Assembly: GCA_034439655.1 (NCBI GenBank)
Contig: JAWXAU010000001.1
Coordinates: 1-34,156, forward strand
DNA: 34,156 nt
Direction: 5' to 3'
Source of the DNA: Bacteroidota bacterium
GTDB taxonomy: Bacteria; Bacteroidota; Bacteroidia; UKL13-3
Shown here piece after piece: positions 1 to 34,156 of the stretch. A program made the position numbers and the translations under genes. The first letter of the stretch is position 1. Each line of letters starts with the position of its first letter. The notes beneath the pieces are model-generated. The model did no database searches, had not been told where the DNA came from, and was given only the letters and a program-made list of their open reading frames with translations.

Positions 1-73
1 AAGAAGTACTCGTTTCTATTGTCTGTTTTTTTGTATATATTCTTAAATCATTTAAATCAGTCGGAATACGAAA

Positions 74-457
74 TTAATCCATAAAAACTTCTGCTTGCTT
101 CGAAGCTTCAATCATCCATTTCTCTATGGCTGGGCATATTAATATTAAGTAGTGTTCCTTTGAATTATGCCTTTTATATATTATATTATCACTATTATAT
201 ATTTCGATATTGAAATTATTAAAATAAGATTTTGGGTGAACTCCTTTATCTAGGGCTATTATTGCAAGAGCGATACTATTTTCATATTTGGCGATATTTT
301 TTCTCGTGCTATAATCATCTTTGTTTATTACGATGTTTTCAACTTTAGTTTTGCCATGTTGCTTGTTTGTAGAAAACCTTGGAATATCTCCCAAAATCTC
401 AATAACAACCCTATCTGCAAAACATTCAGGTATAACTGGGATTGAGAAATTAAACAT
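74..457 (-). CDS. ATPase-partner protein, apparently truncated by an in-frame stop
   Basis: A 127-residue cytosolic protein whose ATG overlaps the stop of the upstream ATPase gene by 8 nt, so the two are translationally coupled. It resembles, from memory, the small partner proteins encoded directly after AAA_21-type ATPases: an N-terminal ECFADRVVIEIL segment, a central ALDKGV stretch and the C-terminal motif LILICPAIEKWMIEAS. It appears short at the C terminus. After the TAA at 74-76 the same frame stays open to the window edge and reads FRIPTDLNDLRIYTKKQ, which looks like the missing end of the family. I therefore think it is a nonsense-interrupted gene that continues beyond the window. Biochemical function is unknown; a TOPRIM-like or nuclease-like role is inference from context only. 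Confidence 0.5.
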   Translation of the reverse strand: MFNFSIPVIPECFADRVVIEILGDIPRFSTNKQHGKTKVENIVINKDDYSTRKNIAKYENSIALAIIALDKGVHPKSYFNNFNIEIYNSDNIIYKRHNSKEHYLILICPAIEKWMIEASKQAEVFMD

Positions 458-1325
458 GTTTTTGAAACAAAGAATTATAATTCATAAAAACATCTGTTCC
501 ATTATTTATAACATTTGCTATTTCTTCAGAATTAAGGTTTTTTATTTTCATAAAATCGTTTCCTGGGTCATTATAACAAACATGCAATGCTACAGAATCT
601 GAACTTGCATAGCTTTCATCGAATAATTCATTTATTAAATAGGGTGAATGGGTAACTATAAAATATTGATTCGTTTTTTCAGCCAATATTTGAGTGGCTA
701 ATTTTACAATATATGGTGAATAGGAATGTGCTTCAGGCTCTTCAAATAAAATTATACTATCTCTGTTAGATAATATAGCGGCTATATGAAAAATTATTCT
801 CCTAAGCGTATCTGCCATTAGTTCATATGGCATTTTTCTATATGAACCGCTAATGTACTTTTGTATTTCAATATCATTTTCAGTATTTACTAAGTTTAAA
901 TTATATTGTTTAAAATATTCGCCAGCTATTTCACTTATTTCAGGATTGTTTTGGATAATAGTGGGTAGGTTTCTCCCATGTGGAATATCTAAAAAAGATA
1001 CAAATGGAGAATCATATTTTATTTGTTCTTTATATTTATAATTTTTTAAAGTGATTTCAGTAGCAGTATTAAGCGGTAGATTTTGCTTAATACTTCTCCG
1101 CCCTTCATTCATTAATTGGTCATAATATTTTAAATATTTTTTACCTTCCTTTCCACTTGATTGAATATATTGCAATTCTTCGCTATCTAAATTTTGAAGA
1201 AAATCTGAGAATGTTTTGTCATAATCAAGTTTGCTACTATCAGGAACCATATTACTGATAGTTTGTCCATTTCCTTGTTTCGGATTAGTTAAATAAAAGA
1301 ATAGGATGACAATATATTTTTTCAT
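450..1325 (-). CDS. AAA_21-type ATPase, C-terminal half only (Walker A missing)
   Basis: A 291-residue protein. Its C-terminal half carries ABC/SMC-like AAA hallmarks: a signature-like PYELMADTLRR (about 166-176), a Walker B IILFEEPEAH (191-200) and the switch segment YFIVTHSPYL (221-230). Complete relatives start with a Walker A loop (GxxxxGKS) inside the first ~50 residues. No such loop exists here, and the N terminus (MKKYIVILFFYLTN) looks like an export signal or a scrap of the lost domain. The protein should not bind ATP normally. With the overlapping downstream partner gene it forms a two-gene unit reminiscent of ATPase/nuclease defence modules (OLD- or PARIS-like), but that link is inference. 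Most likely a 5'-truncated, non-functional gene. An intact copy elsewhere or a different true start cannot be excluded. Confidence 0.6.
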   Translation of the reverse strand: MKKYIVILFFYLTNPKQGNGQTISNMVPDSSKLDYDKTFSDFLQNLDSEELQYIQSSGKEGKKYLKYYDQLMNEGRRSIKQNLPLNTATEITLKNYKYKEQIKYDSPFVSFLDIPHGRNLPTIIQNNPEISEIAGEYFKQYNLNLVNTENDIEIQKYISGSYRKMPYELMADTLRRIIFHIAAILSNRDSIILFEEPEAHSYSPYIVKLATQILAEKTNQYFIVTHSPYLINELFDESYASSDSVALHVCYNDPGNDFMKIKNLNSEEIANVINNGTDVFMNYNSLFQKHV

Positions 1326-1567
1326 TGCCTAAATTTTACATTTGCAATCAATAATATTTAACAATAGAAATCTAAATTAATGTTTGATATATAATCTTAT
1401 AATAGCTGCCATCTGTGCAAGCTAAAAGCCATCCATCCATTTTATTAAATCAACTTTATCGTCTTTTGTAAGAAATGCATTTCGTAAAATATTCATAAAT
1501 TGAATCTTATATTGTGAGAGTCCAAAAATAGAAATAAATTTTGATTTATCAAAAAAAATATTTCACG

Positions 1568-3202
1568 TCACACCTGCAACACCCCCATATTAAACTGCTT
1601 GGTAATAGGAGCATGATTCGCAGCGAGAATTCCCATACTAATCCACTCACGGGTTTTGGCGGGGTCTATAATAGCATCGGTCCATAAACGTGAGGCGGCA
1701 TAATATGGCGAGAGTTGGCTTGCATACCTGTTTTTGATTTTGTCGAACAATTCTTTTTCAGCTTCTGTGGTTATTACTTCGCCTTTGTTTTTGAGAGTGG
1801 CGGTTCGCATTTGCAAAAGTACTTTTGCGGCTTGTTCGCCACCCATTACGGCAAGTTGCGAAGTAGGCCATGCCACAATAAATCGCGGGTCATAAGCTTT
1901 GCCACACATGGCGTAATTGCCTGCCCCGTATGAGTTTCCAGTTATTACTGTGAATTTAGGAACTACAGAATTGCTTACCGCATTTACCATCTTCGCACCA
2001 TCTTTTATAATGCCACCATGCTCACTTCTGCTGCCTACCATAAAGCCCGTTACATCTTGCAAAAACACCAATGGTATTTTCTTTTGGTTGCAGTTTGCGA
2101 TGAAACGTGTGGCTTTGTCGGCACTGTCATTATATATAACACCACCCAATTGCATTTCTCCTTTTTTAGTTTTTACTAACTTGCGATTATTAGCCACAAT
2201 TCCTACTGCCCAACCATCAATTCGTGCATAACCTGTTATAATAGTTTTACCATAATCTTCTTTGTATTGTTCAATCTCACTATTGTCTACAATTCGATTT
2301 ATGATATCAATTGCATCATAAGGTTTGGAGCGGTCGATAGGCATAATACCATATAGTTCTTTCGCATCAAATTTGGGGGCAACGGATGCTATTCTGTCAA
2401 AACCGGCCTCGTCAAATTTACCCATTTTATCTACAATATTTCTGATTCTATCCAAGCAATCAGCATCATCTTTGCATTTATAATCAGTAACGCCGCTTAC
2501 CTCGCAATGTGTTGTTGCACCACCCAAAGTTTCATTATCTATATCTTCGCCAATGGCCGCTTTCACCAAATAACTCCCTGCCAAAAATATACTGCCAGTT
2601 TTATCTACTATCATAGCTTCATCGCTCATAATAGGTAGGTAAGCACCGCCAGCCACGCAGCTTCCCATAATAGCAGCAATTTGTGTAATGCCCATACTGC
2701 TCATCATAGCATTGTTTCTAAATATACGTCCGAAATGTTCCTTGTCGGGGAATATTTCATCTTGTAATGGAAGAAAAACTCCAGCAGAATCCACTAAATA
2801 TATAATAGGTAGACGATTTTCCATAGCGATTTCCTGGGCACGTAAATTCTTTTTACCACTCATAGGGAACCAAGCTCCAGCTTTTACAGTCGCATCATTT
2901 GCTACTATCACACATTGGCGTCCCTTTACGATGCCAATACCTGTAACAACTCCAGCACCAGGGCAACCGCCATATTCTGTATACATATCCCAAGCTGCAA
3001 AGGCTCCTATCTCGAAAAACTCAGTATCTTTATCACAGAGATATTCGACACGTTCGCGTGCGAGCATTTTTCCTTGTTCGTGTTGCTTGGCTCTGGCTTT
3101 ATCGCCGCCACCTTTATATATTTTACTAAGTTCATGTTCGTATTGCTGAATCAGCAATCTCATATTGTCTTCATTGCGGTTAAAATCTGGATTAGTGGTC
3201 AT
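1568..3202 (-). CDS. Acyl-CoA carboxylase, carboxyltransferase (beta) subunit
   Basis: A 544-residue cytosolic carboxyltransferase that transfers CO2 from carboxybiotin to an acyl-CoA. It has the two crotonase-like halves of the family. The first contains CPGAGVVTGIG, ANDATVKAGAW, LVDSAGVFLP, HFGRIFRNNA and the oxyanion-hole segment GSCVAGGAYLP. The second contains FLQDVTGFMVG, HGGIIKDGAKMV and GNSYGAGNYAMCG. The DSAG...FP.K.HFGRIF pattern and the C-terminal GILAANHAPI are closest, from memory, to methylcrotonyl-CoA carboxylase beta (leucine degradation), but propionyl-CoA specificity cannot be ruled out. Length is normal. No biotin carboxylase/BCCP subunit lies in the window, so the partner must be encoded elsewhere. 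The 161-bp gap to the next gene downstream holds a GC-rich palindrome. Ends in TGA. Confidence 0.93.
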   Translation of the reverse strand: MTTNPDFNRNEDNMRLLIQQYEHELSKIYKGGGDKARAKQHEQGKMLARERVEYLCDKDTEFFEIGAFAAWDMYTEYGGCPGAGVVTGIGIVKGRQCVIVANDATVKAGAWFPMSGKKNLRAQEIAMENRLPIIYLVDSAGVFLPLQDEIFPDKEHFGRIFRNNAMMSSMGITQIAAIMGSCVAGGAYLPIMSDEAMIVDKTGSIFLAGSYLVKAAIGEDIDNETLGGATTHCEVSGVTDYKCKDDADCLDRIRNIVDKMGKFDEAGFDRIASVAPKFDAKELYGIMPIDRSKPYDAIDIINRIVDNSEIEQYKEDYGKTIITGYARIDGWAVGIVANNRKLVKTKKGEMQLGGVIYNDSADKATRFIANCNQKKIPLVFLQDVTGFMVGSRSEHGGIIKDGAKMVNAVSNSVVPKFTVITGNSYGAGNYAMCGKAYDPRFIVAWPTSQLAVMGGEQAAKVLLQMRTATLKNKGEVITTEAEKELFDKIKNRYASQLSPYYAASRLWTDAIIDPAKTREWISMGILAANHAPITKQFNMGVLQV

Positions 3203-3300
3203 TTTATATTTTATATTTTGTATTTTCGTCTTTCGGCAGTTAATTAAAAGGATTATGGCAAGAGTTGTCTTCGTTAAACTAAGACTGACATTTGTTATCC

Positions 3301-3318
3301 TATCCGCCGCGGTGGATA
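3301..3318. repeat. GC-rich short palindrome (family member 1)
   Basis: TATCCGCCGCGGTGGATA is an imperfect 18-bp palindrome centred on CCGCGG, lying between the carboxyltransferase start and the oxidoreductase stop. It belongs to the dispersed CCGCC/GGCGG palindromes seen repeatedly in this window. Confidence 0.6.
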
Positions 3319-3363
3319 TCGAAGGGTTCCGTCTGCGAAATTAAGGGATAAGGCAAATGATTA

Positions 3364-4356
3364 TCAAATATTCTTGACCATGGTTTTTTCCACCTGATCC
3401 AATATCTGATAAGCTACATCCAAAGCTCTATAGCCATCGTGCAAACTAACTACTGTTGGTTTTTTGTGTTGGATGCTGTGGGCAAAGTCTTCCAACTCCA
3501 TTTTAATGGCATTTGTGGCAGGAACCTCTGGATTATTAAAACTAATCTTTTTGGAAGTACGGTCATCACCTAGTTCCATAATCATATCAAAAGGGCCAGG
3601 TGTGCCTACGAGGTCGTGCATTTGAACCATCTCTACTTCTTTGTTTAAAAAGTCGATTGATATATAAGCATCTTTTTGAAACACCCTAGTTTTACGCATA
3701 TTTTTCATGCTGATGCGGCTAGAAGTAAGGTTTGCTACACAGCCATTGTCAAACTCAATACGTGCATTGCAAATATCTGCTGTATCACTCACTACGGCTA
3801 CACCACTGGCACTGATGCGTTTCACATTCGACTTCACCAAGTGCAACATAATATCTATATCATGTATCATTAGATCTAATACAACGGGAACATCGAGTCC
3901 GCGTGGATTGAACTCAGCCAAACGATGTGTTTCAATAAACATAGGTTTAAGGTCGAACTGACGTGCGGCAAGAAAGGCTGGATTGAATCTTTCCACATGT
4001 CCTACTTGGGCTTTCACATTTGCTTCACGAGCAAGTTCTATCAGTGATAAAGCCTCATCAACAGTAGATGAAATAGGTTTTTCGATGAACAAATGTTTTT
4101 GCGAACGCAATACTTTCACAGCATTTTCATAATGAAAAAGGGTAGGGGTAACGATGTCAACCGCATCCACTGATTCTATAAGCTCATCGGCACTGGCAAA
4201 AGATTTCACACCAAATTCTTCAATGACCTGTGCGGTATTTACATCGCTCAAATCATAGAAACCACAAAGTTCGAATGCTTCAATTTCTTTGAGCAACTTG
4301 ATATGTATTTTGCCCAAATGGCCTGCTCCGATAACGCCTATTTTTGTTTTTTTCAT
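3364..4356 (-). CDS. Gfo/Idh/MocA family NAD(P)-dependent oxidoreductase
   Basis: A 330-residue cytosolic dehydrogenase. It has an N-terminal Rossmann fold with GVIGAGHLGKIH (7-18), the cofactor/catalytic EKP motif (92-94), GHVERFNPAF (119-128) and the active-site helix DLMIHDID (161-168). This is the standard two-domain layout: Rossmann fold about 1-120, then an alpha/beta catalytic domain. The family oxidises or reduces sugar hydroxyls. The HVERFNPA and DLMIHDID motifs recall the UDP-N-acetyl-sugar 3-dehydrogenase-like branch, but the substrate cannot be read from sequence. Divergent from pcm across a 100-bp promoter region. Its own -7 box is at 4393-4401, giving a leader of about 30 nt. 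Start MKKTKIGVIG fits the family exactly. Confidence 0.9.
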   Translation of the reverse strand: MKKTKIGVIGAGHLGKIHIKLLKEIEAFELCGFYDLSDVNTAQVIEEFGVKSFASADELIESVDAVDIVTPTLFHYENAVKVLRSQKHLFIEKPISSTVDEALSLIELAREANVKAQVGHVERFNPAFLAARQFDLKPMFIETHRLAEFNPRGLDVPVVLDLMIHDIDIMLHLVKSNVKRISASGVAVVSDTADICNARIEFDNGCVANLTSSRISMKNMRKTRVFQKDAYISIDFLNKEVEMVQMHDLVGTPGPFDMIMELGDDRTSKKISFNNPEVPATNAIKMELEDFAHSIQHKKPTVVSLHDGYRALDVAYQILDQVEKTMVKNI

Positions 4357-4378
4357 ACTGTGTGTTCTGTGTTGATTA

Positions 4379-4386
4379 TATGTTTG
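4379..4386 (+). promoter_or_regulatory. -7 promoter element for pcm
   Basis: TATGTTTG matches the Bacteroidota -7 consensus TAnnTTTG. Transcription would start near 4391, upstream of both candidate pcm starts (4403 and 4457). No good -33 TTG is apparent. Confidence 0.5.
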
Positions 4387-4392
4387 TTCACG

Positions 4393-4401
4393 GCAAAACT
4401 A
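4393..4401 (-). promoter_or_regulatory. -7 promoter element for the Gfo/Idh/MocA gene
   Basis: On the minus strand this reads TAGTTTTGC, a full match to TAnnTTTG. The predicted start of transcription is near 4388, about 30 nt before the ATG at 4356. It lies 6 bp from the opposing pcm -7 box, so the two promoters overlap. Confidence 0.55.
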
Positions 4402-4456
4402 AATGAACGAATTTCGCCCACCTAAATCACTTCCCAACGGATGTGAATTACGGAAC

Positions 4457-5089
4457 ATGATAATAGACACATATAAACACAAAGGGCTTAGGCGTCAACT
4501 TGTTGACGTTTTAAAAGCAAAGGGGATTACTGACAAAACTGTGCTTGATGCACTGATGGAGGTACCCCGACATATATTTTTTACGAAGGACTTTGAGCAT
4601 TATTCTTATGAGGATAAAGCATTCCCGATAGCAGGCGGACAAACTATTTCTCAACCTTTTACAGTAGCTATGCAATCGCAGTTGATGGATTGCAAGGCTG
4701 GAGATAAAGTACTGGAGATAGGTACAGGCAGTGGTTACCAAAGTGCAGTATTATGTGCTATGGGTTTGGATGTATATAGCAGCGAAGTGGTGGAAGTGTT
4801 GCACAAAAAAGCAGGGAAGTATTTAGAGTTATTGGGATACACACCACAATTACATTTAAGTACAGGAGATTTGGGTTGGGCTGAGATGGCACCCTTCGAT
4901 AAGATTATAGTAACCTGCGGTGCCGAAGAAGTTCCCAACGAACTAATGGCTCAATTAAAAGTGGGTGGTATTATGGTGATACCCGCTGGTAAAGGTGATG
5001 ATAAAACAATGTTAAAAATAGAACGACAAAATGCTACCAAATTTGTGAGCAGCAATCATGGGATATTTAGGTTTGTGCCATTGGTATAG
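4457..5089 (+). CDS. pcm: Protein-L-isoaspartate(D-aspartate) O-methyltransferase
   Basis: SAM-dependent repair enzyme that methylates isoaspartyl residues in damaged proteins so they can revert to aspartate; cytosolic. It has the PCMT hallmarks: VPRHIFFTKD, the substrate motif GQTISQPFTVA, SAM motif I VLEIGTGSGYQSAVL, and the GDLGWAEMAPFDKIIVTCGAEEVP segment, ending in a beta-strand region IMVIPAGKGD. I chose ATG 4457 (210 aa, MIIDTYKHKGLRRQLV) because the family normally begins there. An in-frame ATG at 4403 adds 18 residues with no family resemblance. Both starts lie downstream of the -7 box at 4379. Usual family length. Confidence 0.92.
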   Translation: MIIDTYKHKGLRRQLVDVLKAKGITDKTVLDALMEVPRHIFFTKDFEHYSYEDKAFPIAGGQTISQPFTVAMQSQLMDCKAGDKVLEIGTGSGYQSAVLCAMGLDVYSSEVVEVLHKKAGKYLELLGYTPQLHLSTGDLGWAEMAPFDKIIVTCGAEEVPNELMAQLKVGGIMVIPAGKGDDKTMLKIERQNATKFVSSNHGIFRFVPLV

Positions 5090-5106
5090 TAGTAAGTATA
5101 ATTTTG

Positions 5107-5115
5107 TATATTTGC
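5107..5115 (+). promoter_or_regulatory. -7 promoter element of the mntA/hepT remnant
   Basis: TATATTTGC fits TAnnTTTG exactly and sits 4 nt before the likely TTG start of the broken mntA. The promoter appears to have outlived the genes. Confidence 0.4.
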
Positions 5116-5118
5116 TGT

Positions 5119-5371
5119 TTGAACCTAGATACAGATAAAATAGAATCAATAAAAAGCTTCATATATTCGAGGCGAAGCACACCAAAAGAGCGATATTGAT
5201 ATTCTTGTAGACTGGAATTATACTCAAAGAATAGGCTTACAATTTATCCAAATGAAATTTGACCTTGAAAAAATATTAAACAAGAAGGTTGATTTGGTGT
5301 CATCTAATGGATTATCAAAATATATAAAGCCATTAGTTGATAATGAAAAGCAATTGATATATGCGAGATAG
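5119..5371 (+). pseudogene. mntA: MntA-type nucleotidyltransferase antitoxin remnant
   Basis: The frame ending at TAG 5369-5371 reads SYIRGEAHQKSDIDILVDW, the minimal-nucleotidyltransferase motif GSxxxRGxAxxxSDxDxxV, followed by a normal C-terminal half (FDLEKILNKKVDLVSS...LIYAR). In intact systems this protein AMPylates and neutralises the HEPN toxin HepT. Here the N terminus is in another frame (TTG 5119, NLDTDKIESIKS), a stop lies just before the motif, and the ~40 residues expected between the N-terminal helix and the GS loop are mostly missing. The first glycine of the GS loop is Ala. The gene is therefore deleted and frameshifted. It overlaps hepT by 11 nt (ATGCGAGATAG), as intact pairs often do. 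Confidence 0.7.
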
Positions 5372-5510
5372 ATTAGGAGATAAAATTCGTTTATAACACA
5401 TTCTTGACGCTATTAATGAAATAGAATCCTATTTGATTGATACGGAATTCGCTACATTTATGGAGAACGCTATGATGAGGTATGCTTTTATAAAGCAAAT
5501 GGAAATAATA
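5361..5510 (+). pseudogene. hepT: HepT-type HEPN toxin remnant
   Basis: Reads MRDRLGDKIRL-stop-HILDAINEIESYLIDTE then FATFMENAMMRYAFIKQMEII. This is the N-terminal two-thirds of a HepT/DUF86 HEPN ribonuclease, with a nonsense TAA at codon 12 where the family usually has a glutamine (CAA to TAA). The homology stops abruptly at 5510, where the dispersed repeat (5511-5633) begins, so the C-terminal catalytic RxxxxxH motif is gone. The toxin would be inactive. It follows the mntA remnant in the usual MNT-HEPN order. Confidence 0.7.
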
Positions 5511-5633
5511 CCGAAACTCAATATATAATAAGCCAAAAAAAGGCGGACTAAACATAATGTAGTTCGGCATTACCATCCTTCAAACTAAATCCGCCACAGG
5601 CGGAGAACTATTTTAGTTTAAGAATTGGTATAA
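5511..5633. repeat. Dispersed ~125-bp repeat, copy A (left end missing)
   Basis: Copy A shares the 20-mer CCGAAACTCAATATATAATA, a purine-rich GGACTAA block, a TGTAG..GGCAT..CCAT block, the palindrome CCGCCACAGGCGG and the terminal TTTAAGAATTGGTATAA with copy B at 22237-22368. It abuts the truncation point of the hepT remnant and lacks the left terminal inverted repeat of copy B. It could be a MITE-like non-autonomous element or another multicopy intergenic unit. No transposase lies nearby. Confidence 0.6.
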
Positions 5634-5826
5634 CTTGGTAAATGTCTCAGTATTTGTCCTGCATGTATATAAAATGCCAATAACGAAATTATAAATCCGA
5701 ACGGAATAATGCCTAGTATTAAAAATATGCGTTTCCAATATTTTATTGTTATTTATAATAGTATTAATAAGCAGACATACCTATTGTCAATATGATAATT
5801 AATATTAATATTTTGTCCTTTCTCAT
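5618..5826 (-). pseudogene. Possible small membrane protein, frameshifted
   Basis: An ATG at 5826 begins a 20-codon hydrophobic peptide (MRKDKILILIIILTIGMSAY). About 20 nt later another frame continues with KYWKRIFLILGIIPFGF and a second hydrophobic helix, ending at 5618 inside the terminal repeat of copy A. Together they would make a two-helix membrane protein of ~65 residues. No known family recognised; it may be a decayed gene or chance. Confidence 0.3.
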
Positions 5827-5849
5827 TCTTCTGTTTTTTTATGTCACAA

Positions 5850-5925
5850 TAGCCGCATGAGGGATAGAAGCCGGCACGCAGTAAGGCGAATAGCCCGACC
5901 CACGCTTCGTGGGGCATGCCCAAAA
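5850..5925. repeat. GC-rich structured intergenic island
   Basis: About 75 bp with much higher GC than its surroundings. It contains a perfect hairpin CCCACG-CTT-CGTGGG (5899-5913), a GGGCATGCCC-like palindrome, and GCCGG/CCGGC and AGCCCG/CGGGCT complementarities. It lies between the broken small gene and the heptamer repeat. It looks like the GC-rich multicopy intergenic units common in Bacteroidota genomes, or a small structured RNA. No coding potential seen. Confidence 0.4.
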
Positions 5926-5975
5926 GTATTTCAATTTAGATCCAGAATAATCCTAACTTGCAGTATTTATCATGT

Positions 5976-6045
5976 AATTCGTACATCATACATCATACAT
6001 CATACATCATACATCGTAAGTCGTACATCGTAATTCGCACTCGCC
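5976..6045. repeat. Heptanucleotide tandem repeat (ACATCAT/ACATCGT)
   Basis: From 5983 there are four exact ACATCAT units, then ACATCGT, AAGTCGT, ACATCGT, AATTCGC and ACTCGCC in register. A preceding AATTCGT is also in register. The tract runs into a TCGCCGCGGC palindrome and stops 20 bp short of the stop codon of the downstream minus-strand gene. Confidence 0.8.
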
Positions 6046-6054
6046 GCGGCTAGG
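6041..6054. repeat. GC-rich short palindrome (family member)
   Basis: TCGCCGCGGCTAGG carries the CGCCGCGGC core at the end of the heptamer tract, just 3' of the gene whose stop is at 6066. Confidence 0.55.
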
Positions 6055-6065
6055 TAAATCGTAGT

Positions 6066-7061
6066 TTATTTATAATACTCTATCGTCCTATTTATAATAT
6101 AACCCGATTTATCGCCTACGAAGGATTTGAGCCAGTTACCCTTTTTATCATAATAGGAGTATTTCATTTTATTATATGAAGTCTTTTCAAGGATATTTGT
6201 TGCTTTGGATGCAGAAGTGGCATTGTTGTTTCCGTGTTCAATTTCACTGGTAAGTTTATTCTCCGAATTAAAATATTGTACTTTTATCAACTCTTTCTTC
6301 TTATTATAAAAGGAAACAGTTTTCCAGTTCAATTTACCCGCTAGGTATGAGGCGTCTTCGACTTTCCTAAACTTATTTTCATATTTAAAGCTATCGATTC
6401 TGTCATTTCCCTCCTTGTGCAGCACCATATTCCCTTTCCTGTCATATTTATTTATGATACTGGGAGAATAACTACCAGTTCCATTAAATGTACCTATTTC
6501 TTCAATTATACAATTATTGCTATCATATTTCAATATGGTATTGGTTTTTAGTGAATCAAACTCTTCAATTACTTGACCTTTTTTATTGTATTTAATTCTA
6601 AAACTCCCTATAACTCTATTGTGTTTATGTTTGATAATAGCTACTAAACTACCTTCGATATTATATAATAAGGTGTCTTTTGTTATGGCAGCGGTATCTA
6701 TATAAATGCTATCATCGAAATATTTATAGGGAAGTTTTTTACTTTCTACCAAATTCCCTTTTTCATCGTATCTGAAATTAATTTCACTGGTTATTTCTTC
6801 AAAATCTTGATCAAATTTGGAAATTTTTGTGATATTGCCATTGGTGTCAAATTCTTGATAAGAATAAAGATAACCCCATGCATTAGGGCTTGGCTCCATC
6901 GACAGGTGAGCTTCGGATAATTTTTTCACTTTCCCTTTTATGTGATTCTGTTTCAGGTAATCTTTGGCAAAATCATACTCAGAATATCTCTTAAGCTGCC
7001 CTAATACTGATTGGGCCATCATGTAGCCAATGAATAATAAAAGCAGGGTCGATTTTTTCAT
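6066..7061 (-). CDS. Secreted YD/RHS-like repeat protein, function unknown
   Basis: A 331-residue exported protein. Start chosen at 7061: MKKSTLLLLFIGYMMAQSVLGQ is a classic signal peptide. An upstream ATG at 7082 would place the perfect -7 box (7068-7076) inside the coding sequence. The mature part is built of degenerate repeats of the type YDEKGNLVESKK, FDTNGNITKISK, YDRKGNMVLHK and YDKKGNWLKSF, as in RHS/YD and MORN-like Bacteroidota surface proteins that form beta-rich solenoids. There is no T9SS sorting domain and no lipobox, so it may be periplasmic or released. The promoter box is only 6 nt from the ATG. Role unknown. Confidence 0.75.
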   Translation of the reverse strand: MKKSTLLLLFIGYMMAQSVLGQLKRYSEYDFAKDYLKQNHIKGKVKKLSEAHLSMEPSPNAWGYLYSYQEFDTNGNITKISKFDQDFEEITSEINFRYDEKGNLVESKKLPYKYFDDSIYIDTAAITKDTLLYNIEGSLVAIIKHKHNRVIGSFRIKYNKKGQVIEEFDSLKTNTILKYDSNNCIIEEIGTFNGTGSYSPSIINKYDRKGNMVLHKEGNDRIDSFKYENKFRKVEDASYLAGKLNWKTVSFYNKKKELIKVQYFNSENKLTSEIEHGNNNATSASKATNILEKTSYNKMKYSYYDKKGNWLKSFVGDKSGYIINRTIEYYK

Positions 7062-7067
7062 CACGTT

Positions 7068-7076
7068 GCAAATGTA
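7068..7076 (-). promoter_or_regulatory. -7 promoter element of the YD-repeat protein gene
   Basis: Minus strand TACATTTGC, a full TAnnTTTG match ending 6 nt before ATG 7061. It supports that start and implies a leader of only about 2-4 nt. Confidence 0.6.
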
Positions 7077-7082
7077 AAACAT

Positions 7083-7506
7083 TTTGAGATAAGTTTTTAA
7101 CTATCTCCTGTCAAATTGTGTTCGGAGTAAATTAATTGGGAGGTCATTATTTGGTTGTTGGGGCACCATAGGTCTTCGGTACATCTTGAAACCCTTGCTA
7201 AATCTCACACCTATGGTGTTTCAAAAACTGTATTAAAATTATTTGTTACCGATACATTGCTCCTATTGGAGAATTTCTGTTACCGAGCACTTAAAGTGTG
7301 GACACCAACCACGAACCCCAATGAGTGACTAAGTCCTTTGAGAGATTCTGAAACAATTCTCCCGCAAGCTTGTGGGGTTTATCATGGACAGGATTACGTC
7401 GCGACAGCAACATCATCGCTCTCCTAGTTAGAGGCGAATCGTTCCATATTTCGGTGGATCAGGTACATCGTACTCGCCGCGGCGAACTACATCGTCAATC
7501 GTAATT
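7083..7506. repeat. Intergenic mosaic of palindromes and direct repeats
   Basis: No gene is visible. Contents are: an inverted repeat CACCATAGGT (7164-7173) / ACCTATGGTG (7209-7218); direct repeats TGTTACCGA at 7244-7252 and 7278-7286 flanking a CTCC-TATT-GGAG hairpin (7260-7271); CACTTAAAGTG (7288-7298); CCCGCAAGCTTGTGGG near 7363; and a heptamer/palindrome unit next to the mutS stop. The TGTTACCGA/CTCC..GGAG unit resembles REP-like units of Bacteroidota. Confidence 0.5.
7474..7485. repeat. GC-rich short palindrome TCGCCGCGGCGA
   Basis: A perfect 12-bp palindrome embedded in ACATCGT-type heptamers (7463-7500), directly 3' of mutS. This is the same palindrome-plus-heptamer arrangement as at 5976-6054. 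Confidence 0.6.
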
Positions 7507-10119
7507 TTATTCCACTTTATCAAAAATATTCTTCAAAAACTGAATTTTCAACAAGGCTTCCATCGGCGTCATGTGGTTGAGGTCAATTTTACGGAACTCT
7601 TCATTGATGCGGGTTAACAACGGATCATCCAAAGTGAACATATTCATTTGCAAGGTTGATTGCGGGATGTTTTTCACTGCAGCTCTAGTATCATTGCCTT
7701 CTATCTCGCCGCGTTGTGCTTCGAGGTGGCTGAGGATTTCGTTTGCACGTTTTAAAACTTGCTGCGGTATGCCCGCCATTTTAGCTACATGTATACCAAA
7801 ACTATGTTCGCTGCCACCGGGTAAAAGTTTGCGTAAAAATATAATTTTATTGCCACTTTCTTTCAGTGATATATGATAGTTTTTAATACCTGAATGGGTC
7901 TCTTCCAACTCGTTCAATTCATGATAGTGCGTAGCAAATAATGTTTTCGGCTTGAAGCTTTGCTTATTCAAAAACTCTGTAATACTCCATGCCAAAGAAA
8001 CACCATCATAAGTACTTGTACCACGACCAATCTCATCGAGCAAAATTAAACTGCGGTCGCTAAGGTTATTGAGAATACTGGCGGTTTCGGTCATCTCTAC
8101 CATAAAAGTACTTTCGCCACCTGATAAGTTATCGCTAGCACCCACACGGGTAAATACTTTATCTACCAATCCAATGTTAGCTTCCGTACATGCTACAAAA
8201 CTCCCTGCTTGTGCCATTAAAACTGCCAGTGCCGTTTGCCTGAGCAAGGCGGATTTACCCGACATATTCGGGCCAGTTAATATAATAATTTGTTGTTCCT
8301 CACGATTCAACATTAAATCATTGGGTATATAATATTCGCCTGCTTTCATATTGCGTTCTATAACAGGATGGCGACAACCGAGCAATTGTAGTTCGTGGCC
8401 TTCGTTCAGTTTGGGTTTGCAAAAATTATATTCGATGGCTGTTTTAGTATAACTACATAGGCAATCAAGCTTGGCCAGTACCATTGCGTTTTGCTGCACA
8501 GGGCCAATATATCCTGCCACTTCTTCCACCAAACTATTATATAGTTTTACCTCGAGCGAAAGTATTTTATCCTCGGCACCGAGTATTTTTTCTTCATATA
8601 CTTTAAGTTCGGGAGTTATATATCTTTCAGCATTTGTCAATGTCTGTTTACGATGCCATTCGGGAGGTACTTTGTTTTTGTGTAAGTGTGTTACTTCTAT
8701 ATAATAACCGAATACATTATTATAAGCAATCTTAAGCGAAGTAATGCCAGTAGCAAGGGCTTCACGTTGTTGCATTTGCAATAAATAATCTTTTCCCGAA
8801 TGCGAAATGGCTCGCAGTTCGTCCAATTCACTATCAATTCCTGCATTAATTACTCCGCCTTTATTGAGGAGAGCAGGAGCATCAGCATTTACAGTGTGAC
8901 CAATTTTATCTATAATAAGTGTACACAAATTTAATTGTTGGCCGAGATGCATCAGCGGAGCATGTCCACTGTTTTCACAAAGCGTTTTAATGCCTGGCAA
9001 TAATTGCATGGAGCGATGAAGTTGGTACAATTCACGAGGGTTTACACGACCCATTGCTACTTTAGAAATTAAGCGTTCGAGGTCGCCCATTTGCTGCAAA
9101 GCATCACTCAATTGTATATAGTCGTTTTGCTGTTTGGTGAAATATTCTACAGAATCCAAACGCTCTTGTATGGGTTGCAAATCTTTGAGCGGCAATACTA
9201 ACCAACGCTTGAACAAACGACTGCCCATAGCGGTATTTGTTTTATCTAAAATATCAATGAGACTTGTTCCTTTTTCGCTGGCAGTACTTAATATCTCAAG
9301 ATTACGGATGGTGAATTTATCGAGCCATACATATTTGCTTTCGTCCAATCGGCTAATAGCATTTAGGTGCGTGATTTCTTTTTGCAAATTTTCCTGCACA
9401 TAATGCAAAGCTGCACCTGCTGCAATAATACCTAGTTCAAGTGTATCAATTCCGAAACCTTTAAGTGTGGTCGTTTCAAATTGTTTTAATAGTTTTTCTT
9501 TGGCAAAATCGGGCATGAAAATCCAATCATCAACAGCATAAGTATAAAAACTATCAGTATATAATGTTTTGAAAGTTTTAAGTTGCGGTTTTGATATCAA
9601 AACTTCGGCAGGTTTGAGACTTTGTAATAGTTTATCGATATAAGCCAAGCTACCTTGGGCAGCCATAAACTCCCCTGTAGATATATCCAAAAAAGCAATA
9701 CCTGTTTGGTCCTTGTCAAAATATATAGAGGCTAAAAAATTATTGGATTTATGGTCGACAATTTTCTCACTATATGCAACCCCAGGCGATACCAATTCGG
9801 TCACCCCACGTTTCACAATTCCTTTGGCAAGTTTGGGGTCTTCTAATTGTTCGCAAATTGCCACACGCTGACCAGCACGAACAAGTTTGGGCAAATAAGT
9901 ATCCAAAGAATGATAAGGAAAACCAGCAAGTTCTATATGACTAGCTTGCCCATTGGCTCTTTTAGTAAGCACGATTCCCAAAATTTGTGAAGCCTTTATA
10001 GCATCTTCACCAAAGGTTTCATAGAAATCGCCGACACGAAAAAGCAGCAGAGCATCAGGATACTTAGTTTTAAAACTAGTATACTGTTTCATCAATGGGG
10101 TTTCTTTTCCTGCAGCCAT
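7507..10119 (-). CDS. mutS: DNA mismatch repair protein MutS
   Basis: Mismatch-recognition ATPase that starts methyl-independent mismatch repair as a dimer, recruiting MutL. Domain order is canonical: the N-terminal mismatch-binding domain with the wedge motif GDFYETF (about 30 residues from the start), connector, core/lever and clamp, then the ATPase with Walker A GPNMSGKS (8251-8274), the GASDNLSGGESTFMVEM segment, Walker B LILLDEIGRGTSTYDG and the FATHYHEL switch, ending in the C-terminal helix-turn-helix dimer region. Start chosen at 10119 (MAAGKETPLMKQY, 870 aa); the ATG at 10146 adds nine atypical residues. Full family length, all key motifs intact. No mutL nearby. A 48-nt hairpin lies 84-131 nt upstream. 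Confidence 0.97.
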   Translation of the reverse strand: MAAGKETPLMKQYTSFKTKYPDALLLFRVGDFYETFGEDAIKASQILGIVLTKRANGQASHIELAGFPYHSLDTYLPKLVRAGQRVAICEQLEDPKLAKGIVKRGVTELVSPGVAYSEKIVDHKSNNFLASIYFDKDQTGIAFLDISTGEFMAAQGSLAYIDKLLQSLKPAEVLISKPQLKTFKTLYTDSFYTYAVDDWIFMPDFAKEKLLKQFETTTLKGFGIDTLELGIIAAGAALHYVQENLQKEITHLNAISRLDESKYVWLDKFTIRNLEILSTASEKGTSLIDILDKTNTAMGSRLFKRWLVLPLKDLQPIQERLDSVEYFTKQQNDYIQLSDALQQMGDLERLISKVAMGRVNPRELYQLHRSMQLLPGIKTLCENSGHAPLMHLGQQLNLCTLIIDKIGHTVNADAPALLNKGGVINAGIDSELDELRAISHSGKDYLLQMQQREALATGITSLKIAYNNVFGYYIEVTHLHKNKVPPEWHRKQTLTNAERYITPELKVYEEKILGAEDKILSLEVKLYNSLVEEVAGYIGPVQQNAMVLAKLDCLCSYTKTAIEYNFCKPKLNEGHELQLLGCRHPVIERNMKAGEYYIPNDLMLNREEQQIIILTGPNMSGKSALLRQTALAVLMAQAGSFVACTEANIGLVDKVFTRVGASDNLSGGESTFMVEMTETASILNNLSDRSLILLDEIGRGTSTYDGVSLAWSITEFLNKQSFKPKTLFATHYHELNELEETHSGIKNYHISLKESGNKIIFLRKLLPGGSEHSFGIHVAKMAGIPQQVLKRANEILSHLEAQRGEIEGNDTRAAVKNIPQSTLQMNMFTLDDPLLTRINEEFRKIDLNHMTPMEALLKIQFLKNIFDKVE

Positions 10120-10202
10120 AATATAACCCACAAAACAACACCACAAAAACTGTCCTTTGCAAACGCGTTATAAACAAAAAGCAAACTTTTTTGTATGTAG
10201 GT

Positions 10203-10250
10203 AGATTTGACAACTCTGCCTACGCTGTGCCAGGCAGAGTTGCCAAATCT
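10203..10250. repeat. Long near-perfect hairpin upstream of mutS
   Basis: Arms AGATTTGACAACTCTGCCT (10203-10221) and AGGCAGAGTTGCCAAATCT (10232-10250), 19 nt each, flank a 10-nt loop. The single mismatch is A:C in plus-strand RNA but G:U in minus-strand RNA, so the structure is fully paired when transcribed toward mutS. On the plus strand a T-rich run follows (GTTCTTATTTTT), which could make it a terminator in that direction, though no plus-strand gene precedes it. It is more likely a dispersed inverted repeat or a leader hairpin. Confidence 0.7.
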
Positions 10251-10409
10251 GTTCTTATTTTTATAAGATGCACTTCTATTCATGCACTATTACTGCATTC
10301 AAATCTGCGATTGTTTTTTGCAATGTTTATAGCATTGTCTAGTTCGTTGACTAATAAAGGATAGTAGCCAACTTGCACTTAAAAGTTTCAGCACTTCGAT
10401 TTGACGTAT

Positions 10410-10968
10410 TCAGTTTTTGCAATAACCCATTTTTAGCTTTGAATAAATATTCAATTGTCTTTCTTTACCTTTATTGCTAAATCCTTCATGGTGTTTATTG
10501 ATTGCAGGGAAATATAAGTAGTTGGATGCAGGTATCTTTATTGATGACCCTCAATAATTACAATCAAAACAAATATAGATGGTACACACAATTTTATTTT
10601 TTATGAAAAAACCAATGCTAAGTCTAGGTTCGAAACACGCCATAGTATAGCCACCATAAGTTAAGGTGTCATTTATTGTTTTTAATAATTCTTTTAGCAA
10701 AGTTGAATCTATTGTTCAAATTGAAGATTTACGTAAAAGATGAAATTTTAAAACATTAAAGTCTGGATCAAGAAAAGTAACCCGATGCTTTTTTTGATGA
10801 GTTATGGAATCATAGTTGAAATTGTATGCCAGTACGCTGTCAAATGTTAAGTGACCAAAAAGGATTATAAAGGATTGTATCCCTTCGATATTCAAATCTT
10901 TCTTCCTCTTGTTGGGCATACGATTTGGAACCACATAAAAACACCAACATACAAACTACATATTTCAT
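10410..10968 (-). pseudogene. Frameshifted secreted protein gene (Bacteroidota hypothetical)
   Basis: ATG 10968 opens a good signal peptide (MKYVVCMLVFLCGSKSYAQQ) and continues to YNPFWSLNI before TGA. The sequence then continues in another frame as FDSVLAYNFNYDSITHQKKH...LLRKSSI, a TGA, then IDSTLLKELLKTINDT, CFEPRLSIGFFIKNK, TIYICFDCNY, another TGA and GSSIKIPASNYLYF down to 10410. The CFEPRLSI..F...K...ICFDCN pattern is, from memory, typical of a small exported Bacteroidota hypothetical family of ~180 residues. One frameshift (around 10850) and two in-frame TGAs disable it. It starts 20 nt after the stop of the upstream T9SS gene and may once have been co-transcribed with it. The remaining DNA to the mutS region (10251-10409) shows nothing clear. 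Confidence 0.7.
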
Positions 10969-10988
10969 TTGGTAATGTTATATAGTCC

Positions 10989-13052
10989 TTATTCTTTCAC
11001 TACAATCTTTTTGAACCAACTGCCATTGTAATCAGTCAATTCGAGCAAGTATATCCCTTCGCCAAATTCAGAAATATTCGTGTTGAAACTATCGCCCGAT
11101 ATGTTGTTTTTATATAATACTACTTGCCCTGTTATGTTATATATTTTGAGGGTAGCATTTTGTTCGCCGCGGCGAATATTGCTGAAATTGATAGTAAAAT
11201 TTCCTTGGGTAGGATTGGGAAATATTTGTATATAGTTTTGATTTTGTTCCGCAATACCAGCATTGTTAATATTATGGCAAATAGTGGTATATGTACAATT
11301 CCCAAAGGTGATAATTACCGCATAATCACCATTCAACACGGGTTTAAAGCTTTGACTGGTTTGGCCTGCAATGGGAGTGTAGTTTTTATTACAGTCAATC
11401 CATTGGTAGGTTTTTCCAGTAGCTTTTGCAGTAAGTATATTCCCGTTTTTTATAACTGCAGTATCTATTTTGTCAATAGTAATATGCAAAGTAATTAAGC
11501 TATCGCAGCCTCTCACGTTGGCAATGGTATCATAATATATTCCAGTACTGTCATAGTTTTTATTATTGAGTTTAACGTTGTAACAAGCCTGAATATTTGT
11601 ATCTGCATTTGATGCGGCACATTGTTTTATTTTATGGATGAACATATCACTGCTGCCTCCCGATATAAGTTGATTGGTTTGTGCAGTGTCGATACCGAAG
11701 TTTGCCGTATCACTAAAATAACCTACAGTATATACATCTCCGAATTTATCTGTTATAATACTTTGGCCTAATTCTGTTTGGGTTCCACCGAATGAATATG
11801 CCCATTTAAAATTGCCCGAAGTATCAAACTTGTATACAAATATATCCAATGAGTTGTGGGAAGTAATATTATATACGGATGCTCCTGGGTCAAAATCCAC
11901 GGTACTATCAAAATACCCGGTACTATATAAATTTCCAAATTTATCCAAAGTAATGGAGTTTCCCAATTCTGTTCCTTTACCACTAATTTGTTTGGCCCAT
12001 GCAAAATTGCCTTTCGCATCTAGTTTTACTACATAAGCATCTGCTCCGCCTGCGGCGGTCATATCATATTTTGGTGGTCCGGGATTAAAATCAACTGTAC
12101 CAATAAAAAATCCTGTGGTATATACATTTCCCAAATCGTCAGACACAATGGAAAGTGCCTGGTCATCGCTCGTGGCTCCTATTCTTTTTGCCCAAACAAA
12201 TTTGCCCGATGAGTCGAGTTTTGAAATAAAGATTTCAGTACCGCCCTGCGATTTTAATGTATAAATTGTGTTGCTCGGGTCGAAGTCCGCATCATCTTGG
12301 TAAAACCCAGTAGTATATATATTTTCGGAAGCATCAATACTTACCGAATTAGCTCCGTCGCTATATACTCCACCCATTGCCTTGGCCCAAATATATTTTC
12401 CTGCCGTATCTAGTTTGATAACATGTATATCAAATTCACCGCTTGATGTGAGGTTTGTGGTATTGCCCGATGGATCAAAATCGACTGTTGATTGGAATGT
12501 TCCAGCCAAATAGATAACATTGTTTTTCAAGCTCATAGAATTTACGTAGTCATATCCTGTTCCTCCAATTCTTTTGGCCCATATAAAGTTTCCATCAGCA
12601 TCCAGTTTCGAAATAAATATATCGTCCAATCCTGCAGAGCCCATATTATATCCTTGCTTACCGGGGTCAAAATCGCCAAAGTCCTGAAAGAAACCCGCGG
12701 CATACACTGCTCCTTCTGCATCAACAGCCATCGTAAGAGCGGATTCCTCAAAATCTCCTCCCATGCCTTTGGCCCATATAAAGTTTCCTTTTGCATCGAG
12801 TTTACATACAAAAATATCTTGACTTAAAGAAGCAGAAGTTATGTAAAAAGTTTTGGTAGGGGAGGGATCGAAGTCCACAATTCCTGTAAAACTACCTGCT
12901 ATAAATATATTTCCACTGGGGTCAACCGCTACCGCATATGCCTCGTCGAATGAAGCACCACCTATTTTTTTTACCCAGTCTAAGGTAATAGTTTGAGCCT
13001 GTATCAAGCCCGCAGTTAGTGAGATGAAGAGCGTAAAAATGATTTTTTTCAT
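10989..13052 (-). CDS. T9SS-sorted beta-propeller (SBBP-repeat) protein
   Basis: A 687-residue secreted or surface protein. Start chosen at 13052: MKKIIFTLFISLTAGLIQAQ is a signal peptide and a -7 box lies 4 nt before it; the longer frame from 13169 is upstream non-coding DNA. The signal is followed by seven ~53-residue repeats of the form WAKxxGG...AxDxxGNxYxxGxFxxxVDFDP, an SBBP beta-propeller (last repeat degenerate, ANFGIDTAQ). Next come an Ig-like segment with CDSLITLHITID and YQWIDCNKNYTPI, and then a type A T9SS sorting domain (FPNPTQGNFTINFS ... GIYLLELTDYNG ... KKIVVKE). It would be exported by Sec, moved across the outer membrane by T9SS and attached or released. A GC-rich palindrome is embedded in frame (RRGE) in the sorting domain. 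Ligand unknown. Confidence 0.88.
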   Translation of the reverse strand: MKKIIFTLFISLTAGLIQAQTITLDWVKKIGGASFDEAYAVAVDPSGNIFIAGSFTGIVDFDPSPTKTFYITSASLSQDIFVCKLDAKGNFIWAKGMGGDFEESALTMAVDAEGAVYAAGFFQDFGDFDPGKQGYNMGSAGLDDIFISKLDADGNFIWAKRIGGTGYDYVNSMSLKNNVIYLAGTFQSTVDFDPSGNTTNLTSSGEFDIHVIKLDTAGKYIWAKAMGGVYSDGANSVSIDASENIYTTGFYQDDADFDPSNTIYTLKSQGGTEIFISKLDSSGKFVWAKRIGATSDDQALSIVSDDLGNVYTTGFFIGTVDFNPGPPKYDMTAAGGADAYVVKLDAKGNFAWAKQISGKGTELGNSITLDKFGNLYSTGYFDSTVDFDPGASVYNITSHNSLDIFVYKFDTSGNFKWAYSFGGTQTELGQSIITDKFGDVYTVGYFSDTANFGIDTAQTNQLISGGSSDMFIHKIKQCAASNADTNIQACYNVKLNNKNYDSTGIYYDTIANVRGCDSLITLHITIDKIDTAVIKNGNILTAKATGKTYQWIDCNKNYTPIAGQTSQSFKPVLNGDYAVIITFGNCTYTTICHNINNAGIAEQNQNYIQIFPNPTQGNFTINFSNIRRGEQNATLKIYNITGQVVLYKNNISGDSFNTNISEFGEGIYLLELTDYNGSWFKKIVVKE
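11163..11176. repeat. GC-rich palindrome inside a coding sequence
   Basis: TTCGCCGCGGCGAA, a perfect 14-bp palindrome, encodes RRGE in the T9SS sorting domain. Its 15-bp context ATTCGCCGCGGCGAA is identical to the intergenic copy at 14008-14022. Confidence 0.6.
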
Positions 13053-13055
13053 TAG

Positions 13056-13064
13056 GCAAAAATA
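13056..13064 (-). promoter_or_regulatory. -7 promoter element of the SBBP protein gene
   Basis: Minus strand TATTTTTGC (TAnnTTTG) ends 3 nt before ATG 13052. Transcription would start at about the A of the ATG, so the mRNA may be leaderless. Confidence 0.55.
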
Positions 13065-13196
13065 GTCGATAATTGGTATATTGTATAAAGTATATAGTGG
13101 TCGGCACTCTGCGTCCGTAACCAGCACCCACTCTAATTGGACAGAGATACGTTGAGGCATAGGTTCCATGGTACTAACTCCTTTTCCGTTGCACCT

Positions 13197-13871
13197 TTAA
13201 TGTTTCACCACAAATTTCAACGTTTGATTGGGCGTTGCAAATGAATTTAATATATAAATACCTTCTGCAAAATTTGAGACATCAATTCCAGAATTTGTAT
13301 ATAGGCCGTTATGATATATTTTACCATCCATCCCAACTATAATTACTGAGAAATCGCGTAGTATATTATTGTTTTCATTCAGCAAGGTTATATACTCGTT
13401 TGCTGGGTTTGGATATAAAGTAAGCGGTAGTAATATAGCAGCCCCATTAAAGTTAATGGTCTTTACCCCAACAGATTTAGCATATTGGTTCACATCTTTT
13501 TGCAACAATTTATAATATATAGTGCCTGTTTGGTCGTTCAGTGAATCAGTGTATGAATAATTTATTTTGGTGAAGCTGTTTCCCTGTGCTGCTTGCTCGT
13601 TAATGGTTTCAAAATATACACCATCAAAGCTGCGTTGTATCATAAATAATTCAGAGCTTGTCTCTGATGTGGTAGACCAAGATAAGGTAACAAGTTTGTC
13701 GTTTTTTATAAGATTGAATGAGCTTAAGATGACAGGCAGTGCCGAGCTTTTGTTAGCTGATGCAGAAGCATAGCCATCGCCACTTCGTCCCTGATATTTG
13801 TTGAGTGTTTGTGCAGTAATAATAGTTTGTAAACACAAAATAAGGCTGGTTGTTATAATTAAGTTTTTCAT
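13197..13871 (-). CDS. Small T9SS-sorted secreted protein
   Basis: A 224-residue exported protein. It has a signal peptide (MKNLIITTSLILCLQTIITAQ), a short GS-rich linker (GRSGDGYASASANKSS), and a fibronectin-like beta domain beginning LPVILSSFNLIKNDKLVTLSW, with TSETSSELFMIQRSFDG and YYKLLQKDVN. This is the domain commonly placed directly before T9SS tails. It ends with a type A sorting domain (LYPNPANEYITLL ... SNFAEGIYILNS ... LKFVVKH). There is almost no other mature domain, so it may be a structural or decoy surface protein. It lies downstream of the SUMF1 gene in the same orientation across 175 bp that hold two GC-rich palindromes and a short ATAAATG repeat. Confidence 0.82.
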   Translation of the reverse strand: MKNLIITTSLILCLQTIITAQTLNKYQGRSGDGYASASANKSSALPVILSSFNLIKNDKLVTLSWSTTSETSSELFMIQRSFDGVYFETINEQAAQGNSFTKINYSYTDSLNDQTGTIYYKLLQKDVNQYAKSVGVKTINFNGAAILLPLTLYPNPANEYITLLNENNNILRDFSVIIVGMDGKIYHNGLYTNSGIDVSNFAEGIYILNSFATPNQTLKFVVKH

Positions 13872-13898
13872 GATAGTATATATTAATGGTTAATGAGG

Positions 13899-13912
13899 TC
13901 CGCCTCGGCGGA
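13899..13912. repeat. GC-rich palindrome TCCGCCTCGGCGGA with ATAAATG heptamers
   Basis: A palindrome followed directly by three tandem ATAAATG heptamers (13914-13934), between the SUMF1 gene and the small T9SS gene. Identical in sequence to the copy at 18170-18183. Confidence 0.6.
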
Positions 13913-14007
13913 ATAAATGATAAATGATAAATGATTGTGTGGTTGGTGAAAACACACAACCCAGGGCAGTTGTGTTTAATGATATAAAATATAAAATTAA
14001 AAATGCA

Positions 14008-14023
14008 ATTCGCCGCGGCGAAT
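14008..14023. repeat. Perfect 16-bp GC-rich palindrome
   Basis: ATTCGCCGCGGCGAAT lies 24 bp downstream of the SUMF1 gene stop on the minus strand. It could terminate transcription but lacks a T-run. Confidence 0.6.
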
Positions 14024-14046
14024 AAAATATCCTTAGGGTGCTGTTC

Positions 14047-15585
14047 TCACCCCCTACCTCCGCGGCCTTGGTGTTTTGCATAGTCGGTGCTGCCTGCCCA
14101 GTTGCGGTCGGATACTCTTAACCTATCCGTGCCGTAGCTCATGCTTCCTCCTCTATAAGCAGAGCCTGTGCCACCTGTAATATTTCCGGAAGAATACCCT
14201 GGCCAGTCGCTGTTGTTTGCATATCCTCCGCTCGTTATATTTCCATCGCCGTGCGATCCTGTAAACGACCTGCCAGTGCTGGTATAGATACCAACCACTC
14301 GTTCCCATACACTTCCGCTCAATTCCATAATTCCATAATAGGATGCCCCAGAAGTAGTTCGGTTTGATGATGAATTTGCAAATACGCCGCAACGTGTTTT
14401 ACCGTCCATGCTTGAGCCAGCCGCTGTTGCAGAATATATACAATTACTTGTGCTGCTGCTACTACTTGCATTGCTCACATATTCTGAATCGGTTGTTCGG
14501 TAACTTAAATTATAATTACCAGTGCCAGGGCTGGTAGTTCCCCACGCAAATTCTTGAGATGTAGGAGTTTGGTGGCCACGACAAGCTTTCTCATATTCAA
14601 GTTCAGTAATAGGCCTTAGTGCCGACCAGTCCAAGTAAGCAGCAACTTCTTGCCAGCTTAGCATATTGCATACAAGTGTGGGTGCTGTGCAAGTAAATAC
14701 TACGGGGTTGGTAGTGCCATTGCCCGATGTTGGGCAAGTGAGGTAATTGCGATTAAGCAAAGTAGCGTAATTGGATAGCACATAGGCTTTTGAAGGAGCA
14801 TCAGCACTAAGGGTGCAGTTCACATTGTAGTTTTGCTGGGTACGTGTTAAGCAATTTAAAAATTCGAGGTATTGACCTTGGCTTATTTCATATTTCATGC
14901 AGTAAAATGCTTGATAGCCTTTAGGAAATGATGCTGACAATGTTGCTGAGGGCCCATATCCGCGAGCATATAAATTGCCACTACTGGTACCCATAGTGAT
15001 TGCACTTTCTGAACTCACACTATATGATCCATACGACGAACTTCCATACTTATAAAATGTATATGATTCGCTTCCGCCACCCGCACCTAAACTATATGTT
15101 GCTTGCGGAACATACACCATTTCGCAGCCCATCACTTTTATATCGTAGGTATCATCATCACCAATTGTGTCAAGTGCATAATACCATTTTAGTTGTACAG
15201 CGGTGAGCGAAAAAGTGCCGCTTCCTGTATCGCTACGGTATATAAATGCACCTTTCTTATCGGTAGGAACAGAAATGGTGGAACCCGATGGAGCTGTATT
15301 CCCTGTAATGCTCAGTGTAGCATGTTTCCAAGTAGTGCCGCTGCTTGTTTTATATTTTATATATACCCAAACTGCGTCCCAATTTACAGTGTCACGGAAA
15401 GAATTTTCCCAACTAAGGTCGAACTGCACCAATATATAATTACTGGTGCTGCCCGATCCAGCCGAGGTGTTCTGCCCCGTTAGTTGTAGGTTAGAGATGG
15501 ATAGATTGTTTGCATTGCTGTGCGAGTACCATAATAAACATATTATGATAACTACTGGTTTTAGGAGGTATGATAGATTTTTCAT
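14047..15585 (-). CDS. Exported SUMF1/formylglycine-generating-enzyme-like protein
   Basis: A 512-residue exported protein. It has a signal peptide (MKNLSYLLKPVVIIICLLWYSHSNA) and an N-terminal beta domain (about 27-150) with VQFDLSWENSFRDTVNWDAV, seen in related Bacteroidota secreted SUMF1 proteins. Next comes MVYVPQATYSLG and a C-terminal SUMF1 fold (about 220-512) with FYCMKYEISQGQYLEFLN, MLSWQEVAAYLDW, RPITELEYEKACRG, ASYYGIMELSGSVWERVV, SAYRGGSMSYGTDRLRVSDRN and a final GRGGRG. This matches family order. SUMF1 folds include sulfatase-activating enzymes and many non-catalytic surface proteins (GldK/GldJ-like); the copper-binding cysteines of true FGE are not evident, so catalysis is doubtful. 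There is no T9SS tail. The coding strand is rich in Ser/Thr/Gly low-complexity stretches. Confidence 0.85.
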   Translation of the reverse strand: MKNLSYLLKPVVIIICLLWYSHSNANNLSISNLQLTGQNTSAGSGSTSNYILVQFDLSWENSFRDTVNWDAVWVYIKYKTSSGTTWKHATLSITGNTAPSGSTISVPTDKKGAFIYRSDTGSGTFSLTAVQLKWYYALDTIGDDDTYDIKVMGCEMVYVPQATYSLGAGGGSESYTFYKYGSSSYGSYSVSSESAITMGTSSGNLYARGYGPSATLSASFPKGYQAFYCMKYEISQGQYLEFLNCLTRTQQNYNVNCTLSADAPSKAYVLSNYATLLNRNYLTCPTSGNGTTNPVVFTCTAPTLVCNMLSWQEVAAYLDWSALRPITELEYEKACRGHQTPTSQEFAWGTTSPGTGNYNLSYRTTDSEYVSNASSSSSTSNCIYSATAAGSSMDGKTRCGVFANSSSNRTTSGASYYGIMELSGSVWERVVGIYTSTGRSFTGSHGDGNITSGGYANNSDWPGYSSGNITGGTGSAYRGGSMSYGTDRLRVSDRNWAGSTDYAKHQGRGGRG

Positions 15586-15911
15586 AAGGCTTTGTATTTA
15601 ATTTCTTGATACAAAGTTGACGAATTAAGAGCCTATAGTAGAATAAAAGTTAGAGCAAAATTAAATTTCCAAACCAAATTAAATCTCAATAAACTGTGTT
15701 TAAAATATTGAAAAATAAATACTTAATTTCAACGAAAGGTAAGGTATGTTAAAATCCTTGCTGTATTTTGTCCCGTGTACAGATTTGATACTTCTGCGGG
15801 GGTACAAGTCGGATAGCCCCGCCTCGGCGGGAGACTTGGTTGAGTTGTTAAATCTCGCACCACACGATATGTCTAGATTCGCAATTCTTTCCTTATTTTC
15901 GCACACTTTTT
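15586..15911. other. Divergent intergenic region with inverted repeats
   Basis: 326 bp between the SUMF1 and DPP IV starts. It contains an inverted repeat CTTTGTAT (15590-15597) / ATACAAAG (15609-15616) in the SUMF1 leader, a large composite hairpin at 15805-15838, and a near-consensus -7 box (TATTTTCGC, about 15893-15901) before the DPP IV ATG. No gene seen; a 68-codon minus-strand frame here has no family resemblance. Confidence 0.5.
15805..15838. repeat. Composite hairpin around a GC-rich palindrome
   Basis: CAAGTC (15805-15810) pairs with GACTTG (15833-15838), enclosing the palindrome CCCGCCTCGGCGGG (15818-15831). It forms a two-storey stem in the divergent intergenic region, and is the most elaborate member of the palindrome family here. 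Confidence 0.6.
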
Positions 15912-18131
15912 ATGCGATATACAAAACACATTTTTGCACTTCTGCTGTGCGGTTTATTTTTCCAAAACATATATGCCCAAGACGAACCTGATACTGGCAA
16001 ACTCGAATTAAAATTGGCAGATATATGGGAAACAGGTAGGTTCTCGCCCAAGTTTGTAAGCGGATATCGCTCGATGAAAGATGGGGAATTTTTTAGCAAA
16101 GTGGATTATCACGAAGGCGATAAAAATTATTTGCTTAACCAATATAGTTATAAAACTGGGAAGCTCGAAGGTACCATTGCCGAAAGCAGAAAAGTTAAAC
16201 CAGCAGGCTATGAAGGTGAAGTCGATTTTGGGAATTACCAATTCAATAATAATGAAATGCGGGTATTGTTCGAGGCAGAGCACGAACAGGTTTATCGCCA
16301 TTCATTCACCGCCAAATATTTTATTTTTGACCGCAAAAGTCGGGAGAGTAAATTTATTAGCACGGGCAAAGGGATGAACGCCAGCTTTGGACCCAATGAT
16401 AAGTATGTAGCTATGGTGCGTGACAATGATTTGTATCTAATCAATATAGAGAATAATATGTCGGAGACGCGAATTACGAATGATGGTAAGAAGAACGAGA
16501 TTATAAATGGTGCCGCCGACTGGGTATACGAAGAAGAATTTGCATTGACCTCGGGTTATTCATTTTCGCCCGATGGGAAATATATAGCTTATTACCGTTT
16601 TGATGAAAGCAATGTAAAATCATACTCCATGCCTTTATATAATGGTTTATATCCCAGTACTGAAACTTTTAAATATCCAAAAGCAGGCGAAAATAATTCG
16701 GTAGTTACTATATGGATTTATGAAATAGCCACTGGCAATCGTGTGCAGGTTAATTTAGGCACGGAAACAGATATATATATTCCCCGAATTAAATGGAATC
16801 ATGATGGCAGCGAACTATGTGTTTATAAAATGAACCGCTTGCAAAATAATTTGGACCTTTTGATGGCCAATCCCAAAAGTGGTGTTACCAGAGCCATGCT
16901 CAGCGAAGCGAGCGATACTTATGTGGAAGTGCCCGAAGACCTTACATTTTTAGAGAATGGCGATGAGTTTTTAATGGCCAGCGAACGCAATGGATATAAA
17001 CATTTGTATTTATTTAAAACAAAAGATGGTAGCTTGGTTAATCAAATTACCAAAGGAAAATGGGAGGTGGACCAGTTTATAGGTTATGATAAAAAATCGG
17101 GATACATATATTTTAATTCTACTGAAGTTAGCTTTACCGACCGCAACCTTTGGCGTGTCAAATTGGATGGAACAGGAAAAAAACGCATCACCATTCGTGA
17201 TGGAAATAATGAAGTACATTTTAGCAGTAATTATAAATATTTCCTATGTATTTATTCCAATATCAATACACCTTATTTTATAAGTATATATAATAATAAT
17301 GGTTACGAATTACGAATAGTGGAAGATAATAAAAAACTACGCACCAGGTTGGAAAGATATGAACTGAGTACGGTCGAATTTTTCGAAATGAATACCTCAG
17401 AAATGCTCAACTTATATGGTTATGTATTTCATCCCAAAAAATTTGATACCAACAAAAAGCATCCCGTATTACAATATGTATATGGTGGCCCCGGCAGTCA
17501 ATTAGTAGTGGATAAGTGGATGGGAGCTTATTATTATTGGTTTCAATATTTGGCATCAAAAGGTTATGTGGTGGTATGTGTAGATGGCCGTGGCACAGGT
17601 GGTAGGGGAGCATCGTTCAAAAAAGTAACCTATAAAGAAATGGGTCATTACGAAATTATTGACCAGATAGAAGTAGCCAAATGGTTGGGCACTCAGCCTT
17701 GGGCAGATGCCAGCAGGATAGGAATGTTTGGATGGAGTTTCGGAGGTTATATGTCATCGTTGGCTATTACCAAAGGAGCTGCGTTTTTCAAAACCGCTAT
17801 AGCAGTGGCACCTGTTACCAATTGGCGTTTTTATGATAATATATATACCGAACGCTATATGCAAAAGCCGCAAGACAACGCAGTGGGTTACGATCAAAAT
17901 TCACCGATCAATTTTGTAGATAAAATAAAAGGTAATTATTTGATTATTCATGGTACAGGCGATGATAATGTGCATTTCCAAAACTCAGCAGAAATGGTGA
18001 ATGCCATGATCAATAAAAATATCCCATTCGACTCAGAATATTATCCCAATAAAAACCATGGAATAAGAGGTGGCAAAACCAGGTTGCATTTATTTACCAG
18101 AATCAGTAAATATATATTTGAGAAGTTGTGA
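15912..18131 (+). CDS. Dipeptidyl peptidase IV (S9B family serine peptidase)
   Basis: A 739-residue exported peptidase that removes X-Pro dipeptides from peptide N termini. It has a signal peptide (MRYTKHIFALLLCGLFFQN, cut after YAQ) and an eight-bladed beta-propeller (DPPIV_N, about 100-460) with the substrate-binding motif ADWVYEEEF and the nearby GYSFSPDGKYIAYYRFDES. The C-terminal alpha/beta-hydrolase contains YGGPGSQLV, CVDGRGTGGRG, nucleophile GWSFGGY (Ser609), GTGDDNVHF (Asp684/685) and NKNHGI (His716). The catalytic triad is complete and the length normal. Likely periplasmic or outer-membrane associated, working with peptide uptake. Convergent with radC; the 57-bp gap holds two hairpins that could terminate both genes. 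Confidence 0.96.
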   Translation: MRYTKHIFALLLCGLFFQNIYAQDEPDTGKLELKLADIWETGRFSPKFVSGYRSMKDGEFFSKVDYHEGDKNYLLNQYSYKTGKLEGTIAESRKVKPAGYEGEVDFGNYQFNNNEMRVLFEAEHEQVYRHSFTAKYFIFDRKSRESKFISTGKGMNASFGPNDKYVAMVRDNDLYLINIENNMSETRITNDGKKNEIINGAADWVYEEEFALTSGYSFSPDGKYIAYYRFDESNVKSYSMPLYNGLYPSTETFKYPKAGENNSVVTIWIYEIATGNRVQVNLGTETDIYIPRIKWNHDGSELCVYKMNRLQNNLDLLMANPKSGVTRAMLSEASDTYVEVPEDLTFLENGDEFLMASERNGYKHLYLFKTKDGSLVNQITKGKWEVDQFIGYDKKSGYIYFNSTEVSFTDRNLWRVKLDGTGKKRITIRDGNNEVHFSSNYKYFLCIYSNINTPYFISIYNNNGYELRIVEDNKKLRTRLERYELSTVEFFEMNTSEMLNLYGYVFHPKKFDTNKKHPVLQYVYGGPGSQLVVDKWMGAYYYWFQYLASKGYVVVCVDGRGTGGRGASFKKVTYKEMGHYEIIDQIEVAKWLGTQPWADASRIGMFGWSFGGYMSSLAITKGAAFFKTAIAVAPVTNWRFYDNIYTERYMQKPQDNAVGYDQNSPINFVDKIKGNYLIIHGTGDDNVHFQNSAEMVNAMINKNIPFDSEYYPNKNHGIRGGKTRLHLFTRISKYIFEKL

Positions 18132-18132
18132 T

Positions 18133-18183
18133 AAATGATTGAATTCAAATCATTAAATCATAATTCAAATCCGCCTCGGCGGA
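18133..18183. terminator. Candidate bidirectional terminator between DPP IV gene and radC
   Basis: Between the convergent genes lie an AT-rich inverted repeat AATGATT-GAATTC-AAATCATT and the GC-rich palindrome TCCGCCTCGGCGGA (18170-18183), flanked by A/T-rich sequence. Its position suggests transcription termination in both directions; there is no classic T-run. Confidence 0.4.
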
Positions 18184-18188
18184 GTAAA

Positions 18189-18875
18189 TTATAAAATCCC
18201 CTCATCCGCAAAGCTATAATACTTTCCTGCAGCTACTATTATATGATCAAGAACAGGGATTTCAAGCAACTTTCCAGCTTCTTTAAGTTTTTTGGTTAAG
18301 TCTAAATCTGCTTGGCTAGGTTTTAAATTTCCTGAAGGATGGTTATGACAAAGTATTATATAACAAGCATCATTTTCAATAGCAGTTTTAAAAATCAGTT
18401 TAGGGTCGGCCACAGTTCCTGTCATCCCACCTTGACTCACTTTCTTTGCGGAAAGCACTTTATTAGCCCTATTCAAAAGTAATATCCAAAACTGTTCATG
18501 GTCGAGGTCGGCCATGTGCGGCCACAGTTGGTTATATGCATCTCTGCTCGATTGTAGTTGGGGTTTTTCTTGCCATTCACCTTCCTTGCGGCGGCGGCCC
18601 AGTTCAAGTGCTGCAGAAATAGTAATGGCTTTTGCTTCTCCAATACCTTTCACCGTAATGAGTTCTTTGAGGGACAAGCCAGCCAATTCGTTCAAATTGT
18701 TTTGGCAAAGTGAAAGCACCTTCCGGGCAAGTTCAACGGCACTTTCATTTCGTGTGCCGCTACCTATTAATATCGCTATAAGTTCACTATCGCTAAGTGC
18801 TGAGCGGCCTTTATTCAGTAGCTTCTCACGAGGTCTGTCGTCCTCGTTCCATTTGTTAATTGGTGTATATTCCAT
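18189..18875 (-). CDS. radC: RadC/JAB-domain DNA repair-associated protein
   Basis: A 228-residue cytosolic protein. Start chosen at 18875 (MEYTPINKWNEDDRPREKLL), which is where the family begins; the longer frame from 18950 runs across the neighbouring gene's promoter. An N-terminal UPF0758 helical domain contains RPREKLL...LSDSELIAILIGSG and a helix-hairpin-helix VKGIGEAKAITISAALELGRR. The C-terminal MPN/JAMM domain carries the metal-binding motif HNHPSG followed by PSQAD (ligand Asp 8 residues on). Despite the name, a direct repair role is not established for this family; deubiquitinase-like metallopeptidase or recombination roles have been proposed. Divergent from the large T9SS gene. Confidence 0.93.
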   Translation of the reverse strand: MEYTPINKWNEDDRPREKLLNKGRSALSDSELIAILIGSGTRNESAVELARKVLSLCQNNLNELAGLSLKELITVKGIGEAKAITISAALELGRRRKEGEWQEKPQLQSSRDAYNQLWPHMADLDHEQFWILLLNRANKVLSAKKVSQGGMTGTVADPKLIFKTAIENDACYIILCHNHPSGNLKPSQADLDLTKKLKEAGKLLEIPVLDHIIVAAGKYYSFADEGIL

Positions 18876-18928
18876 AGGTAAAAAATAAAGCTTCAAAAAA
18901 AAGCATAAAATTTTACAATTTGTTGATA

Positions 18929-18936
18929 TACTTTTG
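18929..18936 (+). promoter_or_regulatory. -7 promoter element of the 1040-residue T9SS gene
   Basis: TACTTTTG fits TAnnTTTG. The predicted transcription start near 18941 leaves a leader of about 20 nt before ATG 18962. Confidence 0.5.
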
Positions 18937-18961
18937 TAACCTAAAATCAATTTAATTAAAT

Positions 18962-21900
18962 ATGTTAAAATTTCTACCCTCCAAAAAAATGATTTCGTGT
19001 ATGCTTTTAGTTGGCCTTATGGCTGCCAACTATTTTGCACAAACTAGTGGTTCAGGCCAAAGTGGAAAATATACCAATGCTCCAGGCGAAGGCGATTGCA
19101 CAAGCTGTCATAGTGGAAGTTCACTTCAAACTAGCGGCAATAATTGGAATAATATGTTGCTCGACAATGGATTTGGTACCACCCAATACATCCCGGATTC
19201 AACGTATTCAATGACACTGACATACAAAGAAAGCGGTAAAAGCAAATTTGGTTTTGCCATCACTGCTTTAGACTCGGCAACAGGTAAACCTATTGCTGGT
19301 GCGTTTACCATTACCAATTCGTCCACTACACAAAAGTCGACTTATACAGTAAGTGGAAGTACCCGCACCTCTGTATATCACAAAACCGCTGGCACTGCTG
19401 GTAATGGAGCAATCAGTTGGACATTTAGCTGGAAAGCCCCATCAACCAATGTGGGCACCATAATTTTCTATGCGGTTGTAAATTCTACTAATAGTAATAA
19501 TCAATCTTCCGGTGATGTTATTTATGCTAAAGAATTCAACTTTAGGCCTTCTGATTCTTTACCCACCGCATCTATCTCTGCAACACCCAATCCAGTGTGC
19601 GAGGGCGATACACTAAGGGCTGCTGGTTCAGGTACTATGAACCCCACTGCTTGGAAATGGACTTTTGCAAATAGCCAAAATGTTAGCCCTTCTACTTCAA
19701 CAAACCAAGATGAAAAATTTGTATTTGCTATTGGGGGCACCTATAAATTGTATTTGCAAACTACCAATAACAAAGGTAAATCTTTGCTAGATTCAGCTAT
19801 TATAGCAGTTAATCCGCAACCTAACATTAGCATAGCAGCTTCAGGAAATACTGCGTTTTGCCAAGGTGATTCGGTAGTGCTTACGGCCAATTATCCATCG
19901 GGAGCTACATTGTTGTGGAATACTGGAGATACTACAGATCAGATAACAGTTAAACAGGCGGGTGATTATACCTGTAAGGCAACGAATGCCACTGGATGCT
20001 CCAAAACAAGCAGTAAAATTACTGTAAGTGTTGTATCAAAACCCAATCTTACTTTGAGTGTAAGTCCACAGTCCAGTTTATGCAGCATGGATACTTTTAA
20101 TCTTACCGTGTCGCCATCTGGCTTAAGCAATTATTATATAATTATAAATGGTACCAGCACAAGCAATGGTAGCACCAATACTTATAGTTTACCTTATAGC
20201 GGAACTTCCAATTATTCGATTAGTGCATTGGCCGATTCTGTTGGTTGTATGAGTGATACCAGTAACAGTTTGTCTTTAACTTATAGTTCAAAATTAGCGG
20301 CACCCAATGTAGTTTGCGACACCAATACCAGCAGCTCTATTACCTTTAAATGGCAAGGTGTTACCAATGCTACAGGTTACCAAGTAAGTGAAGACAGTGG
20401 AGCCACTTGGATTACCCCGTCAAGCGGCAACACTGGATTGACCCATACTGTTAATGGATTGGCCAATAACATAGCATTGAAATTATTTGTAAGGGCGACC
20501 GATAATGGCCCATGCAATATTGGTGATGAAGGCAGTGTGTCATGCAGCACAGGTAGTTGCACACCAATAAAGTATAGTACCAATAACTATAAAACAAGTA
20601 TATGTGCGGGCGATTCGGCGGTGCTAGCTATCAGTTTTACAAATTCTGGAAACTATTCAATATCTTTAGATGGTGCTACCGCTACCAGTCAAACAGGTTA
20701 TGTGTTTAAACCCACTCAAAATACATCCTACACTTTCGATTTGATTGATTCGTCAAAATTGTCTTGTCCAGCAACTACTTTCAAAGTTGATATCGTGATT
20801 TTGCCTGCACTTAGCAATATTTCTATCCAATCGAATAACGCAAATAACACTTGGTGTCCAGGAGAGGCTGCTAAGTTTACTTCTGCATCGGTGAGTGGTT
20901 ATACTTATGAGTTTTTTGTAAATGGTAGCAGCGTGCAAAAAGGTTCGCAGAATGATTATACAAGTACCACACTTCAAAATGGTGACAAAGTAAAAGTAAC
21001 AGCTACCAATACAGGTGGTTGCCAAGGCACTTCGTCAGAAATTACTGTTACTATACAATCTTCATTAAGTAATATTACCATCCAAGCCAATAATGCAAAT
21101 AACGCGTGGTGTCCAGGAGAGGCTGCCAAGTTTACATCGCCCGCGGTTAGTGGCTATACCTACGAATTCTTTGTGAACGGTACGAGTGTGCAAAAAGGCA
21201 CTCAAAATGATTATACAAGTAGCACACTTCAAAATGGTGACAAAGTAAAAGTAACAGCTACCAATTCAGCAGGTTGTTCAGGAACTTCATCCGAAATTAC
21301 AGTTACGATACAAGCTGCTTTGAGTAATATTACCCTACAATCAAACAACGCAAATAATACGTGGTGTAATGGAGAATCAGCCAAATTCACCTCTCCAAGT
21401 GTAAGTGGTTACAACTATGAGTTTTTTGTAAATGGCACCAGTGTTCAAAATAGCTCACAAAATGATTATACAACCGCTTCACTAAACACTGGCGATAAAG
21501 TAAAAGTAACCGCTACCAATGCTGGTGGCTGCTCAGGCACTTCATCGGAAATTACTGCTACTATCACACCAGGTCCAGTTGCAAAACCATTCAAATATGT
21601 TAGCAATGCCCAAGGAGTTATCTTTAACTTTAGTGATACTGTAGCCGCAAATGCCACCTATACCCATACTTGGAATTTTGGTGATAGTAAATCAGGTGTA
21701 GGAACTGTGGTTAACCACACCTATACCCAAAATGGCACCTATACCGTTTGGATGATTATTAAAAATGGTAACTGCGTAGATTCAATCTCTGCACAAATAA
21801 TTGTGAGCAATAACGGGATATCCAGTGCTGAAACCGATGGACAATTGAGCATTTGGCCCAACCCATTTACACACGAATTGAATATTAGTTGGAGCAGCGA

Positions 21901-22084
21901 TAGCAAACCCCTATTGATGGAACTACACGATGTTCAAGGTTCGAAAATTTTATCAGTTTCACAATCAACTATTTGCAACATTTCTTCAACGACTCTTGCA
22001 ACCGAAAGCCTAACTAATGGCATCTATTGGTTAAAGGTTGTGATGCAAAACGGGCAAACCGTTAAACGTATCATCAAACTTTAA
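18962..22084 (+). CDS. Large multidomain T9SS-sorted surface protein with CxxCH motif
   Basis: A 1040-residue exported protein. A signal peptide (about 1-27, ending ANYFAQ) is followed by a choice-of-anchor V-type domain with APGEGDCTSCHSG, in which C46-x-x-C49-H50 is a cytochrome c heme-attachment pattern. Then come a PKD-like domain (TASISATPNPVCEGD), Ig-like repeats, a fibronectin-like segment (APNVVCDTNTSSSITFKWQG), three 85-residue tandem repeats (20807-21571), a PKD domain (FNFSDTVAANATYTHTWNFGD) and a type A T9SS sorting domain (IWPNPFTHELNISW ... NGIYWLKVVMQNG ... KRIIKL). Probably a cell-surface adhesin or matrix protein. Whether heme is bound is unknown; relatives keep the motif in a lipid- or Reelin-like head. 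Its own promoter and terminator make it a single-gene unit. Confidence 0.88.
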   Translation: MLKFLPSKKMISCMLLVGLMAANYFAQTSGSGQSGKYTNAPGEGDCTSCHSGSSLQTSGNNWNNMLLDNGFGTTQYIPDSTYSMTLTYKESGKSKFGFAITALDSATGKPIAGAFTITNSSTTQKSTYTVSGSTRTSVYHKTAGTAGNGAISWTFSWKAPSTNVGTIIFYAVVNSTNSNNQSSGDVIYAKEFNFRPSDSLPTASISATPNPVCEGDTLRAAGSGTMNPTAWKWTFANSQNVSPSTSTNQDEKFVFAIGGTYKLYLQTTNNKGKSLLDSAIIAVNPQPNISIAASGNTAFCQGDSVVLTANYPSGATLLWNTGDTTDQITVKQAGDYTCKATNATGCSKTSSKITVSVVSKPNLTLSVSPQSSLCSMDTFNLTVSPSGLSNYYIIINGTSTSNGSTNTYSLPYSGTSNYSISALADSVGCMSDTSNSLSLTYSSKLAAPNVVCDTNTSSSITFKWQGVTNATGYQVSEDSGATWITPSSGNTGLTHTVNGLANNIALKLFVRATDNGPCNIGDEGSVSCSTGSCTPIKYSTNNYKTSICAGDSAVLAISFTNSGNYSISLDGATATSQTGYVFKPTQNTSYTFDLIDSSKLSCPATTFKVDIVILPALSNISIQSNNANNTWCPGEAAKFTSASVSGYTYEFFVNGSSVQKGSQNDYTSTTLQNGDKVKVTATNTGGCQGTSSEITVTIQSSLSNITIQANNANNAWCPGEAAKFTSPAVSGYTYEFFVNGTSVQKGTQNDYTSSTLQNGDKVKVTATNSAGCSGTSSEITVTIQAALSNITLQSNNANNTWCNGESAKFTSPSVSGYNYEFFVNGTSVQNSSQNDYTTASLNTGDKVKVTATNAGGCSGTSSEITATITPGPVAKPFKYVSNAQGVIFNFSDTVAANATYTHTWNFGDSKSGVGTVVNHTYTQNGTYTVWMIIKNGNCVDSISAQIIVSNNGISSAETDGQLSIWPNPFTHELNISWSSDSKPLLMELHDVQGSKILSVSQSTICNISSTTLATESLTNGIYWLKVVMQNGQTVKRIIKL
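20807..21571 (+). repeat. Three 255-bp in-frame tandem repeats
   Basis: Units 20807-21061, 21062-21316 and 21317-21571, each 85 codons (xLSNIxxQxNNANNxWC ... SSEITxTI). Units 1 and 2 are 59/60 identical over 20951-21010 versus 21206-21265. The 60 nt just before differ at about 15 sites, mostly third positions. Confidence 0.9.
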
Positions 22085-22141
22085 TTTAGATTGTATATCA
22101 TACTGATATAATTTCATAGGTTTTTGGTTAGACTTAAATGA

Positions 22142-22171
22142 AAGCCCCGATTAGGGGCTTTTATTTTTTTA
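22142..22171 (+). terminator. Rho-independent terminator of the 1040-residue T9SS gene
   Basis: Stem AAAGCCCC - GATTA - GGGGCTTTT followed by ATTTTTTT, 58 nt after the stop codon. It is the only textbook intrinsic terminator in the window. Confidence 0.9.
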
Positions 22172-22214
22172 TAGTTTCCATATAAATAAATAAATAAAGT
22201 TTTGGCAAGTAATC

Positions 22215-22368
22215 TATACCAATACTCCTTATAGTGCCGAAACTCAATATATAATAGTCCAAAAGAAAGGGACTAATCCCGAATGCTTTCGCGATGTAGC
22301 TTGGCATTTCCATTCTACAAACCAATTCGCCACAGGCGGAGAACCATTATAGTTTAAGAATTGGTATA
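22215..22368. repeat. Dispersed repeat, copy B, with terminal inverted repeats
   Basis: A 154-bp unit. The left end starts TATACCAATACTCCTTATAG. The right end, read on the minus strand, starts TATACCAATTCTTAAACTAT, so the ends are imperfect inverted repeats of about 20 bp. Its interior matches copy A (5511-5633), including the 20-mer at 22237-22256 and the palindrome TCGCCACAGGCGGA (22327-22340). No target duplication could be confirmed. It is MITE-like and lies directly 3' of the minus-strand gene ending at 22380. Confidence 0.6.
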
Positions 22369-22379
22369 ATATGTTTTGA

Positions 22380-23066
22380 CTATAGATGCTTCAACAAATA
22401 CTTGGTTGTTTTTATCTGATGGATAGCTTTCAAATTATTAGCATATTTAGGATTTGAAAATGCTAACACGCCAGTTATACGGGCATCTTCGGTAAGATGG
22501 TGGCTGCATTCAATTCCGCTGTTTAACTGTATTTCACCACCATCTAGGTCACGCCCCATTTCTGTAGCAACCATTAAAACGCAGCCGTTATGATATAAAT
22601 TATTAATTTGCAAGTACTCCATGATGTTTTGGGTATATAATTGATACTTTTCGAGAGCGGTATGATATAAGTTATTATTATAATGTGCCGCATCACAACC
22701 CGTGAATCGGATAATGATTATATCGTTTGCATTATTGTTTAGATAATCTGAAGCATCAAAATTATCATTAAGAATATTAATGTTAATTACATTCGATATT
22801 TCCGAACTAATTGTGCTCATTGCATTATTATGTGAATGGAGTTCCCCTTCATATTTCAAATTGAAATTCTGTTCCACTTGAACGTTCTCGCCACATAACA
22901 ATTGTCCCATAAGAATTTTAAAATGCGAAATTTGGACCCCTTCGCCCCAGATGCAAAGTATGGTTTTATTGATAACTGTTTTGGGTGCAGCAAAAATGTG
23001 TTTTGGCTGCAAAATAATAGCACCGCCCACCATTGCCGAATATTTGATAAAAGATTTTCTGTTCAT
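22380..23066 (-). CDS. Exported protein, distant DUF1501/alkaline-phosphatase-like
   Basis: A 228-residue protein with a Tat-like or Sec signal (MNRKSFIKYSAMVGGAII; NRKSFIK rather than a strict RR motif). The mature part contains IIIIRFTGCDAAHYNNN in the middle and VLMVATEMGRD followed by GIECSHHLTEDARITG near the end. These resemble the late motifs of DUF1501/sulfatase-like exported proteins (hydrophobic strand, EFGR, then a His-rich segment). It is about half the length of a full DUF1501 protein, so either a small divergent family or a reduced one. Enzyme activity is unproven. Its -7 box (23074-23082) sits 7 nt before the ATG. Single gene, with repeat copy B immediately downstream. Confidence 0.7.
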   Translation of the reverse strand: MNRKSFIKYSAMVGGAIILQPKHIFAAPKTVINKTILCIWGEGVQISHFKILMGQLLCGENVQVEQNFNLKYEGELHSHNNAMSTISSEISNVININILNDNFDASDYLNNNANDIIIIRFTGCDAAHYNNNLYHTALEKYQLYTQNIMEYLQINNLYHNGCVLMVATEMGRDLDGGEIQLNSGIECSHHLTEDARITGVLAFSNPKYANNLKAIHQIKTTKYLLKHL

Positions 23067-23073
23067 TATGCTT

Positions 23074-23082
23074 GCAAATTTA
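23074..23082 (-). promoter_or_regulatory. -7 promoter element of the exported phosphatase-like gene
   Basis: Minus strand TAAATTTGC, a full TAnnTTTG match 7 nt before ATG 23066, implying a leader of about 3-5 nt. Confidence 0.5.
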
Positions 23083-23185
23083 GCCTGTTAAATATTTAAT
23101 ACCATTCACAATTTACATACCACCTTGGTTAAAAAAGTTATGTAAGAATTTGTTTTTATCAAGAAAATAGATTTCATTTGACCCT

Positions 23186-24649
23186 ATGTCTAAACTCAAA
23201 TCTGTTATACAACAATTGCAAGATACTGAATGTCAAGAAATTCAGAATAGATTCAAACAAACAGGGGCTTGGAAGTACATGACACTGTTCAATATGCTCC
23301 GCGAAGGCCAGCTAAACGATGAGAAAATGCGTGAGCAACTGGAGATGAACAACAGTGCTTTTTACACCATCAAATCACGTTTGCTTGACAAAATTCAAGA
23401 GTATCTTTCAGCACAATTTATCAATCCTTCTGTTGATTCATCAAGTAAAATTGAAGATATTCCCGAGTTATTATATAATACCCAAAGGAATAAGGCTGTA
23501 GCCATCCTCAGCCAACTTGAGGTAGACATGCAGCAGCAGGACAATCCTTACAAATTGGCAAGTATTTATAATGCACTAAAAAAATTGCATATCAGCTCAC
23601 CCAAATTTTATCATTATACCCAAATGTATAACAGACATTTGGCCTATACCATTGCCTTGGACAAGGCTGAAGATCTATTGATAGACTTTTTCCGTAAGCT
23701 TGCTGACTATGAATTGTCCAAAACAAATATAAATTTGCAATTGCTCTCACTCATTAAGCAAGAGTTGCATAATGTTGCCAAACTTTACGAATCGCATCAC
23801 TTAAGCATTTACAAAAATATAGTGGACATTTGTTCTGCTATTTATTTGCCCCAAGACGGCGACCACAAAGTGGAGCAACCAATCGAGTTGATGTTGAACC
23901 AAATGGAAACGATTTTTAATCAGAATCGCACCGATAAGGATTATCAGTACCTCAAATTGGTACATCGTTATCTTGCTTTTGAATATTATCATATTATAGG
24001 TTTGCATAACCGTGAGGAGGAATATTATAACCCCATCAATGAAAATCTCGCATCATTCCTTAATTATAACCACTGTTGCTTCCCTTCTAAATTTTTGATT
24101 TCCAAAGCTGAGCGAATGGCTCGCATCAACAAAGAACATTTGATGTTGGACGAAATGAATGAGTTGCTTTCTGAGTATATTCCGGATATACAAGATGTGC
24201 CCAATTATATGTTATATTGTTTGTATAAGTCTATTTGTAATTTCAATTTGGGTAAATATTCCGAAGCTGCTGGTGTGCTAGTGAGGATGAGTAATGAAGT
24301 GAGTTATAAAAATTATTATCATGCCGAGGTGGAGATACGCTTGTTCCAAGCCTTGTGCTATTTATTAGCTAGTGAGAAAGAATTGGCCATGACCCACTTA
24401 CGCGGTGTGTCACGCAAGCTTAAAGAATTGGAAGATGATATTGGATATGATAATGCCCGTACTTTTTACCGATTATTATATATGGTCGCAAACCCATCTT
24501 CAAAAAATTTGGCTGAGAAAATTAAGCAACATGCCGATAGGTTTAAGTTTTTAAACCATGGAGAAAAGAAGATGCTAACTTATTTGAAGCTTGACGATAA
24601 ACTAATAAATAAACTCAGTGAACTTGAGTTTGAAGAAGATAAAGTTTAA
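23186..24649 (+). CDS. Large alpha-helical (TPR-like) cytosolic protein, unknown function
   Basis: A 487-residue protein with no signal peptide or membrane segment. The N-terminal part (MSKLKSVIQQLQDTECQEIQ ... LEMNNSAFYTIKSRLLDKIQEYL, about 1-75) looks like a helical winged-helix or HTH-like module. The rest is all-helical with degenerate TPR-like pairs, for example YMLYCLYKSICNFNLGKYSEAAGVL and EVEIRLFQALCYLLASEKELAMTHLRG. This layout recurs in uncharacterised Bacteroidota proteins. The scaffold suggests protein-protein interaction, perhaps regulatory. It converges on a stand-alone receiver protein gene with only 6 bp between the stops, so the two may influence each other's expression. Not otherwise recognised. 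Confidence 0.75.
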   Translation: MSKLKSVIQQLQDTECQEIQNRFKQTGAWKYMTLFNMLREGQLNDEKMREQLEMNNSAFYTIKSRLLDKIQEYLSAQFINPSVDSSSKIEDIPELLYNTQRNKAVAILSQLEVDMQQQDNPYKLASIYNALKKLHISSPKFYHYTQMYNRHLAYTIALDKAEDLLIDFFRKLADYELSKTNINLQLLSLIKQELHNVAKLYESHHLSIYKNIVDICSAIYLPQDGDHKVEQPIELMLNQMETIFNQNRTDKDYQYLKLVHRYLAFEYYHIIGLHNREEEYYNPINENLASFLNYNHCCFPSKFLISKAERMARINKEHLMLDEMNELLSEYIPDIQDVPNYMLYCLYKSICNFNLGKYSEAAGVLVRMSNEVSYKNYYHAEVEIRLFQALCYLLASEKELAMTHLRGVSRKLKELEDDIGYDNARTFYRLLYMVANPSSKNLAEKIKQHADRFKFLNHGEKKMLTYLKLDDKLINKLSELEFEEDKV

Positions 24650-24655
24650 AAGAGA

Positions 24656-25081
24656 TTATTTTTTCTTAGTTCCCAAAGAGGTTAAATACTCGCGGGTAAG
24701 TGGTTTGTTTACAAATGATACCCAATCGCCAAAGGATAGAGCACGCTCTTGATCCATAGGATTGATAGAACTGGTGAGCAAGTGAATGGTAACACCTTGG
24801 CGGAATTGCACACCAAGCTTTAGGAATTCCTCAATGAATTGGAATCCATCCATAATGGGCATATTGATGTCGAGGAAAATTAATTGCGGTTTTATATCAG
24901 CCGGCAGGTCTTTGTTACGTTGTATGTTGAGCAAAAATTCGAGAGCACTTTTGCTGGAGGTGTGAACATATATCTTATTGGAGAGGTTGCATCCCTCGAT
25001 CATTTTTTGATTGATGAAATTATCTATTTCGTTATCATCTATAAGCATTACCGAAGTGAACGCTGTTTCATTTTTCTTCAT
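24656..25081 (-). CDS. Stand-alone CheY-like response-regulator receiver protein
   Basis: A 141-residue cytosolic phosphoacceptor with no output domain. It has an acidic pair in VMLIDDNEID (Asp15, Asp16), phosphorylation site IFLDINMPIMDGF (Asp71), conserved Ser/Thr in LLTSSINP, and the Lys of FVNKPLT. This is the type common in Bacteroidota next to PAS/hybrid kinases. Start chosen at ATG 25081 (MKKNETAFTSVM); an upstream in-frame start at 25111 adds ten residues unlike the family. No kinase is adjacent; the nearest is at 32088. Upstream is proline dehydrogenase in the same orientation, 61 bp away, so co-transcription is possible. Confidence 0.9.
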   Translation of the reverse strand: MKKNETAFTSVMLIDDNEIDNFINQKMIEGCNLSNKIYVHTSSKSALEFLLNIQRNKDLPADIKPQLIFLDINMPIMDGFQFIEEFLKLGVQFRQGVTIHLLTSSINPMDQERALSFGDWVSFVNKPLTREYLTSLGTKKK

Positions 25082-25142
25082 ATTTATTTTCGTGTTTTGG
25101 TTACAGGGCAAATATTAACTCAATATTTTGTAAAAACAAATT

Positions 25143-26309
25143 TTATTTGACACTTTTCCTACGTTTCAATTCTTTTTCTATCAATTGTAGTTCCCTTCCC
25201 GCTTGTCCCTTTGCAGAGGTATTCTCTTGTGCACGCCTGATAAGATAGGGCAGTACCGATTTTACGGGGCCATAAGGAACGTACTTAGCAACCCTATAAC
25301 CAGCAGCCGATAGGTTGAAACTGATATGGTCGCTCATGCCCAATAACTGTGAGAAATAAATACGCTCATCGCATGGATCAATATTATTATCGACCATCAA
25401 TTTAACCATCAACATAGAACTTTGCTCGTTATGCGTGCCTACGCAAACGTAGGTATTGGAAATATGCTCCACACAAAATTTCAGCGATTCGTCATAATCA
25501 TGGTCACAGCTTTTTTTATCAGGCTGGATGGGAGAAGGGTAACTCATTTGTTGGGCTCTTAATCTTTCTTTTTCCATATAGGCACCACGTACCAATTTTA
25601 CACCCATGTATATATTATATTCCGCACACATGGTATGCAGCTTCTTTAGGTAATCAAGCCTGTCGTGGCGGTAAAGTTGCAAAGTATTATATACTATTGC
25701 GGTGTTTTTATTGTAGCGTTGCATCATGGTTTCGGCCACATGGTCTATCGCATTTTGAATCCAACTCTCTTCTGCATCTATGAAAATTCTTACATGGTTA
25801 TCGTGGGCCGTTTTACAAATCTTGTCGACACGGGCAGCAGCTTTTTCTAATTCTTGCTCATTATAGGACTGCTTTTCGGTGAAGGCTTGCAGCAAATCGT
25901 GGGGGAAAACCCCGGTCATTTTAAAAACGCTAAATGGTATGGTTGGATTGTCTTTGGCCTTGAGTATGGTATCAATAGTTTCGTTGGTGGTATGCTGATA
26001 AGATTCGTCATTGCCTTCACCCTCAACTGAATAATCTAAAATAGTTCCCACATGATATTTGTTGAGCAGTTCAATAGTCTTGGAACACTCTTCAATATTC
26101 TCACCACCACAAAATTGAGCAAAAATAGTTTTTTTAATAATGCCTTTAATCGGTAATCGAAGTGCCTGGGCAATTTTGAGAAGGCTAGGCCCCATGTTTA
26201 CAAACCAATTAATACCAATGGCTCGAAATAATAAATGGGCTTTTTTTAATTCCCCGTCGCTCTTGGCCTTAAAGGCTGTAGCGGTATCATCCATCGAAAT
26301 CTGATTCAC
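25143..26309 (-). CDS. Proline dehydrogenase (FAD-dependent)
   Basis: A 388-residue TIM-barrel flavoenzyme that oxidises proline to pyrroline-5-carboxylate, feeding glutamate; membrane-peripheral or cytosolic. Motifs are VKLVRGAYMEKERLRAQ (FAD/substrate loop), VRIFIDAEESW, VCVGTHNEQS and QLLGMSDHISF, and the C-terminal YVPYGPVKSVLPYLIRRAQEN that forms the substrate-binding helix. It is monofunctional, with no P5C dehydrogenase domain, as usual in Bacteroidota. I kept the GTG start at 26309 because residues NQIS before the first ATG (26294) still match the family N terminus. Promoter box at 26331-26339. Divergent from aroB. Confidence 0.94.
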   Translation of the reverse strand: MNQISMDDTATAFKAKSDGELKKAHLLFRAIGINWFVNMGPSLLKIAQALRLPIKGIIKKTIFAQFCGGENIEECSKTIELLNKYHVGTILDYSVEGEGNDESYQHTTNETIDTILKAKDNPTIPFSVFKMTGVFPHDLLQAFTEKQSYNEQELEKAAARVDKICKTAHDNHVRIFIDAEESWIQNAIDHVAETMMQRYNKNTAIVYNTLQLYRHDRLDYLKKLHTMCAEYNIYMGVKLVRGAYMEKERLRAQQMSYPSPIQPDKKSCDHDYDESLKFCVEHISNTYVCVGTHNEQSSMLMVKLMVDNNIDPCDERIYFSQLLGMSDHISFNLSAAGYRVAKYVPYGPVKSVLPYLIRRAQENTSAKGQAGRELQLIEKELKRRKSVK

Positions 26310-26330
26310 TTCTTATAAAATAATTTGCTT

Positions 26331-26339
26331 GCAAAAGTA
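26331..26339 (-). promoter_or_regulatory. -7 promoter element of the proline dehydrogenase gene
   Basis: Minus strand TACTTTTGC (TAnnTTTG), 21 nt before GTG 26309. It forms a compact divergent promoter with the aroB box 20 bp away. Confidence 0.55.
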
Positions 26340-26359
26340 AAACACAAATCATCATATTG

Positions 26360-26368
26360 TAGCTTTGC
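26360..26368 (+). promoter_or_regulatory. -7 promoter element of aroB
   Basis: TAGCTTTGC (TAnnTTTG) ends 3 nt before the TTG start at 26372, predicting a leaderless or nearly leaderless aroB mRNA. Confidence 0.5.
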
Positions 26369-26371
26369 CAC

Positions 26372-27379
26372 TTGAAACACACACAGTTTTTATATCATGC
26401 AGCCGAACTCGAAAATATTCTTGAGGGCTATTCTGAAATTATTATTCTTGCCGATAAGCATACTTCACAGCTTTGTTTGCCAGTTCTTCAACCACTTATT
26501 TCAAATATAAAAGCAACTATTATAATAGATAGTGGCGAACAGAACAAAACATTGCAATCCTGCGAAAAAGTATTTGAAAAACTGATGGCAGTAAATACCT
26601 CACGCAAGGCTTTAATGCTCAATGTGGGCGGTGGCATGGTATGCGACCTTGGTGGTTTTTGTGCATCAGTATATAAACGTGGAATAGATTATATAAATAT
26701 CCCTACTTCATTATTATGTATGGTTGATGCAGCATTTGGAGGCAAAACTGCAGTTAACTTTTCGCAAACCAAAAATATGATAGGGGCTTTCTATCCGCCC
26801 AAAACTGTTTTTTATAATACTGATTTCTTAAATACTTTACCACAACGACAATTGTATAATGGTTTTGCCGAAATGCTTAAACATGGCCTTATAGCTTATG
26901 CAGATTATTTTGAAAAACTGTGCGAAATAGATTTGAATAATACCACACATTTATTGCCATTTATACAAACCTCAATCGATATTAAAGAACAAATAGTGGA
27001 AGAAGATCCACATGAACATGGTCTGAGGAAAATATTAAATGCAGGCCACACAATTGGCCATGCACTAGAAGCCACACAAAAAGATATACACCATGGAGAA
27101 GCTGTTGCTTGGGGCTTATTGGCCGAGGCGAAACTCTCGCATGAATTGGGAATACTGGATATCGACCACCTCAATATTATTGAAAATTGCATCAACAAAT
27201 ATTATAAAGATAGCAAGCCTATAAATCTTGATTATAATACCATGCTAGAAAAAATTAAAAACGATAAAAAAAATAGTAATGAGTATATAAGTTTTAGTTT
27301 ACTGCAACAAATAGGAACTTGTGGTTATGATATAGAAGTGGATTTGAATGAGGAGGTATTAGAAAGGATATTGGGATGA
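26372..27379 (+). CDS. aroB: 3-dehydroquinate synthase
   Basis: A 335-residue cytosolic enzyme converting DAHP to 3-dehydroquinate, the second shikimate-pathway step; needs NAD and a divalent metal. Motifs are SGEQNKT (nucleotide region), NVGGGMVCDLGGF (85-96), YKRGIDYINIPTSLL, FGGKTAVN, the metal-ligand region FAEMLKHGLI (Glu167), NAGHTIGHALE (His226/230) and HHGEAVAWG (His241). The sequence starts with TTG (KHTQFLYHA); no closer ATG exists and the next Met is far inside the domain. The usual DASVGGKTGVN is DAAFGGKTAVN here, a mild deviation. Slightly short but complete. No other shikimate genes nearby. Confidence 0.95.
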   Translation: MKHTQFLYHAAELENILEGYSEIIILADKHTSQLCLPVLQPLISNIKATIIIDSGEQNKTLQSCEKVFEKLMAVNTSRKALMLNVGGGMVCDLGGFCASVYKRGIDYINIPTSLLCMVDAAFGGKTAVNFSQTKNMIGAFYPPKTVFYNTDFLNTLPQRQLYNGFAEMLKHGLIAYADYFEKLCEIDLNNTTHLLPFIQTSIDIKEQIVEEDPHEHGLRKILNAGHTIGHALEATQKDIHHGEAVAWGLLAEAKLSHELGILDIDHLNIIENCINKYYKDSKPINLDYNTMLEKIKNDKKNSNEYISFSLLQQIGTCGYDIEVDLNEEVLERILG

Positions 27380-27539
27380 GAATAAAATGTAAATACAAGA
27401 GGGCATTTTCATACAAATAAGACGCCGTCCTTAGTGTCCTATGCCCCGACTTTGTTTCGGAATTGTGGCAAATTTGCTTGTGCAAATTATTTTTGCTCAT
27501 TTGCATACTATTACTTTACTTTGTGGTTCATACAGCCAC

Positions 27540-28421
27540 ATGAAAAAAACCTTATCCATACTTTTTATAGCAATGTTTGGGAGTTCTTATGTTTTTTCGC
27601 AGGTTCCCAATTCCAGTTTTGAGAATTGGAGTGGGAGTGAGCCCAATAGTTGGATAACATCTAATTTTTTTATTTTGCTGGGCAATCCGCAATCTGTTTT
27701 CAAAACTACAGACGCACATACAGGTAATTATGCTTGCGAGATGCGTACAATACATGTTGTAACCAAACCTCAAAATGGGCAGTTTCTCCCTGATTATACA
27801 GCCTCCGCTTTTTTAGGTAAAGTTAGCGGATTTATTCCCATACTTGGTATACCTTATACCTATCGTCCAACTGTTTTTAGGTTTTGGTACAAATATTCAC
27901 CTTCTACAAACGACAGTGCAGCAGCATGGGTTACACTTTCAAAATGGAATACTACTACTAATAGGCGTGACACAATTGGCCTTTGCGATTCCACCCTCTT
28001 CACGACTGCTTCTAGTTATACACAAGCAGAATATAGTATTAGATATTTAAATGCTAAGATACCTGATACTTTAACTATATTGTTTTCTTCAAGTATCTAT
28101 TCAACTAAGCAGGAGGGTAGCAAATTTATTGTGGATGATGTAGAACTTGTTGGCGGTAATACTGGCATTAGCGAAGGTGAAAACTATGATGTTTCAGTTT
28201 ACCCAAATCCTACTAGCGATTATATAAACGTATATAGTAATAATTTAACGCAACCTTTTCACGTTTCTATTAATGACATGCAGGGGAACAATGTATATTC
28301 ATCTGTGTATAAAAATATGCCTAATATAGCTATCCCTACTGCTCATTTTTCTAAAGGGATATATATTGTTAAAACAACCACTGAAAAGGGTGTGAGCATC
28401 CATAAAATTATTTTGCAATAG
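27540..28421 (+). CDS. T9SS-sorted secreted protein (beta-sandwich head)
   Basis: A 293-residue exported protein. Start chosen at 27540 because MKKTLSILFIAMFGSSYVFSQ is a signal peptide; the frame continues upstream to 27441 without signal-like sequence. The mature N terminus VPNSSFENWSGSEPNSWITSN begins a jelly-roll or carbohydrate-binding-like domain (TTDAHTGNYACEMRT, FRFWYKYSPS, FIVDDVELVGG), as found in Bacteroidota glycan- or cell-surface-associated proteins. It is followed by a type A T9SS sorting domain (VYPNPTSDYINVYS ... FSKGIYIVKTTTEKG). The stop lies 11 nt before the TonB-dependent receptor start, so the two are probably one operon, perhaps a surface ligand-capture protein with its transporter. 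Confidence 0.85.
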   Translation: MKKTLSILFIAMFGSSYVFSQVPNSSFENWSGSEPNSWITSNFFILLGNPQSVFKTTDAHTGNYACEMRTIHVVTKPQNGQFLPDYTASAFLGKVSGFIPILGIPYTYRPTVFRFWYKYSPSTNDSAAAWVTLSKWNTTTNRRDTIGLCDSTLFTTASSYTQAEYSIRYLNAKIPDTLTILFSSSIYSTKQEGSKFIVDDVELVGGNTGISEGENYDVSVYPNPTSDYINVYSNNLTQPFHVSINDMQGNNVYSSVYKNMPNIAIPTAHFSKGIYIVKTTTEKGVSIHKIILQ

Positions 28422-28432
28422 TTCCACATAGT

Positions 28433-31400
28433 ATGGTGTTAAATTTTTCTTTGTATTCAGTTCAGGTCAGAATTATTTTTTTGATTATCGCTTTGTTTAC
28501 ATTTCAATCTCTCTACTCACAAGATTACCGTTCCAACTCTAGAAGGCATAGTAACGAAGCTTCAGATACGGCTTTATATAAAATGAAAGGGACAGTGGCT
28601 GCTAGAACTATATATGGAACAGTTCGCTCATTAAATGATAATAATTATATTGGCTTGGCTTCGATAGCAGAAGTTGGGGCAAAGAATACAATATATACTA
28701 ATGATAGAGGTATTTTTTTTATCAGACTCAACGTGAATCAACCTGTAAAATTGATTTGTAGTTATAATGGGTTTGAATCAGATACAATTATTGTGGATGA
28801 AAAAACTACTTATTTAAATTTCAGATTAAAACAAAATTTTGTGGTGATGACGGAAGTGGTGGTAGCGGGATCGCGTAAAAACGAAAGAAAATTTGAAAGT
28901 CCTGCCACCATCGAAACTTTAGACCCAAAACAAATACAGTATAGCCCATCCATGAGCATTTACGATAGAATGGCTAATGTTGCTGGTGTGGACGCTATTA
29001 CTACCAGTCTTAATTATAAAGTTTTCAATACACGAGGTTTCAACTCAGCATATAACCGACGCTTTATTCAACGATTTGACAATATGGAATTGGCAATGCC
29101 GGGTTTTAGCACTGCCGCTGTGCAATTAAACGGCCCTGTAGATTTAGATATCGAGAAAATTGAATTTATTGCAGGGGCTGCATCTGCATTATACGGCCCC
29201 AATGCTTTGAATGGATTGGCCAATATTACCTCTAAGAATCCATTTCAATATAAAGGTATAAGTGCACAGTTTAAAAGTGGTATCAACCATATAGATAATA
29301 TAGCTGCACCAGCAAGTTCTATATATGATTTAAGTTTAAGATATGCTAATACTATTGGCAAGGAACTAGCCTATAAAATTGTGATGAGTTATATGACAGG
29401 CACTGACTGGCATGCTACAAATTATGCCGATGCAGCAGAGTATAATACTTGTTACAATAATAATAGTACCAAAGGTTATGGATATAAACCTGGTATGGGG
29501 AACCCAGGTTATGATGCAGTAAATAAAGGCGGAGATGAAGTATATAGTAATTTCGATTCTTCCTACAGATTTTCAGGGCCTACTAATTTTGGAAATATTA
29601 AATATCCCATAAAAATTGCTCGAACAGGATATAAGGAAGAGGATATGTTCAACTATAAAATATATAGTTTAAAAACAGAAGGCGGCATCTATTATCGGCC
29701 TTCGCATCATACAGAAATTTCATGGCTTAGCAGAGTAGGGTCAGGTACCGCAAATTTTCAAACCGAAAACAGGAGTCAGATTTTGGATTTTGTAATGCAG
29801 ATGCATAAGTTGGAGGTGAAACATTATAATCATGTGTTTAGAACTTATGGTAGTTTTGAAAATTCAGGAACAAGCTATGACTTCAGTACAACTGCCATAC
29901 AAATTAACAATATGGCCAAAGATAATAAAGACTGGTTTGATCAATACTTGTTGGTATATACAGGGCAATTTAATAATTTAAATAATCTATTTGGCTTAGG
30001 TTACGATTCTATAAAAGCTGGAGACGACGCTACAGCCCGAAAGTTTGCCGATGCCGACAATACGAAATTAGCGAAGCAATATGATACCACAGCACATTAT
30101 CCATATTTAACAAAATCAATGCAAGGTGGAGCCCGTTTTGAACCTGGCACCAAGGCGTTCGATTCGGTATTGAATTATGTGACCACGCATTCTGACTATG
30201 AAAAAGGCAGCAAATTTCAAAGCAGATCCAAAATATTGTATTCTGAATATATATATGATTTTAAGGATATCATTAAAAGTTTTTCGCTTTTGGTGGGGGC
30301 TAATTACCGATTATATGCTCCACATACAAGAGGTACTTTATTGGCCGATACAGGAGCTCTCAAAATTTATTCAAATGAGGTGGGTGCTTTTATACAATTT
30401 GGAAAAGACTTTTATAGTAAGCGATTGAAACTGCAAGCTTCAACACGAGTAGATAAGCTGGAAAGATTTGATGCCAGAGTTAGTCCGCGTGCATCAGTGG
30501 TAGTGATATTGGGCAAAAAGAGACAGCATACTATTCGCTTATCCGCACAGTTGGGATATAGAATGCCTACGCTTTATGACCAATTTAACAATATAAATAT
30601 ACAACAATTGGGTGTGATTAATTTTGGGGGATTTTATCAAACAGTAGTTGATATGTTTCTCATCAAACATAAATCAAATGGGACTGAGTTTGTAAATATG
30701 TATACACAAGCTTCTGTAAATAAATATATATTAACCGGTGATTCAACTATATTAATAAAGCCGCAGATTAAAGACATTAAGCCAGAAGAAATAAGAGCAT
30801 TTGAAATAGGTTGGCGTAGCTTTACTTTTAAAAAGATAGAAACTGATGCTACTTTTTATATTAATCGTTATCAGAATTTAATCGCTACACAACAGTATGT
30901 GGGTTTGGCTCCTCAGTATTTAAAGAACAATAATATACATCCCTATCAATTAAGAACCCCATCACTAACCGCTGTTTACCGCCGGTCTGGTAACTCTGAA
31001 GTTCCTGTAAGTACTTACGGAGTGTCAATTTCAGCCAATTATTATTATTCGAAGAAAATTACCTTATTTGGGAATTATAGTTTCAACAAAATGAACGAAA
31101 CCCAAACCTATTTAGATCAGGATTATATATCACAGTATAATACGCCCCAAAATAAATTTAACTTGGGAATTACTACCATTAAACTATATAAAAGTTTGGG
31201 ATTTTCAACTATTTATCGCTGGGTGCAAAGTTATGATTATTTAGAATTTGGCAAACGTGGTACCGTGCCTGCTTATTATACATTGGACTTAGCATTTAGT
31301 TATCAACTAAGTAAAAAATATAATACTTTGCTCAAATTGGGAGGGACCAATATCACTAATTTACGATACGTGCAATCTATCGGCGGACCTACAGTGGGTG

Positions 31401-31444
31401 CGGTGTTTTATTTTTCTATTTTATATGATGAGTTGCTGAAGTAG
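28433..31444 (+). CDS. TonB-dependent outer-membrane receptor
   Basis: A 1003-residue outer-membrane transporter driven by TonB-ExbBD. It has an export signal (ending FTFQSLYSQ), a carboxypeptidase-regulatory-like domain (about 60-135: IYGTVRSLNDNNYIGLASI ... FRLK), and a plug domain (about 140-265) with VVVAGSRKNERKFESPATIE, a TonB-box-like stretch at its start, FNTRGFNSAYNRRF and IEFIAGAASALYGPNALNG. A 22-stranded-barrel-like remainder ends in an aromatic-rich C terminus (GAVFYFSILYDELLK). No SusD partner follows, so it is not a classic SusCD glycan locus. Substrate unknown; siderophore, peptide or vitamin are all possible. It converges on the response-regulator gene. Confidence 0.92.
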   Translation: MVLNFSLYSVQVRIIFLIIALFTFQSLYSQDYRSNSRRHSNEASDTALYKMKGTVAARTIYGTVRSLNDNNYIGLASIAEVGAKNTIYTNDRGIFFIRLNVNQPVKLICSYNGFESDTIIVDEKTTYLNFRLKQNFVVMTEVVVAGSRKNERKFESPATIETLDPKQIQYSPSMSIYDRMANVAGVDAITTSLNYKVFNTRGFNSAYNRRFIQRFDNMELAMPGFSTAAVQLNGPVDLDIEKIEFIAGAASALYGPNALNGLANITSKNPFQYKGISAQFKSGINHIDNIAAPASSIYDLSLRYANTIGKELAYKIVMSYMTGTDWHATNYADAAEYNTCYNNNSTKGYGYKPGMGNPGYDAVNKGGDEVYSNFDSSYRFSGPTNFGNIKYPIKIARTGYKEEDMFNYKIYSLKTEGGIYYRPSHHTEISWLSRVGSGTANFQTENRSQILDFVMQMHKLEVKHYNHVFRTYGSFENSGTSYDFSTTAIQINNMAKDNKDWFDQYLLVYTGQFNNLNNLFGLGYDSIKAGDDATARKFADADNTKLAKQYDTTAHYPYLTKSMQGGARFEPGTKAFDSVLNYVTTHSDYEKGSKFQSRSKILYSEYIYDFKDIIKSFSLLVGANYRLYAPHTRGTLLADTGALKIYSNEVGAFIQFGKDFYSKRLKLQASTRVDKLERFDARVSPRASVVVILGKKRQHTIRLSAQLGYRMPTLYDQFNNINIQQLGVINFGGFYQTVVDMFLIKHKSNGTEFVNMYTQASVNKYILTGDSTILIKPQIKDIKPEEIRAFEIGWRSFTFKKIETDATFYINRYQNLIATQQYVGLAPQYLKNNNIHPYQLRTPSLTAVYRRSGNSEVPVSTYGVSISANYYYSKKITLFGNYSFNKMNETQTYLDQDYISQYNTPQNKFNLGITTIKLYKSLGFSTIYRWVQSYDYLEFGKRGTVPAYYTLDLAFSYQLSKKYNTLLKLGGTNITNLRYVQSIGGPTVGAVFYFSILYDELLK

Positions 31445-31470
31445 TTATGAGTAGCTGTTAGGGTTTACTT

Positions 31471-32091
31471 TTATATATAATTATCAAAACTAATTCCATT
31501 GTCAATTGCATATTTCACTAAGCCAGCCAGATTTTTCACTTTTAATTTTTTCAATATACTTTTCCTATGCGTATCAACAGTGAATTGGCTCAGCGATAGT
31601 TTCTGGGCGATTTGCTGTGAAGTATGTTCCGTAATGACTAATTTTAATATATCCAACTCACGAGGGGTCAAGAAAGTTTCTTTTTGGTCTTTTGGTTTTT
31701 GAATTTCCGGAAAGCATATACCGCCTTTTACTACTTCATATATAGTTTTGAGAAGTATTTCTTTGCCTGTATTTTTTAGAAGGTAAGCCATAGCACCATA
31801 GTTCATAGCATCATTAATATATCTTCTGTCATTAAACATTGACAGGATAATAAACTTGGTATTACTTTTATTTTTTAAAGTTTTGATAACTTGCAGCCCG
31901 TCTTTTTCAGGCATTCTCAAATCTAAGAGAGCTATATCGGGCTTCAAGTTTATTATGTCATTATATGCTTTCTGCCCGTTGTTTGAATGACCAATAATGA
32001 TAATATTTTCTTCACTTTTGAGCAATAAAGTAAGCCCATCAATAATAATTTGATGGTCGTCTGCAATATATATAGTAATACTTTCTTTCAT
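31471..32091 (-). CDS. NarL/FixJ (LuxR-type) response regulator
   Basis: A 206-residue transcription factor. The N-terminal receiver contains IADDH (Asp11/12), phospho-acceptor Asp57 in ALLDLRMPEKDG, LSMFNDRRY and the Lys of YLLKN. The C-terminal LuxR-type HTH (about 140-200) contains LTPRELDILKLV, TSQQIAQKLSLSQFTVDTHRKSILKKL. Phosphorylation by the cognate kinase should cause dimerisation and DNA binding. Its start overlaps the kinase stop by 4 nt, so the two are translationally coupled. It is the last gene of the four-gene operon. Two 7-2-7 heptamer sites upstream of the operon (34098-34148) fit the binding geometry of this family and suggest autoregulation. Confidence 0.93.
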   Translation of the reverse strand: MKESITIYIADDHQIIIDGLTLLLKSEENIIIIGHSNNGQKAYNDIINLKPDIALLDLRMPEKDGLQVIKTLKNKSNTKFIILSMFNDRRYINDAMNYGAMAYLLKNTGKEILLKTIYEVVKGGICFPEIQKPKDQKETFLTPRELDILKLVITEHTSQQIAQKLSLSQFTVDTHRKSILKKLKVKNLAGLVKYAIDNGISFDNYI

Positions 32092-32855
32092 GAATTTTTT
32101 ATAGGAATTTCTATAATAGTAATCGTACCTTTTGGTGAAGAATCTATATTTAATTTCCCATCGGAATGGGCTACTCTGTTTTTGATATTAAGTAAGCCAT
32201 TACCGTGATGAACAGATGATACATCGTATCCAGTTCCATTGTCGTCAACTATAATTTGAATGACATCTTCATTTGTGAGTATTTGTGCTGAAGCCAATGT
32301 AGCACGTGCATGCTTATGAATATTATGAAGGAGTTCAGCTACTATTCTATATATTGTTTGTATATGAGTTATGTTATCTTCTTCTAGTTCAATATAAAGT
32401 TGATACTGACAACTGAGCTTATTGTTATAATGTGCTATAAGTTCGGCCAAAGCATTTTCCAAGCCTTTTGATGAAAGAAAAGAAAGGGAAAGGTTATGCG
32501 ATATTTCTCTTAGCTCTTCTATCGCCTCATTCATACCATTTGCTACTTTGGTTAATAAATTTGAGTCATTGTTTTGTTTCAAATATTCTAAGCTCATTTT
32601 TAATCCCGAAAGTTTGGCACCTATACCATCATGTATTTCTTCCGACAGGCGTTTACGTTCTTTCTCTACGCCTTCGTTGAGGGCTGTAAATAGTTCCAAC
32701 TGTTTTTTAATTTCTTGATCTCTCAGTTGTAGTCTAAATTTATTTACTTTTTGTTGATGGAGGTACACATAAATAAATAGGAATGTGACTAATAGAAACA
32801 CAAATAAAGTTCCTACTACAAAAAATATGGTTAAGGTGTTTTCTTCCGCAGGCAT
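32088..32855 (-). CDS. Sensor histidine kinase (HisKA_3 type) with minimal input domain
   Basis: A 255-residue inner-membrane kinase. It has one N-terminal transmembrane helix (about 8-32), a coiled-coil linker (QQKVNKFRLQLRDQEIKKQLELF), the HisKA_3 dimerisation helix with phospho-acceptor His75 in RKRLSEEIHDGIGAKLSGLKM, and a HATPase with N-box LLHNIHKHA, VDDNGTGYD and HGNGLLNIKNRV. Only about seven residues lie outside the membrane, so the kinase has no sensor domain of its own. Sensing must come from a partner, most likely the co-encoded membrane protein or lipoprotein. It overlaps the upstream gene by 25 nt and the downstream regulator by 4 nt. Confidence 0.92.
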   Translation of the reverse strand: MPAEENTLTIFFVVGTLFVFLLVTFLFIYVYLHQQKVNKFRLQLRDQEIKKQLELFTALNEGVEKERKRLSEEIHDGIGAKLSGLKMSLEYLKQNNDSNLLTKVANGMNEAIEELREISHNLSLSFLSSKGLENALAELIAHYNNKLSCQYQLYIELEEDNITHIQTIYRIVAELLHNIHKHARATLASAQILTNEDVIQIIVDDNGTGYDVSSVHHGNGLLNIKNRVAHSDGKLNIDSSPKGTITIIEIPIKNS

Positions 32856-33523
32856 ATAAATGAAATGGCAAATATAATGTTCACAAATATATTGATAAAT
32901 GCGTGCATATTATAGCCTTGGTCAACCAAATTATAATTTTTCTTAAGTAAATAGTTTGCAAGCATAAATAAAAAAATATTAATCGAGAAATAAATGACCA
33001 CTCCTGAACTCAGCCAGAACATTGATTTCTTCCAAACTTCTTCCTCCGAAATTTCCTTAAAAAAGGAGAAAAAATACAAAAGCGAGAACATCACTAAAAT
33101 GATACTTTCTACCGAATGACTGATGGTATTAGATCGCCAAAAGCCATTAAAATAAGTAGCATCCAGAACGGCACTGAGCAGAAACAGGAAAGAGGAGATG
33201 GCAATCATCCTTTTCGCGAGCTGGTGATTACTGAAATAAATATAATAAATAGTAGCAAATAAAAAGAACTCAATTATAGTAAAAATGTGCAGTAACGGCA
33301 TATTATTAGAAAATATAATTTTCATATTGCTGGCAATAATTTCCGTAGTGCCTGATATGAAAAAATACAGCAGCAGAATTTTAAATTTTCGGTCAAGAGC
33401 ACCATAAAACCTCAAGCCAGTAATTAGTGGAATTAATATACTGGCCTGAGAGGATTTGATATATAAATAATTAAAGTCCAAAGGGTGTTTTTTAGGGTGT
33501 AAATTTGAATTTGCGAAATACAT
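32831..33523 (-). CDS. Polytopic membrane protein, likely partner of the kinase
   Basis: A 230-residue protein with about six or seven hydrophobic helices (for example LLLYFFISGTTEIIAS, LLHIFTIIEFFLFATIYYIYF, MIAISSFLFLLSAVLDATYF, ESIILVMFSLLYFFSFF, LSSGVVIYFSINIFLFMLA, IFVNIIFAISFICL). Its topology recalls 7TM sensor modules found beside or fused to Bacteroidota kinases. It overlaps the lipoprotein gene upstream by 32 nt and the kinase gene downstream by 25 nt, so the whole operon is translationally interlocked. No enzymatic motif is visible. I infer a sensory or signal-transfer role for the sensor-less kinase. The start at 33523 is the only usable ATG before residue 67. Confidence 0.78.
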   Translation of the reverse strand: MYFANSNLHPKKHPLDFNYLYIKSSQASILIPLITGLRFYGALDRKFKILLLYFFISGTTEIIASNMKIIFSNNMPLLHIFTIIEFFLFATIYYIYFSNHQLAKRMIAISSFLFLLSAVLDATYFNGFWRSNTISHSVESIILVMFSLLYFFSFFKEISEEEVWKKSMFWLSSGVVIYFSINIFLFMLANYLLKKNYNLVDQGYNMHAFINIFVNIIFAISFICLRKKTP

Positions 33524-34034
33524 TTGGCCCTGGGTTTAGCACGGTGTTAGTATTACTGCACTTTGTGGGGCATGGTTGTGCAAATTCGTACATAGCAGAA
33601 GTTCCATCAGCTTTAGTAAGTTTGTCAGTATTGCTTTCGTCAACTCCTACAGCAATTAGTGTTAGGCTATCTCCACCAGCAGTATGTTTAGTGGCGGCAT
33701 AAAATTTCACTTTGGGTGCTGATACAGCTAGTGCTGAGAGATGTGCGGACTCAAATTCCCATGCTGTTGGAACCAGGATAGTAGTATTGGCAGCAGAATT
33801 TCTAAAGCAAGCTGTTAAACTTGTTGCTAGTGTTGGGTCTATTATCTCTGATACAATTTGATCAGGGGAAAGAAGCCCAGATAGATTTTTTGTCCCCAAT
33901 GATAATTGCTTCAAAGAATCATTTTCGGTTTTTAATTTTTCATTTTCTTTTTTCAATTCACCGTCGCTGCAGCTAATGATTGCAAATACCAACATGCATA
34001 AAGCAATTGGTAAAATAATTTTGGTAATTTTCAT
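33492..34034 (-). CDS. Lipoprotein with coiled-coil stalk and C-terminal CPxxC motif
   Basis: A 180-residue lipoprotein. It has a signal peptide with lipobox AIISC (Cys22), then a leucine-zipper-like charged stalk (DGELKKENEKLKTENDSLKQL), a globular domain (about 60-160: WEFESAHLSALAVSAPKVKF, GGDSLTLIAVGVDES) and a cysteine pair in EFAQPCPTKCSN near the end. Acidic residues just after the acylated Cys (SDGE) are compatible with surface export in Bacteroidota. The domain resembles, from memory, an uncharacterised Bacteroidota family that ends in CPxxC. It is the first gene of the operon with the membrane protein, kinase and regulator, so it is a candidate ligand or redox sensor. Promoter box 34065-34073 and two operator-like sites lie upstream. 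Confidence 0.8.
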   Translation of the reverse strand: MKITKIILPIALCMLVFAIISCSDGELKKENEKLKTENDSLKQLSLGTKNLSGLLSPDQIVSEIIDPTLATSLTACFRNSAANTTILVPTAWEFESAHLSALAVSAPKVKFYAATKHTAGGDSLTLIAVGVDESNTDKLTKADGTSAMYEFAQPCPTKCSNTNTVLNPGPNVFRKFKFTP

Positions 34035-34064
34035 GTTGTTTTAAATTAGGTTAATTTCTTTTTT

Positions 34065-34073
34065 GCAAATGTA
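34065..34073 (-). promoter_or_regulatory. -7 promoter element of the signalling operon
   Basis: Minus strand TACATTTGC (TAnnTTTG). Predicted transcription start near 34060, with a leader of about 25 nt. No -33 TTG is visible, consistent with a promoter that needs an activator. Confidence 0.55.
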
Positions 34074-34097
34074 AGCGGTAAAAACGGATGACATTTA

Positions 34098-34113
34098 TAC
34101 CGATTCATAGGTA
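34098..34113. promoter_or_regulatory. Operator-like 7-2-7 inverted repeat, promoter-proximal
   Basis: TACCGAT-TC-ATAGGTA. The right half, read on the minus strand, is TACCTAT, a full match to the NarL heptamer TACYYMT; the left half matches 6 of 7. Centred about 45 bp upstream of the predicted start, where class II activators bind. Confidence 0.5.
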
Positions 34114-34132
34114 TTTATACTTTTAAGCAAAT

Positions 34133-34148
34133 TACCTAATATTAGGTA
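34133..34148. promoter_or_regulatory. Operator-like perfect 16-bp palindrome, promoter-distal
   Basis: TACCTAA-TA-TTAGGTA is a perfect palindrome with the same arms and length as the site at 34098. It lies 35 bp further upstream, centred near -80. Each half matches 6 of 7 positions of TACYYMT. Confidence 0.5.
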
Positions 34149-34156
34149 TATTTTCA

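Follow-up and report, generated by a model that had tools for sequence, protein, structure and literature searches.

Probable autoregulation of a four-gene two-component operon in Bacteroidota through paired NarL-type operators

Two palindromes lie upstream of a Bacteroidota operon that encodes a response regulator of the NarL family, and their position raises the question of whether they are operators for that same regulator. The window analyzed here, a stretch of 34,156 nucleotides, is an entire contig (G000:C1), whose end at position 34156 falls 8 bp past the distal palindrome. An initial annotation had proposed autoregulation through these sites and suggested that their motif would locate the regulon. 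As judged from the sequence, the palindromes are very probably dimer operators of the operon's own NarL-type regulator, which would activate the whole operon in a positive feedback loop.

The operon and its promoter

The operon consists of four consecutive minus-strand genes joined by overlaps or tiny gaps (Table 1). The products of genes 1 and 2 match no Pfam or NCBIfam family. A model of the gene 1 protein has a mean pLDDT of 62.9 and gave no significant match in a fold search; its homologs share the PCPxxC motif. This gene 1 family includes lipoprotein-like and apparently cytosolic forms, with tandem duplicates at three loci (L106, L111, L112). No sensor domain is evident in the kinase, and sensing therefore presumably involves the 7-TM and lipoprotein-like proteins. 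The regulator belongs to the NarL/FixJ (LuxR-type) family, as both of its domains score above curated cut-offs (PF00072, E=4.7e-22; PF00196, E=3.3e-16). Its receiver domain is intact, with D11, D12, the phospho-acceptor D57 and the conserved K106 invariant in two alignments (A4 and A6), and DesR, NarL and VraR are among the solved structures closest to the regulator.

Table 1. Features of the window and of related loci discussed in the text. Positions without a locus handle are those of the window.
Feature	Position or locus	Strand	Description
Gene 1	33492..34034	minus	180 aa, small and lipoprotein-like, C-terminal PCPxxCS motif; homologs are the first genes of this operon in other genomes
Gene 2	32831..33523	minus	230-aa multi-helix membrane protein, ~7 TM; model mean pLDDT 85.6
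Gene 3	32088..32855	minus	Histidine kinase, HisKA_3 and HATPase_c, one N-terminal TM helix
Gene 4	31471..32091	minus	NarL/LuxR-type response regulator, Response_reg and GerE; invariant D57 and K106; HTH TVDTHRK
Predicted distal operator	34133..34148	.	TACCTAATATTAGGTA; perfect 16-bp palindrome, centre -79.5
Predicted proximal operator	34098..34113	.	TACCGATTCATAGGTA (TACCTATGAATCGGTA on the coding strand); centre -44.5; same place in homologous operons
Bacteroidota -7 box	34066..34073	minus	TACATTTG (TAnnTTTG); TTTG begins 28 nt past the proximal operator
Inferred transcription start (+1)	34061	minus	Placed from the -7 box; leader 27 nt
NACHT-Mrr gene	L255		Behind composite site
SIR2-like genes	L256, L269		Behind composite site
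PDC-S18/DUF5655 gene	L259		Behind composite site
Mrr genes	L260, L275		Behind composite site
PDC-S61 gene	L261		Behind composite site
DndA/SspA then PbeA	L263		Behind composite site
PDC-S46 as second gene	L264		Behind composite site
PLD and type IV restriction-like helicase	L277		Behind composite site

Both predicted operators are 7-2-7 inverted repeats, 35 bp apart and 5' of the operon, and their heptamers resemble the NarL consensus TACYYMT across a 2-bp gap. One half-site fits it fully (TACCTAT), while TACCGAT and TACCTAA, the latter present twice, each agree at 6 of 7 positions. A TAnnTTTG consensus at -12 to -5 has been described for Flavobacterium (PMC9723704). Setting the -7 box of the operon at these positions yields the inferred start and, from it, the operator centers. 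At the -33 position the promoter has no TTG or TTTG; the bases there are TAAA, adjoining the operator. A -7 box, no -33 element and an adjacent predicted activator site together are the features of an activator-dependent Bacteroidota promoter. The initial annotation had reported the same sites and half-site matches, centers near -45 and -80, and a -7 box lacking a -33 partner, and each of these held on recount.

The direction of control is suggested by this geometry. The positions match sites from which NarL activates in Escherichia coli, making positive autoregulation the likeliest mode. Repression by family regulators is known too, NarL at frdA being an example (PMC4549865), and the regulator could in principle bind here to repress its own operon. 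Such negative feedback is improbable, given that a site at -44.5 without a -33 element is the activating arrangement of yeaR, napF and ogt, whereas no site overlapping the start, as at frdA, was seen at the operon promoter. Site position and protein family likewise suggest that activation depends on phosphorylation.

Conservation of the predicted operators and their probable regulator

The motif by itself is not distinctive. Although TACC-N8-GGTA occurs four times in the window compared with 0.31 +/- 0.60 in dinucleotide shuffles, with two sites (12972 and 30977) outside the operon promoter, the strict form TACCNAN4TNGGTA is found 7 times in the 3.5-Mb genome to which the window belongs and its reversed control 8 times. 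The strict form has no match in random background loci and the remainder of the window (104 kb). Motif frequency was rejected as support for the sites, the genome count being at chance level, and the evidence rests instead on pairing and position. The five strict matches beyond the operon all lie within ORFs, so only the operon promoter is predicted as a target in this genome; it is the one promoter where the strict motif stands at the right spacing from a -7 box. A looser composite pattern has 11 matches in the genome against 1 for its control, from which no regulon is claimed. The expectation that the motif alone would find the regulon thus failed in the window genome, and it fared better in relatives, with the -7 spacing added.

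Searches with the regulator, the first protein and a membrane-protein profile recovered this operon from nine further genomes within the family. Further loci came from Taibaiella lutea, Taibaiella koreensis, Taibaiella chishuiensis and two MAGs; L105, L106, L111 and L112 belong to contigs counted before, and L110 was left out, its contig starting within the operon. TACC-N8-GGTA precedes the first gene in 15/15 operons with readable upstream DNA, the window included, and does so twice in 8 of them, while the membrane proteins share 21-46% identity with that of the window. The sixth base of the half-site, which was left free in the search (TACC was required), is A in 43 of 46 half-sites. Seven kinase-regulator operons of another build, from one genome of the same family, Pedobacter, Flavipsychrobacter and a Chitinophagaceae MAG, also carry TACC-N8-GGTA. 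Among these 22 NarL-type promoters (15 homologous and 7 of the other build), TTTG begins 26-28 nt past the proximal site in 20, and only 3 other TTTG occur in the same 60-nt stretches. This spacing places the proximal center at about -42.5 to -44.5, reckoned as for the window. Chance occurrence of AT-rich palindromes, for which the unremarkable genome count could speak, is refuted by a site kept at fixed spacing in all 15 homologous promoters and retains a negligible probability. Conservation of the site, its pairing and its -7 spacing strongly supports both NarL-type operators and autoregulation, as the initial annotation had proposed.

The distance between paired sites varies (35, 40, 42, 45, 48, 51, 65 and 90 bp), and helical phasing was rejected, as these spacings keep no phase. 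A recognition-helix code for half-site position 5 was also rejected, because base and helix residue do not map one to one: the base is C in G004, G017 and G068, A in G066 and T in G104 and G106, and helix residue K pairs with C in three genomes but with T in L089. In Pedobacter, two more TACC-N8-GGTA palindromes, 24 bp apart, lie just past the regulator gene (L115:5618-5657, L116:5626-5665, L120:3930-3969).

Several points weigh against the operon's own product as the ligand of these sites, among them the variable pair spacing and a recognition helix that differs from that of NarL (TVDTHRK and TVKVHVK, respectively). In addition, there are at least 13 related regulators in the genome of the window, and kinase-regulator pairs of the other build (L058, L115-L125) have the same site at the same spacing, so a paralog could bind the operon sites in cross-regulation. 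This is nonetheless unlikely: the site tracks the operon across genera, the composite signal marks a single promoter in the window genome, and modules built alike but more distant (L090-L104) showed no TACC operator upstream of the first gene. The last result indicates that the site follows the regulator subfamily. These distant loci are wider four-gene modules comprising a small TANYR-type protein, a membrane protein, a kinase and a regulator, and the window genome holds parts of two such TANYR-type modules (L101 and L103).

The proximity of the contig end leaves room for a divergent gene as the main beneficiary of the sites. Such a gene, of caspase-like type, does share the operator region at L109 and L121. 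The distal site of G104 and G106, too, is followed on the divergent side by a TTTG at the right spacing. The proximal site, however, keeps its conserved spacing to the operon's own -7 box, and service mainly to a divergent gene is likewise improbable.

Under positive autoregulation by the operon's own product, a signal sensed through the lipoprotein, the 7-TM protein and the kinase would end in a phosphorylated regulator, which would then dimerize on the -44.5 site, adjoining the -7 box and standing in for the -33 element, with a second dimer on the -79.5 site. Together, the two dimers may activate transcription of all four genes and so close the feedback loop.

Genes behind the composite signal in relatives

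The signal TACCNAN4TNGGTA-N26-28-TTTG has 89 matches in 21 genomes, most of which were picked because they have the operon or a relative. The reversed pattern has 21 matches in the same set, and a spacing of 33-35 gives 11; a few palindromes are counted on both strands. As a raw count, 130 of 395 sampled Bacteroidia genomes have at least one match. No described operator for this NarL-type regulator subfamily in Bacteroidota was found in open-licence literature. The proposed rule, TACCnAN4TnGGTA followed by TTTG 26-28 nt on, would make regulons of the subfamily predictable from sequence.

In one genus of the same family (g3; G004, G017 and G068), approximately 10 of 24 non-operon sites precede defense-type genes (Table 1), in a comparison made post hoc on part of the genes, with many G004 sites clustered on two contigs. 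The remaining sites had no convincing match or no suitable ORF. Among 20 genes taken from random positions of these genomes, 4 gave a PADLOC match, each to a general domain (a sigma-54-type activator, for instance). The post hoc, partial scan and the clustering in G004 make the association of the signal with defense-type promoters a lead, not a demonstration.

In Taibaiella, the composite signal precedes TIR_2 genes, recognized by Pfam at L213 and by sequence likeness at L212 and L220. Each of these TIR-family genes (L212:1592-2506, L213:1625-2470, L220:613-1470) is followed by a second gene, apparently of one shared family. A caspase-domain (Peptidase_C14) gene of T. koreensis (L109:1872-2840) is divergent from the operon across the operators, and a similar caspase-like gene with a TIR-domain WG-repeat protein occupies the same place in L121 (716-2846). 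Most genes behind the signal in G006 and G066 encode proteins predicted to be secreted or membrane-bound, and the two genomes share similar pairs (L281/L284 and L283/L285).

It is possible, though tentative, that in g3 and Taibaiella the autoregulated two-component system controls scattered anti-phage defense and TIR/caspase-type genes via promoters of the form TACC-N8-GGTA-N26-28-TTTG. Two-component control of such defense genes was not found described in open-licence literature. If true, the system would constitute a membrane-sensing switch for the defense repertoire in Bacteroidota. As the rule points to defense genes in some relatives, the question of what stimulus switches on dispersed defense systems becomes testable in cultured Taibaiella strains.

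Comparison with known two-component systems

The best NCBIfam matches of the kinase and regulator are MctS/MctR and NarX/NarL. Both memberships were rejected, the scores falling far under the curated cut-offs (MctR, 151.8 vs 300 bits; NarL, 113.7 of 250 bits; NarX, 72 of 578 bits), and the operon is not an ortholog of the NarXL nitrate system. In Bacillota, the LiaFSR and VraTSR systems combine in one operon a membrane accessory protein, a short HisKA_3 kinase that lacks a large sensor domain, and a NarL-family regulator. The window operon shows the same component layout, a likeness drawn from general knowledge that carries no claim of membership. The kinase matches LiaS weakly, below the cut-off, and because the accessory proteins match no known family, the second protein is not identified as LiaF or VraT and membership was rejected. 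The window operon further differs in adding a lipoprotein-like first gene and in belonging to another phylum.

The nearest parallel in promoter architecture comes from E. coli, where NarL activates ogt from -44.5 and -77.5 and yeaR from a matching position (PMC7419079; PMC4549865). The operon likewise has a NarL-type regulator and 7-2-7 inverted TACC heptamers, predicted at -44.5 and -79.5. It differs from the E. coli system in its kinase and gene set, with no nitrate-sensing domain seen, in using a Bacteroidota -7 box in place of -10 and -35 elements, and in a regulator that probably acts on its own promoter.
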